This document shows, piece by piece, positions 1 through 64,000 of a stretch of 64,000 nt of DNA. Position 1 is the first letter of the stretch. Each line of letters begins with the position of its first letter. Below the pieces are notes generated by a model that saw only the letters and a program-made list of their open reading frames with translations, was not told the DNA's origin and searched no databases. The position numbers and the translations under genes were made by a program. Source of the DNA: a virus. The stretch spans positions 1 to 64,000 of the IMG/VR virus record IMGVR_UViG_3300025280_000026; one strand, written 5' to 3'.

Positions 1-132
1 AACCAGGCCCAAACTCCGTCGGCCGGCCCGTCGCAACAACTCAGAACACCACGCACCGAAATGGCGACCCCAAGCCCAGGAACTGGCCCGGGTACCAGGA
101 ATGGTGGTACTACCGGTAGAGGTGGCTACTAA
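1..132 (+). CDS. C-terminal fragment of an unknown protein (5' end outside window)
   Basis: The reading frame is open from base 1 and gives 43 residues ending in GRGGY. They are rich in Pro, Gly, Thr and Ser, typical of a disordered tail, with no recognisable domain. Its TAA stop shares one base with the ATG of the next gene (TAATG), so the two are probably translationally coupled and belong to the same virion-protein operon. Function cannot be assigned from this fragment. Confidence 0.6.
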   Translation, partial: NQAQTPSAGPSQQLRTPRTEMATPSPGTGPGTRNGGTTGRGGY

Positions 133-3100
133 TGTCAATTGAAAAACTGTATATAAATACACACTTTATAACAAAGAATAAACAAACCCCGACCCGCGTG
201 GATCTCCTTGCGAAGCATCGTGGTTATTTTTATAACTTGGAAGGAGGCATGCAAGGTGGCCAAGGTACTACGGAATTCAATGAAAAAGGAATTACCGTTT
301 CTTTTGGAACACCAACAGAAGTAGGTGCTAACGCTTATGGAGGCTGCTTCGAGTTCAATGACATTTATAGATCATATCCAGTTTTTATAAGGTCCAGTGA
401 TGTTACAACAAAAGATCCAATTCAGGGCGCCCCCGATGGCCCGCCTAGAGACAAAGCCGGCAGGACATTAGGAATGTGGACCAAGCTTTTGTTTGGCACC
501 GGGCCAGATGGAACAGATCCTTTGATTCCGGTGATGCTCGCCGGCGGTACAGAACTAATACCATTTGGCCAAGATGGTTTATTAACAAAAGCGTTTTTTA
601 ATACAAGGTATTATGATTATTCTTTTAAGCAAATGATACCAACAAGTCCACAAATGGCGGTACAAGGCGCAAACGGCATGGGCAGCGTCTTGAACCAGTT
701 CTCGCCCTCTCACCAGCTTGCCTCATCATACTCTTATTACGTAGAAGAATACGAAGACTATGTGGCGAATACAGAAATTGGTGAGATTTCTTTACCATAC
801 ATATATAATTTTATTGATGAAATTCATAATTCTAACTTAGATAATCCCTTTTCCTCCTTAGAACAAACAAAGACATTCTTTTGGAATGATCCAAAATGTA
901 ATATGTTTTTGGGAGGGAGCAACACCCCAGTTATTCTTTTCAATGACGCGGGTACTACTACACCATTCGCGCTAAACCTCCCCAGCAATGGATTCGGGCT
1001 CGATCCCCAGGTAGTTGATTTCGCGCCTTCTATAAGCGAACCGTTTAGAGATATAGCACAATTCCAACAAAAAATGTTAGGCGCTAAACTGGACAATATC
1101 GATACTTTATACGAAGGTCAATATAACAAAAATATAACTCCTAGATTGCAAGAATATTTTAAAAAATGGGCCCTTGAGGCTTCATTGCCATCAGTTCCAG
1201 TAGTAAAAGAGGGAGAGGAGTCTCTTGAAGCGCAGTTCGGAGGTTCTGAAGAATATTTATACACAATTGAAAGAGCAAAAAATATTAGAAAACTTCTTGA
1301 ATATAAATATAAAAATATCTTTTTTAGACAATCAGAACTAATGGATTATAATAATACCAAAGACTTGTTTCCAATGGCCACCAGAATTAGCGTTGATAAC
1401 ATACCCAATATTAATTCTGATGATGGTTGGCTCAGGGTATCCACAGCAAATAATAGTTTCCGAGGTTTGTTAAAGTCCTGGAAGTTTTATGAAAACGTTT
1501 TTGAAAAATTGGCCGATACAACAGCACAACCTTTTTTAAAGGCTTTCATCGGCGGAAAAGCTCAAACCGAGGAAGGGTATGATTCAGAATATTTATATCC
1601 TCGCACTTTAGACGAAGAAGACGATTCCTTTGATGGAAGAACAAAATTTACTACAGTAAAAATTAATAATGAAACAGGTAAAACAACCGCGGAACTGCCT
1701 TCAAATGTTAAAATGCTTGATTTCAAAGAATTTATTAAAGAGTTGAAAGATCCTGATGGAGATTATGTTTATAAAGAAGAAGGTGGTTTTGACGTAGGTG
1801 CTGAAAACCACAAATCAATCAGGTATGCAGCAGTCGGAATTAATAAAGAATTAGGCCAAGGAGACGGTTATGTTGAAGGTTCTATACAAGATCCGGTAGA
1901 ACAAGGCGGCGGGCCCGCGCCGCTATTGGCTGACTATTTTTCGCAAGACATATATGATTTTGTTCATACAATTTTTGATGTTTCAGTGATGGACGTGCAG
2001 TGGCCAGACGGCTCCGGCGGAGCCGGCTCCGGCACCGAGGATCCCCATATGTTCTTTAAAGCATATAGTGAAATTTTAGGCATTAGAGTATCGAAGCACG
2101 AAATAGATGAAACAACCGGAGAACCAAAAGCACAACCAATACAAAATATATATTTCCCAAACAGTTCTTTAGTTGATTATAACGCACAAACTGAACAAAA
2201 AATGTTTCCAACATGGGAAATTGATTATCTGGATAGTCACGTAAAATATGGTAAAAAATATCATTATAAGACTCATCTGATAACAGCTGTTATTGGGAAG
2301 AGATACTTCTATAGAAATTTGACTGCACCACACCTGGATACTGATGGCGAAAAACAATATTTTCAAGCGACACTAGAGATGGTTGTTGAACCGTCTGTAG
2401 TTATAATGGAGGTACCTTATTCAACTATAGGAACAGTACCGGTTATAAGCCCACCACCGTTACCGCCGTCACCCGAATTCATTCCTAGTCAAGAAACTCC
2501 TGGAGTTGTAAAAATCTTGCTTTTGAACGACAATACCAGTGCCTACCGCTTTCCAATGCCTGTTGAAGATTACGATAAAGAATTTTATAGTTCTGTGATT
2601 TCTTCCCAAAATTTGACAGGCGACCATGCCGGAAAAATATTTTTTGCAAGCGATGAGGACGTCTCCGGATACAGAATTTATAGGTTGGATGAAAAACCTT
2701 TGGCGCTAACTGATTTTGCTGATTCTTATACATTTGTAAGTACTGATCTCGACGCCACTCACTACAATGATGTATTAAGTTTAAATACAAAATATTATTA
2801 CATGTTTAGAACAATTGATGGCCACGACGGGCCCTCAAATCCATCCCATATATATGAATTGGAACTGGTATCTCTAGCCGACGGTGTTACTAATATAGCT
2901 GTTTACCCCGTAATTAAAGTCTATACAATCAGCGAGTTTTTTAAACCAGAAGCCTTTCCAAACAAAAGAACGTTCAGAAGATATATTCATATTAAACCTT
3001 CTAAAAATCAATCTCAAATTTCTAACCTTGAAAAATTATTATCTGATGACGCTTACAAATTATCCATAGAAGATCCAGACACAGGAGAAATTACAAAAGA

Positions 3101-3380
3101 ATTCTCAGATGAATGGAATAAATATTCTGAAAATTATACAATTAAAAAGACAGAGTTCCCGACTTTCGGCGCTGCGTCCCCCGAAGGAAGATATATCATT
3201 GGTTCAAAAATAGGCCACGGTGTTTCTACACTTAAAAATAGAAAAATTAAAATTAGATTAACATCTAAACAGACAGGGCGTAAAATGGACTTGAATTTAA
3301 ATTTTAAACATACACACTTTCCGTATGATCCAAAACATCCGGATAAAAATGAAAATGTGCCCGATCAAGAGGATATTTAA
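132..3380 (+). CDS. Large virion structural protein, FN3-like segment near C-terminus
   Basis: A 1082-residue soluble protein with no signal peptide or membrane segment. Residues about 820-915 have the alternating strands and YRIYR / YYYMFRTID pattern of a fibronectin type III-like domain, as found in surface-exposed phage tail and fibre proteins. A Pro-rich linker (near residue 775) separates it from the N-terminal part, which I do not recognise. It lies at the head of a run of structural genes, coupled to the gene before it. Function as a tail or whisker component is inference from size, domain and neighbours; the exact virion position is unknown. Confidence 0.55.
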   Translation: MSIEKLYINTHFITKNKQTPTRVDLLAKHRGYFYNLEGGMQGGQGTTEFNEKGITVSFGTPTEVGANAYGGCFEFNDIYRSYPVFIRSSDVTTKDPIQGAPDGPPRDKAGRTLGMWTKLLFGTGPDGTDPLIPVMLAGGTELIPFGQDGLLTKAFFNTRYYDYSFKQMIPTSPQMAVQGANGMGSVLNQFSPSHQLASSYSYYVEEYEDYVANTEIGEISLPYIYNFIDEIHNSNLDNPFSSLEQTKTFFWNDPKCNMFLGGSNTPVILFNDAGTTTPFALNLPSNGFGLDPQVVDFAPSISEPFRDIAQFQQKMLGAKLDNIDTLYEGQYNKNITPRLQEYFKKWALEASLPSVPVVKEGEESLEAQFGGSEEYLYTIERAKNIRKLLEYKYKNIFFRQSELMDYNNTKDLFPMATRISVDNIPNINSDDGWLRVSTANNSFRGLLKSWKFYENVFEKLADTTAQPFLKAFIGGKAQTEEGYDSEYLYPRTLDEEDDSFDGRTKFTTVKINNETGKTTAELPSNVKMLDFKEFIKELKDPDGDYVYKEEGGFDVGAENHKSIRYAAVGINKELGQGDGYVEGSIQDPVEQGGGPAPLLADYFSQDIYDFVHTIFDVSVMDVQWPDGSGGAGSGTEDPHMFFKAYSEILGIRVSKHEIDETTGEPKAQPIQNIYFPNSSLVDYNAQTEQKMFPTWEIDYLDSHVKYGKKYHYKTHLITAVIGKRYFYRNLTAPHLDTDGEKQYFQATLEMVVEPSVVIMEVPYSTIGTVPVISPPPLPPSPEFIPSQETPGVVKILLLNDNTSAYRFPMPVEDYDKEFYSSVISSQNLTGDHAGKIFFASDEDVSGYRIYRLDEKPLALTDFADSYTFVSTDLDATHYNDVLSLNTKYYYMFRTIDGHDGPSNPSHIYELELVSLADGVTNIAVYPVIKVYTISEFFKPEAFPNKRTFRRYIHIKPSKNQSQISNLEKLLSDDAYKLSIEDPDTGEITKEFSDEWNKYSENYTIKKTEFPTFGAASPEGRYIIGSKIGHGVSTLKNRKIKIRLTSKQTGRKMDLNLNFKHTHFPYDPKHPDKNENVPDQEDI

Positions 3381-3410
3381 TCAAAATGGTTGGTAACGTT
3401 TCGGATACAC

Positions 3411-3419
3411 ACTATTTAT
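3411..3419 (+). promoter_or_regulatory. ACTATTTAT promoter-like nonamer
   Basis: First copy of a nonamer that recurs upstream of about ten transcription units here. This copy continues as ACTATTTATAAATA, so it also contains a perfect T4-late-type TATAAATA on the + strand. It lies in the 95-base gap before the next structural gene, whose ATG is 65 bases downstream and preceded by CAGGAG. Confidence 0.5.
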
Positions 3420-3475
3420 AAATACAAATAAATATTTGAAACTAATTAATAATTAGCGAATACAGGAGTTAAATA

Positions 3476-4471
3476 ATGGCGTTCTTAGACAATTCTGGTG
3501 ATATAATTTTAGATGCCGTGCTGACCGATGCAGGAAGGCTGGCATTAGCAAGAGGCGACGGCACATTCAAAATTGTATCCTTTGCACTAGCCGATGACGA
3601 GATCGATTATGGTCTTTACAACAAAAACCATCCAAGTGGTTCTGCTTACTATGATTTGGAGGTTTTGCAGACTCCTGTGTTAGAGGCTGTAACTAATAAC
3701 TCTGTCAGCTTAAAATCAAAGCTGGTTTCGTATTCTGACCCAAATATACTTTACATGCCAGTTCTTAAAACAAATACTGTTGCCGATGGAAAGAACACAA
3801 AACTGTCGACAGATACTGCAGCCACAGGATTATATGTAATTGCAGTTGATCAAACAACGATGAACAAAATTGGCACAGTTAATGCCCAACCGGGTGTCTT
3901 AAATGGGGTGAACCCATCACGCCGCGCTTCGTACATTCGGATTGACCAAGGTCTAGATACAACTGAATTACCTAAAGACAGGAGACTGTCGCCAGACCAA
4001 CTTGAAACTCAGTACACTATTGAAATGGATAATAGATTAGGATTTCCTGTAAGTTTGAATGGAAACCAACGTCCCAACCTGAGATTTATCGATGATGATA
4101 ATATTGCGACGTATCTTTTATCTAGTACTAGAGACCGCGGAGGCACTCTCTCCTCCACCGGTGGCTTTGTTAGCGATGTTTTAGGACAGTCCCGAGAAGA
4201 AATCTTGACTCAAGCTACAGACACAGAGAGTGTATTGGCCGGCCCACCGGGATCTAAAATACAATTTAAAATGGCTACGACAATCGACTTACAATCAGAT
4301 ACAAATTACTTTTTGTTTAAAAGGCTAGGAAGTACTAGTACTTTTACTGATTCCGCTGGAGTGACATTTAATATAAGATTTATTGACACGTTAATTAGAG
4401 TAACCGCCCTAACAACTGGTTATTCGATTGATGTGCCGGTAAGGTTTATTAAATATGACTCTTCGCTTTAA
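3476..4471 (+). CDS. Virion structural protein of the MAFLDNSGDIILDAVLTDAG type
   Basis: 331 residues, starting at an ATG with CAGGAG upstream. The N-terminus (DILDAVLTDAGR..LARGDG.FKI..FALADDEIDY) is a conserved block that I recognise from structural proteins of large marine myophages, though I know of no defined function for it. The protein is soluble with a predicted beta-rich C-terminal half. It is followed 24 bases later by two related structural genes, so it probably belongs to the same tail or whisker assembly. Assignment as virion protein is by family resemblance and context. Confidence 0.6.
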   Translation: MAFLDNSGDIILDAVLTDAGRLALARGDGTFKIVSFALADDEIDYGLYNKNHPSGSAYYDLEVLQTPVLEAVTNNSVSLKSKLVSYSDPNILYMPVLKTNTVADGKNTKLSTDTAATGLYVIAVDQTTMNKIGTVNAQPGVLNGVNPSRRASYIRIDQGLDTTELPKDRRLSPDQLETQYTIEMDNRLGFPVSLNGNQRPNLRFIDDDNIATYLLSSTRDRGGTLSSTGGFVSDVLGQSREEILTQATDTESVLAGPPGSKIQFKMATTIDLQSDTNYFLFKRLGSTSTFTDSAGVTFNIRFIDTLIRVTALTTGYSIDVPVRFIKYDSSL

Positions 4472-4495
4472 AATAAATGAAAATGGAGAATAAAG

Positions 4496-5671
4496 ATGGC
4501 ATCTACTTATAAAACTTTTGGAAATGGAGATATCCAAAATACGAGAACACTGTTACACGAATCAATTCCGATTACTGGTTCCATAACATCGGGTACATAT
4601 TTACCAAGTTACCCAGTGGAAGGGAATATCAAGAACTACTCCCACAATATGTTTCAATCTGTATATGATTATCCATATTTAAGTTCTTCGGCAAATCATA
4701 TATTTGATATATCATTAGGCTACTCTTCACAATCTCCAGTTTCATCTTCCAGCAACAAACATAACGCGAAGAAAATTAACATTTATAATACTTTTGCTCA
4801 ACAACTAGTTGGCTATGAGGCGACCGGTTCTTCGAAGAAAATCAAAAGATTTGATAAGGACGGAGATGAAACAACGACAACAGATAAAATTGATGAAGCT
4901 TACTTCCTTACATTCTCACGACTGTTAACAAAAGATGAGATTAAGAAAGGATCTTTTAAATTAGATCTTGGAGTAAGTGGTAATTTTTGGAAGCCATTCC
5001 GCAAAGCTAGAATTCGAATTGATGATGCACACGCCGCCGGCGCCGATGGAAATTTTAAAATTAATTCACCGGCCGGTGAATATGCAATTCTAAAAGCACG
5101 TAATCTTACGACGAATGATGGCGGGGCAGGAGGCCCCATCAATCATAATTCTGGCAACTCTGATAAGAACGGAGTTAGCGTTGGTTTGATTTATTATCAA
5201 GCCGGTATCGTTGTACTCACAGCCTCTATTTTCCAAGCCGCCGGCCTAGGTCTTTTGAGCGCATCTGTTGCCGATGCCTCGGTTGGACCCAACCTGGTTG
5301 CTTCGGGTACTGCCGCTAACGCAGGTCCACATATGAAAGCACACCTCACCGGCACCACAATATCCGGCGCCTCAGATGCTTTCCGAAACAGGTTATATAA
5401 CGTTCAGTTTAATAACACTACAGAGTTACATTCAACTCTTTATTTCTGTCGTGTTAACAATACTGATTTTAATTATAGTACAAATCCAACATATGTATCT
5501 TCAAGTAAAGTCGTTGTTAAGGAAGCCGCTTTAGATCAATCAGTATCTTATATTACGTCCGTTGGTCTTTACGGAGCTAATAATGAATTGCTAGCGGTTG
5601 GCAAGCTCTCGGAACCCCTTAAAAAGACTCCTAATAATGAACTGACTTTAAGAGTAAGATTAGATTATTAA
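4496..5671 (+). CDS. Virion structural protein, paralogue of the next gene
   Basis: 391 residues, no signal peptide or membrane helix, start preceded by GGAGAATAAAG. The last 35 residues (YITSVGLYG..NELLAVGKL.EPLKK then ..LRVRLDY) match the end of the following protein (YISKIGIYD..KNLIGIAKLANPIKK, ..FKLKLDI). Both also carry an internal N-x-S-x-NPTY or N-x-S-NNLTY element shortly before this tail. The pair therefore arose by duplication and shares a terminal domain, likely an attachment or assembly module. Function unknown beyond probable virion component. Confidence 0.6.
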   Translation: MASTYKTFGNGDIQNTRTLLHESIPITGSITSGTYLPSYPVEGNIKNYSHNMFQSVYDYPYLSSSANHIFDISLGYSSQSPVSSSSNKHNAKKINIYNTFAQQLVGYEATGSSKKIKRFDKDGDETTTTDKIDEAYFLTFSRLLTKDEIKKGSFKLDLGVSGNFWKPFRKARIRIDDAHAAGADGNFKINSPAGEYAILKARNLTTNDGGAGGPINHNSGNSDKNGVSVGLIYYQAGIVVLTASIFQAAGLGLLSASVADASVGPNLVASGTAANAGPHMKAHLTGTTISGASDAFRNRLYNVQFNNTTELHSTLYFCRVNNTDFNYSTNPTYVSSSKVVVKEAALDQSVSYITSVGLYGANNELLAVGKLSEPLKKTPNNELTLRVRLDY

Positions 5672-5692
5672 AAGAAGAAGAAGAATGAAAAC

Positions 5693-7372
5693 ATGCCTTT
5701 CTACAAATTTGAAAAAAATGATAAATTCTTTAATATAGTCAAAGCTTATCCTAAAAATACATTTTCTGTTTGGAGCGGCTCTGTTTTCTACAATAATCAA
5801 AGCTCTTCAGTCCCACGCCGCGGCGCCATAGCCGACGGTGTAACCGGCGTGGATCCAGATCAAAAAAGTGGTTATCTTAATTTGTTTGAGGCCAATGTGA
5901 ACAGAAGATACGGCCAGGGAACACAAGATAATGGCACTGATATATCACTAATCACGCCGTTCCGGATTAAAGACGTTGGCGATTTAACTTCATTTAAAAA
6001 CATTGGCCAAGATAAATATTTTGCCGATTATGATCAAGGAGACACATTAGTTGGTTCGTACCCTTTAACTTCTAGCATTACGAGAATATTTTATAATTAT
6101 GCAGGAAATGATTATAAAAGTACTGGTGGCCACCTTTCGATCGATTTTCCTATTATAGGAGGGGATGGTGCAATAAGAGCTAATAAATTACCGAATGATA
6201 CTTACACGCAAGTTATTATGTCTGGCACTACCGACGGTCAAAAATTGAACTGGATCCTCGGACCCGGCGGCTGGACACTCGCCGGAAACTTTTATAAGAC
6301 AGTTTACAATGGAGCTGACGGCAAAGGCATAAAGAATATTTTCTTTTCTGGTTCGGTATGGTACGACAATGAAAAGAGTGTGCCCTTCGGCGGCCCTCCG
6401 TTGACGCCTGGTACACAACTAGTTTATGACTCAAAAGGTCGACGCCGCCGCTATTTAGAAGCGCTTAAAAATACATTAAATTATTATACATATTTGAGTC
6501 CTCATTATAAGTATGTTTCACACGTGCGTAAGGATGGAGAGAGAAATTTTGGTAAAGTTAGATTAAACATGATCAGCATACCTTCAATTTTTTATGGTTC
6601 TTCAATTAAAAAAGGATCTGTTTTTCTTAAATATTATATAACTGGCACTCTTGTTGGTGAGTTGGCGGATATTAAAAGAAATGGAGAACTTGTGCAAGTC
6701 GGCCCCACTGGTAGCACTGGAAGCGGTTCCATTGCAGGTGTCGCTCTTTATAATGAAGGTGTGTTGCTTCTTACGGCTAGCCACGATTTAAGTCATCCGA
6801 ACGGCCCACAACATACAGAAAAATATATTTCTGAAGGAGCAAAAGTTGCAGCTGATTATCCTAATTGGTTATACTGGGGTGCCTCCATGCGAGAGACCAC
6901 GATATATAATTCTGGTTCTGCCCCAACAGTCTTAGATGTTCGTGCAATGAGTGGTTCTTACGGCACGTGGCTAACACAACCAGTCTTTTGTCCTTCTTCT
7001 AGTTTCTCTTTGGAGTTCCAAGGAACCAACCACGTTAACACAATGACAATGTTTGCACACGCCCCCAAAGGCAAATTAAATCATTCGAATAATTTAACAT
7101 ACCTTGATTACGAAAGTAGTATAACAGGCAGTAGTCAATTCGGCCCAGAAACCAGCAAGAGAAGTTATGTTGAATATGAAAAAGTCAAGATCAAGAACAC
7201 AAGCAAAAGTCAATTTAAAAATTATGAGGAAGATTTTGAAAAACAGGTTTACATTTCTAAGATAGGTATATATGACAAAGATAAGAATTTAATTGGTATC
7301 GCAAAACTTGCCAACCCTATTAAAAAGAAAGAAGACAGGGATTTTACATTTAAATTAAAGCTTGATATTTGA
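5693..7372 (+). CDS. Virion structural protein, paralogue of the preceding gene
   Basis: 559 residues, following an AAGAAGAAGAATG-type leader. It repeats the C-terminal domain of its upstream neighbour (I-G-I/L-Y, aliphatic-rich strand, K-L-x-x-P-x-KK, final L-D-aromatic/I) but has a longer, more diverged N-terminal part of mixed beta content with many Gly, Ser and Tyr residues. It is the last gene of the structural run before the replication-type genes begin. Probably a tail or whisker protein; no enzyme motif seen. Confidence 0.6.
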   Translation: MPFYKFEKNDKFFNIVKAYPKNTFSVWSGSVFYNNQSSSVPRRGAIADGVTGVDPDQKSGYLNLFEANVNRRYGQGTQDNGTDISLITPFRIKDVGDLTSFKNIGQDKYFADYDQGDTLVGSYPLTSSITRIFYNYAGNDYKSTGGHLSIDFPIIGGDGAIRANKLPNDTYTQVIMSGTTDGQKLNWILGPGGWTLAGNFYKTVYNGADGKGIKNIFFSGSVWYDNEKSVPFGGPPLTPGTQLVYDSKGRRRRYLEALKNTLNYYTYLSPHYKYVSHVRKDGERNFGKVRLNMISIPSIFYGSSIKKGSVFLKYYITGTLVGELADIKRNGELVQVGPTGSTGSGSIAGVALYNEGVLLLTASHDLSHPNGPQHTEKYISEGAKVAADYPNWLYWGASMRETTIYNSGSAPTVLDVRAMSGSYGTWLTQPVFCPSSSFSLEFQGTNHVNTMTMFAHAPKGKLNHSNNLTYLDYESSITGSSQFGPETSKRSYVEYEKVKIKNTSKSQFKNYEEDFEKQVYISKIGIYDKDKNLIGIAKLANPIKKKEDRDFTFKLKLDI

Positions 7373-7386
7373 TATCATAATGATAT
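7372..7386. repeat. Perfect 7-bp inverted repeat over the resolvase start codon
   Basis: ATATCAT and ATGATAT flank a single central base. The right arm includes the first two bases of the ATG of the RuvC-like gene, which has no clear Shine-Dalgarno sequence. It could be a repressor operator or simply AT-rich sequence; there is no second copy to compare with. Confidence 0.3.
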
Positions 7387-7921
7387 GATTTTAGGACTAG
7401 ATGTAAGTACAAGTATAACTGGCGCAACAATACTTGACAAAGAAGGTAATGTTGTTTATAATGAAGCTTGGGATACAAGAAAATTTAAAAATTTCTTTAA
7501 GAAGGTAGAATATGTTAAAGAACACATTAGCCAGCTTTGTAACGGTGGCTACGGAATCAAAAGAGTATTTATCGAGCAATCTCTCCAATCTTTTAGGCCT
7601 GGATTCTCATCTGCAAAGACTCTTTCAACTCTTGCTCGTTTTAATGGGGTGGTGTCGTGGTTGGTATATGGAGTATTACAGATTGAGCCTGAATATATAG
7701 CAGCAACTAGCGCAAGAAAAACGTGTGGGATAACAGTTCCGAGAGGACAAAAAGGAAAACAGGTTGTAATACAATATGTACTTGACAATATCCCAGAGGT
7801 TGTTATAACTTATACGAAGAATAATAATATTAAGCCCGAATGTTTTGACAAAGCAGATAGTTGGGTAGTCGCTAGAGCAGGTTATAATACGTGTCAGAAG
7901 GAAGAAAAGTTGGCATCCTAA
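7385..7921 (+). CDS. RuvC-like Holliday junction resolvase
   Basis: 178 residues with an RNase H-type fold. The acidic residues expected of the RuvC family are visible: D6 in the first strand (LGLDVSTS), E64 in VFIEQ, and the C-terminal FDKADSWVVA helix with D155 and D158. It would cleave branched recombination or replication intermediates before packaging, the role T4 gives to the unrelated gp49. The gene overlaps the primase gene after it by 31 bases, tying it to DNA metabolism. The start has no good ribosome binding site, so translation may depend on upstream coupling. Confidence 0.8.
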   Translation: MILGLDVSTSITGATILDKEGNVVYNEAWDTRKFKNFFKKVEYVKEHISQLCNGGYGIKRVFIEQSLQSFRPGFSSAKTLSTLARFNGVVSWLVYGVLQIEPEYIAATSARKTCGITVPRGQKGKQVVIQYVLDNIPEVVITYTKNNNIKPECFDKADSWVVARAGYNTCQKEEKLAS

Positions 7922-8835
7922 GAAAAGTCTTAGGTAATTTTTACAATTCAACTGAAGAGCTTCTTTTTTTCTGTCCAAAGTGCAATCACCACAAAAGAAA
8001 ACTATCGGTTAATGTTGGCAAAAATGTTTTCAAGTGTTGGATATGCGATTATCGTGGCATCTCAATACGTAAGCTAATTAGGAATCATGGTTCGTTTAAA
8101 GATCTTGCCGCGTGGTCTGAACTAACTAGTGAAGTTGACATATCATGTTTTAGTGCAGATCTTTTTAAAGAAGACCAGCCTTGGGAAGAACAGAAACTAG
8201 AGCTTCCAAAAGAATATATTTCCTTAGCTAATAGAAATTCATCGATGATTTCTCTAAGAGCAAGAAATTATTTGGCCAGCCGTGGTATTACAAAAAGAGA
8301 TTTTGTACGATGGAAGATTGGTTATTGTGAAACTGGTGAATACGGTGGACGTGTTATTGTTCCATCTTTTGGTAAAACTGGTTATGCAAATTATTTTATT
8401 GCCAGAACATTTATTGGTAATTGGAAGAAATATATGAACCCTCCAGCAAAACGAGATATTATCTTTAATGAGCTTTATTTAGATTTTGATAAAGATTTGG
8501 TTATTGTGGAAGGTGTTTTTGATGCCATCGTCTCCGGCCCTAATTCTATACCGATATTGGGATCAACGTTGCGAGAGAACTCTAAATTGTTCCAAGAGAT
8601 TGTTAAAAACGATTCAACAGTTTATATTGCTTTAGATCCAGATGCAGAGAAGAAAGCAGTATACCTAATTAAAAACCTTTTAAATTATGGTGTGGAAGTA
8701 CACAAAGTAAATATTGCTCCACACGGCGACGTCGGCGAAATGACAAGAAATGAATTTGAAAAGAGGAAAGAACAGTCTACGCTTGTGACTTCAGAGGACT
8801 ATTTACTTTTACATTTGAGTAGTCTTATGGGTTAA
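7891..8835 (+). CDS. DNA primase with CHC2-like zinc ribbon and TOPRIM domain
   Basis: 314 residues. A zinc ribbon is seen at C28-x2-C31 and C49-x2-C52, followed by a linker and a TOPRIM core with the glutamate in VIVEGVFDA (near residue 208) and the acidic pair in ALDPDAE (near residue 250). This is the layout of small phage primases of the gp61/DnaG type that make RNA primers for lagging-strand synthesis, here probably with the DnaB-type helicase 49 kb further on. The start used is a GTG inside the end of the resolvase gene; no strong ribosome binding site precedes it, so the exact N-terminus is uncertain by a few residues. Confidence 0.8.
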   Translation: MSEGRKVGILRKVLGNFYNSTEELLFFCPKCNHHKRKLSVNVGKNVFKCWICDYRGISIRKLIRNHGSFKDLAAWSELTSEVDISCFSADLFKEDQPWEEQKLELPKEYISLANRNSSMISLRARNYLASRGITKRDFVRWKIGYCETGEYGGRVIVPSFGKTGYANYFIARTFIGNWKKYMNPPAKRDIIFNELYLDFDKDLVIVEGVFDAIVSGPNSIPILGSTLRENSKLFQEIVKNDSTVYIALDPDAEKKAVYLIKNLLNYGVEVHKVNIAPHGDVGEMTRNEFEKRKEQSTLVTSEDYLLLHLSSLMG

Positions 8836-8862
8836 GTGTTTTAGGTTTTCTTCTTCGAAGAG

Positions 8863-8871
8863 ACTATTTAT
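8863..8871 (+). promoter_or_regulatory. ACTATTTAT promoter-like nonamer
   Basis: Exact match to the recurrent nonamer, in the 65-base gap after the primase gene and 38 bases before the ATG of a small membrane-protein gene. Confidence 0.45.
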
Positions 8872-8900
8872 TACTAGCAACATTTCATGGAGGAAATAAA

Positions 8901-8990
8901 ATGGAAAGTTTAGTTCAACTCGTTAAAAAGAATTGGTTACTTGTCGCCGCCGCGGCCCTCGTTCTCTTGGTAGTGCTTCGTAGCTGCTAA
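8901..8990 (+). CDS. 29-residue single-span membrane peptide
   Basis: A short gene with a strong ribosome binding site (TGGAGGAAATAAA before ATG). The product is MESLVQLVKKNW followed by about 15 hydrophobic residues (LLVAAAALVLLVVL) and ends RSC. Two lysines before the hydrophobic run suggest a membrane-anchored peptide with cytoplasmic N-terminus. It is the first gene after a promoter-like nonamer. Function is unknown; a holin-like or envelope-modifying role is possible but cannot be shown. Confidence 0.7.
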   Translation: MESLVQLVKKNWLLVAAAALVLLVVLRSC

Positions 8991-9028
8991 TGCCTTATAA
9001 AGTAAAAGGCAAAAAGAAAAAAGGTTAA
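8990..9028 (+). CDS. Possible 12-residue basic peptide MPYKVKGKKKKG
   Basis: The ATG shares a base with the preceding stop codon (TAATG) and the frame encodes MPYKVKGKKKKG. Tiny lysine-rich MPYK peptides occur in phages, which is the only reason to list it. It could equally be the leader of the next gene, because AAAAAGGTTAAATT within it supplies that gene's ribosome binding site. Confidence 0.3.
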   Translation: MPYKVKGKKKKG

Positions 9029-9031
9029 ATT

Positions 9032-9532
9032 ATGCAAATTGAAAAATCTAGATTAAAACAAATTATCAAAGAAGAAATGGACCGCTTAGAAGAAACTTTT
9101 ATGGTTGAACATAGTTGTGCCAATCATGTTTATGAAGACAAGACTGGTCAGCGTGGTACAACATTAGCTCATACACTATGTGAAGATGGTACAGTAACTC
9201 ATTATGATGTAGAATTCGATGATGAAATCAAATTGAATCTTCCAGTTTCTGATTTAACAATTATTACAGAACGAGTCCACAGTCACGCTGCCAAAATGCC
9301 AATGCCTGGATCCGACGGTGGCCATGAAGGCAAAATGACTAAAGAACAGTTAATTAATATGGCCGAACAAGCTCAAAAGCTTTTAGCCATGATTGAAAAC
9401 GGCGAAGAACTCGAAGAATGGGTGCAGCTTAAAATTATTAAAGCTTCAGACTATATAAATTCAGTATATAATCACTTACATGGTGAAGAAGTATTACACA
9501 GCATGGAATCTGGTGGAGGATGCGCAGAATGA
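9032..9532 (+). CDS. Unknown protein with N-terminal amphipathic IKEEM motif
   Basis: 166 residues. The first 20 residues (MQIEKSRLKQIIKEEMDRLE) form a charged amphipathic helix that is repeated at the start of the next gene's product and that I recognise from N-termini of many marine myophage proteins. The rest has a His-rich turn (VHSHAAKMPMPG..GGHEGK) and a helical C-terminal half; no enzyme family is recognised. The gene ends in an ATGA overlap with its neighbour. A role as a virion-internal or core-targeted protein is inference from the leader-like helix. Confidence 0.6.
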   Translation: MQIEKSRLKQIIKEEMDRLEETFMVEHSCANHVYEDKTGQRGTTLAHTLCEDGTVTHYDVEFDDEIKLNLPVSDLTIITERVHSHAAKMPMPGSDGGHEGKMTKEQLINMAEQAQKLLAMIENGEELEEWVQLKIIKASDYINSVYNHLHGEEVLHSMESGGGCAE

Positions 9533-9915
9533 GAATAACGAAACAAAGACTTGTTGAATTGATTAACGAAGAAATAGAGAAAGATGCTTTAGAAACGTTA
9601 AATGAATATGGGCCTTATAGCTCAATTTCTCCAGGCGGCGGTACAAATCCTTATTTAAAGAGAGCTACGCACCCAGATCCTATAAATGATTTAAAAGCTT
9701 TGGAAGTCGGTCAGCTTGATGATATCGCAACTTCTGGCATGGACGGTTTGTTTAACAACGTTCAGATAGCTTCGCGAATTTTAGAAGACCTTCCATTCGA
9801 AGAAATCACAAATTCTAATGTAGCGGATACGTTAGTCCAGGCAGCAGAATCATTGCGTACTGCCCTGGACGCAATTGCAACAGATCGCGACCGCGAAGAA
9901 AAGGGATATATTTAG
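9529..9915 (+). CDS. Unknown small protein sharing the N-terminal helix motif
   Basis: 128 residues. An in-frame ATG exists nine bases upstream, but the ATG chosen here overlaps the previous stop as ATGA and sits 8 bases after GGTGGAGGA. The N-terminus (MRITKQRLVELINEEIEKD) matches the preceding protein's leader in pattern: I-x-K-x-R-L-x-x-(I/L)-I-x-E-E. The remainder is acidic and helical with no recognised domain. Co-translation and shared leader suggest a common destination for the two products. Confidence 0.6.
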   Translation: MRITKQRLVELINEEIEKDALETLNEYGPYSSISPGGGTNPYLKRATHPDPINDLKALEVGQLDDIATSGMDGLFNNVQIASRILEDLPFEEITNSNVADTLVQAAESLRTALDAIATDRDREEKGYI

Positions 9916-9978
9916 TTTACCTTCTAATAAATGTTATTATGTTTGTAACGACATGTTTATGTTAGGCAAGGGAAGTAG

Positions 9979-12900
9979 ATGAGGTTTGCTCATATTGCGG
10001 ACACGCACATCCGCAATTTAAAATATCATAAAGAATACCGTGCGGTTTTTCAACAGATGTATAACAAACTTCGTGAGTTAGAAGTTGATTATATAATTCA
10101 TTGTGGCGATATAGCTCATACAAAGACACAGATAAGTCCTGAATTCGTCGATTTATGTAGTGACTTTTTTAGGAATTTGGCTGATATCGCCCCTACATAC
10201 ATAATATTGGGGAATCATGATGGCAACTTAAGAAATTCATATCGTCAAGACGCTTTAACACCGATTGTTAATGCGTTGGATAAACCGAATTTAAAGTTGA
10301 TTAAAAATTCTGGGGAGGTTATACTCAATGACACTTTTACGCTTAATATTTTATCTGTGTTTGATACTGACAATTGGTCGGATCCTTCCGACAGCACCAA
10401 AATCAATATTGCTCTTTATCATGGCTCCGTTTCAAATTGCCAAACTGATGCTGGCTGGGTTATGGAATATGGTGAAAATGACATATCTATTTTCGATCGA
10501 TTTGATTATGCTTTTCTCGGAGATATTCATAAAACAAACCAACAACTTGATAAAGACGGTCGAATCCGATATTGTGGTTCCACTGTACAACAAAATCATG
10601 GCGAAACGAACGACAAAGGTTTTCTTGTATGGGAAATCGAAGACAAAAAAACGTTTACAGTAGAACACCACACATTGGTCAATCCTAAGCCGTTTATAAC
10701 GATTAACCTCACTCCGAAGGGGCGCATACCAAAAGGCACTGAACTTCCCTCTAAGGCACGTTTACGCCTAGTTTCTGACAATGCCTTACCATTAGATACA
10801 ATTAGAAAGGTAATTGACGTGGCAAAGGTCAGATTTAAACCAGAAGCAATAACATATTTGTGCAGATCTGATGGTTTAGGTGGTTTAAATGGTGAAACTA
10901 ATTCTCTAATACAAGAAGACTTACGCGACATCGCGGTCCAGGAAGGTTTAATAGAAAAATATATTAAAGATTATCAGATTGATAGCGATGTATTACAAAA
11001 GGTTTATGATCTAAATAAAAAATATAATACACTGGTTGAAGAAGAAGAGGAAGTCAGTAGAAATGTTAATTGGAAGCTAAAGCGCGTAGAATGGGATAAC
11101 CTTTTTAACTATGGTGAAGGAAATAGTGTTGATTTTTACGATATGAACGGTGTAGTTGGGATATTGGGAAAGAATTTTTCTGGAAAGTCAAGTATCATTG
11201 ATAGTCTCATGTATACGCTTTATAACACAACATCTAAAAATAATCGACGAAATTATAATGTTATCAATCAAAACAAAGATGAGTGCCGCGGCTGTGTACA
11301 AATCGATATTGGCACCAAAACATATAAGATTGAAAGAACTAGTAAAAAATATATTAAGAAATTAAAAGGTAAAGTTACCAACGAAGCAAAAACTGACGTC
11401 GAATTCACTGTACTTGATAATGCAACTGGCGTTGAACAAGAACTAAATGGCACAAGTAGAATTGAGACTGATAAAAACATTAGAAAGATTTTTGGTACCG
11501 TTGAAGATTTTTTAATGACGTCAATGGCCTCTCAGCTTGGATCACTAAATTACATTAGTGAAGGTTCTACCAAGAGAAAAGAGATTCTTGCCAAGTTTCT
11601 TGACTTGGAAATTTTTGATAAAAAGTTCAAAATGGCCAAAGAAGATTCTTCAGATATTAAAGCCATGATACGACGAATGGAAAAACGAGATTTCGTAAAA
11701 GAAGCGAAGGATGCAAGAACTGATTTGGCTAGAAGTGAGGCGGAAACTTCTTTAAAACAGAAAGAATGCAAAAAACTAGCCAATAGTATAAGCAAATTAA
11801 ATGATAATTTAATAGATTGTGATAAATTAATATCTTCCATTCCAGCGGAAATTATTGATATCATTAGAGTAAACGAAAAACTACAAGATTTAATAAATAA
11901 GATCGATATCTTAGAATCTGACAAAGTTAGTTTGGAAACAGACTTAACACAGAAAAAACAATTTTACGATAAGATGGTGGCTTTTGTTGATGATTTTGAC
12001 GTAGAATCTTTACAAGAAAAACAAGATTTAATTAAAAAACACAGAGAAAGTATTATTGCATTCGAATCTGAGATCGAAACGGAGAGCACAAGACTTAGTT
12101 CATTAAAGAAAAAAGTGAAGTTGCTTGACGAAGTTCCTTGCGGAGAAGAATTTTCGCACTGTAAGTTTATTAAGGACGCATATTCAGCAAAGAAAAATGT
12201 CATCCCAGTACAAGATATAATTAACAAACTAAATTCTAGAGCAGGGGAAGTATCTAAAAGTATCAATGAGCTAAATCCAGCGCAACTAGATGATCATTAT
12301 GAAAAATTTCAGAGAATAACAAAGAAAAGGAATGAAACTCTTAATGAAATCAATGGATTAAAGCTCGATATCGAAAAAACAAAGACACATGTTCTTAGGT
12401 TCAACCAAGAAAAAGGTATCTTGGAAACCAAAAAGCAAGAATACGAAGCTAACAAAGAAGCTATTGAAAATTTAGAATCTTTATTACAACAAAAAATGGA
12501 TTTAGAAACAAATATCGGCCAACATAAGAAAGAATATGAAACATGCCAGCAAGAATCTATGGAACTTTATAAACAAAATGGTTTCTTAGAACAAACATTA
12601 GAACAAGTTAACCTTGATGAGCAAGAATATGAAAATTTGAATGCAGAGTTCACAGCTTATGATTTATTCCAGCGATGCATGCATTCTAATGGTATATCTT
12701 ATGGTATTATTAAGAAGCGTTTGCCTTTAATCAACGAAGAAATATCAAAGATCTTAACAAATATTGTTGACTTTGATATATTGTTTGACAATGGCGAAAA
12801 CAAACTTGATATTTTGATCAAACACTCGCGGTTCGATCCACGTCCTATTGAAATGGGATCCGGCGCCGAAAAAACAATATGCGCGATGGCGATCCGCTTG

Positions 12901-13128
12901 GCTCTTTTAAATGTTTCGACTCTTCCAAAAGGTGATATCTTTATTCTTGATGAACCCGGCACAGCTTTGGACGAAGATAACATGGAAGGATTTGTGAGAA
13001 TTCTTGATATGATTAGCACACAATTTAAGACTGTTTTGTTGATCTCACATCTAGATAATCTTAAGGATACGGTCGAACAACAAATTACAATTGACAAAAT
13101 TGATGGTTACGCATACGTAAATCACTAA
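9979..13128 (+). CDS. Fused SbcD-SbcC (gp47-gp46, Mre11-Rad50) recombination nuclease
   Basis: One 1049-residue protein joins both subunits of the recombination exonuclease. Residues 1-340 are a metallophosphatase with DTH (D8, H10), GDIAH and GNHDG motifs. From about 365 an SMC-type ATPase follows: Walker A GKNFSGKSS near 395, a long coiled coil with a small turn holding two cysteines (CGEEFSHC, near 715) where the zinc hook should be, the signature MGSGAEK near 955, and Walker B FILDEP near 988. T4 encodes these as separate gp47 and gp46, together about 900 residues, so the length fits a direct fusion. It would resect DNA ends to start recombination-dependent replication with the RecA and SSB of this phage. 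The hook spacing differs from canonical CxxC. Confidence 0.9.
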   Translation: MRFAHIADTHIRNLKYHKEYRAVFQQMYNKLRELEVDYIIHCGDIAHTKTQISPEFVDLCSDFFRNLADIAPTYIILGNHDGNLRNSYRQDALTPIVNALDKPNLKLIKNSGEVILNDTFTLNILSVFDTDNWSDPSDSTKINIALYHGSVSNCQTDAGWVMEYGENDISIFDRFDYAFLGDIHKTNQQLDKDGRIRYCGSTVQQNHGETNDKGFLVWEIEDKKTFTVEHHTLVNPKPFITINLTPKGRIPKGTELPSKARLRLVSDNALPLDTIRKVIDVAKVRFKPEAITYLCRSDGLGGLNGETNSLIQEDLRDIAVQEGLIEKYIKDYQIDSDVLQKVYDLNKKYNTLVEEEEEVSRNVNWKLKRVEWDNLFNYGEGNSVDFYDMNGVVGILGKNFSGKSSIIDSLMYTLYNTTSKNNRRNYNVINQNKDECRGCVQIDIGTKTYKIERTSKKYIKKLKGKVTNEAKTDVEFTVLDNATGVEQELNGTSRIETDKNIRKIFGTVEDFLMTSMASQLGSLNYISEGSTKRKEILAKFLDLEIFDKKFKMAKEDSSDIKAMIRRMEKRDFVKEAKDARTDLARSEAETSLKQKECKKLANSISKLNDNLIDCDKLISSIPAEIIDIIRVNEKLQDLINKIDILESDKVSLETDLTQKKQFYDKMVAFVDDFDVESLQEKQDLIKKHRESIIAFESEIETESTRLSSLKKKVKLLDEVPCGEEFSHCKFIKDAYSAKKNVIPVQDIINKLNSRAGEVSKSINELNPAQLDDHYEKFQRITKKRNETLNEINGLKLDIEKTKTHVLRFNQEKGILETKKQEYEANKEAIENLESLLQQKMDLETNIGQHKKEYETCQQESMELYKQNGFLEQTLEQVNLDEQEYENLNAEFTAYDLFQRCMHSNGISYGIIKKRLPLINEEISKILTNIVDFDILFDNGENKLDILIKHSRFDPRPIEMGSGAEKTICAMAIRLALLNVSTLPKGDIFILDEPGTALDEDNMEGFVRILDMISTQFKTVLLISHLDNLKDTVEQQITIDKIDGYAYVNH

Positions 13129-13139
13129 GGAGAATTAAA

Positions 13140-13340
13140 ATGGAAAAAGTAAAAGCGCTTTTAGATAAAATGACAGAAAAGGTTATCAGTCGCAAGTTTC
13201 TTGCATGGGTAACTGCGACAGTATTGGCTGCTTATAATCGCATTGATTCAGAAGATTGGGTTGCAGTAACTGTAATGTATATTGGTTCCGAAGCTCTGGT
13301 TGATTTGGCAGCTCGTTGGAAACACGGCCCAAGCGCGTGA
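13140..13340 (+). CDS. Small membrane protein, candidate holin
   Basis: 66 residues with two hydrophobic stretches (about 21-33 and 40-57) separated by a short acidic turn (NRIDSEDW), a charged N-terminus and a basic C-terminus, the shape of a two-span holin. A good AGGAGAATTAAA precedes the ATG. It overlaps the next gene, which encodes a one-span coiled-coil protein, as GTGA. The combination suggests a lysis cassette, but no endolysin is adjacent and holin function is inferred from topology and neighbours only. Confidence 0.5.
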   Translation: MEKVKALLDKMTEKVISRKFLAWVTATVLAAYNRIDSEDWVAVTVMYIGSEALVDLAARWKHGPSA

Positions 13341-13723
13341 CAGTTTTAAAGAAAGCATGGGTTTGGTTTAAAACACATTGGTATTTACCATTGTTGCTTG
13401 TTTTATTGGCCGTTACATACTTTTCAGGAAGAGCAAGAGTAAATAAAGTACTCAAGATGTTTGATGCTTCCAAAAAAAGCTATGAAGATCAGATAAAAGT
13501 AATCAACGAATCTCACGAGCAAGAGCTTAAAAAGCAAGAAGAATTGTATAACACTTATTTGGAAACAATGAAAAGGTTAGAAAGAGAACATAATATAAAT
13601 CTAGATTCTTTGGAAGAAGAGAAGAAGAAAAAGCTTGATGAAATGGTCAAGAAGTATAAAGGAACTCCTGAAGAATTGGCCAAAGATCTAAGTGAAATGT
13701 TTGGAGTTGATAATAAGTCTTAA
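13337..13723 (+). CDS. N-terminal membrane anchor plus long coiled coil, candidate i-spanin (Rz-like)
   Basis: 128 residues from a GTG that overlaps the preceding stop (GTGA). After a short basic leader and an aromatic-rich stretch comes one membrane span (YLPLLLVLLAVTYF), then about 85 residues of heptad-like, Lys/Glu-rich coiled coil ending in a polar tail. This is the architecture of inner-membrane spanins, which bridge to the outer membrane during lysis of Gram-negative hosts. An upstream TTG in frame would overlap the previous gene more deeply and lacks a ribosome binding site. Function is inferred, since coiled-coil membrane proteins have many roles. Confidence 0.5.
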   Translation: MTVLKKAWVWFKTHWYLPLLLVLLAVTYFSGRARVNKVLKMFDASKKSYEDQIKVINESHEQELKKQEELYNTYLETMKRLEREHNINLDSLEEEKKKKLDEMVKKYKGTPEELAKDLSEMFGVDNKS

Positions 13724-13725
13724 TT

Positions 13726-14247
13726 ATGATGGTTAATTTACTATGTATTAGTATAGCAATAAATTTAGTTTTTATTATTTTGCTATATAGGAACAAGAAA
13801 AGTATGGGAAACAGAAGATTAGGATTAGGAAGATTAGAATCGCTTGTGGAACAACTTAAAAGAGAACTAGCTTTAGGAAGCGCTACTTTAGTAGGCTTTA
13901 AAAGGGCAATAGAAGCAAAAACTGATGATTACACGGTTGTAGAAGCAGATAGCGGAAAAGTACTTACAACTGAGGGCACCGCCAAAAATATTGTGTTCAC
14001 ATTGCCAACTCCAACGACTTCATTACAAGGAATGTGGGTTGAATTTATAAATTGTGCTGATTATGAAATGAAGATTACAGGTGATGCGGGTAAAATGATA
14101 CTCCAAGGTAGTATTACTGGTAACTATATTGACATTGATGAGCCCAACCAGCTCATAGGCGCTAATGCATGGGCAATATGTACTGGCACCAAGTGGTTTG
14201 TTCGTGGCAGCGCGATCTCAGTCAGCCATTGGGATTTCAATCAATAG
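13726..14247 (+). CDS. Membrane-anchored protein with a decoration/fibre-type beta domain
   Basis: 173 residues. Residues 5-22 are a hydrophobic anchor, followed by a basic and coiled segment, then a beta domain from about 65 onwards. The beta domain (YTVVEADSGKVLTTEG..IVFTLP....GMWVEFINC) follows the same pattern as the small decoration-type protein encoded at 31.0 kb (YTVTKADCGTIFVLN..FTVTLP....GWWCKFIVG). A virion-surface domain attached to a membrane anchor is unusual, since structural proteins rarely carry one. Placed between spanin-like genes, it could act at the envelope during lysis or adsorption; this is speculation. Confidence 0.5.
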   Translation: MMVNLLCISIAINLVFIILLYRNKKSMGNRRLGLGRLESLVEQLKRELALGSATLVGFKRAIEAKTDDYTVVEADSGKVLTTEGTAKNIVFTLPTPTTSLQGMWVEFINCADYEMKITGDAGKMILQGSITGNYIDIDEPNQLIGANAWAICTGTKWFVRGSAISVSHWDFNQ

Positions 14248-14253
14248 TTAATT

Positions 14254-14739
14254 ATGTGGAATAAATTTTTAGCAATATTATTAAGTTTTACTTTAGTTTT
14301 AATACCTTGTGTAGCTTCGGCAGGGGAAACAGATCCTGACGATTCACTAAATATAAATGGTCGTTTAACGTATCTTGGCAAGGGAGAGAAGACACCATAT
14401 GCAGGAATTTTATTTGACATTTCAGCTGCAACAAAGCTTAAAATAGATAAACAATTTATGGTGCTTAAATTTAAGCTTGAAATGGATTTCCTAAGAAAGA
14501 CGCTAACTGCTGAACATTCTTTAGTTTTATCTAAACTTCAGCTTAAGCACGACACGTTACAATCAAGAACTAGTTCCTTATTAAAAATAAAAACTGAAGA
14601 GATAAACCGTTTGCAAGACCTAATTAAGAAAGATACAAGAAGTTATTCGCATTGGTGGTTTGTGGGCGGTATTATAGCAGGATGTTTACTTTCCATTGGT
14701 ATTTATTATGCCGCCTCTGAGATTGGCAAAAATAATTAA
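14254..14739 (+). CDS. Secreted protein with C-terminal membrane span, candidate spanin
   Basis: 161 residues. An N-terminal signal peptide (FLAILLSFTLVLIPCVASA, likely cut after ASA) is followed by a periplasmic domain with about 75 residues of coiled coil and a C-terminal membrane span (WWFVGGIIAGCLLSIGIYYAA). A signal-led N-terminus, coiled coil and C-terminal span resemble a unimolecular spanin, but the cysteine in LIPC does not fit a lipobox (Pro at -1), so outer-membrane lipidation is doubtful. Together with the two membrane genes upstream it suggests an envelope-disruption module. Alternatively it is an unrelated periplasmic protein. Confidence 0.5.
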   Translation: MWNKFLAILLSFTLVLIPCVASAGETDPDDSLNINGRLTYLGKGEKTPYAGILFDISAATKLKIDKQFMVLKFKLEMDFLRKTLTAEHSLVLSKLQLKHDTLQSRTSSLLKIKTEEINRLQDLIKKDTRSYSHWWFVGGIIAGCLLSIGIYYAASEIGKNN

Positions 14740-14754
14740 TAAGGAAATACAAAC

Positions 14755-15531
14755 ATGTCTCGTAGTTCGAGAAGATCAGGAACAAGTAACTTATCTTTTC
14801 ATAAGTTAAAGCGCCAGATAAAAAAACACTCTGGCACAGGTTTCGAATTCGTTCTAGAAGATGCAGACGGCACAGAAGTAACAATATCGAAAAATAAAGA
14901 AGTTAAGTATCTTTCTGGCGGTGGCATAAACATTAATTGGACTGATGTCAGTTCCGGATCCGATTCTGATCCTTATGATTTAACTTTAACTATTGATCCA
15001 ACGGATGCAACAGCAGTTAATGTAGCTGCTAGCGATTTAATTTTAATTGCTGATGCGTCAGACAGCAATAATTTGAAAAAGGCAACTCTTGGTTACGCAT
15101 GGGACGGTACCAGTTTTTATGTGAATGGAAAAATTGGTGTTGGTGTTGTCACTCCATCTTATGCTTTAGATTTGCCTAACAATAGTGATGCGACCGGAGC
15201 CGCCAGAGCAAATGCATTTATAACTTATTCTTCACGAAAACTTAAAAAGAACATCAATCGGATACAAGAGCCGCTTAGTATCGTGAAAAACCTTAGAGGT
15301 GTCACTTTCGATTGGAAAGACACCAACAAAAGAGAAATAGGCCTGATAGCAGAAGAAGTAGCGAAAGTTCTTCCAGAGGTTGTTTCTTATCAAGACGCAC
15401 AGCCTGCCGCCCTCGATTACCCAAAAATAACTGCCCTTTTAATAGAATGTGTGAAAGAACAACAAGAAAGAATTGATTCTTTAGAAAAAAAAGTTGTTTC
15501 TTATGTCTCTGAAAACAATAAAGAAAATTAA
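14755..15531 (+). CDS. Short fibre or spike protein with C-terminal S74 intramolecular chaperone
   Basis: 258 residues starting after AAGGAAATACAAAC. The N-terminal part is a beta-rich shaft with DLTLTIDPTDATAV repeats. The last 100 residues form a Peptidase_S74 / intramolecular chaperone domain: YSSRKLKKNI at the cleavage end, LRGVTFDWK, then IGLIAEEV..VLPEVV and a terminal helical coiled coil. In this family the domain trimerises the fibre and then cuts itself off at the Ser of the SxRxxK motif; S and K are present here. It is paired with a much longer fibre with the same ending, implying alternative or nested host-binding proteins. Confidence 0.8.
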   Translation: MSRSSRRSGTSNLSFHKLKRQIKKHSGTGFEFVLEDADGTEVTISKNKEVKYLSGGGININWTDVSSGSDSDPYDLTLTIDPTDATAVNVAASDLILIADASDSNNLKKATLGYAWDGTSFYVNGKIGVGVVTPSYALDLPNNSDATGAARANAFITYSSRKLKKNINRIQEPLSIVKNLRGVTFDWKDTNKREIGLIAEEVAKVLPEVVSYQDAQPAALDYPKITALLIECVKEQQERIDSLEKKVVSYVSENNKEN

Positions 15532-15579
15532 GAGAAGCATTTTTATTGTTTTACAGCCTGTTTTTTTAGGTTATCGTAC

Positions 15580-15588
15580 ACTATATAG
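15580..15588 (+). promoter_or_regulatory. Degenerate copy of the promoter-like nonamer (ACTATATAG)
   Basis: Two mismatches to ACTATTTAY. It sits in the 140-base gap between the two fibre genes, the longest gene-free stretch in this part, 92 bases before the long-fibre ATG. A TAGGAGGG ribosome binding site lies just before that ATG. No terminator hairpin is evident in the gap. Confidence 0.25.
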
Positions 15589-15671
15589 TTTGATGGAGCG
15601 TGGTGGTTAACAATACCACTGCGTCTATCGAAAAATTAAAAAACAACACATAGTTTAGGAGGGAAAAAAAC

Positions 15672-18600
15672 ATGGCTGTTAAAATTTCTGGAGATAATAT
15701 AGGATTGTCGGGCACTGACGACGATTTATTAACCGTAGCAGATCAATTGCTCACCGTTGCAGGTGAGATTTCTGTTACTACATTAGATATTGGGGGAACA
15801 AACGTTTCTGCTACTGCGGCAGAACTCAATTACGTTGATACCACCGCCGGCGTAAGCGCCGCAAGCAAAGCGATCATCTGCGATAGTAATGGTGATTTTG
15901 AGATGCAGGATGGTGATAAAGTTTTTCTTGGTACGGATGCTGACGCGTCTCTTTATCACGATGGTAGCAACTGTTACTTAAAAAATGGGACTGGAGCAAT
16001 GAAAATTGCAGACCAGACTTCTGGCATCGCGGTCTCGATTGGTCACACGACTTCCGAGACAACGGTCAACGACAATCTTACTGTTACTGGTGATCTTACT
16101 GTTAATGGTACAACTACAACAGTGAATAGTACGACAATTGCTATTACTAGTTCGTTTACGTTTGAGGGTTATGCAGACGGTAATGAAACGACGCTTAGGG
16201 CACTCAATCCTGTTGCTGATTCAACAATATACATGGGTGCTCTGGCAACTGGGTCATATTACATGCCGCTGATCGGAGATGCTCCGACGGCCGCCGCGGC
16301 AGCTGTTACTGCTGCTGAATTTGCACTTCTTGATGGTGGTTCTACTGTTGCGACTGTAACAGTTGCAGATGGTGACGGTGTTCTTTTCAACGATGCCGGC
16401 ACTATGAAACATGTCACTGTCCAATCTCTCTCAGCTTACTTCGACGACGAGATCACGGCAATGCCAAACCTTGTACAAACCAGCGCCCTAAACGCTGGCT
16501 CTATTACCTCTGGCTTTGGCAACATTGACAACGGTACTAGTACACTTGATACCGGCGCCGCCACGGTCGCGAGTTTGGTTTGTACTGCTGCTGGTACTTT
16601 CGGTGGTGGTTATGGCTCCACAGGCGCCACAATCTCAACCGCTGGTGTCATTCAAGCAAATGGCAACATTGAAACTGCTGGTAGTTTTGTTATTGGTTCG
16701 GCCGACATGAGTGAAACCGACTTGGAGAAACTTGACGGTATCACGAACGGCACGGCTGCAGCTTCTAAGGCTGTTGTACTTGATGGTAGCAAAAACATTG
16801 CGACCATCGGCACGCTCGGCTGCGGCGCGATCACCTCGACCGGTAACTCGGCAATGGCTCAACTTACCACATCCGGAAGAGTGATTGTTGACGATACAAC
16901 AGCCGCGACTACTACTACTGATGGTTCACTTCAAACCGATGGTGGTTTAAGTGTCGCCGCAGATGCTGTTATTGGTGACGATCTCATGTTGTTATCAGAC
17001 GCGTCAGTGATCCACTTCGGCGCCGCCAAAGATGTGACGATGACGCACGTCTCTGGCTCTGGTGTCACGTTCACGAATACGTTAGGTGCTGACACCGCTC
17101 TTGGAGCCAAGCCTATGGTTTTGGAATTGGCTACTAAAGAATTGGTGATTACGGACGGCGACAAGGTTGGCGCAATCAACTTTAAAGCAGCTGCTGAAAG
17201 CAGTGGGACTGACGCTATTTTGGTTTGTGCTGGAATCGAAGCCGTTGCTGCTGACACTTTTGCAGCTGACAACAACGCAACGAGCTTGGTTTTTAAAACT
17301 GCTGCTAGCGAGGCCGCGGCCGGAAAGGTTATGATCCATCCTAATGGACACTTAATGCCTTATTCTGATGACCTTTGTGCTCTTGGTCAGTCGAATAACA
17401 ACTGGGCAGATCTTTACTTAGCTGATTCCGCTGTCGCTAACTTTGGCGATGATCAAGATGTTACGTTAACTCATGTTCACAATACTGGCCTTCTTTTGAA
17501 TTCCACAAACAGGATTCAATTCAATGACTCGACGCAATATATTGGTGCAGTTGACGATGCAGCGAATCTTACTATTGCTGCTACAACTGATGTCAATATC
17601 GAAGCCACTACTCTTGATTGTAATGCTGCGCTGGACGTCTCTGGTGTTGCAACCTTAGCAAGTCTTGTTTGCACAGCAGCTGCAACCTTTGGTGGTGGTC
17701 TTGGCGCGTCCGGCGCAACCATAACTACTAACGGCGCAATTTCTGCTGATGGAAGAATCATAACAGATGATACAACAGCCGCCACTAGCACGACTGATGG
17801 TTCGCTTCAAACTGACGGTGGCTTGAGCGTTGCTTTAGACGCCGTGGTTGGTGATGACCTTATCCTATTATCGGATTCATCCGTAATTCACCTTGGCGCC
17901 GCCAAAGATATAACAATGACGCACGTCTCTGGCTCTGGTGTCACGTTCACGAATACGTTAGGCGCTGACACCGCTCTTGGAGCCAAACCTATGGTTTTGG
18001 AATTGGCTACTAAAGAATTGGTAATCGCTGCCGGCGACAAAATCGGTGCAATCAACTTTAAAGCAGCTGCTGAAAGCAGTGGGACTGACGCTATTCTGGT
18101 TTGTGCTGGAATTGAAGCTGTTTCAGAAGGCACTTTTGCTTCTGATAACAATGCAGCGGGTTTGGTTTTCAAAACCGGTGCTAGCGAAGCCGCAGCCGGA
18201 AAAGTTACGATTACTTCCGCAGGACATTTGCAACCCTATTCCAATAATCTTTGTGGATTAGGAACTACATCTTACAAGTGGGCAGATTTGTTCTTGGCTA
18301 GTGGGAGTGTTATCAACTTTAACAGTGGTAATGTCACAATGACGCATTCCGCAGATACTTTATCGCTCAATGCTGGTGCGTCCATGAAAGCAACTAGTTT
18401 CGTCACATACTCGGATGAAAGGATGAAGGAGAATATCAACACTCTTGATAACGCTTTGGATACTGTCTCGAAACTTCGTGGCGTTAGTTACGATTGGAAG
18501 CAAGGTGGCAAGTCTGACATTGGGTTTATTGCTCAAGAAGTTCAGAAAGTTGTACCATCTCTTGTTCACGGTAGTGAAAAAGACGGTTATGCTATGGACT

Positions 18601-18695
18601 ATCCAAGTATGAATGCTATTATTGTCGAAGCTATGAAACAACAACAAGTTCAAATAAATGATTTGAAAAAAGTTATTGAATCGCTTAGAAAGTAA
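15672..18695 (+). CDS. Long tail fibre with internal duplication and C-terminal S74 chaperone
   Basis: 1007 residues with a very strong ribosome binding site (TAGGAGGGAAAAAAAC). The shaft is rich in Ala, Gly, Thr, Asp and carries repeated DDLxLLSDxSVIHxGAAKD..MTHVSGSG units; a 292-residue period is duplicated almost perfectly (see repeat entries). The C-terminus is a Peptidase_S74 domain: YSDERMKENI with the catalytic Ser and Lys, LRGVSYDWK, IGFIAQEVQKVVP and a terminal coiled coil. Such proteins form trimeric fibres that recognise the host; the S74 domain folds the shaft and is removed by self-cleavage. It is followed by a strong terminator, so it closes a transcription unit. Confidence 0.85.
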   Translation: MAVKISGDNIGLSGTDDDLLTVADQLLTVAGEISVTTLDIGGTNVSATAAELNYVDTTAGVSAASKAIICDSNGDFEMQDGDKVFLGTDADASLYHDGSNCYLKNGTGAMKIADQTSGIAVSIGHTTSETTVNDNLTVTGDLTVNGTTTTVNSTTIAITSSFTFEGYADGNETTLRALNPVADSTIYMGALATGSYYMPLIGDAPTAAAAAVTAAEFALLDGGSTVATVTVADGDGVLFNDAGTMKHVTVQSLSAYFDDEITAMPNLVQTSALNAGSITSGFGNIDNGTSTLDTGAATVASLVCTAAGTFGGGYGSTGATISTAGVIQANGNIETAGSFVIGSADMSETDLEKLDGITNGTAAASKAVVLDGSKNIATIGTLGCGAITSTGNSAMAQLTTSGRVIVDDTTAATTTTDGSLQTDGGLSVAADAVIGDDLMLLSDASVIHFGAAKDVTMTHVSGSGVTFTNTLGADTALGAKPMVLELATKELVITDGDKVGAINFKAAAESSGTDAILVCAGIEAVAADTFAADNNATSLVFKTAASEAAAGKVMIHPNGHLMPYSDDLCALGQSNNNWADLYLADSAVANFGDDQDVTLTHVHNTGLLLNSTNRIQFNDSTQYIGAVDDAANLTIAATTDVNIEATTLDCNAALDVSGVATLASLVCTAAATFGGGLGASGATITTNGAISADGRIITDDTTAATSTTDGSLQTDGGLSVALDAVVGDDLILLSDSSVIHLGAAKDITMTHVSGSGVTFTNTLGADTALGAKPMVLELATKELVIAAGDKIGAINFKAAAESSGTDAILVCAGIEAVSEGTFASDNNAAGLVFKTGASEAAAGKVTITSAGHLQPYSNNLCGLGTTSYKWADLFLASGSVINFNSGNVTMTHSADTLSLNAGASMKATSFVTYSDERMKENINTLDNALDTVSKLRGVSYDWKQGGKSDIGFIAQEVQKVVPSLVHGSEKDGYAMDYPSMNAIIVEAMKQQQVQINDLKKVIESLRK
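16885..17345 (+). repeat. Fibre-gene direct repeat, copy 1 (period 876 bases)
   Basis: About 460 bases encoding the DDTTAAT.TTDGSLQTDGGLSV... to AAAGKV segment. Parts are base-identical to copy 2, for example the run coding VSGSGVTFTNTLGADTAL, while both ends diverge. The offset of 876 bases keeps the frame (292 codons). Confidence 0.8.
17761..18221 (+). repeat. Fibre-gene direct repeat, copy 2 (period 876 bases)
   Basis: Second copy of the segment above, in the same frame. The high base identity in the middle, with synonymous and conservative changes at the edges, suggests recent duplication or ongoing gene conversion within the fibre shaft. Confidence 0.8.
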
Positions 18696-18714
18696 TATTG
18701 TTTAGTGTCTAATG

Positions 18715-18740
18715 AAAAGGCCGGCAACTGCCGGCCTTTT
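18715..18740 (+). terminator. Intrinsic terminator after the long fibre gene
   Basis: Perfect 11-bp stem AAAAGGCCGGC / GCCGGCCTTTT with the 4-base loop AACT, ending in TTTT. It lies 20 bases after the fibre stop codon. Confidence 0.85.
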
Positions 18741-18748
18741 CTATTTAC
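18740..18748 (+). promoter_or_regulatory. Promoter-like nonamer (TCTATTTAC) directly after terminator
   Basis: One mismatch to ACTATTTAY. It abuts the terminator and lies 26 bases before the ATG of the first gene of the packaging unit, which has AAAGGGGGTG as ribosome binding site. Confidence 0.45.
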
Positions 18749-18765
18749 TTTAAAGGGGGTGTGAA

Positions 18766-19032
18766 ATGTCATCGAAAAAGAAAAATAGAGGACATATTTT
18801 ATCTGCAATTAGACAAATAGATCCGACCTACGAAATAAAAGACAATGTTTATTATTTGGGCCCAAAAGCTTTTGTCGCTAATTCTGTCGTGCAGTGGCTT
18901 GTTGCTAAAATAGAAAATGGCGAATTGGAAAAAGAAAATGTGAATTTTTATGTTGATGCTATTAACAAATACATTAAAGATGAAGTAAACTTACGGTGGG
19001 ATGAAGGCAATTTAGTGATTGAGGGAAAATGA
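18766..19032 (+). CDS. Unknown 88-residue protein, first gene of the packaging unit
   Basis: The product starts MSSKKKNRGH and is mostly helical with a compact hydrophobic core; no family recognised. It overlaps the next gene by an ATGA junction and heads the run that leads to the terminase, so a packaging or head-related role is possible by position alone. A strong AAAGGGGGTG precedes its ATG. Confidence 0.6.
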   Translation: MSSKKKNRGHILSAIRQIDPTYEIKDNVYYLGPKAFVANSVVQWLVAKIENGELEKENVNFYVDAINKYIKDEVNLRWDEGNLVIEGK

Positions 19033-19415
19033 AAGAAAAAGATTGGGACTACATAGCTAAAGTTGAGAAAGCAATTGCTAAGAAATATGGCAAAGAAACC
19101 ATACAAAATCCCAATTCTTCATGGGATGAAGAAAAGGAAAAAGATTACATCAATCAGCTTAAAGAATTGGTCAGAAAAGAAGGACTATCTGAAGAGCAAA
19201 TTGAAAAGGCTGAAATCAATGGTTTTTTAGTTCCTAAAAAACTACTTACTAGAGAAACAAATAGAAAATGTCCTGTATGTGATAATTTTTCATTTAAGAT
19301 TAAAGATGATGTATATATGTTAAAATACGAATGCTGCTTTCAATGTTATATAAACTATGTAGAAGATAGGGAAGAACGGTGGCTTTCTGGTTGGAGACCA
19401 AAAGGAGATAAATAA
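19029..19415 (+). CDS. Small zinc-ribbon protein
   Basis: 128 residues. The first 80 residues are charged and helical; the C-terminal part has two cysteine knuckles, CPVC and CFQC (plus an extra adjacent Cys), spaced 20 residues apart, as in zinc ribbons. It is translationally coupled to both neighbours (ATGA before; one base before the next ATG). Its place upstream of the terminase suggests a DNA-packaging accessory or regulator, but function is not known. Confidence 0.6.
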   Translation: MKEKDWDYIAKVEKAIAKKYGKETIQNPNSSWDEEKEKDYINQLKELVRKEGLSEEQIEKAEINGFLVPKKLLTRETNRKCPVCDNFSFKIKDDVYMLKYECCFQCYINYVEDREERWLSGWRPKGDK

Positions 19416-19979
19416 ATGTCACAAGCAAATTTAGACGTCATTCGAGGTGTGGCCCAAGCCGCAGCGAATTCATATGACGGAGCGTTAGACGATAAAGGCG
19501 AGCCAATTAAAATTGGCTTGAAAAGAGAAGAGGGACACCTTATTTTAAATTCTAGAACCGTCGATGGGTTTAAAGTCAGATTTCATGGCGATAAATTGCT
19601 TTGTACTTACCAAAGTGAGATTAAGCTTAAGGATGTTTATAAGGGAAATCTTGAGAATGAAATGGAACAAACAATGGCAGATATTGTTAAACATCTCAAG
19701 AAAGAATATAAAAAAATTACCGGCAACGCCTTGGCTTTAACTCCAGAAGGAGAAGTAGATGTTTTAGTTCAATCAACTTCCAGAGTTAGAGTGTTCGTAA
19801 CTGCTAGCAAGGCTTACAAAGTCGGTGGTCTCGATGGTATAGAAGCTGTTGTCCAGCCTTCTAAAGAAAAACTTGAAACTTCATTTAAAAGTTTTCTTGA
19901 CCAAGGCGGCTGGGGGAAGGCTCCTACGAATAAAGAACAAAAAGGTGGTTGGAAGAAAAACAAGCAAAAGGATGGTTGA
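19416..19979 (+). CDS. Unknown protein upstream of large terminase (small-terminase position)
   Basis: 187 residues, starting immediately after the previous stop with AAAGGAGATAAATA as ribosome binding site. A central alpha/beta region is followed by a Lys/Gly-rich basic tail (GGWGKAPTNKEQKGGWKK). In T4-like phages the small terminase lies just before the large subunit, but this sequence does not show the expected coiled-coil oligomer core, so that identification is only positional. Confidence 0.5.
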   Translation: MSQANLDVIRGVAQAAANSYDGALDDKGEPIKIGLKREEGHLILNSRTVDGFKVRFHGDKLLCTYQSEIKLKDVYKGNLENEMEQTMADIVKHLKKEYKKITGNALALTPEGEVDVLVQSTSRVRVFVTASKAYKVGGLDGIEAVVQPSKEKLETSFKSFLDQGGWGKAPTNKEQKGGWKKNKQKDG

Positions 19980-19984
19980 TAATC

Positions 19985-21568
19985 ATGAGATATCAGCTCT
20001 CCAAAGAAGAAATTGTTAAAGAAATAATCAAATGTGGCAAAAATGCTTCATACTTTATAAACAATTATGCTAAAATTTCCCACCCCCAATTGGGACTAAT
20101 CCCTTTCAACACTTATGATTTCCAAGATGAACTAATCAATGATTTTAACGAACATCGTTTTAATATTATCTTGAAAGCGAGGCAGCTAGGTATTTCAACT
20201 ATAACTGCCGCCTACGTCGCCTGGATAATGATGTTCCGCAGGGACAAAAATGTTTTAGTGATGGCCACCAAGTTTGGCACTGCGTCCAATCTAGTCAAAA
20301 AGGTTAAAAATATTCATAAAAACCTTCCAGACTGGATGAAAATTGCTAAGATTATTATTGATAATAGAACTTCATTCGAATTATCAAATGGCTCACAGAT
20401 AAAAGCGTCCTCAACAACCGCCGACGCTGGCCGCTCTGAAGCGCTTTCTTTGTTAGTTGTCGACGAGGCCGCACACGTCGAAGGTTTGGGCGAACTATGG
20501 ACCGGTCTTTATCCCACTCTATCGACTGGCGGTCGTTGTATCGCTCTTTCTACTCCCAACGGCGTTGGAAACTGGTTTCACCAAAACTGTGTCGACGCCA
20601 TGTCTTCTAAAAATGATTTTAAAATCACGACGCTGTTATGGGACGTCCATCCAGATCGCGATCAAGAGTGGTTTGAGAAAGAAACTAAAAATATGTCACG
20701 TCGACAGATCGCCCAAGAATTAGAATGTAATTTTAACATGTCTGGCGAGACTGTTTTCCATCCAGAAGATATGCAGTTCTTAGAAGCAATGATCAAAGAT
20801 CCTAAGCACAGAACCGGCTTCGATAGAAATTTTTGGATTTGGGAAGAACATGATCCTGGATTTACATATTTGCTTTCTGCAGATGTTGCTAGGGGTGATG
20901 GAAACGACTACTCAGCTTTTCATATTTTTAAAATAGAAACAATGGAGGTGGTTGCTGATTATCAAGGCAAAGCAACACCTGATATTTTTTCTAATTTAAT
21001 CATAAACGCCGGCAAAGAATACGGAAGTTGTATGATTGCTGTTGAAAATAATTCTGTTGGATTTGCTGTTCTGGAGAAGTTGAGAGATCAAGGGTATCCA
21101 AATATTTATTACTCCTATAAATCATCACACGATTATGCCGATCCCGTTACCGCCGAATATTCTAACAACACCGTTGCTGGGTTTTCAACAACCCAAAAAA
21201 CAAGACCTTTGATCGTCGCCAAGATGGAAGAATTTATACGCAATAAACTAATTAAAATATATTCCAGTAGGTTATACAACGAAATGAAGACTTTTATATG
21301 GCACAATGGTCGACCCCAAGCAATGAAAAAGTATAATGATGACTTAATAATGTCGTGTGCAATTGGTTGTTGGATTAAAGATATAGCCTTTACTGTCAAC
21401 CAAAGAGATTTACAATACAAAAAAGCTTTCTTAAATTCCATGACGAAATCTGGTAATATGCTTAATACTGCAATAAAAGGCATGGAAGGCTATAAGTCTA
21501 ATAATACCAGAGAATTAAATAAGAAAAAGGAAGAGCAGGATAAATATATTTGGCTTTTAAAAGGATAA
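19985..21568 (+). CDS. Large terminase subunit (gp17-like packaging ATPase-nuclease)
   Basis: 527 residues. The ATPase domain has the deviant Walker A LKARQLGIST (K64-R66, with Ile where the usual Lys sits), Walker B LLVVDEAAH and the coupling motif STPNG. The nuclease domain follows with the RNase H-type acidic residues in DVARGDGNDYS, AVENNS and NDDLIMS. It packages DNA into proheads through the portal encoded next. The ATG chosen follows the previous stop with AAAAGGATGG upstream; a TTG further upstream in frame would lie inside that gene. Six bases separate it from the portal gene. Confidence 0.93.
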   Translation: MRYQLSKEEIVKEIIKCGKNASYFINNYAKISHPQLGLIPFNTYDFQDELINDFNEHRFNIILKARQLGISTITAAYVAWIMMFRRDKNVLVMATKFGTASNLVKKVKNIHKNLPDWMKIAKIIIDNRTSFELSNGSQIKASSTTADAGRSEALSLLVVDEAAHVEGLGELWTGLYPTLSTGGRCIALSTPNGVGNWFHQNCVDAMSSKNDFKITTLLWDVHPDRDQEWFEKETKNMSRRQIAQELECNFNMSGETVFHPEDMQFLEAMIKDPKHRTGFDRNFWIWEEHDPGFTYLLSADVARGDGNDYSAFHIFKIETMEVVADYQGKATPDIFSNLIINAGKEYGSCMIAVENNSVGFAVLEKLRDQGYPNIYYSYKSSHDYADPVTAEYSNNTVAGFSTTQKTRPLIVAKMEEFIRNKLIKIYSSRLYNEMKTFIWHNGRPQAMKKYNDDLIMSCAIGCWIKDIAFTVNQRDLQYKKAFLNSMTKSGNMLNTAIKGMEGYKSNNTRELNKKKEEQDKYIWLLKG

Positions 21569-21574
21569 CAAAAT

Positions 21575-23509
21575 ATGGTTGACAACAACAGAAACCCTAG
21601 AAATAAAGATAGTACACTATTCAGACAGCTAACCCGTTTGTTTTCTGGCCCGATTATAAATTACAGGAAACAAATCCCGCGTCAGTTAAAAAGAAGACAA
21701 CTAGACAGCTATAAATTTAGATCAGCCAGCGGTCAAAACTTTAAAAAATCTGGCTATAGCCCATATGATAAACTCCAAGCAAACTTTTTTGCCAGCCAGG
21801 CCCGCGCAGATCGCTATGTCGATTTCGATCAGATGGAATACACACCAGAAATAGCTTCTGCACTGGATATTTACGCTGATGAAATGACAACTTCTACAGC
21901 TCTCCGCGCCATGATGGAAATTAAGTGTAACAACGAAGAAATTAAGTCGGTTTTGGATCTCTTATATCATAATGTTCTTAATTTAGAATCAAATTTATTT
22001 GGTTGGTGTCGAACAATGTGTAAATACGGAGATTTTTTCTTATATCTAGACATCGATGATAAGCAGGGCATCAAAAATGCAACTGGTCTACCTTCGCCAG
22101 AAGTTGAAAGGTTAGAGGCAGAAGATAAAACAAATCCAAATTATGTACAATTCCAATGGAACACCGGGGGCATTACATTTGAAAACTGGCAAATAGGTCA
22201 TTTTCGAGTACTCGGTAATGATAAATACGCTCCGTATGGAACTTCAGTTTTAGAGCCGGCCAGAAGAATTTGGCGTCAGTTAACGCTTTTAGAAGATGCA
22301 ATGATGGCATATCGAATTGTAAGATCTCCTGAAAGAAGGGTGTTTTATGTTGATGTTGGCAACATTGCTCCTGAAGATGTTGAACAATACGTTCAGAAAG
22401 TTATGACTCAAATGAAACGTAATCAAATTGTTGATACAAGCAGCGGGCGCGTCGACCTTCGATATAATCCCATGAGTGTGGAGGAGGATTACTTCATTCC
22501 TGTAAGGGGAAACCAATCATCTAGAGTCGAGAGTTTGCCTGGTGGTACATATACCGGCGATATCGATGATGTTAAATATTTGAGAGATAAATTATTTTCG
22601 GCGCTTAAAGTACCTGCATCTTATTTATCGAGAGCAGAAGGAGCAGAAGAAGACAAAACCACTCTCGCTCAAAAAGATATTCGTTTTGCTAGAACGGTTC
22701 AAAGGTTGCAGCGTGTTATAGTATCCGAACTTGAAAAAATTGGTATTATTCATTTGTTTACATTAGGATATCGTGGTGACGATTTGCTATCGTTTAAGCT
22801 AAGATTGAATAATCCATCAAAGATCGCAGAGCTGCAAGAACTTGAACATTGGAGAACGAAATTCGACGTCGCCGCCGCAGCAACTGAAGGTTTCTTTAGC
22901 AAACATTGGATTGCTGATAATATTTTTGGTATGTCCGAAGAAGCACTATTGAAGGTACAGAGAGAAATGTACCACGACAAGAAATTTGAAGCTTCTCTAT
23001 CAAAAGCTATAGAGGCGATGGCTTCTGCACCGCCCCCCGACGCCGGAGGTGGCCCCGGCCCAGGCGCTCCACCTCTCCCTGGTGGAGAAATTCCCGCGAC
23101 TCCGCCTCCTGGCGACGACGCGCCATCAGATGAAGGTGAAGACAGCCCACTATTAGTCGCGCCCCCAGGCGAAGCAACTGCATCACCTGAAGAGGGCCTT
23201 GGCGGAGAAGCCCCTGCCCCGGCAAAGAGGGATGATAATTCTCATTTAACGGTTGGGGCAAAGGACCATTGGTACACCCCAAAAAAATATAGGGGAGGCG
23301 ACCGACGCGACCGCGGGGCTCGCCAAAGACATTTTGTTGCTCAGGGCCGACCCGGATACAAAGATTTAAAATCTCTTGGTGTTGGAATTGTAGCGGAAAT
23401 GGAAGATTTAGATTCTACTTATAATATGGAAGAACAGAAGATAATTCGTAGTTCACAAGAAATAAAAATGCTGATTGAAAGAATGGAGTCAAAAAATAAT
23501 GAAGTTTAA
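21575..23509 (+). CDS. Portal protein (gp20-like)
   Basis: 644 residues with the T4 gp20 family blocks: DKLQANFF..RADRYVDFDQMEYTPEI.SALDIYADE, the VVRSPERRVFYVDVGN core, GSGR-like VDTSSGRVDL, and LPGG....DIDDV.YLRDKLF.ALKVP. It forms the dodecameric DNA gate at the head vertex and nucleates prohead assembly. Residues about 485-555 are a long Pro/Gly/Ala/Asp-rich insertion encoded by unusually GC-rich DNA, which is not part of the gp20 core and is probably disordered. The end overlaps the next gene. Confidence 0.92.
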   Translation: MVDNNRNPRNKDSTLFRQLTRLFSGPIINYRKQIPRQLKRRQLDSYKFRSASGQNFKKSGYSPYDKLQANFFASQARADRYVDFDQMEYTPEIASALDIYADEMTTSTALRAMMEIKCNNEEIKSVLDLLYHNVLNLESNLFGWCRTMCKYGDFFLYLDIDDKQGIKNATGLPSPEVERLEAEDKTNPNYVQFQWNTGGITFENWQIGHFRVLGNDKYAPYGTSVLEPARRIWRQLTLLEDAMMAYRIVRSPERRVFYVDVGNIAPEDVEQYVQKVMTQMKRNQIVDTSSGRVDLRYNPMSVEEDYFIPVRGNQSSRVESLPGGTYTGDIDDVKYLRDKLFSALKVPASYLSRAEGAEEDKTTLAQKDIRFARTVQRLQRVIVSELEKIGIIHLFTLGYRGDDLLSFKLRLNNPSKIAELQELEHWRTKFDVAAAATEGFFSKHWIADNIFGMSEEALLKVQREMYHDKKFEASLSKAIEAMASAPPPDAGGGPGPGAPPLPGGEIPATPPPGDDAPSDEGEDSPLLVAPPGEATASPEEGLGGEAPAPAKRDDNSHLTVGAKDHWYTPKKYRGGDRRDRGARQRHFVAQGRPGYKDLKSLGVGIVAEMEDLDSTYNMEEQKIIRSSQEIKMLIERMESKNNEV

Positions 23510-24353
23510 GCACAATAAAAAGAGAAATACTGCTTTTTTGTTTGAGACCTTAATAAGAGAACTTACGAAGTCTACTCTCGGTAAAGACCACGATAGAAAA
23601 GACACTATTCTTTCTATTGTAAAAGAACATTTTGCTAAAAAAACCATTCTTTCAAAGGAGTTAGAGTTGTATAAATCACTTTATAAAAGCGATGATTTGA
23701 CTCCACCTCTTGCCGAGAAACTTTTAAAAGAAGTAAAAAGAGAACATAAAAGTTTAGATCAAAAAAAGATTTTTGAAGCACAGTCTAAACTTATTAGAAA
23801 AATTAATAGAAAATTGTCAAATAAAGTATTTTCTAATTTTGTACCAAATTACAAAAACCTTGCGACAATACATCAGATTTTTAATTCAAAAAACGCGAAC
23901 CCCAAATCGCGTATCCTTTTAGAACAAAATTATATTAAAATTATATCTTCTAGTATAAATCTAAAAGAAAACATCCTCGCCCCGGTTGATAAATTAACGT
24001 TTAAAACTTTTATTAACAAGTTCAACGATAGATATTCTGCAGATCTTTTAAAAGAACAAAAATCGCTTTTAAAATATTATATCACTTCTTTTACAGATCA
24101 GGGTTTAGAATTAAAGATATTTTTAAATGAAGAAATTGATAGATTGAAGAAAGAGCTTCATAAGACGATCTTAACTGAAACCGTGCAAAACGATAAAAAG
24201 CTTTTTGGCAAAACTAAAAAAGTTTTAAATATCGTTGAAAATTTCCGCAATAGAGAAGTTGATAATAAAATGGTTGAAATTATTTTAAAAGTTCAAGAAC
24301 TCGTAAAAGAGACCTCAAATTATGGCAACAAAGAAAGTAGTAATAACAATTAG
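23499..24353 (+). CDS. Unknown helical protein, possible prohead core component
   Basis: 284 residues, Lys-rich and almost entirely helical, with heptad-like stretches and no enzyme motif. The ATG chosen lies inside the end of the portal gene, 11 bases after GGAG. It lies between portal and protease, where T4 has the core genes 67 and 68, so a prohead-core role is a syntenic inference. It overlaps the following gene by 32 bases. Confidence 0.55.
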   Translation: MKFKHNKKRNTAFLFETLIRELTKSTLGKDHDRKDTILSIVKEHFAKKTILSKELELYKSLYKSDDLTPPLAEKLLKEVKREHKSLDQKKIFEAQSKLIRKINRKLSNKVFSNFVPNYKNLATIHQIFNSKNANPKSRILLEQNYIKIISSSINLKENILAPVDKLTFKTFINKFNDRYSADLLKEQKSLLKYYITSFTDQGLELKIFLNEEIDRLKKELHKTILTETVQNDKKLFGKTKKVLNIVENFRNREVDNKMVEIILKVQELVKETSNYGNKESSNNN

Positions 24354-24909
24354 AAAAGGCCCGGGGGTATCGGCAACACCTCCACCCGTTCCCCCGCCCG
24401 AGCCAGAAAAAAAACCACAGGCCGAGGTGTCTTTAAAAATTAGAAAGACGCTGGATGGAAATTATATAATTTTTGACCATACAGATGTTGATATTGTTGT
24501 ATCGCCTACACAAAACAAAATTATTGTTTTTGCAAAAAACAATTTTGATGATTACGTTTACGAGGTACAAGATAAATTATTTAAATTTCTTGTGAAAAAG
24601 GGTATAATAGATCCAAATTCGGTCCAAGGTGGAAACGTCTTTATGTCTATGGAAGGTGCAATCTTGCCAGCAAGTGAAAAACATGATGCAATTCAAATGA
24701 GCATATTAAATGTGGCTAGATTCATTGAAAACGAAAAGCCAGAATATTTGCTCCGCAAAGCATATGAGGAAGAAGATGAAAGAAGACTTACTGAGCCTGG
24801 TCCAGAAGATTCAACCGAGTTTGATCCAGAGAGGTTACACAAAGCGCAAAAGGGTTCACATCGTCCTGTCATGCGCCCATACGGAATAAGCTCGATTTAC
24901 AGAATCTAG
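24322..24909 (+). CDS. Unknown virion/core protein with Pro-rich N-terminus
   Basis: 195 residues. A short basic start (MATKKVVITIRKGPG) leads into a PPPVPPPEPEKKP linker, a beta/alpha domain (residues about 33-135) and an acidic tail. The gene starts inside its upstream neighbour. Placement between portal and protease suggests a head-assembly component; no family is recognised. Confidence 0.55.
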   Translation: MATKKVVITIRKGPGVSATPPPVPPPEPEKKPQAEVSLKIRKTLDGNYIIFDHTDVDIVVSPTQNKIIVFAKNNFDDYVYEVQDKLFKFLVKKGIIDPNSVQGGNVFMSMEGAILPASEKHDAIQMSILNVARFIENEKPEYLLRKAYEEEDERRLTEPGPEDSTEFDPERLHKAQKGSHRPVMRPYGISSIYRI

Positions 24910-24929
24910 TAATTGAAGAGAGACTTAAA

Positions 24930-25265
24930 TTGGATTTATTATATTTTTTATTGATTGCGTATGGAATGACGCAAGTTATTGTAAGTGGCACCATTTTTGA
25001 TAAAATTAGACCATCCAAACAATGGCTTAATGGTTTCGGCCAACTTTTCCATTGCGCATTATGTATGGGCTTTTGGGTTGGTGTATTTTTGTGGAGTATT
25101 AATGGCTTAACAGAACTATTTAGCTTTGAATATAATATAATTAATCCACTATTACTTGGATCTTTGTCATCTGGAACTTCATATTTGCTTTATACAATAA
25201 TGGGGGATTTCGGAATACGCTCTGAACAAATGACAAATGTTTTTCATAGACAACAAGGAAGGTAA
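24930..25265 (+). CDS. Integral membrane protein with CxxCxGFWxG motif
   Basis: 111 residues with three hydrophobic segments (about 3-20, 43-62 and 70-92). The FHCALCMGFWVG motif between them resembles the CxFCxGFWxG signature of small DUF1360-type membrane proteins found in bacteria and phages, whose function I do not know. The start is a TTG after GAAGAGAGACT, with no better start nearby. A membrane protein inside the head operon is unexpected; some phage proheads assemble at membranes, which is one possible link. Confidence 0.6.
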   Translation: MDLLYFLLIAYGMTQVIVSGTIFDKIRPSKQWLNGFGQLFHCALCMGFWVGVFLWSINGLTELFSFEYNIINPLLLGSLSSGTSYLLYTIMGDFGIRSEQMTNVFHRQQGR

Positions 25266-25267
25266 AA

Positions 25268-25405
25268 ATGAGAAGACAAAATATCGCAGAAGTAAGACGC
25301 TGCTGTAAGGGAAGCAAAAACACGCAAGGGAGAGCCTTGCAAAAAAATTCTTATTATAAAAGGAGTAACAAAAATGAGTATTTGGAAAGAACAAAAAACA
25401 GGTAA
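25268..25405 (+). CDS. Possible 45-residue basic peptide
   Basis: The ATG follows a strong AAGGAAGGTAAAA ribosome binding site that overlaps the previous stop. The peptide is basic with a Cys pair (RRCCKG) and no recognisable fold. The frame contains a small hairpin (GCAAGG/CCTTGC) and overlaps the next gene by 32 bases, so it may be a leader rather than a functional protein. Confidence 0.35.
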   Translation: MRRQNIAEVRRCCKGSKNTQGRALQKNSYYKRSNKNEYLERTKNR

Positions 25406-25517
25406 AGGTAACGCAGCGAAGGGTACGCCCACGACGAAAACCAATGTCGTGCCTCCAGCTTGGAAAAATGGTAAAGGCGCTGTTAGGGGTGATAAAGGCA
25501 AGGCCGCTAAAAAGTAA
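25374..25517 (+). CDS. Small Lys/Gly-rich basic protein (47 residues)
   Basis: Starts at ATG after an excellent AAAAGGAGTAACAAAA. The product begins MSIWKEQKTGKG and has a central PTTKTNVVPPAWKNGKG then GDKGKAAKK, strongly basic and probably disordered. It sits 13 bases before the prohead protease. A head-internal, DNA-associated role would fit its charge and position but is not demonstrated. Confidence 0.6.
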   Translation: MSIWKEQKTGKGNAAKGTPTTKTNVVPPAWKNGKGAVRGDKGKAAKK

Positions 25518-25530
25518 AAGGCTTGATTAA

Positions 25531-26184
25531 ATGACACAAAAACTTTTACGAGAATATTTTGAATTATGTCCCGATGGGAATTGTGTACTTGATGTATTAA
25601 CGGAAGGTGAACGCAGATCCTTGCAAGAAGGCGCGGTTTTTCTCGTAGGTGTTTGTCAAAGGGCAGGTGTCAAAAATGGCAATGGCCGGATCTATAAGAA
25701 GTCGACTCTTGAAAGAGAGGTGGAGAAATACCAGGCTTTGGTACAAGAGCGCCGCGCTTTAGGAGAGTTGGACCACCCAGATGATTCAGTTGTTAATCTT
25801 AAAAACGTATCTCATCTCATGACAAAAATGTGGTGGAAGGGTGACGACGTTATGTGCAAACTTGAAGTAATGAACACTCCATCCGGACAAGTCCTCAAGG
25901 AGCTTATAAAATCAGGTATTAAATTAGGGATTTCCTCCAGAGGCTTGGGTTCTGTCAAAAATCACGGCGGGCAAACAATTGTAGAAGATGATTTTAAATT
26001 GATTGCATTTGATATGGTTTCTGACCCGTCGACGCCCGGCGCCTGGGTCGGCCCGGAAAGAGGTTCTAGCTCAAACCCAGATTTGGCAGATGTTCTGGCA
26101 AAAATGTCTGAGAATATAACTTTGAAAGAAAGCACCGCAAACGGCAAGCTTAATGAAGTTCTAGATGATATATTAAAGAGCTAA
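25531..26184 (+). CDS. Prohead core maturation protease (gp21-like)
   Basis: 217 residues. The fold and residues of the phage prohead serine protease are visible: NGRIY near the start, GELDHP with the catalytic His (H82), and LGISSRG with the catalytic Ser (S135 or S136), followed by FDMVSDPS.PGA. In T4 the equivalent cuts scaffold, core and capsid proteins after (I/L)-x-E. Possible sites of that kind occur in this phage's capsid protein. It lies directly upstream of a small helical protein and the bS21 homologue. Confidence 0.9.
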   Translation: MTQKLLREYFELCPDGNCVLDVLTEGERRSLQEGAVFLVGVCQRAGVKNGNGRIYKKSTLEREVEKYQALVQERRALGELDHPDDSVVNLKNVSHLMTKMWWKGDDVMCKLEVMNTPSGQVLKELIKSGIKLGISSRGLGSVKNHGGQTIVEDDFKLIAFDMVSDPSTPGAWVGPERGSSSNPDLADVLAKMSENITLKESTANGKLNEVLDDILKS

Positions 26185-26194
26185 GGAAAATTTA

Positions 26195-26593
26195 ATGAAG
26201 AGAAATGAAATTAAAAGCATTATCAAGCCGATAGTAAAAGAATGTATAACTGAACTTTTGTTACAAAAAGAAGGCATTTTGTCGAACGTCGTATCAGAAG
26301 TGGTCAAAGGATTGCAAAGTCCAATCTTGGAATCTAATAATTTTGATAAAAACGAACAGACCGAACAAGAGTTGTCAGAGCTTGAAGCAAAATATGAATT
26401 GGAAAGACAAGAACGTATCAAAAGATTAAATGAATCTGTTGGTAGCAATTTCTTTAAAGGAACGCGCCCCGCGCCTACAGATAATGCATCTCAATATGAC
26501 CCCTTGTCTGGTATTAGCGCACGAGATCCTGGTGTTGATATTAAAGGCATCATGGCCATCGCCGGAAACAAATGGAAGAAACACACAAAGTAA
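26195..26593 (+). CDS. Unknown head-operon protein with helical N-terminus
   Basis: 132 residues following AAGGAAAATTTA. The N-terminal helix (MKRNEIKSIIKPIVKECI) recalls the leader-like helices of other proteins of this phage, followed by an acidic coiled segment (NEQTEQELSELEAKYELERQ) and a C-terminal DPLSGISARDPGVDIKGIM block that looks conserved. Position between protease and scaffold suggests a core or neck protein. No family assigned. Confidence 0.55.
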   Translation: MKRNEIKSIIKPIVKECITELLLQKEGILSNVVSEVVKGLQSPILESNNFDKNEQTEQELSELEAKYELERQERIKRLNESVGSNFFKGTRPAPTDNASQYDPLSGISARDPGVDIKGIMAIAGNKWKKHTK

Positions 26594-26599
26594 AATATA

Positions 26600-26848
26600 A
26601 TGAGCAAAAACAAGCCAGTAAACGTCGAAGTAACACTAAGACATGTGAGAAACGACCCCAACAAATTGATTAGAAAGTTTATAAAAAAAGTTAAAAAAGA
26701 GAAAATATTAGAGGAAGTTAAAGGCCGAATGTACTACGAGAAGCCTTCATCAAAAAGAAGACGAATGAAAAAACGAAAATTAGAAAACGCAAGAAAAGCT
26801 CAAAAAGAGCAAAATAAAAAATTAAACATACAACCAATGAAGAGGTAA
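26600..26848 (+). CDS. rpsU: Ribosomal protein bS21 homologue
   Basis: 82 residues. From residue 22 the sequence follows bS21: LIRKFIKKVKKEKILEEVK then the hallmark YEKPSSKRRRMKKRK and a basic helical tail with ENARKAQK. In bacteria bS21 sits on the 30S platform near the Shine-Dalgarno duplex. Phage-encoded copies are known in some large marine and aquatic phages and are thought to bias host ribosomes to phage mRNA. Here the gene is embedded in the head operon with only 6-base spacers, so it would be expressed with late structural proteins. Its own ribosome binding site is weak (ACAAAGTAAAATATA). Confidence 0.8.
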   Translation: MSKNKPVNVEVTLRHVRNDPNKLIRKFIKKVKKEKILEEVKGRMYYEKPSSKRRRMKKRKLENARKAQKEQNKKLNIQPMKR

Positions 26849-26854
26849 AAAGAA

Positions 26855-27343
26855 TTGGCAACTACAATCAAATCATCAACGCTAACTGTAAGTCTTGTTG
26901 AAGATATTTTTCTCAACGGAAGCCAACAAGGCTCGAAAAATACACTAAGTATTAGTGGCATAAAAGATGTATTTAAAAGAATAATTACTATTGCAGCAGA
27001 TGATGACGCTACAGTTCTAGTTTTTAAATCTACAACAGCCATTGCAGACGGAGCATTAGATTTGCAGAACGTGAAATATATTCGTGTAACGAATTTGGAT
27101 GATACTAATTCTGTTGGTCTCTCTTTACAACTAGATTCAGATGAAGATAATAGTGCTGCAAATGAATCTTGTACTATCCTGTTAGAAGCAGGCCGCAGCT
27201 TTATAATGGGAACGCCTGATGAAGGAATTCATGTGGATGATGATTCAGCTGGTATATTAACAGCGCTAACGGATCTAGAGAGTATTATAATTAATCCGGG
27301 CGCCAATGCCGGCTCCGTGGAAGTGTTTGTAGCTTCCGCATAA
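26855..27343 (+). CDS. Probable virion surface protein
   Basis: 162 residues from a TTG start with GAAGAGG upstream. The sequence (MATTIKSSTLTVSLVEDIFLNG...) is beta-rich and acidic, typical of small tail-terminator or decoration-like proteins of marine myophages, and it lacks membrane or enzyme motifs. The ending (GANAGSVEVFVASA) is a beta strand that closes many such jelly-roll domains. It lies directly after the bS21 gene in the head operon. Specific role unknown. Confidence 0.5.
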   Translation: MATTIKSSTLTVSLVEDIFLNGSQQGSKNTLSISGIKDVFKRIITIAADDDATVLVFKSTTAIADGALDLQNVKYIRVTNLDDTNSVGLSLQLDSDEDNSAANESCTILLEAGRSFIMGTPDEGIHVDDDSAGILTALTDLESIIINPGANAGSVEVFVASA

Positions 27344-27407
27344 AAAGGATTTTTAATGAAAAACAAACTAAATATTAATAACAGAATAATTATATTGGAG
27401 AATTTAA

Positions 27408-27869
27408 ATGGCAGTACATAAATATACAAGCTGGGGAAGGACAAGAAGCCCTAAGAATATAGCTGGAGACCCAGGTACCGCGGTTACTTTAGAATCAGAT
27501 ACCGACAATCTGCTCACAAGCAATAGCGATTATAAAACTGTAGGCTATGCCACAGAGAATCAAAGATATTTACATGTTCTTGTTACCGACCTTAATGACA
27601 CCGCTCCTGCCGCACTAACCGTATTTGGATATTGTCACGCTTTTGAAAGATGGTTTGAGATAGCGGAAACAGAAGCCGGAGGCGAAGGTCAAAACACTGC
27701 AAACGCCGCGGCCTCCATAACAGTGGCTGATTCTGGAAGGGCTGTTACTGCTCAGGTTCCAAGCGATAGGGAATACCGGGTCTATGAAATACGAGGAATA
27801 GATCGAGTTGCTTTTGTACATGAAGACAGCACTGAAGTCGATGTTTTCGCCGCTTGTAGCACCTTTTAA
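27408..27869 (+). CDS. Probable virion surface protein
   Basis: 153 residues, ATG after TTGGAGAATTTAA. Beta-rich with Thr/Ala/Asp loops (TDLNDTAPAALTVFGY) and no membrane or catalytic motif. It resembles its neighbour in composition though not clearly in sequence, and lies just before the scaffold and capsid genes, so head decoration is a reasonable but unproven role. Confidence 0.5.
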   Translation: MAVHKYTSWGRTRSPKNIAGDPGTAVTLESDTDNLLTSNSDYKTVGYATENQRYLHVLVTDLNDTAPAALTVFGYCHAFERWFEIAETEAGGEGQNTANAAASITVADSGRAVTAQVPSDREYRVYEIRGIDRVAFVHEDSTEVDVFAACSTF

Positions 27870-27898
27870 AATCAAAATGGATTTTATAGCTAACAATT

Positions 27899-27907
27899 AC
27901 TATTTAC
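27899..27907 (+). promoter_or_regulatory. ACTATTTAC promoter-like nonamer before scaffold/capsid
   Basis: Exact match to ACTATTTAY in the 72-base gap before the scaffold gene, 43 bases before its ATG. It would give the scaffold and capsid genes their own high-level transcript ending at the strong terminator after the capsid gene. Confidence 0.45.
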
Positions 27908-27941
27908 TAACAGTATGTACTATTTTCAGGAGAAATAATTA

Positions 27942-29093
27942 ATGTCCTCAATGTTAGAGCAAGCTATTGTTGATGCAAATGCATTGAGAGACGTAGCGAT
28001 TAAAACAGCTGAATCAAACTTGGTTGAAAAATATTCAGAACAGATTAAAGAAGCGGTTGAAACGCTTTTAGAACAACCAATGCCGGGCGAGGAAGACCCC
28101 ATGGCCCCAATGACCCCCGGCCCCATGGCGATGGATCCTGCAGCTGCCGGAATGGCAATGCCTCCGCCCCCAATGGGAAATGAAGGTTCTCCTGAAGATG
28201 AATTGGACGTCCCTCTTGGAGCTACCGAAGGCGAGAAACTATGCCCTTGTCCTGAAGAAGAAAAAATTGTAGTTGTTAATTTACCTGAATTAATTAAACA
28301 AGCTGAAGAAGAAGCAGGCGAAGGTGTTTCTCCTGAAGAAGTAGAACAATTCGGTACAGAAGTAGAACCAGAGGAAGAAGAAGAGGAAGAGGAAGAACTT
28401 CCCATGGGCTTGGAAGAATCAATTGAATTGCCAGAAGAATATTTATATGATATTCTAGAGTCATTAAAAGTAGATGTCAGCCCATATTCTGTTCGCGATG
28501 GCTGGACCGGCACACCAACCGCTGCTATAGAAGAAGCAGAGGAATTAGAATTAGCTCGTCAACAAAGTGACGAGGTTGCTGAAGACCTAGAGGTACTTCA
28601 GACGGCAGTTAAAGAACTGCACGAAACAAATGAATATTATGAGAATATGCTACTAGAAGCTAAGAGTTATATTGATGCTAGGGAAAACGATCACCAAGCT
28701 AAATTAAACGAAGCCGCCGGAGTTTTAAATGAAACTAAAAAAGTAGCGTATATTCTAAAGAATAAATTGGACGAAGCGAACTTAACAAATGCTCGTCTAT
28801 TATATACAAATAAGGTTTTATCAAACAGCTCTTTGAATGGGCGACAAAAAAATCAAATTGTCGAAGCTTTGATAAACACCGAATCTGTTGAAGAAACAAA
28901 AACAATATATGAGACTCTTCAAAGCGCAGTGGGCAGCACCAGTAAATCAACTAAAAGACAGCCGAAATCACTGAGCGAGGTAGTTAATAGAACTTCAACA
29001 ACAATGTTGCCTCGATTGAATGAGGGACAAGAGAAGCAAGATACGTCGGCTTCAAACCGATGGAAAATCTTAGCAGGAATAAAAGACAATTAA
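27942..29093 (+). CDS. Prohead scaffold protein (gp22-like position)
   Basis: 383 residues, ATG after CAGGAGAAATAATTA. The chain is highly acidic, with a Met/Pro/Gly-rich segment (about 47-85), a run of more than ten Glu near residue 150, and a long helical second half (about 195-320). There is no enzyme motif. An acidic, helical, low-complexity protein directly before the major capsid gene is the usual T4-type scaffold (gp22), which fills the prohead and is degraded by the protease. The assignment rests on composition and synteny. Confidence 0.75.
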   Translation: MSSMLEQAIVDANALRDVAIKTAESNLVEKYSEQIKEAVETLLEQPMPGEEDPMAPMTPGPMAMDPAAAGMAMPPPPMGNEGSPEDELDVPLGATEGEKLCPCPEEEKIVVVNLPELIKQAEEEAGEGVSPEEVEQFGTEVEPEEEEEEEEELPMGLEESIELPEEYLYDILESLKVDVSPYSVRDGWTGTPTAAIEEAEELELARQQSDEVAEDLEVLQTAVKELHETNEYYENMLLEAKSYIDARENDHQAKLNEAAGVLNETKKVAYILKNKLDEANLTNARLLYTNKVLSNSSLNGRQKNQIVEALINTESVEETKTIYETLQSAVGSTSKSTKRQPKSLSEVVNRTSTTMLPRLNEGQEKQDTSASNRWKILAGIKDN

Positions 29094-29122
29094 AATTTTA
29101 AAAATATAGGAGGAAATTAAAA

Positions 29123-30880
29123 ATGTCTGTTTTGCAAAAGTTGACTGAAGGTCTTGTTAAACGTGATCTCCAGAAGGAAGGTGCTGCTCTCATGGATAAA
29201 TGGGAAGCCACAGGTCTTCTTGAGGGTCTTAACAGTGACCACAATAAAAATACAATGGCTCGCTTGCTTGAAAACCAAGCTTCTGAGCTACTTAGAGAGG
29301 CCAGCTCAATGGCAGCTGGTGACGTCGAAGGTTTTGCTTCCGTAGCATTCCCTATCGTTCGTCGTGTCTTTGGCGGTCTTATCGCCAATGATCTTGTTTC
29401 CGTCCAACCGATGAGCTTGCCTTCGGGCCTCATCTTCTTCATGGACTTCACATACAACGATGGCCGACTCGGCGTCGACTCTGGAGATTCCCTCTACGGT
29501 GGAGGCGTTGTTGGTAAAAACATCATCAGCGGTACATCGGATATCACTGAAGCAGGCGGCGGGTTCTATAACCTTGCCAACCACTATTCTTCGGTTACCG
29601 CTTCCGCCGACGTCACCGTGAGCGCTCACGCAACGTCGGGCGACGTCCCGGGCGCTACAGGTGTGGATGTTTCTGCATTCACCGAAGCCCATAAGAAAGA
29701 TGTACGTTTTGATGCGGATTTGCTGGCCAACACATCTTACAATGTGCGCCATTACACCATCGATGCTGACGAAGATCTCGAAGGTCTTAATCATGATGCT
29801 CTCGGAGCTATTAATTGGACTAATTTGGGCGACACAACTAATGATAGTGTTGTTCGTCGTTTGACCAAATACGTTCGTAGCACAGGCCTGGTTCACCTCT
29901 ATGTCCAAGCTACTGACGGCGCCGGGACCGACGATGCCGGAGGTTCTAAAACAATTGTTTATCCAGTTAAGGATACTTTTAACAAAAGCAACCTTGGTGC
30001 TGTTGTTGGTTCAACCCCGTGGGGACTTGAAGCTGCTGATAATAGCTTCCGTCAATCTGACAACGTTGACTGGGATCAAAATAGTGGCGCCGGCGACAAG
30101 AACAGGATTCCTGAGATTGACATCAAGGTCGACAGCGTGTCTGTCACCGCGATGACCAAAAAGCTCAAGGCCAAATGGACGCCTGAGCTTGGGCAAGATC
30201 TCAATGCTTACCACAACCTCGACGCGGAAGTTGAGCTTACCTCGATTCTTTCTGAGCAGATTGCTCTTGAAATCGATCGTGAGATTCTCAACGACCTCGT
30301 TCAAGGTGCAACCGCTGGTACGTATTACTGGTCTCGTTCACCTGGTTTATTTGTCGATAAGACAGCTGGTACCGAGCTTGGTGCTACTGCTGCTGCCCCG
30401 GATTTCACCGGTACAGTTAGTGAGTGGTATGAGACACTTGTTGAGACAGTCAACGATGTGTCGGCTCAAATTCACCGTAAGACTCTTCGCGGTGGAGCCA
30501 ATTTCCTCGTGACTTCACCAGAGGTTGCCAATATTCTTGAGTTTACTTCTGGTTTCCGCGCTAGTGTTACAGCTGATGCCGATCGTGGTGTCGTAGGTGC
30601 GGTTAAGACAGGTGCGCTTAGTAAGAAATGGGACGTTTACGTCGATCCTTACTTCCCGCGTAATCTTGTTCTTGTTGGTCGCAAGGGAGGAAGCTTCCTT
30701 GAGAGCGGTTATGTATACGCTCCTTACGTGCCCCTGCAAGTCACGCCTACCATCTTTGGTACGGAAGACTTCACGCCACGCAAGGGTGTGATGACCCGCT
30801 ACGCAAAGCAGATGGTCCGTCCTGATATGTACGGTCTCGTCGTGGTTCGCGGATTACTTGGTGAGTCTGGCGCAAGCTAG
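29123..30880 (+). CDS. Major capsid protein (gp23-like)
   Basis: 585 residues after a TAGGAGGAAATTAAAA site. The gp23 family core is clear: FP.VRRVFGGLIANDLVSVQPMSLPSGLIFFMDF, and near the C-terminus GYVYAPYVPLQVTP and RKGVMTRYAKQMVRPDMYG. Like T4 gp23 it has an N-terminal propeptide; L-R-E before A60 (ELLRE/ASSM) fits the (I/L)-x-E cleavage rule of gp21-type proteases, close to the E65 site in T4. The region about 125-330 is longer and more Ala/Asp/Thr-rich than I expect and may be an insertion domain. Codons here are GC-richer than in most neighbours, consistent with high expression. Confidence 0.93.
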   Translation: MSVLQKLTEGLVKRDLQKEGAALMDKWEATGLLEGLNSDHNKNTMARLLENQASELLREASSMAAGDVEGFASVAFPIVRRVFGGLIANDLVSVQPMSLPSGLIFFMDFTYNDGRLGVDSGDSLYGGGVVGKNIISGTSDITEAGGGFYNLANHYSSVTASADVTVSAHATSGDVPGATGVDVSAFTEAHKKDVRFDADLLANTSYNVRHYTIDADEDLEGLNHDALGAINWTNLGDTTNDSVVRRLTKYVRSTGLVHLYVQATDGAGTDDAGGSKTIVYPVKDTFNKSNLGAVVGSTPWGLEAADNSFRQSDNVDWDQNSGAGDKNRIPEIDIKVDSVSVTAMTKKLKAKWTPELGQDLNAYHNLDAEVELTSILSEQIALEIDREILNDLVQGATAGTYYWSRSPGLFVDKTAGTELGATAAAPDFTGTVSEWYETLVETVNDVSAQIHRKTLRGGANFLVTSPEVANILEFTSGFRASVTADADRGVVGAVKTGALSKKWDVYVDPYFPRNLVLVGRKGGSFLESGYVYAPYVPLQVTPTIFGTEDFTPRKGVMTRYAKQMVRPDMYGLVVVRGLLGESGAS

Positions 30881-30899
30881 TCATTAAGTGACACATATT

Positions 30900-30928
30900 A
30901 AGCCCCACCTTCGGGTGGGGCTTTTTTT
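30900..30928 (+). terminator. Strong intrinsic terminator after the capsid gene
   Basis: AAGCCCCACC / GGTGGGGCTT stem with a TTCG tetraloop followed by seven T in all. It lies 20 bases after the capsid stop codon, so the capsid transcript ends here. Confidence 0.92.
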
Positions 30929-30957
30929 GATTTAATTGGATTTAACAAATCCAACAA

Positions 30958-30966
30958 ACTATTTAC
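30958..30966 (+). promoter_or_regulatory. ACTATTTAC promoter-like nonamer directly after terminator
   Basis: Exact match to ACTATTTAY, 30 bases beyond the capsid terminator and 53 bases before the next ATG. Confidence 0.5.
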
Positions 30967-31010
30967 TACTGATTGATAAGGCAGAAAGCCCTTTAAAAGG
31001 AGAAACGAAC

Positions 31011-31442
31011 ATGAGTAAATTAGGAAGATATTCAGCAGACAGAAAAAAGGTACAAAGTCTAACTGCGGCTTATACCGTTACAAAAGCCGATTGCGGAACA
31101 ATTTTTGTGCTTAACCTTGCAGCTGGTTTTACCGTCACTTTACCGACCGTCGCTGACGCCGGCAAAGGCTGGTGGTGTAAGTTTATTGTTGGCACCAATT
31201 GCTCAAGCGGTAATTATATTATCACGGAAGCTACCGCAACTGATACTAACGTATTAGTCACACAAATTAATGAGCTGGAAACCGATACCAACGACGACGG
31301 ACCCAGTAGCACGGGTCATACGACTATTACTTTGCCCAACGCCACTGACACTGTGGGTGATATGATAGAGGTTGTTTGTGATGGAAGTAATTTTTACTGC
31401 CACGGACAGACCGCTCTCGATGGCGGCGCTGCCCTAGCTTAA
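31011..31442 (+). CDS. Small capsid decoration-type protein
   Basis: 143 residues. The ATG used follows AAAAGGAGAAACGAAC; an earlier in-frame TTG would run through the promoter-like element and is rejected. MSKLGRYSADRKKVQSLTAAYT then V..AD.GTIFVL....FTVTLP....G.WCKFIVG is a pattern seen in small abundant head proteins of marine T4-like phages and is shared with the beta domain of the anchored protein at 13.7 kb. As a one-gene unit with its own terminator and promoter-like element next to the capsid gene, it fits an abundant capsid accessory protein. Confidence 0.65.
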   Translation: MSKLGRYSADRKKVQSLTAAYTVTKADCGTIFVLNLAAGFTVTLPTVADAGKGWWCKFIVGTNCSSGNYIITEATATDTNVLVTQINELETDTNDDGPSSTGHTTITLPNATDTVGDMIEVVCDGSNFYCHGQTALDGGAALA

Positions 31443-31474
31443 TAGATAATAAAGACCTTATCAAAAACATCAAG

Positions 31475-31505
31475 CCTCGTGTTCTTATTGAACATGGGGT
31501 TTTTT
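31475..31505 (+). terminator. Intrinsic terminator after the decoration gene
   Basis: CCTCGTGTTC / GAACATGGGG (two G-T wobbles) with a TTATT loop, followed by six T. It ends the single-gene decoration transcript. Confidence 0.8.
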
Positions 31506-31515
31506 GTTGTGTTAT

Positions 31516-31524
31516 ACTATTTAT
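31516..31524 (+). promoter_or_regulatory. ACTATTTAT promoter-like nonamer directly after terminator
   Basis: Exact match, 11 bases after the terminator T-run and 30 bases before the next ATG. The tight spacing of hairpin and nonamer is the same arrangement as before the 18.7, 31.0 and 40.1 kb genes. Confidence 0.5.
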
Positions 31525-31545
31525 TATCAACCAAGGAGGCCTAAA

Positions 31546-31935
31546 ATGGGCAAACGTAGAAGAAGACTTCATAGTCCAAAATACGCTAAGAAATACGCCA
31601 AGGTAAGAGAAACTTATAATCGTTTAAGAGGCGTTGTAACAGCTGCAGAAGCTGATGGTGTAGTGACACCCGAAGAAGTAAAAGTAATTGAAGAAGTTAA
31701 ACAGGAAGTTGTTGAAGCAGTAGCAGAAATTAAAGCCGAACCAGTCGTTGAAGTCAAACCAAAACCAGTTGTTGAAGTCAAACCAAAACCAGTTGTTGAA
31801 GTCAAACCAAAACCAGTTGTTCAGGCCCCTAAAAAATCTTTATTCTCAAGAACAACAAAAAAAGCGTCTGCAAGAAAAGCACCCGCAAGAAAAAAAGCTG
31901 CAAAAGTAACTAAGAAGTCTTCCATTAAGGAATGA
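31546..31935 (+). CDS. Histone H1-like basic protein with tandem repeats
   Basis: 129 residues, ATG after CCAAGGAGGCCTAAA. A basic N-terminal helix (MGKRRRRLHSPKYAKKYAK) leads into a helical segment, then three perfect VVEVKPKP octapeptides, and a C-terminal tail of KKxxARKAPARKKAAKVTKK type, as in H1/HU-tail proteins. Such tails bind DNA without sequence specificity; a role in condensing packaged DNA or as an internal head protein is likely by composition and position. The acidic VVEAVAEIKAE stretch before the repeats is unusual for a pure DNA-binding protein. Confidence 0.6.
   Translation: MGKRRRRLHSPKYAKKYAKVRETYNRLRGVVTAAEADGVVTPEEVKVIEEVKQEVVEAVAEIKAEPVVEVKPKPVVEVKPKPVVEVKPKPVVQAPKKSLFSRTTKKASARKAPARKKAAKVTKKSSIKE
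31741..31821 (+). repeat. 24-base tandem repeat, 3.4 copies, in the H1-like gene
   Basis: Unit CCAGTTGTTGAAGTCAAACC plus AAAA, repeated at 31741, 31765 and 31789 with a partial copy at 31813. Copy 1 differs from copies 2 and 3 by a single base (C for T), which points to recent slippage and likely copy-number variation among relatives. Confidence 0.95.
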
Positions 31936-31987
31936 TATGGGTTTTCCCTTCATGAGAACTAATTACTCTTGATAGGAGAACTTATGA

Positions 31988-33286
31988 ATGGCTGTACCTA
32001 CTTTAACACCGAAAAGACAATCAAGCGCAGTGATTTTGCCATCAACAGGGACGATTGATGACGCAAAAACTTCAACGAACTATGCCTTTGGTATTTATTC
32101 TATAGTTGGCCAACCCCTGTATGATGATAATTTTGTCCATGGCGCCGTCGATCAAATATCCTATACCTATAAAAAACTTGGTGGCGATGTACTTGATATT
32201 GAATTAACACCAGGCAATATTTATACAGCATATGAAGAAGCTGTACTAGAATATTCTTATATTGTTAATATTCATCAAGCCAAAAATGCTTTGCCAAGTA
32301 TGCTGGGCGCTACAACTGGTACTTTCGACCATGACGGCAATCTTTCTGGAGAGGACGGGAGTGCTTTACTTGCTAGTTTAGATGGAAAAAGAATAGAACT
32401 ATCTTATCCAAAGTATAAATTTACTTATTGGAAAAGAGTTTCAGAGGGTTTTTCTACAGAAGCCAACATTGGCGGAACAGAAACAATTAGATCTGCTTCT
32501 TTCTCTGTCTCAACTGATGTACAAGATTACGATTTACAATCCATTTTAACAGGAACTCTTGGAGGAGCCGGCGAATTATTAGAAAAAAACAAAAAAGTTT
32601 CAATTAAGAGAGTTTTTTACAAGACACCTCATGCTATGTGGAGATTCTATGGTTATTACGGTGGGATCAACACGATTGGAAATTTGTCGACATATGGAAT
32701 GTATTCAGATGATTCCACATTTGAAGTAATCCCCGCGTGGCAAAATAAATTACAGGCCATGGCCTATGAGGATGCAATTTATACTAGAAATTCTCATTAT
32801 TCTTACGAGATTAAAAACAACAAGTTAAGAATATTTCCAGCCCCGGTTGGAAACTCAGCGAGCAAATTTTGGTTTGAATATGTCGTCCAAACAGATCCTT
32901 GGGATGAGGACGCCTCATCTGGAGGAAAAGCAAATACCGATGGTGTTAACAACATGAACACGCTTCCCTTTTCCAACATTCCTTATAAAAATATTAACTC
33001 TATTGGCAAGCAGTGGATCCGCAGGTTCGCCCTATCTCTCACAAAAGGCATGCTTGGTCAAGTGAGAGGCAAATTTGCTTCGATACCCATACCAGGAAAC
33101 GACCTCACGCTCAATGCTAGTGAATTATTATCCCAAGCACAAAATGAACAACAGGTTCTTAGAGAAGAATTGAAAACAACGCTCGATGAACTGACATACA
33201 AACAAATAGTCAGTGATCAAGCAACTATGTCAAATCAAGTTACCGAAACAAATAAACATATACCGATGGGTATATATCATGGCTAA
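31988..33286 (+). CDS. Neck protein (gp13-like by position)
   Basis: 432 residues; an ATG four bases upstream is out of frame and the second ATG after GATAGGAGAACTTATGA is used. The N-terminal third carries a helical repeat (IYTAYEEAVLEYSYIVNIHQAKN) and the middle VKRVFYKTPHAMWRFYGYYGG..NTIGN type block common to head-completion proteins of marine T4-like phages. It heads the run neck-completion-sheath, as gp13 does in T4, so head-tail joining is the likely role. The family match is by recall, not by motif. Confidence 0.55.
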   Translation: MAVPTLTPKRQSSAVILPSTGTIDDAKTSTNYAFGIYSIVGQPLYDDNFVHGAVDQISYTYKKLGGDVLDIELTPGNIYTAYEEAVLEYSYIVNIHQAKNALPSMLGATTGTFDHDGNLSGEDGSALLASLDGKRIELSYPKYKFTYWKRVSEGFSTEANIGGTETIRSASFSVSTDVQDYDLQSILTGTLGGAGELLEKNKKVSIKRVFYKTPHAMWRFYGYYGGINTIGNLSTYGMYSDDSTFEVIPAWQNKLQAMAYEDAIYTRNSHYSYEIKNNKLRIFPAPVGNSASKFWFEYVVQTDPWDEDASSGGKANTDGVNNMNTLPFSNIPYKNINSIGKQWIRRFALSLTKGMLGQVRGKFASIPIPGNDLTLNASELLSQAQNEQQVLREELKTTLDELTYKQIVSDQATMSNQVTETNKHIPMGIYHG

Positions 33287-33299
33287 AAGGAGAGTGTAA

Positions 33300-33791
33300 A
33301 TGGCTACCGATAATAAATGGAAGCAGCCAAAGTCGCCTCCACCACCCTTGTTTGCCGGTGAAAAAGAACGCGACTTGGTTAAACAAGTTAATGATGAATT
33401 GATAGAGCGTGTCATCGGCCAACAAATATTATATTATCCGATTGATATGGAAACAACAAATTTTCACCCTCTTTATGGCGAAGCACTTAGCAAAAGCTTT
33501 TTGCCGCCAATAAGAGTTCATGCTTTAATTGATTTTGAAGGGTTCCAAACTACAACAGAAACTTATGGGTTAGATAAAGATGCCAGTATAACTGTACATT
33601 TTCACAAACGCCGACTAACCGAAGACCAAAATCTATATGTCCGTGAAGGCGATTTTGTTCTCTATGGACAACAATATTATAAAATTGTTTCGCTGGCGGA
33701 ACCAAGAGAATTATTTGGTCAAGCAGACAAAAGAGTAGAAATTTCAGCCAAATGTATTAAGGTAAGGGAGGGAATGTTCGATGCCAACTAA
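33300..33791 (+). CDS. Neck / head-closure protein (gp14-like by position)
   Basis: 163 residues, ATG after AAAAGGAGAGTGTAA. The central beta domain (VHALIDFEGFQT..TYGLDKDASITVHFHKR.L.E.NLYVREGDFVLYGQQYYKIV) looks like a small barrel of the head-closure type, ending before VEISAKCIKVREG. It overlaps the next gene by 11 bases. Position between the gp13-like and gp15-like genes supports a neck function. Confidence 0.55.
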   Translation: MATDNKWKQPKSPPPPLFAGEKERDLVKQVNDELIERVIGQQILYYPIDMETTNFHPLYGEALSKSFLPPIRVHALIDFEGFQTTTETYGLDKDASITVHFHKRRLTEDQNLYVREGDFVLYGQQYYKIVSLAEPRELFGQADKRVEISAKCIKVREGMFDAN

Positions 33792-34659
33792 TGAAGCTGA
33801 AATACCTTTTGGACCATCAACTATCGAGACAATAGATTATGCGGTATTTAATTGGGTTAACGATCTACTAGATATTCATTCTGAAACAAACAAAGGTTTC
33901 AAAAAAGTACCGGTGATCTGGGTCTCGGCTGAAAGATCATTTCAAATAAAAAATGATATTGATTTACGGGAAAAAACAGGTGTTTTCTCTTTCCCGGTGA
34001 TCACACTAGAAAGAACAAATATGGTTAAATCTTTGAATTCCAAAGGCGCCATCTATGGAAATGTCTATCCAGTTGATGATAATAAAGGCGGATCAATAGC
34101 CATAACAAAACAGATTAATCAATATAAAAGCAGCAATTTTATCAATGCCGATTCTGGCCGAAGTACATCAGATCCATATCATAAATCAAGAAGAACGGGT
34201 GTTAGATACGCTATTAAAACAGAACAAAAACCAAAAATTGTGTATGAGACAATAACAATTCCCATTCCAGTTTATGTTAACGTATCTTATACTATTGGTA
34301 TAAAAGCAGAATACCAACAACAATTTAATGAAATTATAACTCCTTTTATGACCCGACCTTCTGGTTTAAATTATGTATCCTTGAACCACGAAAGACACGT
34401 TTTCGAGGGCTTCTTAGGAGAAAATTTTTCACAAACAAGCAATGCTGGCGCCCTCGCCGAAGAAGAAAGAAGATATGAAAGCAATGTTGATTTTAGAGTG
34501 CTTGGGTACCTCATTGGAGACGACAAGAATCAAATAACGCCGAGAGTAGTCCGAAGACAAAACTTTGTGGATGTTAAGATCCCTCGGGAACATGTGATTC
34601 TTGGTGACATTCCAGAACACACCGGGTCTCTGAGCAGCGAACCTTTCTACAGAGAATAA
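33781..34659 (+). CDS. Tail sheath stabiliser / completion protein (gp15-like)
   Basis: 292 residues. The start region (DYAVFNWVNDLLDI...KVPVIWVSAERSFQ) corresponds to T4 gp15 (RVPITYASKEHF), followed by the PVITLERTNMVKS block and the central TIPIPVYVNVSYTIGIKAEY strand region typical of this family. gp15 caps the tail and joins it to the neck. The gene overlaps its upstream neighbour and is followed by a promoter-like element and the sheath gene, so it closes the neck unit. Confidence 0.75.
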   Translation: MPTNEAEIPFGPSTIETIDYAVFNWVNDLLDIHSETNKGFKKVPVIWVSAERSFQIKNDIDLREKTGVFSFPVITLERTNMVKSLNSKGAIYGNVYPVDDNKGGSIAITKQINQYKSSNFINADSGRSTSDPYHKSRRTGVRYAIKTEQKPKIVYETITIPIPVYVNVSYTIGIKAEYQQQFNEIITPFMTRPSGLNYVSLNHERHVFEGFLGENFSQTSNAGALAEEERRYESNVDFRVLGYLIGDDKNQITPRVVRRQNFVDVKIPREHVILGDIPEHTGSLSSEPFYRE

Positions 34660-34693
34660 GATTGCTAAAAGATGGAGTTTTGAGTTTAAAATT

Positions 34694-34702
34694 ACTATTT
34701 AT
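34694..34702 (+). promoter_or_regulatory. ACTATTTAT promoter-like nonamer before the sheath gene
   Basis: Exact match in the 110-base gap between completion-protein and sheath genes, 76 bases before the sheath ATG. No hairpin terminator is seen before it. Confidence 0.45.
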
Positions 34703-34769
34703 TAAAGAAGTTAGTATTAATCTAAACTCTATTGAAACACCAAGTTTCGCATAAATAGGAGAAAAATCC

Positions 34770-37700
34770 ATGGCTGAGAAAAAGTTTAAATTCGTATCTC
34801 CAGGAATCTTTGTCGACGAAATCGATGATTCTGGTATACCAAATTCAGGTGGAGACATTGGACCTGTCATTGTCGGCAGATCCACAAGGGGCCCGGGCAT
34901 GCGCCCAACAAGAATCGAATCTTTTTCTGAATTCGTTCAAACATTTGGTGCACCCACACCAGGCAATGATACAGAAAAAGATGTTTGGAGAAGCAATAAC
35001 CCCGCTGGCCCAACATACGCCGCTTACGGCGCTCAAGCGTGGCTAAAAAATAACAGACCTCTTACTTTCGTGCGATTAATGGGAGAAGAACACCCCTCGG
35101 CTGCAACTGCGGGGAAAGCCGGATTTAAAACAACCAATACGTTCAACAACACTAATTCTAGCAATGGTGGAGCTTACGGTCTTTTCTTAATTAATTCGTC
35201 TTCGATTCAAGGCGATCAACAAAGCTCGCCAGGAAATTTCCCAACTGGTACATTAGCTGCCATATGGTATTTGCAAGCCGGCGCCATGGCCCTTACTGGT
35301 AATGTACCAGTCGGAGCGCTTGGAGGTGACGATGATGTCATCGCCACTGTAGCGCACTCCAGCCCAACAGCTTCTGTCGGTGGTTTTATTCAAAATGCAG
35401 CGTCTAATGAGTGGACAATTATTCTTAATGACGGCACCGACACCGACGCCGGCGCGGGCACCTGTACAGGTAAGAAATATACTTTTAACTTTGACAGAAA
35501 CAGCTCAAAGTTTATTCGAACCGTCTTTAACACAAATCCAGTCCTAACTAATTCAAACATCGCTAGCACACAGCAAAAATACTGGCTTGGTGAAACTTTC
35601 GAAGGATCCGTCGCTAAATATATTACAAGCGGCTCTGGCGCCGGGACAGTGTTTGGTTTCATCGCAGGATTGGGTACATCCGATACTGTAGGACACCATC
35701 ACCGACAAATGCCGGCACAGCCTTCAAAAACTGGTTGGTTTATCTCCCAGGATTCTAGAGCAACATACACTGATTACACGGCAGATGGCACGACTTATGT
35801 AAAGCAATTATTCAGGTTTGTTTCCCTTGACGATGGCGAATGGTCGCAGAGCAACCTTAAAATTTCTATTGCAGATATCAAAGCACCTAGAAACAGCTAT
35901 GAAAAATATGGTTCTTTTAGCGTTCTCGTCCGCGATATTCGAGATTCTGACAACGCTCCTGGTATTGTTGAAAAATTCACCAATCTCAACTTAAATCCTT
36001 CTTCCGAAAACTTTATCTCTAAAAGAATCGGTGATCAACATTTGGTTTGGGATAGTGAACTTAGTGTTCCTGGTGGTGTCGCTCGCTACAAAATGCGTGG
36101 CGATTATCCGAATGTCTCTAGATTCTTTAGAGTTGAGCTTAATGATGAAGTTAAGCTTGGATTAGACACCCCAGAGCTTCTTCCATTTGGAGTGAGAGGG
36201 CCAATGCGCTATAAAGGCTGGTCCTTTAAAGGCCGCGACATACAGGCTTACCAAATTAATCAAAAAACTTCTGTCGCTGCCGCGGCAGCCTCGGTAGTAT
36301 TTCAATTTTCTGATAACTCCAGCGATGAGACTACATTTACATTTACAGATGCACTAGGGACGTCAGCAACGTTTGAAGTTGATCGTGTCGCCGCTGACGG
36401 CGCCTCAGTCGCTGGCGCCATCGCCATGTCAGGCTATGCAAACAGCGGAACAGGGCTTGCAACCGCGCTTGAAACCGCGCTTGATGCATCTGATCTGCGA
36501 ATTGATACAACCCGATCAACCGCAAAATTGACCCTTACAATGCAAGACGCCGGCGCCTCTGGTAATACACCGATCGTAACTGCTGGTGGGGTTGTTAATG
36601 TTGATGACTCCTCGCAAGGAGACGCTATGCCAACTCAATTCGAGGGTGGCTCTGACACCATGGGCCCAGCACACACGGCTGCTACTTTATTCCTTGAAAC
36701 CGATCCGGGAGTAGTACCTTATAAGCATGGTATACATAAAGGTGATGTCGACGGCGCCGGTAACGCCTGTGCTCCACATGCTGCTGGAAAGAATCCAATT
36801 GCACCACATAGTATCCCTGCTCACAGTGCTTCCGCAGCAGCCTATTCGGCTGTGCCAAGACAAGCGCTATCTGGAGCTTTCGTATTCCCAACAATTTCTA
36901 TGAGGTCTTCTTCATTAGATGGTAACTTAAAAGATAGAACGGATGCATTCTTCGGCGCAACCTTTAATCGCCTTGGCGAAGCAACAAAGTCTAATCTTTT
37001 TGATGAAAGCTCGATTGATGTTGTCCGAGCCCTCGCTGCGACTTATTCTAAAAACTCGTGGGATCCCCCCGCAGAAGCTACTGCAGTTGAACACGCTTGG
37101 ACATTTACTTTGGACGACCTTCAGAAAGCAACGTCGTCCGATTTCCTTGCAGCTGCATATGTTTCTGGCTCTAGAGTAAGTGGAGAATCATTTACGGCAG
37201 CTTCTGGTTCTTACCGTGAAGTTCTAAATAATGGATATGATAGATTCACAGCAGCTCTTTATGGTGGATTTAATGGCCTAGATGTAACGGAAGCCGAACC
37301 TTTTGGGAACCATAGATTAGATGATAGCACAAATGTAAAAGAGAATTACAGCTATTACTCAGTGAAAAAAGCAATTGATGCAATTGCCGATTCCGAATCA
37401 GCTGAAATGGATCTCTTGGTTGCACCTGGCATCACAAATCCAAGCATTACAGAACACATGATTAACGTGTGCGAGAATAGAGGAGACGCCTTAGCTATTA
37501 TCGATATTGAAAGCGATTACATACCTCGTTATGAGAGTAATTCTGCAGAGGCTAGCCGAATCGGTACAGTCGTTTCTGCTGTCAACACCTTTAAAGATAG
37601 AGGGCTTAACTCTAGTTACGGATGCGCTTTTTATCCATGGGTACAAGTCAGAGACTCAGCATCAGAAACTTTCCCAGGCAAACTAGTTTGGATGCCACCT

Positions 37701-38270
37701 TCGGTCGCTGCCTTGGGCACATTCTCAAGCACACAGCGAAACGCCGAGTTATGGTTTGCTCCTGCAGGCTTCAACCGAGGAGGTCTCTCTGAAGGTGTGT
37801 CTGGTCTAAATGTTGTTAACGTGCGACAAAGGTTAACTTCTGTCGATCGTGACAGGCTCTATGGCGCGAATATCAACCCCATCGCGAAATTCCCATCGGA
37901 GGGCATCGTGGTCTTTGGCCAAAAAACGCTTCAGGTCACTCCTTCCGCATTAGATAGAATCAATGTTAGGAGACTGCTCATTTTCCTTAAAAAGAGAATT
38001 TCTAGAATTTCTGCTAGCATTTTGTTTGAACCCAATGTGCAAACAACGTGGGATCGATTTTTGGGTAGAGTAAATCCCTTGTTAGAAAGCGTGAAGGCAC
38101 GATTTGGCTTGGTAGACTTTAAAGTTGTTTTGGATTCCAGCACGACTACAGATGATCTTATTGATCAAAATATCCTTTATGCTAAAGTTTTCTTGAAGCC
38201 GACTAAGGCTATTGAGTTTATCGCACTAGATTTTGTAATTACAAATACCGGTGCGTCATTCGAGGATTAA
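34770..38270 (+). CDS. Contractile tail sheath protein (gp18-like, enlarged)
   Basis: 1166 residues after ATAGGAGAAAAATCC. The N-terminus FVSPGIFVDEIDDSG and GPVIVGRSTRGPG and the C-terminal half (NVVNVRQRLTSVDRDRLYGANINPIAKFPSEGIVVFGQKT, then VRRLLIFLKKRI and WDRFLGRVNPLL) are the conserved sheath core that interlocks subunits and contracts. T4 gp18 has 659 residues; the extra length here lies in the middle, including a beta domain at about 505-640 (TFTFTDALGTSATFEV..) flanked by Ala-rich and Gly-rich linkers. Such insertions project outward from the sheath in known structures, so this one may decorate the tail surface. Confidence 0.9.
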   Translation: MAEKKFKFVSPGIFVDEIDDSGIPNSGGDIGPVIVGRSTRGPGMRPTRIESFSEFVQTFGAPTPGNDTEKDVWRSNNPAGPTYAAYGAQAWLKNNRPLTFVRLMGEEHPSAATAGKAGFKTTNTFNNTNSSNGGAYGLFLINSSSIQGDQQSSPGNFPTGTLAAIWYLQAGAMALTGNVPVGALGGDDDVIATVAHSSPTASVGGFIQNAASNEWTIILNDGTDTDAGAGTCTGKKYTFNFDRNSSKFIRTVFNTNPVLTNSNIASTQQKYWLGETFEGSVAKYITSGSGAGTVFGFIAGLGTSDTVGHHHRQMPAQPSKTGWFISQDSRATYTDYTADGTTYVKQLFRFVSLDDGEWSQSNLKISIADIKAPRNSYEKYGSFSVLVRDIRDSDNAPGIVEKFTNLNLNPSSENFISKRIGDQHLVWDSELSVPGGVARYKMRGDYPNVSRFFRVELNDEVKLGLDTPELLPFGVRGPMRYKGWSFKGRDIQAYQINQKTSVAAAAASVVFQFSDNSSDETTFTFTDALGTSATFEVDRVAADGASVAGAIAMSGYANSGTGLATALETALDASDLRIDTTRSTAKLTLTMQDAGASGNTPIVTAGGVVNVDDSSQGDAMPTQFEGGSDTMGPAHTAATLFLETDPGVVPYKHGIHKGDVDGAGNACAPHAAGKNPIAPHSIPAHSASAAAYSAVPRQALSGAFVFPTISMRSSSLDGNLKDRTDAFFGATFNRLGEATKSNLFDESSIDVVRALAATYSKNSWDPPAEATAVEHAWTFTLDDLQKATSSDFLAAAYVSGSRVSGESFTAASGSYREVLNNGYDRFTAALYGGFNGLDVTEAEPFGNHRLDDSTNVKENYSYYSVKKAIDAIADSESAEMDLLVAPGITNPSITEHMINVCENRGDALAIIDIESDYIPRYESNSAEASRIGTVVSAVNTFKDRGLNSSYGCAFYPWVQVRDSASETFPGKLVWMPPSVAALGTFSSTQRNAELWFAPAGFNRGGLSEGVSGLNVVNVRQRLTSVDRDRLYGANINPIAKFPSEGIVVFGQKTLQVTPSALDRINVRRLLIFLKKRISRISASILFEPNVQTTWDRFLGRVNPLLESVKARFGLVDFKVVLDSSTTTDDLIDQNILYAKVFLKPTKAIEFIALDFVITNTGASFED

Positions 38271-38278
38271 TAAAAAAT

Positions 38279-38302
38279 GGGGGTGAAATATGTTTCACCC
38301 CC
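38279..38302 (+). terminator. Hairpin after the sheath gene
   Basis: Perfect 10-bp stem GGGGGTGAAA / TTTCACCCCC with a TATG loop, 9 bases after the sheath stop. It is not followed by a T-run on this strand, so it may attenuate or stabilise mRNA rather than terminate fully; allowing some read-through into the tube gene would be sensible. Confidence 0.65.
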
Positions 38303-38339
38303 TAATTAAAAGTAGAACATTTTTTGGAGGATTAATACA

Positions 38340-38888
38340 ATGGCAACAGGATATTGGGCGGATCAAGGCATACAGCCGAAAAGACAATATAAATGGATAT
38401 TACAATTTAGTGAACTAGGCAGCCAAACCGGCCTTATGTCGCTACCACAATGGATTGTTAAAACCGCTAGCAAACCCTCTTTTACCATTGGCGAATCCTC
38501 ACATTCATTTATTAATCATACTTTCCATTTCCCTGGCAAGCTCACATGGTCAGCTGTTGATGTGACCATGGTTGATCCTATCTCTCCCAACGCCTCAGAG
38601 GCACTTATGGAGGCCATCAGGGCGTCTGGCTACGCTTACCCGAATGAAAACCAGGGTAACGAATCAGCTGGTGTTTCTTTTAGCAAGGAAGCCGCCGTTG
38701 GCACTTTGGGTGAAGTAAAACTGATCCAACTTGGTAATACAATGGCGGAACGAATTGAAGAATGGGTGCTACATAATGCTTGGATCAAAGATGTTAATTT
38801 TGGTAGCCTTTCATATGATACGGAAGAGTTAACCAACATTAGTTTAACTTTACGTTATGACTGGGCCCGATTTAATAAATTAAGTTAA
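38340..38888 (+). CDS. Tail tube protein (gp19-like)
   Basis: 182 residues after GGAGGATTAATACA. The sequence shows the tube fold pattern: WADQGIQPKRQYKWILQF, then a central KPSFTIGESSHSFINHTFHFPGKLTWSAVDVTMVDP block and a C-terminal WVLHNAWIKDVNFGSLSYDTEELTNISLTLRYDWA, which match gp19-type tube subunits. Rings of six stack into the tube inside the sheath. Sheath-tube order and the hairpin between them are as in T4-like phages. Confidence 0.9.
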   Translation: MATGYWADQGIQPKRQYKWILQFSELGSQTGLMSLPQWIVKTASKPSFTIGESSHSFINHTFHFPGKLTWSAVDVTMVDPISPNASEALMEAIRASGYAYPNENQGNESAGVSFSKEAAVGTLGEVKLIQLGNTMAERIEEWVLHNAWIKDVNFGSLSYDTEELTNISLTLRYDWARFNKLS

Positions 38889-38898
38889 AATAAAACAT

Positions 38899-38927
38899 TA
38901 ACGCTTTGTTAAGCTTATTGTATAATC
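38899..38927 (+). promoter_or_regulatory. Sigma-70-type promoter before the gp26-like gene
   Basis: TTAACG at 38899-38904 and TATAAT at 38922-38927 with a 17-base spacer, in the 70-base gap after the tube gene. This is the best conventional bacterial promoter I see and it differs from the ACTATTTAY elements, so this unit could be read by the unmodified host polymerase. Confidence 0.6.
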
Positions 38928-38957
38928 TATTCTAGAGTTAATTTATCGAGGTGAATA

Positions 38958-39848
38958 ATGTCTAGAAGAAATAACCGTGCCAGAGCAGGAAGCACAGAAA
39001 AAAAAGTTCCTGCTGATTCTTCTGTTGAGGCTACTCTAGCCTCACAAAGTGACGAGAGTGGTTCAAGTTTGCTGTCTTTCGTGACACCAACAGAGTTTGT
39101 TCAGTTGCCTTCGAAGGGCAAATTTTACCCTTCAGAACATCCTTTACATAATAAAGATGTTGTTGAAATTAAGTACATGACTGCGAAACACGAAGATATT
39201 CTGACTTCACAAACCTTGCTCAGGAAGGGAATCGCTATTGATCGGTTATTAGAAAGTCTTATTTTAGATAAAAGTATAAAATTAGATAATTTGCTTATAG
39301 GAGATAAAAATGCAATTACAATAGCAGCCAGGAAAACCGGCTATGGAAGTGAATATGAAACTTCCATGGTATGCCCCGGCTGTGGCATAAAACAAAATCA
39401 TTCTTTTGATTTGGACGAGTTAAAACACAACTTTCCTTTTGAAGAAGAACTAGAAGAATTTAATATAGAATTAACTGCAAATAATACATTTTTAATTAAT
39501 TTGCCCCAAACAAAAGTTGCTTTAGAAACTCGTTTGCTTAGTGACGCAGATGAGAGAGTATTGGAGAAGACAAGCAAAATGCGTAAAAAGCACGGTCTCG
39601 GCCGTGGAGAAATTACTTTAACCGATAGATTAAAAGCGGTTGTGTTAACAGCAGATGGAGAAACTAATAGAAATATTATAGAGGAATTTATTGATAATAT
39701 GCCAGCTCTTGATGCTAAATTTTTTAGAGCGGCGTATGCCGCGTTAACCCCAAATATCGAAATGAAACAAGAATATCGGTGTGATTCTTGTGGACACGAA
39801 GAGGAGGTAGATGTGCCCCTGTCGGCCGACTTTTTTTGGCCTGGGTGA
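38958..39848 (+). CDS. gp26-like baseplate / tail-assembly protein with zinc knuckles
   Basis: 296 residues after TCGAGGTGAATA. The central FVQLPSKGKFYPSEHPLHNKDVVEIKYMTAKHEDIL block and the final FFWPG are hallmarks of the T4 baseplate-hub assembly family (gp26/gp51 type). Two CxxC knuckles, VCPGC and CDSC, are likely to bind zinc. It lies between tube and tape measure, where many phages encode tail-assembly chaperones, and its end overlaps the next frame by 38 bases across a run of seven T, which may allow frameshifting. Confidence 0.75.
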   Translation: MSRRNNRARAGSTEKKVPADSSVEATLASQSDESGSSLLSFVTPTEFVQLPSKGKFYPSEHPLHNKDVVEIKYMTAKHEDILTSQTLLRKGIAIDRLLESLILDKSIKLDNLLIGDKNAITIAARKTGYGSEYETSMVCPGCGIKQNHSFDLDELKHNFPFEEELEEFNIELTANNTFLINLPQTKVALETRLLSDADERVLEKTSKMRKKHGLGRGEITLTDRLKAVVLTADGETNRNIIEEFIDNMPALDAKFFRAAYAALTPNIEMKQEYRCDSCGHEEEVDVPLSADFFWPG

Positions 39849-40032
39849 TGAGTATATTGAATCTGTTTATGAACAATTTTTCTTGCTTAAATACCACGGT
39901 GGTTGGAGCTTTATAGAAGCATATAATCTTCCCATACCTCTAAGAACATGGTTTATTAATCGTTTGGCAAAACAATTCGAAACAGAAACAGAGGAAATGG
40001 AAAAAGCTTATAAAAAAGCAAAAAAATCTTAA
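39811..40032 (+). CDS. Small protein overlapping the gp26-like gene (possible frameshift product)
   Basis: 73 residues in the +1 frame relative to its upstream neighbour. An ATG lies 4 bases after GAGGAGG, so it can be translated on its own. The conserved-looking part (DEYIESVYEQFFLLKYHGGWSFIEAYNLPIPLR) begins only after the T-run and the upstream stop, so the first 13 residues may be an accident and the protein may instead be made by +1 or -2 slippage at 39831-39837. Either way it belongs with the tail-assembly gene before it and the tape measure after it. Confidence 0.65.
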   Translation: MCPCRPTFFGLGDEYIESVYEQFFLLKYHGGWSFIEAYNLPIPLRTWFINRLAKQFETETEEMEKAYKKAKKS

Positions 40033-40036
40033 TAGT

Positions 40037-40069
40037 AAGCCGGCTCTCATGCCGGCTTTTATTTTTTTT
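40037..40069 (+). terminator. Intrinsic terminator after the tail-assembly pair
   Basis: AAGCCGGC / GCCGGCTT stem with a TCTCAT loop followed by TTATTTTTTT. Five bases after the stop codon. Confidence 0.88.
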
Positions 40070-40074
40070 AATTA

Positions 40075-40083
40075 ACTACTTAT
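40075..40083 (+). promoter_or_regulatory. ACTACTTAT variant of the promoter-like nonamer
   Basis: One mismatch to ACTATTTAT. Its surroundings (ATTAACTACTTAT then TATGA three bases later) are shared with the element before the 60.06 kb gene, giving 18 identities over 21 bases. ATG follows 32 bases downstream. Confidence 0.45.
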
Positions 40084-40106
40084 TTATATGATATGAGGAC
40101 TAGCGT

Positions 40107-40442
40107 ATGAAAAACGACATAATCGAAATTAATTTAGATATCAAGACCGTTGAAAAACTAGAAGAAGGAGTTATGCACGTTGCTCCCGCCGCACTCGGAG
40201 ACGCTGTTAAAATAGCTTTATGGGATATGTTTGGATATCAGGCGGCACCTTCAATTGATTTGAAAGGAACACCACAACAAATTAGTGCTTTTGTTACTGC
40301 TCTAAGCGGGGAAAAGAAGTACTTAGATTCTGTCATGCGAAATGGTCTTGATAGTCCTTCAACATACAAGAGTAAATTTTCGTTGGAAAATGCTATTGGT
40401 AATTTTGAGAGAGAAACTGGCTTAGAATGGCCAATTAAGTAA
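40107..40442 (+). CDS. Unknown 111-residue tail-region protein
   Basis: Alpha/beta protein starting MKNDIIEINLDIKTVEKLEEG and ending with a helical ENAIGNFERETGLEWPIK. No family recognised. It is the first gene of the tape-measure/baseplate unit, just after a terminator and promoter-like element, with a TGAGGACTAGCGT site before ATG. Its position directly upstream of the tape measure would suit another tail-assembly factor. Confidence 0.6.
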   Translation: MKNDIIEINLDIKTVEKLEEGVMHVAPAALGDAVKIALWDMFGYQAAPSIDLKGTPQQISAFVTALSGEKKYLDSVMRNGLDSPSTYKSKFSLENAIGNFERETGLEWPIK

Positions 40443-40455
40443 TCGGGGCTTTTAA

Positions 40456-43065
40456 ATGGATGAAGATCTGAAAAATTTATTAAGGGATTTGATCTCTAAA
40501 CTGAATCAAACCCCTCCAACCACAACGGGCCCCCCACCGGGTCAACCACCCGGAACGGGCCCGGTTGGTGGTTACGCCGGCGGCGCCGGTGCTAACATAC
40601 CCACTCCACAGGATGCTGCAACCATACAACAAATTGGTGAAATGGAGGCTCGACGCAAAAATTATTCAGATGGAATTGCCAGAAGCTTGGAACAACAGCG
40701 CAGCATCGCAAAAAACATTGAAAGTATAATACAGAGAACCCTCAAAATAAAAAGAGAGGAAGAAGCCGCAGCTAGAAATTTATATAATGAGCAGCAAAAA
40801 GTGGTTCGGGTATTAGAAGAGGATTTGTCATTATCCAAACAGAATTCTTCTGTGACTCAATCGGAAATACAAGCAAAGCAACAAATCTTATCTCAGCACA
40901 AAGGGGAACTACAAGATCTTAAAACAAAACTTGAGTTGAGTGAACGTAGCGCTCAATTAGCTCAGCAAGAAGCCTCTCTTATAGCACAGGTTGAGGCTAG
41001 AACCCAATCTCTTGTTTCCACGTTATCACAAGGTATTTTAACAGCCAATGCTGCTAGCAAAACTGGCATGTTCGGTGCATTATTCGGTTCTGGGTCTGGA
41101 GCCGGCTTCTTTGAAAAGCTTAAGACTTCTGGAAAAGCTATAGGCCAAATCGCTTCCCCTTTGAACGCTTCTTTAAGCGTGGTTGGGTACCTTACCGATG
41201 CATTTAAAAAATTATTTTGGGCGACAGACGAAACCGCTGCTAAATTTAGAAGAGCTACAGGCGCCGGCCAAGAATATACCAAGGTCTTAACTCAAACAAT
41301 ACAAAGAAACACGCGCTTTGGAATCATAACCGAAGAGGCCGGCAGGGCCATGACAGCGCTTCATACTCAAATGAGAAGTTTTTCCGGCGCCACTGACAGC
41401 GCCCAAAGGTCGGTTATAGACTTAACATTGCGAATGACTCGCTTGGGTGTTTCTGAACAAACTACAGCCCGAATGACAGATATGCTTACCAAAGCTATGG
41501 GGATGAATATAAATCAAGCCATCGCTGCCCAAGACAAAATAGCTGTATACGCTCGGCAGATTAAAGTGAGCGAACAAGAAGCTGCCCAGGCATTTTTGCA
41601 ATTCTCAGGTGCTTTGGCAGCCCATGGCCCGAATATGATTAATGTTTTTAAAGGCTTGATTTCGCAAGTTAAACAAACAGGGGTTGAAATGAGTTCCCTT
41701 GTTAATATCGCCAACCAATTTGATACATTTGAATCTGCAGCTGCTTCAGTAGGTAAATTAAATGCATTACTGGGCGGTAGTCACCTGAATTCTCTTCGAA
41801 TGGTGAATGCAACGGAATCAGAGAGAATAAGATTAGTTGCAGAAGCTGTCCGAGCGTCCGGAGCTAATATTAATGCCCTTGGTCGTTTTACACAAAAAGC
41901 ACTTGCTCAAGCCATCGGCGCCAAAGACTCTGCAGAAGCAATGAAGATCCTTCGCGGACAATTAAATATGTTAACTCCTGCAGAATTACAAGCTGCAGAA
42001 GCGATGGAAGCGAATAAACGAAAAGCAGAAGAAAACATGTCGATTCAAATGAAGTTAAAGACAATTTTGTTGTCCTTGGCCAATTCTCTAATGCCACTTA
42101 TCGAAAAATTGCATGAAAATAGAGATGCAATTGTTGATGTTATTACCAGGGTCGCAGCCTTTATGCAGAAAAACGGCGCTTTAATAGCTCAGTTCGCTAT
42201 TCTTTTTCCTGTAATACGAACTGGAGTTTCTCTTGTTGGAGGCCTCTCTACAGCTTTTAGAGCCATGGGTGTAAGCGCCGGCGCCGCAAGATTGGGTATA
42301 CTGGGCCTCGGCGCCGGCGTACTTTATTTTGCAACACAGTTGTTGAAACCTATGTTCTCACCATCCGCGATCCGCGCCACTCCAGAATTCGCTGATGATA
42401 TAAAAAAGCTTGGTGACAAAGCTTTGCTTGCACAAAGTCCAATGCGCGACCTGGGCGTGGAAACAGGTAAACTGGCAAGAAATTTATCTATAGGCGCCCA
42501 GGCCACAGCTCAGTTGGGTAGTGCTTATGAAGTTGTTGGAAAGCATTCTTCCAAAGCCGCCAGTGGGGTACGAGCCGTATCCTCTGCCGGCCGAAACGCC
42601 AGCAAGGATATGCAAAAAGCTGCTAATAGCACTGCGCAATTGGCTTTCGGCGTCCAGTCAATACAAAAAAATGTTGATAAGTTGAACACTGCTAAATTGG
42701 CTGATTTCGGTCAAAAAATAAACCTTGTGACTGAAAATCTAAATTTGACGGATGCTCAAAATGAAAACATTCAAAAAACAGTGACAAATATTAATAGGGT
42801 AGCAATGGTGGGCCAACAAGCCACCGAGCATGCCTCTGCAGCCGGCGTAGAACGCCTTGCCGTGGCTGTTAATAAATTTAATTTAACGCAAGTAACTCAA
42901 ACGACACAAACCGCTGCAGCAGCTTCTGCCGGTGGTCAAAGGAACGTCATCATCGAGACGCCCCGGGATGTAATCGTAGACTTAGACGGGATTACTGTCG
43001 GTCGTGCAGCGCTGCAATTTATAGACAAAGAAAGAAGTTCAAGAACCTTGGTCGGTCGGTCATAG
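40456..43065 (+). CDS. Tail tape measure protein
   Basis: 869 residues. A Pro/Gly-rich start leads to a coiled coil (about 55-190), then a long Ala/Gln-rich helical body and hydrophobic stretches at about 565-635 (GALIAQFAILFPVIRTGVSLVGG, then AARLGILGLGAGVLYFATQLL). Length, helical low-complexity sequence, internal hydrophobic spans and the place between tail-assembly and baseplate genes are all typical of tape measures, which set tail length and enter the host membrane. Tail length predicted at about 1.5 angstrom per residue would be near 130 nm. Confidence 0.82.
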   Translation: MDEDLKNLLRDLISKLNQTPPTTTGPPPGQPPGTGPVGGYAGGAGANIPTPQDAATIQQIGEMEARRKNYSDGIARSLEQQRSIAKNIESIIQRTLKIKREEEAAARNLYNEQQKVVRVLEEDLSLSKQNSSVTQSEIQAKQQILSQHKGELQDLKTKLELSERSAQLAQQEASLIAQVEARTQSLVSTLSQGILTANAASKTGMFGALFGSGSGAGFFEKLKTSGKAIGQIASPLNASLSVVGYLTDAFKKLFWATDETAAKFRRATGAGQEYTKVLTQTIQRNTRFGIITEEAGRAMTALHTQMRSFSGATDSAQRSVIDLTLRMTRLGVSEQTTARMTDMLTKAMGMNINQAIAAQDKIAVYARQIKVSEQEAAQAFLQFSGALAAHGPNMINVFKGLISQVKQTGVEMSSLVNIANQFDTFESAAASVGKLNALLGGSHLNSLRMVNATESERIRLVAEAVRASGANINALGRFTQKALAQAIGAKDSAEAMKILRGQLNMLTPAELQAAEAMEANKRKAEENMSIQMKLKTILLSLANSLMPLIEKLHENRDAIVDVITRVAAFMQKNGALIAQFAILFPVIRTGVSLVGGLSTAFRAMGVSAGAARLGILGLGAGVLYFATQLLKPMFSPSAIRATPEFADDIKKLGDKALLAQSPMRDLGVETGKLARNLSIGAQATAQLGSAYEVVGKHSSKAASGVRAVSSAGRNASKDMQKAANSTAQLAFGVQSIQKNVDKLNTAKLADFGQKINLVTENLNLTDAQNENIQKTVTNINRVAMVGQQATEHASAAGVERLAVAVNKFNLTQVTQTTQTAAAASAGGQRNVIIETPRDVIVDLDGITVGRAALQFIDKERSSRTLVGRS

Positions 43066-43078
43066 GAGGTAATTAATA

Positions 43079-43834
43079 ATGGCAGTATGGAGTAGTTCGG
43101 ATGTTAATGACACAAAAAGTTTTGAAGACATAATTTTCACTTATGCTTCCATTAAAGGGGGTCAACATCATTATAGGGTTAAATTTAGTGCCTTTGTTAC
43201 TGGCTTTTCAGATAATTTTACTCAGGCTTGGTCGACAACTAGCGTTTATGGTAAACAAGACTCTATTGAAACTTATCAAGGCACTCGCCGCATGATAGAT
43301 TTATCATGGGATGTGCCTTCCAACGGCCCAAAACAAGGTTGGGGGAATATGGTGAAACTCGAAACTTTGATTAAAATGCTATATCCAATGTACGATGTTC
43401 AAAGTACAAGAATAAACGCTGCTACAATTAACAAACCTCCTCTTTTGAGGCTTAAATTCGCTAATTTAATTAAAAACCACAAAGGCGAAGGCCTGTTAGG
43501 ACATGTTAATGGTTTTACTTTTAACCCGAGCATGGAACATGGCATGTATAATACAAATAATACCCGGCAAAAAGCCATAGGAATCCCCAATTTCGGACTG
43601 ATCCCAAAAGTTTATAGTATGAGATGTCAATTTACTGTCCTTCACGAGCAGGATTTAGGATTCAAAAGCAGCGACAATAGATTTTTCAACTCAATTGGTG
43701 ACGGTGAGTCGGGCTTCCCCTATGGTTTTACAGGCAAGCGGGCCGAAGTAGTTGCGGTTAACAAAGGCACAACGGTCAGCCCCCCATCAACCGGTGTGAC
43801 CACGGGCCAAGAGAAAAAAATAACAGGAGGATAA
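43079..43834 (+). CDS. Baseplate / tube-initiator-like protein
   Basis: 251 residues, ATG after TAGGAGGTAATTAATA. The pattern F.A.VTGFSDNFTQAWSTT.VYGKQDSIETYQGT.R.IDLSWDVP corresponds to tube-like beta-barrel proteins at the tail-baseplate junction (gp48/gp54 type in T4). The C-terminal 30 residues are a Thr/Gly-rich tail. It follows the tape measure and precedes the LysM-containing wedge protein. Specific identity among baseplate proteins is uncertain. Confidence 0.6.
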   Translation: MAVWSSSDVNDTKSFEDIIFTYASIKGGQHHYRVKFSAFVTGFSDNFTQAWSTTSVYGKQDSIETYQGTRRMIDLSWDVPSNGPKQGWGNMVKLETLIKMLYPMYDVQSTRINAATINKPPLLRLKFANLIKNHKGEGLLGHVNGFTFNPSMEHGMYNTNNTRQKAIGIPNFGLIPKVYSMRCQFTVLHEQDLGFKSSDNRFFNSIGDGESGFPYGFTGKRAEVVAVNKGTTVSPPSTGVTTGQEKKITGG

Positions 43835-43838
43835 TAAT

Positions 43839-44183
43839 ATGGCTTTCGTCAAAAGAAATTCAAATAGAAACGTTATATTCAACAAAAAAAGAGTCTATAA
43901 ATCTTTTTTTGATAAAAGATATATTGATAGGATTGAACATTATGACACTCCTGTTTTATACTATCCAGAGCAAGAAGAAATAAATGAGTTTGAAATTGTG
44001 AATGTGATTTGGAAAGTGGGCGATAGGTTTTCAAAACTGGCTCACGAACATTATGGAAATTCAAGATTGTGGTGGGTAATCGCGTGGTATAATAAGAAAC
44101 CAACGGATTCTGATGTAGAACATGGAGATATGATTGAAATACCATTCCCACTTCAGGCTGTGATGTCTTCTTATGGTTACTAA
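43839..44183 (+). CDS. Baseplate wedge protein with LysM-like domain (gp53-like)
   Basis: 114 residues after AGGAGGATAATA. Residues about 48-105 read as a LysM: VIWKVGDRFSKLAHEHYGNSRLWWVIAWYNKK..DSDVEHGDMIEIPFP. T4 gp53 has a LysM-like fold and joins baseplate wedges; small LysM proteins at this position are standard in myophages. Context supports a structural rather than peptidoglycan-binding role. Confidence 0.75.
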   Translation: MAFVKRNSNRNVIFNKKRVYKSFFDKRYIDRIEHYDTPVLYYPEQEEINEFEIVNVIWKVGDRFSKLAHEHYGNSRLWWVIAWYNKKPTDSDVEHGDMIEIPFPLQAVMSSYGY

Positions 44184-44202
44184 TTAAAAAGGATAGGATA
44201 AA

Positions 44203-47200
44203 GTGGCGAATGTAGTTAAATTAACTGGCGTATTTGGTAACCTCAGAGATCTGTTGAAGAATGAGAAAGTGTGTAACGGCAAAATCAAGGGTCTGACTGA
44301 CGATCAGGTCGATGATGCTGAGCACATTGCTCATCTTCTCGCCATCCAAACCCTCGGCGATCGAGTTGGGTTCTACTTCAATCTCTTACGTTTGCCGCTG
44401 ATGCCTACTGGCGCCAACAAACATATTATCCCAGGTTTAAAACCCGGCACGGACAAAGAACCCGCCGCCATCACGCCGGAACAGCTTTTAAGTTTTGGTG
44501 TTGCTCTAAAAACTGATTCATCTGCTGATCCTGCAAACTACAAGGCGACAATTGAAAATTTAGCAAAACAACTTATTGGTGGTAGTAACCATGTTCTAAA
44601 CAAAGCATTTCTGCACCAACTTATTACTAATAAAAGTACAGGCACCGACGCCAAAAGCAATAAAATTGGTTCCGTAATAAAGGAGATAGATAAGCTTATC
44701 GCCCTCGGTGCCAACACTCTTCGCGCGCGCCAGAAAGACGCCGGCTCCGCTCTTGGTTTCGTCGATCTTCGAGCCTTCATCGGCGGTAAACTTCCAGTAG
44801 GCTTGGGTTTAAACCCAAAATTTACAAGCAACTTGGTAAAATTTTTAGATGCCCGCTTTGCGTTAACATTAAATGAAATCAAGTCTCCCATCGATAAAAC
44901 AATATTTGAAAGACTTTTATTCGAGACTTTAGCAAAATGCGGCGAAACGAACGAGGCTTCCGGCATTCTAAAATATTTAATGGATCCTGGCACAAACGTC
45001 GCTCCACCAACGCCCTTCGTCACCGGCGACAAGATCGACCTCCCCGACGACAATACAGCAGGAACAAGACCTGTTGGTTTTTATCTCGGCACCCAAGGCG
45101 GCCAAAACGCGCTCGGTTTCACTTCTGATAGCGTAGCTAAACTTACAAAAGCATTTTTAGTTAGTATCAAGGACCAGAGAATAGTAATCAACGACAGCAC
45201 CGTCTCAAGCACCGGCAGACTTAGTTCATATTACGCAGTTTTCATAGACAAATTCGACCCCATATGTCGCGAGTTCGTCGACCCAACAAACGATTCAGCC
45301 ACCAACGTAGCCGAGCAGATCGGCAACCCTCTAGAATTAAAAAGAAGGCGCCTACAAAATATTAGATGTGTTTTACCTTTATTCGAGCACCTTTATTCAA
45401 GTCCGAATGCGCAAACTTTAAGGGATCCCGGCCTCGTTGGGGTATATTCAAAACATTATACACACACGCTGGGATCACAAAAAACCACCTCAACAAAACT
45501 TCCTAGAAAGTTTTTTGCAAGTACTCAACATCCTTTAGTTTTTGCACATACGAAAAATGTTGATTTTTTTATTAATAAATTGTTTAACTACGACACAACT
45601 GGTAAAAAAGTAAAAACTTTTTTGGAAACTACAAACACTGATATTTCTTTTCTTCAACCTAGAATCCGCATCTACAAAGTATTATATGATGATGAAAGAA
45701 ATGAGATAGAGATACCGATTGAGTTTTCAAATAAGATAGAAATCGTCAAGCCTTCTGGTGTTTATGAAAGGGAAAATGCTGGGATCAAACGAATTCGTAT
45801 AAATAGACTAGGACAAACCCCCGCAACTTTTGATAAGTGGATTTCGGTCGATGCTAGTTTCATATTTGATAGCGTTAATGCCTTCACAAAATGTCGTAAA
45901 TCAAATAAAGAATATTCTTATGTTGATTTATTGAGGAGACCCATTAAATATACTCGAAATTCTCCGGACCAAATAAAAACGTACCTCAAACAAGCAAAAG
46001 AAGTATCAACCAAAGATGATATAAAGAAATTTGCTGAATACATGAATTCAGTTAGTTTAGATGTATACAATCCAGAATATTTTGAAATAAAACTTGAAGT
46101 TGGCTGGTCTTTTAACGAACAAGTTTTCGTGAATTCAAGAGACCGCGGTGACCTCCGTCGCGATTTAAAGGATTTTTTGAACAGAACAAATTTAGTTTTG
46201 TATTTATATTTGACAACACATAACTTTACATTTCGCAACGATGGCACCATCTCCTTGGATATTAAATATATGGGCCGCGCAGCTGCGCAGCTAATGGATT
46301 CATTTGATACTAATGTATTCCACACGCCAAATTTGAAGTATTATAGAAGATCTTCCCAAGCTCTGTCTGAGTTGCTTGACATATCATCTGGTCTAAAAAC
46401 TAGTGATGGTGGACTTGAACCCGAAGATCAGAAAAAGCTTCGTCAAATGAAAAATCGATTGACTGCCAAATTGAGTCAAGAGAGATCTGAATTAACCAGT
46501 CAATTGTGGAAACGCTTGGTCGACCAAGAAAAAACATTGCTTCAACCGGCAGAGGTAGAAGGGAAAGATAAACCCACACATATGTTGAAACTAACAATGC
46601 CAGAACACTTTGCCTTTTTTGATGCGAACGCATTGAAAGAGGAATTCCAAATTAATCTGCCCGGATCCCAGGAGAAGGAATTCGAAAACAAATCCGAAGA
46701 AGTTGTTTTAGATCCAGCTTTAATTATGGCTCATTACCGTGCTAAGTTGAAAGGTTCGAATGCCAAGCCAGGGGATATAATGCAACTAAGCGTTGTTAAG
46801 AAAAACGGACATTTTCAAGGCGAAGAGGGAGTTCCCCAAACCGCCGATGAAGCGTCGAGGGCATACGAAGAAGGCGATATTTTGAGGCCTGAAGACTTTG
46901 ATGCACAGCAACGCGACTCCGATAAGGAGATGGAAGCACTGCCTTTCCAAAAAACATATATGAATAGGAAGGAAAAACAGAAGAAAATAGATGTGTATTG
47001 TATGAGATACGGATCCGTGATACACACTGCAGTGCAAAACATATGGCAATTTAATCCAGAGGGGTTGAGGGACATAGTTATAATGTTGAGCGGCACCAAA
47101 TTTCGGTCTGTGGTCGCAGGCGGAGGCGCCAGATACATGAACTTTGCCGATGTTCCCATTTTGTTTGAAGACTGGAAACGCTTTATATTGGATAAAACCG

Positions 47201-48003
47201 TTAACAAGAAAAAGGTTAATTATGCTTTAATTGATTTTATAAGAGATTCGATGATGGAACTTTTAATTCCGGCAATGGGCGCGATGCAAACTGGATGCAA
47301 AGATGGATCTCAAATTGTGTCGCCTCTGAGGGGCGTGCGGCCGAAGCTGACTACTTTTTCAGCCCGTCGCCCAAAAGCGTTACAGACTACGAACGGACGC
47401 ATTGCTGTTAATTTAGATGTCCCCGGTAGCCACCTTAAAGTCGGGCAAGACTTGTTAAACAACAAAGATATCTTGTCCGACACTAAAGGAGACTTAAAAC
47501 ACTTCTTGGTTATATATGATTCTGGTTTTTCTTACGATGCTGAATTCGAGAAGAAAACTTCGAGGCCTAAATTATATGATGAAAACTTAAAACACAATAT
47601 TCCACATTTTTTCATTGGTGCGAACAAGGGAATTCTAAGAACCATATCATTCCAGAAATCAAGTGTACCATTTCTCCAAGAGGCGAAAGTTCTGGACCGC
47701 GGCCATACTGATTTTGGACTCCTCCGCGAAAAATATGATTGCACTTTAGAAGTTGTAGGTGACGCCCAGTTCCATTGCGGTATGAGATTTTATTTGGATC
47801 CAACTTTCACGGGTATGTCTTCTCAAAACATAGATGTAGTACAGGGTGTTCTCGGCCTGGGCGGTTATTATGATATTATAAACGTAAATTCAGATATAAG
47901 CGACAACGGTTTTAAAACCACCTTGGTTGGTTCGTGGCAGGCTTTCCGCCCCGGGTATAATCCTGAAAGAGATCGCGTTGACCCTTGTAAAGAAATACCT
48001 TGA
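44203..48003 (+). CDS. Very large baseplate-region structural protein
   Basis: 1266 residues from a GTG with AAAAAGGATAGGATAAA upstream. The N-terminal 450 residues are helical and contain an arm-like segment, the middle is alpha/beta, and the end (CGMRFYLDPTF.G....DVVQGVLGLGGYYDIINVNSDI...FKTTLVGSW) reads like a baseplate hub-type beta domain. No enzyme motif is visible. Size and place between the gp53-like gene and the HxH protein suggest a fused wedge or hub component. It has no clear T4 counterpart. Confidence 0.6.
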   Translation: MANVVKLTGVFGNLRDLLKNEKVCNGKIKGLTDDQVDDAEHIAHLLAIQTLGDRVGFYFNLLRLPLMPTGANKHIIPGLKPGTDKEPAAITPEQLLSFGVALKTDSSADPANYKATIENLAKQLIGGSNHVLNKAFLHQLITNKSTGTDAKSNKIGSVIKEIDKLIALGANTLRARQKDAGSALGFVDLRAFIGGKLPVGLGLNPKFTSNLVKFLDARFALTLNEIKSPIDKTIFERLLFETLAKCGETNEASGILKYLMDPGTNVAPPTPFVTGDKIDLPDDNTAGTRPVGFYLGTQGGQNALGFTSDSVAKLTKAFLVSIKDQRIVINDSTVSSTGRLSSYYAVFIDKFDPICREFVDPTNDSATNVAEQIGNPLELKRRRLQNIRCVLPLFEHLYSSPNAQTLRDPGLVGVYSKHYTHTLGSQKTTSTKLPRKFFASTQHPLVFAHTKNVDFFINKLFNYDTTGKKVKTFLETTNTDISFLQPRIRIYKVLYDDERNEIEIPIEFSNKIEIVKPSGVYERENAGIKRIRINRLGQTPATFDKWISVDASFIFDSVNAFTKCRKSNKEYSYVDLLRRPIKYTRNSPDQIKTYLKQAKEVSTKDDIKKFAEYMNSVSLDVYNPEYFEIKLEVGWSFNEQVFVNSRDRGDLRRDLKDFLNRTNLVLYLYLTTHNFTFRNDGTISLDIKYMGRAAAQLMDSFDTNVFHTPNLKYYRRSSQALSELLDISSGLKTSDGGLEPEDQKKLRQMKNRLTAKLSQERSELTSQLWKRLVDQEKTLLQPAEVEGKDKPTHMLKLTMPEHFAFFDANALKEEFQINLPGSQEKEFENKSEEVVLDPALIMAHYRAKLKGSNAKPGDIMQLSVVKKNGHFQGEEGVPQTADEASRAYEEGDILRPEDFDAQQRDSDKEMEALPFQKTYMNRKEKQKKIDVYCMRYGSVIHTAVQNIWQFNPEGLRDIVIMLSGTKFRSVVAGGGARYMNFADVPILFEDWKRFILDKTVNKKKVNYALIDFIRDSMMELLIPAMGAMQTGCKDGSQIVSPLRGVRPKLTTFSARRPKALQTTNGRIAVNLDVPGSHLKVGQDLLNNKDILSDTKGDLKHFLVIYDSGFSYDAEFEKKTSRPKLYDENLKHNIPHFFIGANKGILRTISFQKSSVPFLQEAKVLDRGHTDFGLLREKYDCTLEVVGDAQFHCGMRFYLDPTFTGMSSQNIDVVQGVLGLGGYYDIINVNSDISDNGFKTTLVGSWQAFRPGYNPERDRVDPCKEIP

Positions 48004-48030
48004 ATTTTGTTCACGAATGATAATTAGAGT

Positions 48031-49509
48031 ATGGCCTCATTAATAAACATTTTCGAAATAGCGGACTACGAAGATATTAAACAGTCTTTGCCAATCAACG
48101 GCGCATCTCCCGTGATCACTACAAATGTTATAGATTTCTCCCAGCCAGGAGCTAATTTATACGGCAAAGTTGATCGAAGAAATGAGGCAATAGTCCCAAA
48201 AGTATCAAACAATAATTTGCTCACTGTCGACGGTTCTCAGGCTCTAGGGATGATATCTGTCGAAGCCAACACCCAAGTTTTTGATTTTGTTGCAGATGCA
48301 TACAACGATATGATTGATTATTTACAATCCGTTCGTTTCCGTGCTGGGGAATATTCTCCTGATTCATATGAAGACGAAGATGGAAATACTAGGCAAACTT
48401 TTCTAATGAACTTATCCCCGTCTGGAGGATATATTAACCCGAAAGCATTACATTCAGAACATTTAGATATTATATACGATCATTTTGTTAAAGTATATTT
48501 GGGTAAAAAAAGCAGACATAAACAGATAAACGATCACAAAGATTTTATAAAGATGTTCGTGAATTATGTTTTTAGTGATCTTTTTACGAACATTGCTAGT
48601 ATAAATTTATCTTCCCATATAAAAAAATCACTCATTCCAATTGAATGCACTGGTTTGGTTGTAAAGGTTGCCGCTCCCGTGGTTGAAGACCAAGTTAACA
48701 ACAACCAATATTTTTGGAGGGATCCTAATTTCAGTTTGTATGTATCAACAGCTCACAAATTTGGCTTTTATGTTGACAAAGATCGTCCTTGGATGCTCGT
48801 CGCCAATTTGGGGTCTAGAATAATGGATAGTTATCTCCGAGCGAGAGGTTCTTTTTTGATTAAGGATACTTCAGAAAGTGGTAAAACACACCCCGGGGGT
48901 TTGGGGCATATACACGAATATGAAATCGATTCTCGTGGGGATGGTAGAACAATTTCAACTTCCGCCGGCCCTGATCACACACATACTATTAAAAATTATT
49001 GTGTTAAATATGCTTTGAAAGAGTTACCGCATCCGCATGATTTACCAACACAAGATGTATTTACAAAATATTATGAAAGGGCCCAATTAAACGAGCTTAA
49101 AGAATTAATAACTTTGCTCCATAGGATGTATTCAAGTTATATAAACCAAAACCCTCAGAACGTTGTCAACTTTTTTGAAGCCGGCAAACTTGTAAAGAAA
49201 AGCACTTTCCGTAAAAATGTTTCAGAACAAGAATTCAGCCTGGCTCTATCTGAGAAAAATTGGATTAGATTTTATTTTGATTTAAAAATCAACGAGGAAA
49301 AATTATTTCTCAAGAGAAGTAAATATTTAAAAATTCTCCGTAACGCACAAGAAAAAGTCCTCTCCAGTACTAAACAAGAAGCAGTAGAATACATTAACGA
49401 GGAAATTAACAAGCGTTTGTTTTATTTAGTTCAAGGTCCGAACGTTAATAAATATTATCATAACTTACCAGGGCCCAACACGCTAAAAAAACTAGCAGAA
49501 TATTTCTAA
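48031..49509 (+). CDS. Baseplate protein with HxH spike-like insertion
   Basis: 492 residues. Most of the chain is alpha/beta with no family recognised, but residues about 290-325 hold GHIHEY and DHTHTI, a pair of HxH motifs separated by a Gly/Asp/Ser turn. In phage spikes and fibres (P2 gpV, T4 gp12) HxH motifs on three chains hold an iron or zinc ion at the trimer axis. This suggests a needle-like projection inserted in a baseplate protein. It is the last gene of the tail unit. Confidence 0.55.
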   Translation: MASLINIFEIADYEDIKQSLPINGASPVITTNVIDFSQPGANLYGKVDRRNEAIVPKVSNNNLLTVDGSQALGMISVEANTQVFDFVADAYNDMIDYLQSVRFRAGEYSPDSYEDEDGNTRQTFLMNLSPSGGYINPKALHSEHLDIIYDHFVKVYLGKKSRHKQINDHKDFIKMFVNYVFSDLFTNIASINLSSHIKKSLIPIECTGLVVKVAAPVVEDQVNNNQYFWRDPNFSLYVSTAHKFGFYVDKDRPWMLVANLGSRIMDSYLRARGSFLIKDTSESGKTHPGGLGHIHEYEIDSRGDGRTISTSAGPDHTHTIKNYCVKYALKELPHPHDLPTQDVFTKYYERAQLNELKELITLLHRMYSSYINQNPQNVVNFFEAGKLVKKSTFRKNVSEQEFSLALSEKNWIRFYFDLKINEEKLFLKRSKYLKILRNAQEKVLSSTKQEAVEYINEEINKRLFYLVQGPNVNKYYHNLPGPNTLKKLAEYF

Positions 49510-49554
49510 TTGTCTTATTAAGCAGCGTGTTTATCTTATTGAAAGAGGTTTGTT

Positions 49555-50745
49555 TTGTATTTTCAAGTCATTGACGATAAGACAGAGTGCATTGGCGTTT
49601 ACGCAAATGAAAAAATATATTATGACGAGATGCCAAAGGGCATTTCAAAGACATGGAAGTATACTTCGATCCTACGCGATAGAAATGATATAGAATATGC
49701 TAGTTTATATTGTGGCGGAGAAAACTTGGAAAAAGCATGTCCAGAACATTTGCAAACGCGATTACACAATGTGCTTGACCGCTTCAAAGCATATTTAATT
49801 TCGTTTAAAGAAGCAAAGATATCGTTATATGATAATTGCTTTTACGATTTAGTTCCAGAGAGGTTCGTGTTAAAATATTGTGATGTGAAAAATCAAATTA
49901 CAAAATATATTTTTGAGAATTACGACAAGCCCAAGAATTATAATTTTCTTGTCTCTCTAAGCAAAGTTCTGGAAGATATTAAATATCGAGCCCTTCAATT
50001 GGATTTTGATGGTTTTGATTTTGGTTCTGTGGGAGGAAGGGCCTTCCATAAAAAAATCAAGCAAATCAATCCTTATATCGCATATGATATTTTTGGTTCT
50101 AGAACTGGACGCTTAACAACCAAGAAAAAAAGCTTTCCTATTTTGACTCTAGACAAGAAATATAGGGGCACCTTAAAACCAAATAACGACTATTTTGTCG
50201 AATTAGACTTTAACTCAGCCGAGATCAGGACTTTCTTGGCCCTCCAAGGCCTCAAGCAGCCCAAGGAGGATATTCATACCTGGATTGGTGAGAACGTCTT
50301 TAGGGGCCAAATAACCCGTGAAGAAACAAAGAAGAAGTTTTTTGCATGGTTGTACAATCCTGAAGCAAAAAATGAGGTTCTGGAGAAAATTTTTGATAAA
50401 AATAAAATATTAGAGAAATATTGGGATGGTGAACAAGTTGAAACACACTATGATCGAAGAATAAAAGCTGGTAAGAAGCATGCCTTGAATTATTTAGTAC
50501 AGAGTACCACAAGTGATTTATTTTTGCGTCGCGTGATCGACATATGGGATTTTTTGAAGGGAAGGTTAACCCACGTTGCTTTTTGTATACATGATTCGTT
50601 GATATTAGATTTTTCTATAGAAGATAAGCCACTACTAGAAGGGATTATCGATACATTTTCAAATACAGAATTAGGGAGATTCAAAGCCAATGTGAGTATT
50701 GGAAAGAATTTTGGTGAAATGAGGAAACTAGAATGGAAACAGTAA
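49555..50745 (+). CDS. Short family A DNA polymerase
   Basis: 396 residues from a TTG after GAAAGAGGTTTGTT. The Pol I palm and fingers motifs are present: TGRLTT (184-189), motif A VELDFNSAEIR (D218, E223, R225), the O-helix R255...K259...F263...Y267, NYLVQSTTSDLF (312-323) and motif C HDS (346-348). There is no recognisable 3'-5' exonuclease domain; T7 polymerase has 704 residues and E. coli Pol I 928. Replication of most T4 relatives relies on family B gp43, so this is a marked difference. It overlaps the tubulin-like gene by 13 bases. A separate proofreading exonuclease may lie outside the window. Confidence 0.82.
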   Translation: MYFQVIDDKTECIGVYANEKIYYDEMPKGISKTWKYTSILRDRNDIEYASLYCGGENLEKACPEHLQTRLHNVLDRFKAYLISFKEAKISLYDNCFYDLVPERFVLKYCDVKNQITKYIFENYDKPKNYNFLVSLSKVLEDIKYRALQLDFDGFDFGSVGGRAFHKKIKQINPYIAYDIFGSRTGRLTTKKKSFPILTLDKKYRGTLKPNNDYFVELDFNSAEIRTFLALQGLKQPKEDIHTWIGENVFRGQITREETKKKFFAWLYNPEAKNEVLEKIFDKNKILEKYWDGEQVETHYDRRIKAGKKHALNYLVQSTTSDLFLRRVIDIWDFLKGRLTHVAFCIHDSLILDFSIEDKPLLEGIIDTFSNTELGRFKANVSIGKNFGEMRKLEWKQ

Positions 50746-51593
50746 TAGGTTTAGGTCAAGCTGGTTGTAAAATAGCAGAACAGTTTGCAAAATATCCCCA
50801 GTATGACGTTTATCGAATTGATTCTGAAAAGAGACAGGGAAACAAATTTAAACATATTAAAGAATGCGATTCACATGAGGAGTATGAGAACAAGTGTCCT
50901 TCATTCAAAAGATTTTTTAAAAATGTAAAACCACCTTATCTTTTTATACTTTCCGGCGCAGGATCCATTTCTGGCTCGGCCTTAAGAATAATGGAACAAT
51001 TAAATTCTGATGATATATACGTTCTATATATAAGGCCAGACACCTCGTTACTATCCGAGATCAAGAAAAAGCAGGAGAGAGCAGGTTTTCATGTGTTACA
51101 GGAATTCGCTCGTTCTGGGTTGCTCAAAAGAATGTTTTTGGTTGATAACACAAAAGTAGAAGAGCTTATACAAAATCTTCCAGTAATCGGTTATTATGAT
51201 AAATTAAATGAAATGATAGTATCTGTGATGCACATGATAAATTGTTGCATGAATTCTAAACCGGAGCTTGAAACATTCGACGATCCACCAGAAACTGCGA
51301 GGATATCAACTTTGGGAATTGTTGAGCTAGAAACGGGCAAAGAAAGTTTATTTTTTGATTTAAAAATGCCTCGTGAAAAGGTATACTTCTATATGATTCA
51401 TGAAGATAAATTAAAGAATGACGGAGAGTTATTAAAGACCATAACGAGCCAAGTTCGCTCAAGGATGGAAGGTGGCAACATACAGACGTCATTTGGGATA
51501 TACTCCACGGAATATGAACAAGGGTACGTTTATGTTCTTGCACACACTTCTTTAGTACAAAATGAAATTTTTTATTTGTCTGATAAGAATTAG
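50733..51593 (+). CDS. Tubulin/FtsZ-superfamily-like protein
   Basis: 286 residues, coupled to the polymerase gene (13-base overlap, GAGGAAACTAGA before ATG). The order of motifs follows FtsZ/tubulin: an N-terminal Rossmann strand-loop VIGLGQAGCKI (residues 4-14, T1 loop), a phosphate-loop SGAGSISGSA (74-83) in the place of GGGTGSG, the LVDNTK strand (136-141) matching FtsZ VIPND, then helix H7 (MIVSVMHMINCCM) and a C-terminal beta domain. G75, G77, S80 and G81 keep the tubulin signature; two positions deviate. Phage tubulins (PhuZ) of jumbo phages position the replication centre. GTPase or filament formation is not proven by sequence. Confidence 0.6.
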   Translation: METVIGLGQAGCKIAEQFAKYPQYDVYRIDSEKRQGNKFKHIKECDSHEEYENKCPSFKRFFKNVKPPYLFILSGAGSISGSALRIMEQLNSDDIYVLYIRPDTSLLSEIKKKQERAGFHVLQEFARSGLLKRMFLVDNTKVEELIQNLPVIGYYDKLNEMIVSVMHMINCCMNSKPELETFDDPPETARISTLGIVELETGKESLFFDLKMPREKVYFYMIHEDKLKNDGELLKTITSQVRSRMEGGNIQTSFGIYSTEYEQGYVYVLAHTSLVQNEIFYLSDKN

Positions 51594-51598
51594 TGCTT

Positions 51599-51607
51599 AT
51601 TATTTAT
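51599..51607 (+). promoter_or_regulatory. ATTATTTAT variant of the promoter-like nonamer before SSB
   Basis: One mismatch to ACTATTTAT, 77 bases before the SSB ATG in the 82-base gap. SSB of T4 is needed in large amounts, so a separate promoter here is plausible. Confidence 0.35.
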
Positions 51608-51675
51608 ACAGCGATAATCAACCTAGATGTTCAGAAAATTAGCTGGGCATACTATACCAAAAAAGGAGAATTTAC

Positions 51676-52428
51676 ATGGGTATTGATATGAAGAAGATGA
51701 AGTCAAAGCGGGAAGCTTTGCAAAACCGTGGAAGCGGTGGGAGTAACAAGGAAATGTTTTGGCGTCCTCAAGACGGCGAGACCACAATCCGCATTGTCCC
51801 AACTGAAGACGGTGATCCGTTTAAGGATTTCTGGTTCCATTATAATGTGGGCAATAATCCTGGGTTTTTGAGCCCGAAGAAAAACTTCGGTGAGGATGAT
51901 CCCCTTGATAGTTTTGTAAGGAGTCTCTTTAAGGAGGGTTCAGATGATAGCATCAAGATGGCCAAAAGTTTGATGGCCCGCCAACGTTTCTTCGCACCAG
52001 TCTTGGTTCGAGGGGAAGAGGACAAAGGAGTCCGTGTCTGGGGCTTCGGCAAGATGGCTTATCAAGAGTTGCTTAACCTTGTTCTCAATCCAGACTATGG
52101 TGATATTACTGATATCTCAGAGGGTACCGATTTGGTAATTACTTACGGCAAACCCCCGGGAGCACAATTCCCGCAAACGACCATTACGCCTCGCCGTCGG
52201 CCGTCACCCTTGTCAAGTGTCAAGAAGGATATCAAGACGTATCTTGAGCAAGTACCTGATTTTACTACGCTTTTCGAGCGTAAGACCCCGGTACACGTTC
52301 AAGGAATGCTCGATGAATTCCTCTTGGGCGAAGAAGCAGAGGAGAATTCAACGGAAACTAAGAAGTATAAAACAGATACTGACAAGGCATCTTCCGTTGA
52401 TGAGGCTTTCGCAGAATTTCTTGGTTAA
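51676..52428 (+). CDS. Single-stranded DNA-binding protein (gp32-like)
   Basis: 250 residues after AAAAGGAGAATTTAC. A basic N-terminal arm (MKKMKSKREALQNR) precedes the OB-type core with aromatic and basic residues (WRPQDGETTIRIVP, DFWFHYNV, RQRFFAPVLVRGEEDKGVRVWGFGKMAYQELL), followed by an acidic tail ending VDEAFAEFLG, the usual docking site for replication partners. T4 gp32 has 301 residues and a zinc finger that is not evident here. It coats single strands for replication and recombination with the RecA and SbcCD-like proteins of this phage. Confidence 0.82.
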   Translation: MGIDMKKMKSKREALQNRGSGGSNKEMFWRPQDGETTIRIVPTEDGDPFKDFWFHYNVGNNPGFLSPKKNFGEDDPLDSFVRSLFKEGSDDSIKMAKSLMARQRFFAPVLVRGEEDKGVRVWGFGKMAYQELLNLVLNPDYGDITDISEGTDLVITYGKPPGAQFPQTTITPRRRPSPLSSVKKDIKTYLEQVPDFTTLFERKTPVHVQGMLDEFLLGEEAEENSTETKKYKTDTDKASSVDEAFAEFLG

Positions 52429-52436
52429 TTCCAAGA

Positions 52437-52470
52437 ACCACAGGGAGGCATAGGTTTATCAGGTGCCTCA
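52437..52470 (+). repeat. Leader element copy A (ACCACAGGGAGGCAT...TGCCTCA)
   Basis: A 34-base sequence just after the SSB stop. GAGGCA (52445-52450) and TGCCTC (52464-52469) can pair around an AGGTTTAT-containing loop. It is repeated before recA with 30 of 33 aligned bases conserved. It lies 66 bases before the ATG of the DGQHR/AIPR-like gene. No T-run follows, so it is not a simple terminator. Confidence 0.75.
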
Positions 52471-52535
52471 ATTTTCATTAATGGGATGACGGTTGTATAA
52501 TAACCAAAATATCCCCTAACTACAAGGAGAATAAA

Positions 52536-53837
52536 ATGAAAAAAATTAAATTAAATCTGCCGCCTGGGCAGCCATTCTTAACAAACGGGAATGGAGTATA
52601 CGACGTGTATGTAATACCGTCTTTGGAATGCGGATTAGACCAAATACCAAAAGGTCTGAATCCTCGGGATCTGGACCCGGAGTGTACAAAAGTTAAAAAC
52701 ATCAAGGCCAGCTTTTTAAAAAATGACAATATGTTTATAACCAAGTGCGGTGGCATGCAAGTTACTATAGATAACGACTCTTTTGAGTTCGATTCAAATA
52801 ATAGTTGTGTCACTTTCACTTGCGAATGGGGTCATAATCCACCACGGCCGATCGCAGAAGGTCGATCTGGTCATTATGATGGTCAACATAGTGGGTACGC
52901 TATAACCACGGCTCTTCAAGAAAATCCAAATGTTAATGAGGAGGTTAAGGTGACCCTCGTGGAGCAGCGCGTGTTTAAAACTATTGATGAAAACCGCGAC
53001 GCCACCAACTGTTGGAATGACAGAACCAATCAAAAGCAGTCTAGCGAACAAAACATGCGAGGACTTTTTGATGATCTGAAAAGCAATATCAAATATACTG
53101 ACCTTAAAAATATTGGATGGAAACAATATCAGAAAAACGTCAATGGTGAGAAAATAACTGCCGCGAATGAGGTACAACAAGTCATCAGACTTTTATCTAC
53201 CTACTTCCCTCTAACTTATGAACCGGGCCTTGGTGTTCCTTATATCGCGACACTTCCTAAAGCTGGAGAGAAAACAGCGATCAATATGTTAACAAACGAC
53301 AAATATAAGCCGTATACTCTTCCCACACAAAAACATGTGGATTATGTTTTAGAACTGTCTGATTATATTCAGAGCACTATGGAGAATATTTTGGGCAGTG
53401 ATTTTAATGAATTTCCATTAATTAAACAATCCGGCGCCAAGCAGCTTCTTAAGCAGCCAAGCAAAAGAAGATTTTTTAGAACAAATTTATTCAATGGTCA
53501 GGAAGCCATCGGTGCCCTTAACAAAGACTATATTTTGATGTTCGTATACGCAGTTGTTAGTAACTGCTATGAATGGGATGAAAAGAGACAAGAATATGAT
53601 CAAAAGCATTCTATTGCCTCCGCAAAAGCAATCTGGTCTGAATACGGCAAAAGGCTGCTCGATGAAGTTAATAGAGATTTTATAGCGTCTTTTGCAAATT
53701 CGAGCAAATCGAGAAAGTCTGATTTTGTTAATCAGCACACCAAGTGGGGTCTACTCTCACACTTAATTTTCAAAGGAATGAGGGATAACAAGTGGAAGAA
53801 TAGAATCAATACTTCTCTTAAAGCAAAGGCAGCTTAA
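52536..53837 (+). CDS. DGQHR/AIPR-like protein of unknown role
   Basis: 433 residues after CAAGGAGAATAAA. The motif HYDGQHSGYAI (D115, Q117, H118), the following strand VKVTLVEQRVF, and N-RTNQKQSSEQN..GLFDDLKSNI (N165-Q166) follow the layout of DGQHR/DndB and AIPR families, in which DGQ-H/T is followed by a conserved N-Q helix. Those bacterial proteins are linked to phosphorothioate modification control or abortive infection; the biochemical function is not settled. The C-terminal 170 residues are helical and unrecognised. It lies between SSB and RecA and is bracketed by a repeated leader element, so it is part of the replication regulon. Confidence 0.55.
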   Translation: MKKIKLNLPPGQPFLTNGNGVYDVYVIPSLECGLDQIPKGLNPRDLDPECTKVKNIKASFLKNDNMFITKCGGMQVTIDNDSFEFDSNNSCVTFTCEWGHNPPRPIAEGRSGHYDGQHSGYAITTALQENPNVNEEVKVTLVEQRVFKTIDENRDATNCWNDRTNQKQSSEQNMRGLFDDLKSNIKYTDLKNIGWKQYQKNVNGEKITAANEVQQVIRLLSTYFPLTYEPGLGVPYIATLPKAGEKTAINMLTNDKYKPYTLPTQKHVDYVLELSDYIQSTMENILGSDFNEFPLIKQSGAKQLLKQPSKRRFFRTNLFNGQEAIGALNKDYILMFVYAVVSNCYEWDEKRQEYDQKHSIASAKAIWSEYGKRLLDEVNRDFIASFANSSKSRKSDFVNQHTKWGLLSHLIFKGMRDNKWKNRINTSLKAKAA

Positions 53838-53844
53838 ATGCCAC

Positions 53845-53877
53845 ACCACAGGGAGGCATGGGTTTATAGATGCCTCA
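53845..53877 (+). repeat. Leader element copy B, upstream of recA
   Basis: Near-identical to copy A (one base deleted, few changes): ACCACAGGGAGGCATGGG then TTTATAGATGCCTCA. GAGGCA (53853-53858) pairs with TGCCTC (53871-53876). It ends 20 bases before the preferred GTG start of recA and includes the alternative upstream ATG in its right arm. Confidence 0.75.
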
Positions 53878-53896
53878 TTCAATATATGGAGAAAAA

Positions 53897-54997
53897 GTGG
53901 CCAGGAAAGCTAAAAAACTAGGAAAGCTCAGCATGGATGACATGCGAAACCTAATCAACAGAAAAGCAGGATTAGACGTTGCACACGATCTGAGAGAAGA
54001 GAATCCAACTGAAGTAAAACAATGGATTCCAACTGGATCAACTTGGCTGGATAATATCATATGCAGAGGCAAAAAAGCAGGAATTCCTGTTGGCAAGATA
54101 TCAGAGATTGCTGGACTAGAGGGATCCGGAAAATCATGGATGGCTGCAGAAATCGCCACCAACGCTCAGGAAATGGGCATAGACGTCGTTTACTTCGATT
54201 CTGAATCTGCCATAGACCCAAGCCTCTTGGAGCGCTTAGGAGTTGATTTAAACCGGTTCCTGTACGTTCAAGCTTCGAGCGTGGAATTTGTGTTGGAAAC
54301 GATTGAGGAACTTCTTGGTTCGAATGATGGCCAAATGTTGTTCATTTGGGATTCGCTAGCTTTAACACCGGCAATTACAGATGTGGAGGGTGATTTTAAT
54401 CCCCAATCATCGATGGCTGTCAAAGCTAGAATTTTGGCCAAAGGCATGTCGAAGCTGACAGTACCAATCGCGAATACACAATCAACGTTTTTGGTACTAA
54501 ATCAACTTAAAACAAATATCGCATCCAATCCTTCACAAAGGATGCAAATAATGACTACTCCGTATGTGACCCCAGGTGGAAAAGCAATGCATTACGCATA
54601 TTCACTACGTATCTGGCTTACTGGTCGCAGGGCTAAATCTTCCTTTATTATGGATGGCGACGACCGCGTAGGATATCAGGTGCAAGTGAAACTTGAGAAA
54701 TCACGTTTCGGAACATCTGGTCGAAGATGTCATTTTAAGATTATGTTTGCTGGAGAAGTTGGTATCCGTGATCAAGAGAGCTGGCTAGAAGCGTTAGCCG
54801 GTTCTGAAAACCTAACACAATCCGGTGCATGGTATACTTTACGTTATGAAGATGAGACCACTGAGAAATTTCAATCAAAAAATTGGGTTGAAAAAATAAA
54901 TAGCAATGAACGCTTTCAAGAAAGAGTGTTGGAGCTAATGGAAGAAGAGATTGTTCGGAAATATCAAAAAAAGACTGAACAAACCTCGACTGCATAA
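53897..54997 (+). CDS. RecA/UvsX recombinase
   Basis: 366 residues from a GTG preceded by ATGGAGAAAAA; an in-frame ATG 27 bases upstream lies inside the repeated leader hairpin and has poorer spacing, so the GTG is preferred. Visible RecA-type features are Walker A EIAGLEGSGKS (near residue 75), VVYFDSESA, the Walker B strand LFIWDSLAL and the loop region TPGGKAMHYAYS. It catalyses strand exchange for recombination-dependent replication and repair with the SSB and SbcCD-like proteins. The chain resembles bacterial RecA of about 350 residues and T4 UvsX of 391. Confidence 0.88.
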   Translation: MARKAKKLGKLSMDDMRNLINRKAGLDVAHDLREENPTEVKQWIPTGSTWLDNIICRGKKAGIPVGKISEIAGLEGSGKSWMAAEIATNAQEMGIDVVYFDSESAIDPSLLERLGVDLNRFLYVQASSVEFVLETIEELLGSNDGQMLFIWDSLALTPAITDVEGDFNPQSSMAVKARILAKGMSKLTVPIANTQSTFLVLNQLKTNIASNPSQRMQIMTTPYVTPGGKAMHYAYSLRIWLTGRRAKSSFIMDGDDRVGYQVQVKLEKSRFGTSGRRCHFKIMFAGEVGIRDQESWLEALAGSENLTQSGAWYTLRYEDETTEKFQSKNWVEKINSNERFQERVLELMEEEIVRKYQKKTEQTSTA

Positions 54998-55023
54998 ATT
55001 GCTCCTGCGCCCAACCCCTAATA

Positions 55024-55055
55024 TTAGTTTTTAAGCAAGAGTTTTTAAAAACTAA
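55024..55055. repeat. Perfect 11-bp AT-rich inverted repeat between recA and next gene
   Basis: TTAGTTTTTAA and TTAAAAACTAA with a 10-base spacer, in the 82-base gap. It may be a weak bidirectional terminator or an operator; the next ATG is 25 bases downstream with ACGAGGAGAATCGT. Confidence 0.6.
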
Positions 55056-55079
55056 TTAAATGTACACGAGGAGAATCGT

Positions 55080-55445
55080 ATGTCTAAAATAATTAAAAAT
55101 ATAGTTGCAGAAGTAATTGCAGACAAAGTGCAAGAAGCCGAATGTCTTATCCACACTTCTACAAAAGAAAATTTAACCGATGTCTTAACTTCTATCCGAG
55201 CAATATCGGGAGTTACAATTGTTAATTTAGTTGGCTCTTCACAAAAAGTTTCGGAAGGTAGAACAGCATCATATTTGAAAATTAAGTTTATACCCAATAT
55301 AACTTCTTCTGATAGCTATGTAAGAAACCTGGCGGATTACGTAAGAAATCTTCCAAGCGTCTTCACCTTCGAAGTCAAGAAAGTTGAAAACCTCAAACAG
55401 AAATTGGCGCGCAGGAAGCAACAAAAAGATATAATGAGTATTTAA
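55080..55445 (+). CDS. Unknown 121-residue protein in the replication block
   Basis: Alpha/beta protein (MSKIIKNIVAEVIADKVQEAE, then TSIRAISGVTIVNLVG, SYLKIKFIP and a basic tail KLARRKQQK). The repeated beta-alpha-beta layout suggests a small ferredoxin-like fold. Excellent ribosome binding site, 16 bases from the FEN gene. No family recognised, so role unknown. Confidence 0.6.
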   Translation: MSKIIKNIVAEVIADKVQEAECLIHTSTKENLTDVLTSIRAISGVTIVNLVGSSQKVSEGRTASYLKIKFIPNITSSDSYVRNLADYVRNLPSVFTFEVKKVENLKQKLARRKQQKDIMSI

Positions 55446-55461
55446 AGCACTAGAGGAAAAA

Positions 55462-56439
55462 TTGAAAACTAAAAGATTGCTGTTAATTGATCAGCTAAAC
55501 TTGTTTTTTAGATCTTACATTGTTGATCCTTCTTTGTCCACTAATGGCCAACCCATTGGAGGTTTAAAAGGAGTGATAAAGGCATTGCAAAAAATCATCC
55601 GCGAGGCGAAACCTGATGAAATTATTATTTGTTGGGATGGCCGCGGAGGTTCTACAAAGCGCAAAATTATAAATAAAAATTACAAAGAAGGCCGAAAGCC
55701 CCCACGCCTTAATCGAGGGGACAGAATTCTTACAGAATCAGAAGAGCGAACAAACAAAGTGTGGCAACTTCAGAGGTTAACTGAATATTTCAATGAAATG
55801 CCGTTAATACAATTTATGTTCGATGGGGTCGAGGCCGATGACGTAATCGCTTATCTGGCAAAACACAAATATTATGAAGATTGGCAAAAAGTAATTGTTT
55901 CAAGTGACAAAGATTTTTTTCAACTTCTAGACACAACTACAGTTCTTTACAGACCAGTACAAAAACAGGTCTTAAACATGAAGACTTTAATAAAAAAACA
56001 CAATATACATCCTAATAATTTTGCTCTTGCGAGAGCAATGGTGGGTGATAAGAGTGACAATCTTGAAGGTGTAGGTAATATTGGATTAGCCACGGCCTAT
56101 AAAAGATTTCCTTTTTTACTGGATGAGAAGCCAGCTACCTTAACCGAGGTTTTAGATTATTCTAAAGAGCAGCTTAAAGAAAAAAAACTCAAAGCATATG
56201 AAAATATTATTAACAACGCTGATATCTTAAAGAGAAACTACAAGATGATGCAATTATACGCTCCCATCCTGGACATAAATGCAAAGAAAATACTTCGCGA
56301 GACAGTGCAAGGAGCAAAAATTAGTTTTAATAAAACAGAGATTATTAAGATGATGACACAAGATGGTTTTGGAGAGGTAAATTTTAATGAACTATTTGTC
56401 CATTTTAATAAGATAGTGGTTGACCAGAAAGCCATCTGA
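55462..56439 (+). CDS. 5'-3' exonuclease / flap endonuclease (RNase H-type, FEN family)
   Basis: 325 residues from a TTG after AGAGGAAAAA. The PIN-like core has LLLIDQLNLFFR (first acidic residue), IICWDGRGGSTKRKIINKNYK, VEADDVIAYLA and VIVSSDKDFFQLL, followed by the helix-hairpin-helix region GDKSDNLEGVGNIG. This is the family of T4 RNase H and the Pol I 5' nuclease that removes RNA primers. Since the family A polymerase here lacks such a domain, this gene would supply the activity in trans. Confidence 0.88.
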   Translation: MKTKRLLLIDQLNLFFRSYIVDPSLSTNGQPIGGLKGVIKALQKIIREAKPDEIIICWDGRGGSTKRKIINKNYKEGRKPPRLNRGDRILTESEERTNKVWQLQRLTEYFNEMPLIQFMFDGVEADDVIAYLAKHKYYEDWQKVIVSSDKDFFQLLDTTTVLYRPVQKQVLNMKTLIKKHNIHPNNFALARAMVGDKSDNLEGVGNIGLATAYKRFPFLLDEKPATLTEVLDYSKEQLKEKKLKAYENIINNADILKRNYKMMQLYAPILDINAKKILRETVQGAKISFNKTEIIKMMTQDGFGEVNFNELFVHFNKIVVDQKAI

Positions 56440-56462
56440 CCTTATATTATATCTAAAGGAAG

Positions 56463-57836
56463 ATGATGAAAGAAGAACAGGTTAATTTTGCAAAATATGG
56501 TAAAAGTTTTCAGGAAACATTAGCTCAACTAATATTAGAAGACCGGCCTTTTGCAGACCAAATCGAGGAAGTTATTGATGTTAACTTCTTTGAATTAAAA
56601 TACCTTCGTGTTTTTATAAGTAAAGTATTTGAGTATCGAAAAAAATACGGGGTACATCCAACTAACAAGATTATAGCATCCGTGTTAAGAACGGAGCTGG
56701 ATAATGAGAATGAAGCTGTCCAAAAACAAGCAAGAGATTATTTTGCTAGGACACTTGCCAGGCCGGCTTCAGACACAAAATACATCAAAGAGACTAGTCT
56801 TGACTTTTGTAAAAAACAAAACTTAAAAAGAGCAATTTTGAAGTCTGTTGAGTTACTTCAGTCGTCGTCTTATGATGAAATTAAGGATGTCATTGATGAA
56901 GCTTTAAAATTGGGTGTTGATAATAATCACGGTCATGATTTCAAAAAGGATTTTGAACTTCGTTATACACTCCAAGCACGAAACCCTGTTTCGACTGGTT
57001 GGAAAATAATTGACGGCATCACAAAAAATGGTTTAGGCAAAGGAGAGTTGGGAGTCATTATTGCTCCAACCGGCGCGGGTAAATCAATGGCCCTAGCCCA
57101 CCTCGGCGCCATCGCTGTGAAGAATGGTAAAAGCGTCGTGCATTATACTTTGGAGCTTTCTGAAGCAATCACTGGCCAAAGATACGATAGTTGTATAAGT
57201 GGTGTCAGATTAACCGATCTTCTTTCAATGAAAGATATGGTGTATGAAAAAATTACCGATGTTGAGGGATCTCTGATTATAAAAGAGTATCCAACTCGTT
57301 CAGCAACTATAAATATTTTGCGCGCTCATCTAGAAAAATTAAAAAAAAGAAATCAAGAAATCGATGTAATTTTAGTGGATTACGCCGATCTGCTCAAACC
57401 TACATCAAATTATAAAGAGAAAAGGACTGAGTTGGAGTCTATTTATGAGAGTCTAAGAGCTTTAGCGCAAGAATATAATTGTCCAGTATGGACAGCATCC
57501 CAAACTAATAGATCTGGACTTAATGCAGAAGTTGTGACAATGGAATCGATTTCAGAGGCTTTCAGTAAATGTTTTGTTGCAGATTTTATACTTTCCATCT
57601 CTAGGACGATCAAAGATAAAAATGCAAATACCGGTAGAATGTTTGTTGCGAAGAACCGCAACGGCGTCGACGGTTTAGTATATCCAATTTTTATGGAACC
57701 AGCGACCGTCAAAATTAAAGTATTCGAACAGGAAGAAGATGCCGCCGAACTGTTGAGAGAAAAGACTCCGAAAGAACAAGCTGATGCAATAAAAGAGAAA
57801 TATAAGAATTTTAGAAGACAAGCAAGGGGGGCGTGA
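56463..57836 (+). CDS. Replicative DNA helicase (DnaB/gp41-like)
   Basis: 457 residues. An N-terminal helical domain leads to the RecA-type motor: Walker A IIAPTGAGKS (near residue 205), the HYTLELSE motif, Walker B DVILVDYADLL and the sensor ASQTNR. It unwinds DNA 5'-3' at the fork and partners the zinc/TOPRIM primase at 7.9 kb. ATGATG starts after AAAGGAAG; four bases separate its stop from the RNR start. Confidence 0.9.
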   Translation: MMKEEQVNFAKYGKSFQETLAQLILEDRPFADQIEEVIDVNFFELKYLRVFISKVFEYRKKYGVHPTNKIIASVLRTELDNENEAVQKQARDYFARTLARPASDTKYIKETSLDFCKKQNLKRAILKSVELLQSSSYDEIKDVIDEALKLGVDNNHGHDFKKDFELRYTLQARNPVSTGWKIIDGITKNGLGKGELGVIIAPTGAGKSMALAHLGAIAVKNGKSVVHYTLELSEAITGQRYDSCISGVRLTDLLSMKDMVYEKITDVEGSLIIKEYPTRSATINILRAHLEKLKKRNQEIDVILVDYADLLKPTSNYKEKRTELESIYESLRALAQEYNCPVWTASQTNRSGLNAEVVTMESISEAFSKCFVADFILSISRTIKDKNANTGRMFVAKNRNGVDGLVYPIFMEPATVKIKVFEQEEDAAELLREKTPKEQADAIKEKYKNFRRQARGA

Positions 57837-57840
57837 ATAA

Positions 57841-59697
57841 ATGGAAGTAGCATCAAAGATTTTATCAGATATAGCAGTATACATGAAATATGCAAGGTAT
57901 TTACCCAAAAAGAAGAGAAGAGAAACTTGGCAGGAACTTGTTACGAGAAACAAGAATATGCATTTAAAAAAGTATCCTGACTTAAAAGATGAAATCGAAG
58001 AGAGCTATAAATTTGTTTATGCTAAAAAAGTTTTACCATCAATGCGCTCTATGCAATTCGCTGGCAAACCGATAGAGGTTGCACCTAACAGAATATACAA
58101 TTGTGCCTACCTGCCAATTGATGATTGGCGTTCTTTTAGTGAAACAATGTTTTTGTTGCTTGGTGGAACGGGCGTTGGATATTCAGTGCAAAAACACCAT
58201 GTTGAGAAACTTCCAGAAATACGAAAGCCGAACAAGAAGAGAACCCGCCGGTATCTTATTGGAGATTCAATTGAAGGGTGGTCAGACTCTATTAAAGTTT
58301 TGCTGAGAAGCTATTTCGAGGGCATGTCTGATATCAGATTTGATTTTTCTGATATTAGGCCGAAAGGAAGTCTTTTAATTACATCTGGTGGTAAAGCTCC
58401 CGGCCCCCAACCTCTGAGAGAATGCTTGGTGAAAGTCAAAGGAATACTAGATGAAAAAGAAAATGGCGACAAACTTACGACCATCGAGGTTCATGATATT
58501 GTATGCCACATCGCAGACGCCGTTCTCGCCGGAGGAATCCGTCGCGCAGCTCTCATTTCTCTTTTTAGCGCAGATGATGATGAAATGCTAGCGTCAAAGG
58601 CTGGGAACTGGTGGGAAACAAACCCACAAAGAGGAAGAGCGAATAACTCAGTTGTTTTGATGAGACATAGAGTAACGAAAGAATTCTTCATGAATATTTG
58701 GGAAAGAGTAAAAGAATCTGGCTCCGGCGAACCTGGTTTTTATTTTACCAATGATAAAGATTGGGGGACAAACCCTTGCTGTGAAATAGCTTTGAGACCA
58801 TATCAGTTTTGTAATCTTACTGAAGTCAACGCTAGCGATCTGGAAAGCCAAGAGGAACTAGAAAGAAGAGTACAAGCTGCAGCTTTTATTGGCACCTTAC
58901 AGGCCGGATACACTGATTTTCATTATCTTCGTGATATTTGGCAGAGGACTACGGAAAAAGATGCTCTCGTCGGTGTCTCGATGACCGGAATCGCTTCAGG
59001 CAATGTTCTTGGTTTAGATATGTCTCAGGCTGCAAAAGTTGTTAAACAAGAGAATTTAAGAGTTGCCGGCTTGACAGGGATAAACAAAGCAGCTAGAACA
59101 ACAACCGTGAAACCTGCAGGCACAACCTCTCTTACGCTTGGAACCTCAAGCGGTATTCATGCATGGCATAATGATTATTATGTCCGACGGATCCGCGTCA
59201 ACAAAGCGGAAGCGATATACACTTATCTTTCTATACGCCACCCAGAGTTATTAGAAGATGAATTTTTTAGGCCGCACGATACTGCTGTGATATCTGTTCC
59301 GCAAAAAGCACCACCCAGTGGAATTACAAGACAGGAAACAGCACAAAATCTTTTGGAGAGAATCAAAAAGGTTAGCCAGGAGTGGGTCAAAACCGGCCAC
59401 AGGCGAGGACAAAATACACATAATGTTTCTGCTACCGTTACGGTTAAAGAAGAAGAATGGAACCACGTTGGCCAATGGATGTGGGAAAATAGGAGATGCT
59501 ACAACGGATTGTCTGTTTTACCACATTCAGAACACACATATAAACAAGCGCCCTTCGAAGATTGTTCTCGCGAGAAATATGATGAGATGATCAAAACTTT
59601 ACAAAAACTTGACTTAACAAAAGTGGTAGAGATAGAGGATAATACAACTTTGGCCGGCGAACTTGCTTGTTCAAGTGGCGCCTGCGAAATAAAATAA
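57841..59697 (+). CDS. Adenosylcobalamin-dependent ribonucleoside-triphosphate reductase (class II)
   Basis: 618 residues after AAGGGGGGCG. It resembles the monomeric Lactobacillus-type RTPR: YNCAYLPIDD with the first redox Cys, FLLLGGTGVGYSVQ, PGPQPLRE, NPCCEIALRPYQFCNLTEVN with the thiyl-radical and second redox Cys, VKPAGTTSLTLGTSSGIH, and the tail ACSSGACEIK with the C-x4-C pair that re-reduces the site. It makes dNTPs for phage replication using B12 rather than an iron radical, independent of oxygen, which suggests a host with access to cobalamin. Length is somewhat below the 739 residues of the lactobacillus enzyme. Confidence 0.92.
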   Translation: MEVASKILSDIAVYMKYARYLPKKKRRETWQELVTRNKNMHLKKYPDLKDEIEESYKFVYAKKVLPSMRSMQFAGKPIEVAPNRIYNCAYLPIDDWRSFSETMFLLLGGTGVGYSVQKHHVEKLPEIRKPNKKRTRRYLIGDSIEGWSDSIKVLLRSYFEGMSDIRFDFSDIRPKGSLLITSGGKAPGPQPLRECLVKVKGILDEKENGDKLTTIEVHDIVCHIADAVLAGGIRRAALISLFSADDDEMLASKAGNWWETNPQRGRANNSVVLMRHRVTKEFFMNIWERVKESGSGEPGFYFTNDKDWGTNPCCEIALRPYQFCNLTEVNASDLESQEELERRVQAAAFIGTLQAGYTDFHYLRDIWQRTTEKDALVGVSMTGIASGNVLGLDMSQAAKVVKQENLRVAGLTGINKAARTTTVKPAGTTSLTLGTSSGIHAWHNDYYVRRIRVNKAEAIYTYLSIRHPELLEDEFFRPHDTAVISVPQKAPPSGITRQETAQNLLERIKKVSQEWVKTGHRRGQNTHNVSATVTVKEEEWNHVGQWMWENRRCYNGLSVLPHSEHTYKQAPFEDCSREKYDEMIKTLQKLDLTKVVEIEDNTTLAGELACSSGACEIK

Positions 59698-59719
59698 CAG
59701 CTTATTAATCGGAGATCAT

Positions 59720-59980
59720 ATGAGACCTTGTAACCGACACATTTTAATTAAACCCATGGAAGAAGAAGAAAAAGAAATTGCGGTATTGGTGCCTGATAAT
59801 TTTAGGGCTAAAACTACTTCTTTTATTAAAGCAAGAGTAGTAGACTGGGCAGATGATATAAATATACAAATGCATGAAAATGCTATAGTCGTCGTTAACT
59901 CTAGTATGATAGAAGAGATTGTGTTGGGTGACGAAAAATATCATTTAATACTAGAAAATTATGTTTTAGGCTATTTTTAG
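59720..59980 (+). CDS. GroES-like co-chaperonin (gp31-like)
   Basis: 86 residues after CGGAGATCAT. The GroES fold pattern is clear: RPCNRHILIKPMEEEE, a mobile-loop region (VPDNFRAKTTSFI), ARVVDWADD, a NAIVVVNSSMIEEIVL stretch and LILENYVLGYF. Phage gp31-type proteins replace host GroES on GroEL so that the capsid protein can fold, which fits a gp23-like capsid. It is the last gene of the replication unit. Confidence 0.75.
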   Translation: MRPCNRHILIKPMEEEEKEIAVLVPDNFRAKTTSFIKARVVDWADDINIQMHENAIVVVNSSMIEEIVLGDEKYHLILENYVLGYF

Positions 59981-60002
59981 AAAAAACTGTTTTTTCTAAA
60001 AA
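59974..60002 (+). terminator. AT-rich hairpin after the GroES-like gene
   Basis: Perfect 13-bp stem TTTTTAGAAAAAA / TTTTTTCTAAAAA with a three-base loop. It overlaps the last bases of the gene. Rich in A-T and without a GC core, so termination would be weak; it is followed directly by a promoter-like element. Confidence 0.6.
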
Positions 60003-60007
60003 TATTA

Positions 60008-60016
60008 ACTACTTAT
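60008..60016 (+). promoter_or_regulatory. ACTACTTAT variant of the promoter-like nonamer
   Basis: Same variant and same flanks (ATTA before, TATGA three bases after) as the element before 40.1 kb. It lies 51 bases before the ATG of the secreted protein gene, which has CTAGGAGTTAAAAT. Confidence 0.45.
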
Positions 60017-60058
60017 CCGTATGAATAATTTAAACAGCCACTATCTAGGAGTTAAAAT

Positions 60059-60649
60059 ATGAATTCGTTAATTGTCGCCTTGTTGGCAACTCAAATCACA
60101 GCCGCAGGTGTAAACATTAATAAAGAAGACGTGACGTACTTCGAGATTGCTGAACAAGCAATCTTTAATTGTCCGACGTATAAGAAGGGCCCAGCCAATA
60201 TACGGCCGACGGTCGTTTTTGATCTTATCGGAATCGAGAGAAAGTTTAACGTGCCCACACATATGAAGGGAATGTTATTAGCACATGCATGCACGCATGG
60301 AAGCCTTGCCGGCGACGTCAAAACCTTGCGCTATTGGAAAACAAAAAATATACTTGAAAAAAAGAAAGATATTTTAAGTATTTCCCCTCCCCAAAAATTA
60401 ATTAGATTTAATCGTTTTCATTACCAAAGAGCAGCTGATATTTGGATGCGCCGCGTAATCAAAGAATTACCAAAAACAAAAAAAAAGTGCGCAAAATTTG
60501 ATGAATCTTGTAGCTGGCTGAACGCGTGGCTTGGCAGTGTTAAAAACTTTAAAAAAGTACCAAAAAAAGAAGTAAAATTGTTAAGAAAGTGGCATAAAAG
60601 AATCGAAAAGAATCGCCAAACAAAAAATCATGTAGCATGCGGTTGCTGA
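60059..60649 (+). CDS. Secreted protein, possibly a degenerate transglycosylase-like fold
   Basis: 196 residues. MNSLIVALLATQITAAGV is a likely signal or leader segment. Residues about 62-85 (FNVPTHMKGMLLAHACTHGS) follow the pattern of the first helices of SLT-type lysozymes (VP..LRGMLLAAAC.ESG), but the catalytic Glu is replaced (HACTHG). The rest is helical, basic and ends HVACGC, with a Cys pair. If this reading is right the protein has lost muralytic activity and may bind peptidoglycan; other folds are possible. Confidence 0.45.
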   Translation: MNSLIVALLATQITAAGVNINKEDVTYFEIAEQAIFNCPTYKKGPANIRPTVVFDLIGIERKFNVPTHMKGMLLAHACTHGSLAGDVKTLRYWKTKNILEKKKDILSISPPQKLIRFNRFHYQRAADIWMRRVIKELPKTKKKCAKFDESCSWLNAWLGSVKNFKKVPKKEVKLLRKWHKRIEKNRQTKNHVACGC

Positions 60650-61473
60650 AAACCCCTTTATTTAGATGGAATGAAATTGTAATCGGAGGCAATACAAATG
60701 CTTTTTTCTACGCCAGTAAAAAGGGTTGTCACATCATCCCTAATATTATGGATATCCCTCTTGCTCACAACGGGCCGAGTTTTGCGAATGATTTGGGGGT
60801 GAACCTAAACTCTAGTGAAGACGAATGGCGGTTCATGGCTTACAAACTTAATCGAAGAGGTCTGAACCCTTTTACCAATAAAATAAAACATATACGTATT
60901 GACGAACCAAACAAGCAATTAGTCGTTAACATTGGCACTCCAAATATATTTTATATATCATATGATGAACTTCGTGTGTTCGATACTGAAAACGTTTCCG
61001 GCCTCTCTTTTGAATCTCAAGAAAGAGTTTTAGGATATCAAGTATATGATTGGTTTGATGTTCGTTCTGGAATGAAACACGGGCTGGATTTTATAGAAGA
61101 TCCAAACTCAAATTTTGTTAAGAAAATACACTTTTTCTTGTCAGAAAGAATTGATGGAAATTATGATAAAAAAGATTTGGTAGCTGAATCGTTTTTGTCG
61201 GAAGAACAAATACATGACATAGATTACTCAGATTCAATATCTAGGTTGAAAACAATTAATATGATGAAAGGCGCCGGGATTAAAGGGAAGAAAAACGGCC
61301 TTGGAAGCCATGCATCGATCAAACTTGAGTTGTGGAAACGTGAGATTAAGAAGCTTAAAAGTATAAAAAGTTTTCAAAAAGGTGATATAATAATTGACGG
61401 ACGTCCACTTGAGGAAATAAAAAATGAGTTTTCATCTAGCAGGGATTGTGCCTCTCGCCGGCCACCCTCTTGA
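60637..61473 (+). CDS. Unknown protein with Rossmann-like start, coupled to nucleotidyltransferase
   Basis: 278 residues, starting inside the previous gene and overlapping the next by 50 bases. The first strand-loop (WNEIVIGGNTNAFFYASKKG) resembles a dinucleotide-binding start, then comes a long alpha/beta part. The segment IDYSDSISRLKTINMMKGAGIKG in the last third looks conserved in marine phage proteins I recall but cannot name. The tail SSSRDCASRRPPS is read in the overlap and is probably not functional. Co-translation suggests it works with the next product. Confidence 0.5.
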   Translation: MRLLKTPLFRWNEIVIGGNTNAFFYASKKGCHIIPNIMDIPLAHNGPSFANDLGVNLNSSEDEWRFMAYKLNRRGLNPFTNKIKHIRIDEPNKQLVVNIGTPNIFYISYDELRVFDTENVSGLSFESQERVLGYQVYDWFDVRSGMKHGLDFIEDPNSNFVKKIHFFLSERIDGNYDKKDLVAESFLSEEQIHDIDYSDSISRLKTINMMKGAGIKGKKNGLGSHASIKLELWKREIKKLKSIKSFQKGDIIIDGRPLEEIKNEFSSSRDCASRRPPS

Positions 61474-62248
61474 TTATAAAATGCCCTGGCATGATGCTAT
61501 GATGCCTGTTGGTCCTGATTATTTAGCTGTCGAGCGAAGTGTTGTGGAATGCGCCAACGCTGGCTGTGAGACTATTTGGATTATATGTGATAATGATATT
61601 CAGCCTCTGATTCGTCATCGGTTGGGCGAATACGTGCAAGATCCTGTTTGGGTGACGAGACACTATTCGCCTAAAAAAGGGGATCATAAAAAACCAATTC
61701 CGCTATACTACGTTCCAATAAATATAAGAGACAGGGGTAAAAAGGATAGTTTGTCGTGGAGTATACTACATGGTGCTTACATCGCAAATAATATTTCTTC
61801 AAAGATGAGTAATTGGCTCCGGCCAAATAAGTTTTATGTTTCTTTTCCTTATGGTTATTATGGCCCAACACTTGTCAGGCAACATAGAGATTTAATATCT
61901 ACAAATAAAAACTTTTTTATTTCACATAACGATAAAACTGCTATTGACGGAGAATTTTTGGGGTTTACATTTGGTTACGATGACTATGAAAAATTATTAA
62001 ACAACTTTAGAGGTATCTATTCCAACCATGCACATGAAACAAATTTAAAATTTTCATTGGAGGAAATATTTAATGTGTTAGATATAAAAAACTCAAATGT
62101 TGTTAGTTTTATGAATTACTGGAAGTTGGATGGTTGGGAAAATTATTGTGCATATATATCAGAGCAAGGTCATAGGACGAAAAGACCATCAAAATATATC
62201 TTAAAATACCACGAATGGAACGATATTGGTGTTGACGAAACTAATTAA
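61424..62248 (+). CDS. Nucleotidyltransferase-like protein
   Basis: 274 residues after GAGGAAATAAAA. The N-terminus (GIVPLAGHPLDYKMPWHDAMMPVG..YLAVERSVVECANAGCETIWIICDN) matches the start of GT-A-type NTP transferases, where G-x-G-x-R/L...K-P/M is followed by an N/D-D pair; here the Gly-rich loop is modified (LAGHPLDY). Later parts keep an alpha/beta layout with NNISSKMSNWLRPNKFYVSFPYGYYGP. A sugar-nucleotide or modified-base activity would be possible; the loop changes make catalysis uncertain. Confidence 0.6.
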   Translation: MSFHLAGIVPLAGHPLDYKMPWHDAMMPVGPDYLAVERSVVECANAGCETIWIICDNDIQPLIRHRLGEYVQDPVWVTRHYSPKKGDHKKPIPLYYVPINIRDRGKKDSLSWSILHGAYIANNISSKMSNWLRPNKFYVSFPYGYYGPTLVRQHRDLISTNKNFFISHNDKTAIDGEFLGFTFGYDDYEKLLNNFRGIYSNHAHETNLKFSLEEIFNVLDIKNSNVVSFMNYWKLDGWENYCAYISEQGHRTKRPSKYILKYHEWNDIGVDETN

Positions 62249-62254
62249 TAGTGT

Positions 62255-63898
62255 ATGAAGATAGGCGAAATATTAAATAAAAGAGGGGAAAGTTTGCTTT
62301 TGGAAGCAACCGATCCCACTCAACTTGAAATCGAACAACAGGCCCTTTCCATGGCCAAAAAGTACAATGTCCCTTTCGACATTGTTATGCGCCACATGTG
62401 GATTGAGAGTGGATATAAACTCAGAGCGCGCAGCCCAAAGAACGCCTATGGTTTGATGCAGTTGATGCCAGGCACTGCGAAAGACCTCGGTGTCGACCGT
62501 AACAAGTGGGCCCAAAATATAGAAGGTGGTGTTAAATATTTGCGCAGTTTATACAATACACTTGATAATCGCGCTCTTAGTCTGAGCGGGTATTGGAAGA
62601 AAGAGGGCGCGAATTTGGGACGCTTCGGCGCAAAAGGAATTAAGGATAAGTGGGAAGCAGTTGCGGTGGCTTATTTTTCCGGCGGCGGCGGGTTTAACCA
62701 GGTCGCCGCCCGAGCTGCCAAGGCTGGCTATCTAGACGAAAATGGCATGATTGACTGGAAAAGATACAGTAAAGAAACGGGTCGTTACAAAAGAAGAGTT
62801 CGTTATGCAAGAGCCGTTCATGATCCAGACCACTACAGACAAAAACAACGGCGCCGCAGACATTCGTCTTACAAGGTTGCGGTTCCAAAAGAGCTTATAA
62901 GCAATATTGGATTAAAAAAATTTGGGCTAGCACCTGATCCAAAAAACACAAAAACTGTAATCATTTCAGGCAACTCTCATGGTATGTTTATGAGCAAATT
63001 TGTCGAACAGAAGTATGAAGATTTAGGCAGAAGAACCGGCACTCATTATAAGATAATTACCATCCATGCGCCCCAAGGCCATGGCGGGGAGTTACCTGCT
63101 TTGAATTCGAAAATGGAAAATTTGATTCCCGAGTTAAAAGGGAAAAATGTCGCAGCTGTTATACACATCGGTTCCAATCGCGATCCAGTACTAGAAGAGT
63201 TAGTTGATAAGTATCAATCTGTTTCGGACAATGTTGTGTTTATAGGAACGCCAGAAGCTAGGAAAACTAGGTACCTCAAGCCGAATAAGGCATATAAACC
63301 TTATGCGGATAGAATAAAGTGGAATCAGGAGTTAAAAGAAAAATTGGGTGATCGCAAAGGTGTCAAGTTTATCGATACTCATGGTCTAACAACTCAGAAA
63401 GATTTACGCGATAACGTGCACTTACGTAGCAAAGCATACAAAAACCTCTATGGTGCCATAAATTCTCAAATAACATACGACCCAGATATTGATAATAATC
63501 AAAGTGGCTCCCCAGGCGGCGCATCTGTTGTTAAACCGCTCCCCAGAGACAAAATAACACCATCTGTTGGTTCTACACCTTCCCCCGGCCGCTTTGTTCA
63601 TGGATTTACTAAAAAAGAATTCCCCAAATTCGATTTTGGTAAATTTTATAAAGAGCTGGATAATGTTTTTATTGATAAAGGTGGCGCCACAGGGATGTTG
63701 TCAAAACATGGACAAGATTATGCTTTCGGAAGAGAACACAAGGCAGCATGGGACGCTCTGCAAACAGCCAAAGCCAAGACCCCCGTGTCAACACCGGCAC
63801 CACAAATTGTCGACGCAGACGACGAGGCAATAAAAAAAGATATTGATATTGCTGCCCAAGCAGCCGTTGTCGAAGTATTCAAGAAATTCAAAATATAG
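62255..63898 (+). CDS. Fusion of lytic transglycosylase (SLT) and SGNH-type hydrolase
   Basis: 547 residues. Residues about 30-175 are an SLT domain with the catalytic Glu (E51) in WIESGY and YGLMQLMPGTA. Residues about 230-405 have an SGNH/GDSL-hydrolase pattern: a nucleophile in ISGNSHG, a GSN element (HIGSN) and the DNVHL Asp-His pair near 386-389. A Pro/Ser linker and a short C-terminal domain follow. The first 18 residues (MKIGEILNKRGESLLLEA) resemble a T4 capsid-targeting leader with an L-x-E/A cleavage site at E17. It would cut and possibly de-esterify peptidoglycan; virion location is a hypothesis. Confidence 0.75.
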   Translation: MKIGEILNKRGESLLLEATDPTQLEIEQQALSMAKKYNVPFDIVMRHMWIESGYKLRARSPKNAYGLMQLMPGTAKDLGVDRNKWAQNIEGGVKYLRSLYNTLDNRALSLSGYWKKEGANLGRFGAKGIKDKWEAVAVAYFSGGGGFNQVAARAAKAGYLDENGMIDWKRYSKETGRYKRRVRYARAVHDPDHYRQKQRRRRHSSYKVAVPKELISNIGLKKFGLAPDPKNTKTVIISGNSHGMFMSKFVEQKYEDLGRRTGTHYKIITIHAPQGHGGELPALNSKMENLIPELKGKNVAAVIHIGSNRDPVLEELVDKYQSVSDNVVFIGTPEARKTRYLKPNKAYKPYADRIKWNQELKEKLGDRKGVKFIDTHGLTTQKDLRDNVHLRSKAYKNLYGAINSQITYDPDIDNNQSGSPGGASVVKPLPRDKITPSVGSTPSPGRFVHGFTKKEFPKFDFGKFYKELDNVFIDKGGATGMLSKHGQDYAFGREHKAAWDALQTAKAKTPVSTPAPQIVDADDEAIKKDIDIAAQAAVVEVFKKFKI

Positions 63899-63906
63899 AA
63901 GGTAAA

Positions 63907-64000
63907 ATGAATATCAATATCAAGACTTTAATAGGCAACACGCCTTTGGTAAAGATCGCAGAAAAGATTTATGCAAAGCTAGAAACGTATAGCCCATCCG
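63907..64000 (+). CDS. Cysteine synthase (O-acetylserine sulfhydrylase), N-terminal fragment
   Basis: 31 residues before the window ends. NIKTLIGNTPLVKIAEKIYAKLE matches the invariant start of PLP-dependent cysteine synthases (IGNTPLV.......YAKLE). The catalytic Lys and the rest lie beyond the edge. The ATG follows AGAAGGTAAA and is 8 bases after the hydrolase stop. A metabolic gene of this kind would help the infected cell make cysteine from sulfide; whether the gene is intact is not visible. Confidence 0.7.
   Translation, partial: MNINIKTLIGNTPLVKIAEKIYAKLETYSPS

Follow-up and report, generated by a model that had tools for sequence, protein, structure and literature searches.

The replication module of a widespread group of uncultured marine T4-like phages includes, as one of its core genes, a gene for a protein that almost certainly adopts the tubulin fold, judging from its predicted structure. 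The best reading of our results is that this protein belongs to a highly divergent, unnamed branch of the tubulin/FtsZ superfamily carried by these phages. Its founding sequence, P0001, is encoded in the window analysed here, a stretch of 64,000 nucleotides that forms part of an 83,587-base virus record. The original prediction had placed the gene at 50733-51593 on the plus strand, and this position was correct: the ORF runs from an ATG at 50733 to a TAG at 51593. The strand opposite holds many stops. As also claimed, its start overlaps the 3' end of a family A polymerase ORF (49555-50745), by 13 nt. The gene is under purifying selection, with a dN/dS of about 0.05 in two close pairs (dN 0.037 and dS 0.67; dN 0.13 and dS 2.6), and lies in the following setting:

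29123 to 30880, + strand: T4-type major capsid protein gp23 (PF07068, E 1.5e-61)
49555 to 50745, + strand: small DNA polymerase of family A with 396 aa (E 3.9e-8 to Pfam DNA_pol_A; its 33.1 bits fall slightly short of the 34.3 cut-off)
50721 to 50725, + strand: putative Shine-Dalgarno-like GAGGA read from the sequence, within the polymerase gene and 7 nt before the tubulin-like ATG
50733 to 51593, + strand: tubulin/FtsZ-superfamily protein P0001, 286 aa (fold model, Foldseek, alignment)
51676 to 52428, + strand: gp32-type single-stranded DNA-binding protein, SSB (Pfam gp32, E 1e-11)
53870 to 54997, + strand: RecA-type recombinase of the same replication module (Pfam RecA, E 1.6e-35)
55462 to 56439, + strand: 5'-3' exonuclease of the same module (Pfam 5_3_exonuc_N, E 5e-30)
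56463 to 57836, + strand: replicative helicase of DnaB type in the same module (sequence motifs; the annotated DnaB of Flavobacterium phage immuto lies in synteny with it)

An AlphaFold2 model computed from 52 family sequences reached a pLDDT of 92.3 and a pTM of 0.90, superseding a poor model from 5 sequences (pLDDT 46.6), and it contains the features of superfamily membership, namely a nucleotide-binding Rossmann-like domain, the central helix H7 and a C-terminal domain. The FtsZ-like order of strands and helices that had been proposed for the protein was modelled with high confidence; details of the model are taken from its DSSP string, together with the alignment and residue spacing. In the Foldseek search of the PDB, each of the best 50 matches listed was a TubZ, an FtsZ or a tubulin (TMq 0.62-0.73 at 9-16% identity, E 1e-12 to 1e-10), and the top matches in BFVD, a viral library, carry the names FtsZ, cell division protein, tubulin and PhuZ. 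Model and fold search therefore agree with the tubulin/FtsZ-like identity that had been predicted, and neither returned a non-tubulin fold.

The evidence for homology to tubulins that comes from sequence only is modest. Searched as a single sequence, P0001 matched nothing above cut-off in Pfam, PHROGs, NCBIfam or the PDB. Among 52 family members, 12 touched Pfam Tubulin weakly (PF00091, 11-14 bits against a cut-off of 33, where a score was given), 14 touched TrkA_N and 7 weakly reached the FtsZ family NCBIfam TIGR00065 (best E 0.0059). A family profile built from 117 unique members and compared by hhalign with pooled FtsZ and PhuZ sequences scored 35.7 (P 4.2e-4), against 20.2 for the best of 60 column shuffles, 24.5 for the reversed profile and 28.3 for the highest-scoring of 12 unrelated families that these phages carry. 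The profile signal with PhuZ is weak and runs across the N-terminal half (P 4.7e-4), and no PHROG or tblastn match links the family to known PhuZ proteins. With FtsZ alone the result was borderline (score 23.0, P 0.032, reached by 1 of the 60 shuffles); the alignment nonetheless sets T1, T4, the T6 Asn and the H7 Asn on the conserved positions of the family. Comparisons with single FtsZ or PhuZ sequences were uninformative. The profile HMM check that had been suggested thus gave a mixed outcome, in which the family exceeds its shuffles with pooled FtsZ and PhuZ, but no Tubulin or FtsZ family is matched over its cut-off.

In iterated scans of IMG/VR the number of matching stretches rose from 7 to 14, 123 and finally at least 584, and we consider the gene very probably a member of a new family. 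No credible relatives were present in 50,697 phage records searched by tblastn with four diverse members as queries, where matches in Gordonia and Microviridae records were dismissed as chance, or in cellular genomes, which were covered by one pattern-based and hence not exhaustive scan. A viral scan with E. coli FtsZ as query gave no match, and FtsZ-bearing 'phage' records were set aside, as many resemble host DNA or unannotated contigs. In the literature that we searched, outside which most subscription papers lay, T4-like phages were nowhere described as carrying a tubulin-like gene. The phage tubulins in that literature are PhuZ and the TubZ of c-st, from large-genome phages (PMC7950403, PMC10299810, PMC7824862), and are reported mainly from nucleus-forming jumbo phages, plus the plasmid-like c-st (PMC7950403). 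Conservation within the family was counted over 80 representatives sharing less than 80% identity, and the elements concerned lie as follows in P0001:

50745 to 50774, + strand: T1-type glycine loop I-G-L-G-x-A-G-C-x-I, residues 5 to 14 (G6 in 78, G8 in 80 and G11 in 78 of 80 representatives)
50952 to 50975, + strand: T4-type signature S-G-A-G-S-I-S-G, residues 74 to 81, family pattern G-x-G-x-x-[ST]-G (this relaxed form in 52 of 80, the canonical [SAG]GGTG[SAT]G in 0 of 80)
51147 to 51149, + strand: Asn139, equivalent of the FtsZ T6 asparagine, E. coli N165 (77 of 80; hhalign register)
51207 to 51209, + strand: Asn159 in H7, equivalent of the FtsZ H7 asparagine (78 of 80; hhalign register)
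51252 to 51302, + strand: H7-S7 segment, residues 174 to 190, in place of the T7 loop and H8, with neither a conserved catalytic acid nor a modelled helix (motif count; DSSP)

P0001 does contain the two motifs cited in the original prediction, GLGQAGCKI as T1 loop and SGAGSISG as modified T4 signature, and the T4 positions that it had singled out are largely kept across homologues (G75 in 79, G77 in 68, S or T at 80 in 74 and G81 in 65 of the 80). As far as its residues tell, the nucleotide pocket is largely retained, with T1, N139 and N159 joined by an almost invariant D30, and because the contacts to base and phosphates are kept, the protein probably binds nucleotide. The alternative that had been offered, a nucleotide-binding-deficient relative, is therefore not the best fit, since most nucleotide contacts are kept and it is the elements for hydrolysis and for contact with the next subunit that have changed.

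In FtsZ and tubulin filaments, T7/H8 and the T3 region reach across to the adjacent subunit and its gamma-phosphate. None of the 80 representatives has the catalytic T7 motif NxDxxD/E, and DxxD/E, which occurs in 12 of 80, shows no conservation; compared in the same way, 9 of 9 PhuZ sequences have DxxD and 7 of 8 FtsZ sequences have NxDxxD. The T7 acid that had been proposed at D183-D184 is not conserved, residue 183 being mostly S and residue 184 acidic in 38 of 80. Residue 187 is acidic in 58, and the catalytic acid may have been displaced, because 67 of the 80 carry an acid at 184 or 187. Helix H8 is absent from the AlphaFold2 model, where DSSP assigns coil to residues 181-190, and N159 and G195 lie 36 residues apart in every one of the 80 representatives, compared with 40 in E. 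coli FtsZ. T2 and T4 are closer together than in E. coli FtsZ by about 17 residues (median 45 vs 62), and the chain has no C-terminal tail, stopping some 15 residues or less past the last strand. With T7/H8 lost and the T3 region short, a dynamic filament driven by GTP is disfavoured, and the formation of PhuZ-like dynamic filaments is accordingly improbable. PhuZ T7 mutations abolish GTPase activity, yet non-dynamic filaments still form (PMC7950403), which leaves room for a static polymer. The chance that the protein forms a polymer of some kind falls a little short of even.

Besides the polymerase overlap, a T4-like genome and a family A polymerase had been predicted, and both were borne out, by the gp23 capsid gene and by the DNA_pol_A match, sub-cut-off as it is. 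SSB and RecA had been named as neighbours; SSB does adjoin the gene, but RecA is not adjacent, as a 433-aa ORF (52536-53837) intervenes. Among the 80 representatives, 65 of the 67 loci that could be tested have PolA upstream (the exceptions are L155 and L025, which has just 644 bases of upstream DNA), SSB lies downstream in all 76 testable loci, and in 44 of 65 the Pol stop is overlapped by the tubulin-like start codon. When the polymerase was used as query instead, to avoid selecting loci by the tubulin-like gene, all 79 testable loci of the 80 closest were found to carry it, L229 included, which is one contig with L141 and has the tubulin-like ORF of L141 in its PolA-SSB gap. Such order and overlap tell of genes expressed together, not of proteins that bind. 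In 17 of the 65 loci (e.g. L028, L088, L052, L011 and L019), PolA and the tubulin-like gene are separated by an insertion of 0.3-2.5 kb.

Each of 13 long records (84-204 kb) has one copy of the tubulin-like gene, and gp23 is present in 13 of 13. A sequence-level search with phiKZ ChmA, in which the positive control was found, detected chimallin in 0 of these 13 records, whose completeness is uncertain; at the same level and with the same uncertainty, neither a family B polymerase nor a gp45 clamp was detected in them. A 396-aa PolA with no family B polymerase or gp45 clamp found by sequence is an unusual replisome for T4-like phages. The idea that the tubulin-like protein replaces the gp45 clamp is not supported, because gp45 was also not found in two related phages that have no tubulin-like gene.

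The family resembles known tubulin-type systems in part. It shares with PhuZ (phiKZ gp39 and relatives, in chimallin-encoding jumbo phages) a phage-encoded tubulin fold, a GGAG-type T1, I-D-T/S at the end of S2 and a relaxed glycine signature. However, PhuZ has the T7 DxxD and a C-terminal tail for filament assembly, both missing from the family, whose gene is fixed between polymerase and SSB in T4-like phages with no detected ChmA and no tblastn link to PhuZ. TubZ, of Bacillus and Clostridium plasmids and phage c-st, provides the best solved-structure match by E-value (4ei7, E 1.1e-12, TMq 0.66), although identity is 14%, TubZ is about 100 aa longer with a C-terminal tail, and its partners are TubR and a centromere, whereas the neighbours here are polymerase and SSB. 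Bacterial FtsZ is alike in fold (TM 0.65-0.73), in element order and in the register of T1, T4, T6 and H7, but the family does not have NxDxxD, a modelled H8 or the C-terminal peptide, and its T2-T4 region is shorter. The closest viral model, the FtsZ-like A0A6J5RW92 of an uncultured Caudovirales phage in BFVD (TMq 0.77, E 1.1e-12), has 452 aa and 18% identity to the tubulin-like protein. A precedent for such erosion exists in FtsZl1 and FtsZl2, in which T6-T7 and C-terminal elements are eroded, FtsZl1 T6-T7 being unrecognisable, and for which a novel filament mode or none was suggested (Makarova and Koonin 2010, PMC2875224). Those proteins are cellular, and FtsZl1 carries a C-terminal part with coiled-coil and helical regions and lies beside vWA/kinase genes, in contrast to the bare 280-aa fold in a replisome operon described here.

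The gene is strictly linked to the polymerase, overlaps it and has SSB as its neighbour, all of which points to a function at the replicating genome, and the protein is likely to act in DNA replication or in the placement of replicating DNA. The original prediction went further in proposing a cytoskeletal protein that places or moves this DNA. Fold and replication-gene context agree with that proposal, and a PhuZ/TubZ-like dynamic filament centring or moving the phage DNA, with hydrolysis by a shifted acid (E/D187 or D/E184), would be consistent with the complete tubulin fold, including the C-terminal domain, with filament-formers as the best structural matches and with the acids carried by most members. 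The PhuZ-like dynamics are the part that does not hold up well, given the missing T7 motif, the absence of H8 from the model, the shortened T2-T4 region, the lack of a PhuZ/TubZ-style C-terminal tail, which TubZ uses (PMC5322520), and ChmA undetected in the long records; nor was a recurrent TubR-like neighbour noticed in an unsystematic look. Such a filament is thus unlikely. The loss of elements that face the next subunit, together with the nucleotide contacts that are kept, would also suit a monomeric nucleotide-dependent switch or sensor for the polymerase or SSB, helping for instance in loading or processivity with no self-assembly, and so would its coupling to a small PolA in records where a gp45-type clamp was not found. 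Immuto, however, has a PolA-type module with no gp45 match and no tubulin-like gene, which indicates that PolA phages can do without one, and we regard this switch as quite unlikely.

Other phages encode FtsZ inhibitors, and a protein mimicking FtsZ so as to poison or cap the filament of the host, blocking division during infection, would keep the nucleotide face of the longitudinal interface and alter the T7/H8 face, as is seen here. Such inhibitors are usually small, variable accessory genes, though, and the tubulin-like gene is core and keeps a syntenic place between polymerase and SSB, so that a mimic seems very unlikely. Least related to tubulins would be an NAD(P)/FAD-type Rossmann protein, to which the GxGxxG near the N-terminus and weak, sub-cut-off Pfam matches to TrkA_N, Sacchrp_dh and Pyr_redox_2 might point. 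This is hardly credible in view of the confident model, the Foldseek matches listed, and a second glycine signature, H7 Asn and C-terminal domain that follow tubulins; the TrkA_N/Rossmann matches were rejected on the predicted fold.

The fold is secure, and the mechanism that we infer is one in which a nucleotide, possibly guanine, would be bound in the tubulin-type pocket of a protein made together with the polymerase through translational coupling, and the nucleotide-loaded protein would work as a scaffold at the replication machinery. It might self-assemble or cap, but would do so without the T7-driven GTP hydrolysis cycle of dynamic PhuZ, TubZ and FtsZ filaments. Taken together, the retained contacts, the loss of T7/H8, the short T3 region and a possible static polymer make a scaffold or cap at the replisome, loaded with nucleotide, the preferred reading. 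We give an even chance to a divergent nucleotide-binding scaffold of the tubulin superfamily or a non-canonical replisome polymer, as opposed to a PhuZ-type dynamic spindle. More tentative, and rather doubtful at present, is the narrower proposal of an obligatory replisome part that has dropped the T7 switch and, loaded with nucleotide, joins the small PolA and SSB as a static scaffold or cap. If true, a widespread type of ocean phage would be putting the tubulin fold to a hitherto undescribed use.

Since a polymerase-overlapping gene of this kind is found in a large marine T4-like group, tubulin-type proteins appear to be core to phage DNA replication beyond the nucleus-forming jumbo phages. 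The superfamily is extended to hundreds of marine T4-like contigs, in a family that dispenses with the catalytic loop defining tubulin dynamics, and a large marine phage gene set left unnamed by Pfam, PHROGs and NCBIfam is given a name. Two questions become testable: can a tubulin fold take a direct part in DNA replication, and does assembly require T7/H8?

The cultured phages with the most similar replication modules, immuto and Microcystis phage Mel-JY01, have SSB, RecA, exonuclease and helicase in the same order, with PolA just upstream in immuto, and the tubulin-like gene is absent from the slot and elsewhere in both. The PolA-SSB slot of immuto (L101 1346-2318) holds two small ORFs of 151 and 171 aa, and the gene before SSB in Mel-JY01 (L102 4598-5884) has an S-adenosylmethionine lyase-family domain (Pfam E 4.4e-10). 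In the window, the 433-aa ORF between SSB and RecA is without a Pfam match and occurs in few of the related loci (a relative is present in L055), while a conserved 121-aa protein between RecA and the 5'-3' exonuclease (55080-55445) recurs in many relatives. The SSB-RecA gap of L003 (6816-7859 and 7859-8671), L047 and L050 carries a gene that by eye is ParB/sulfiredoxin-like and a Dam-type DNA methyltransferase-like gene.
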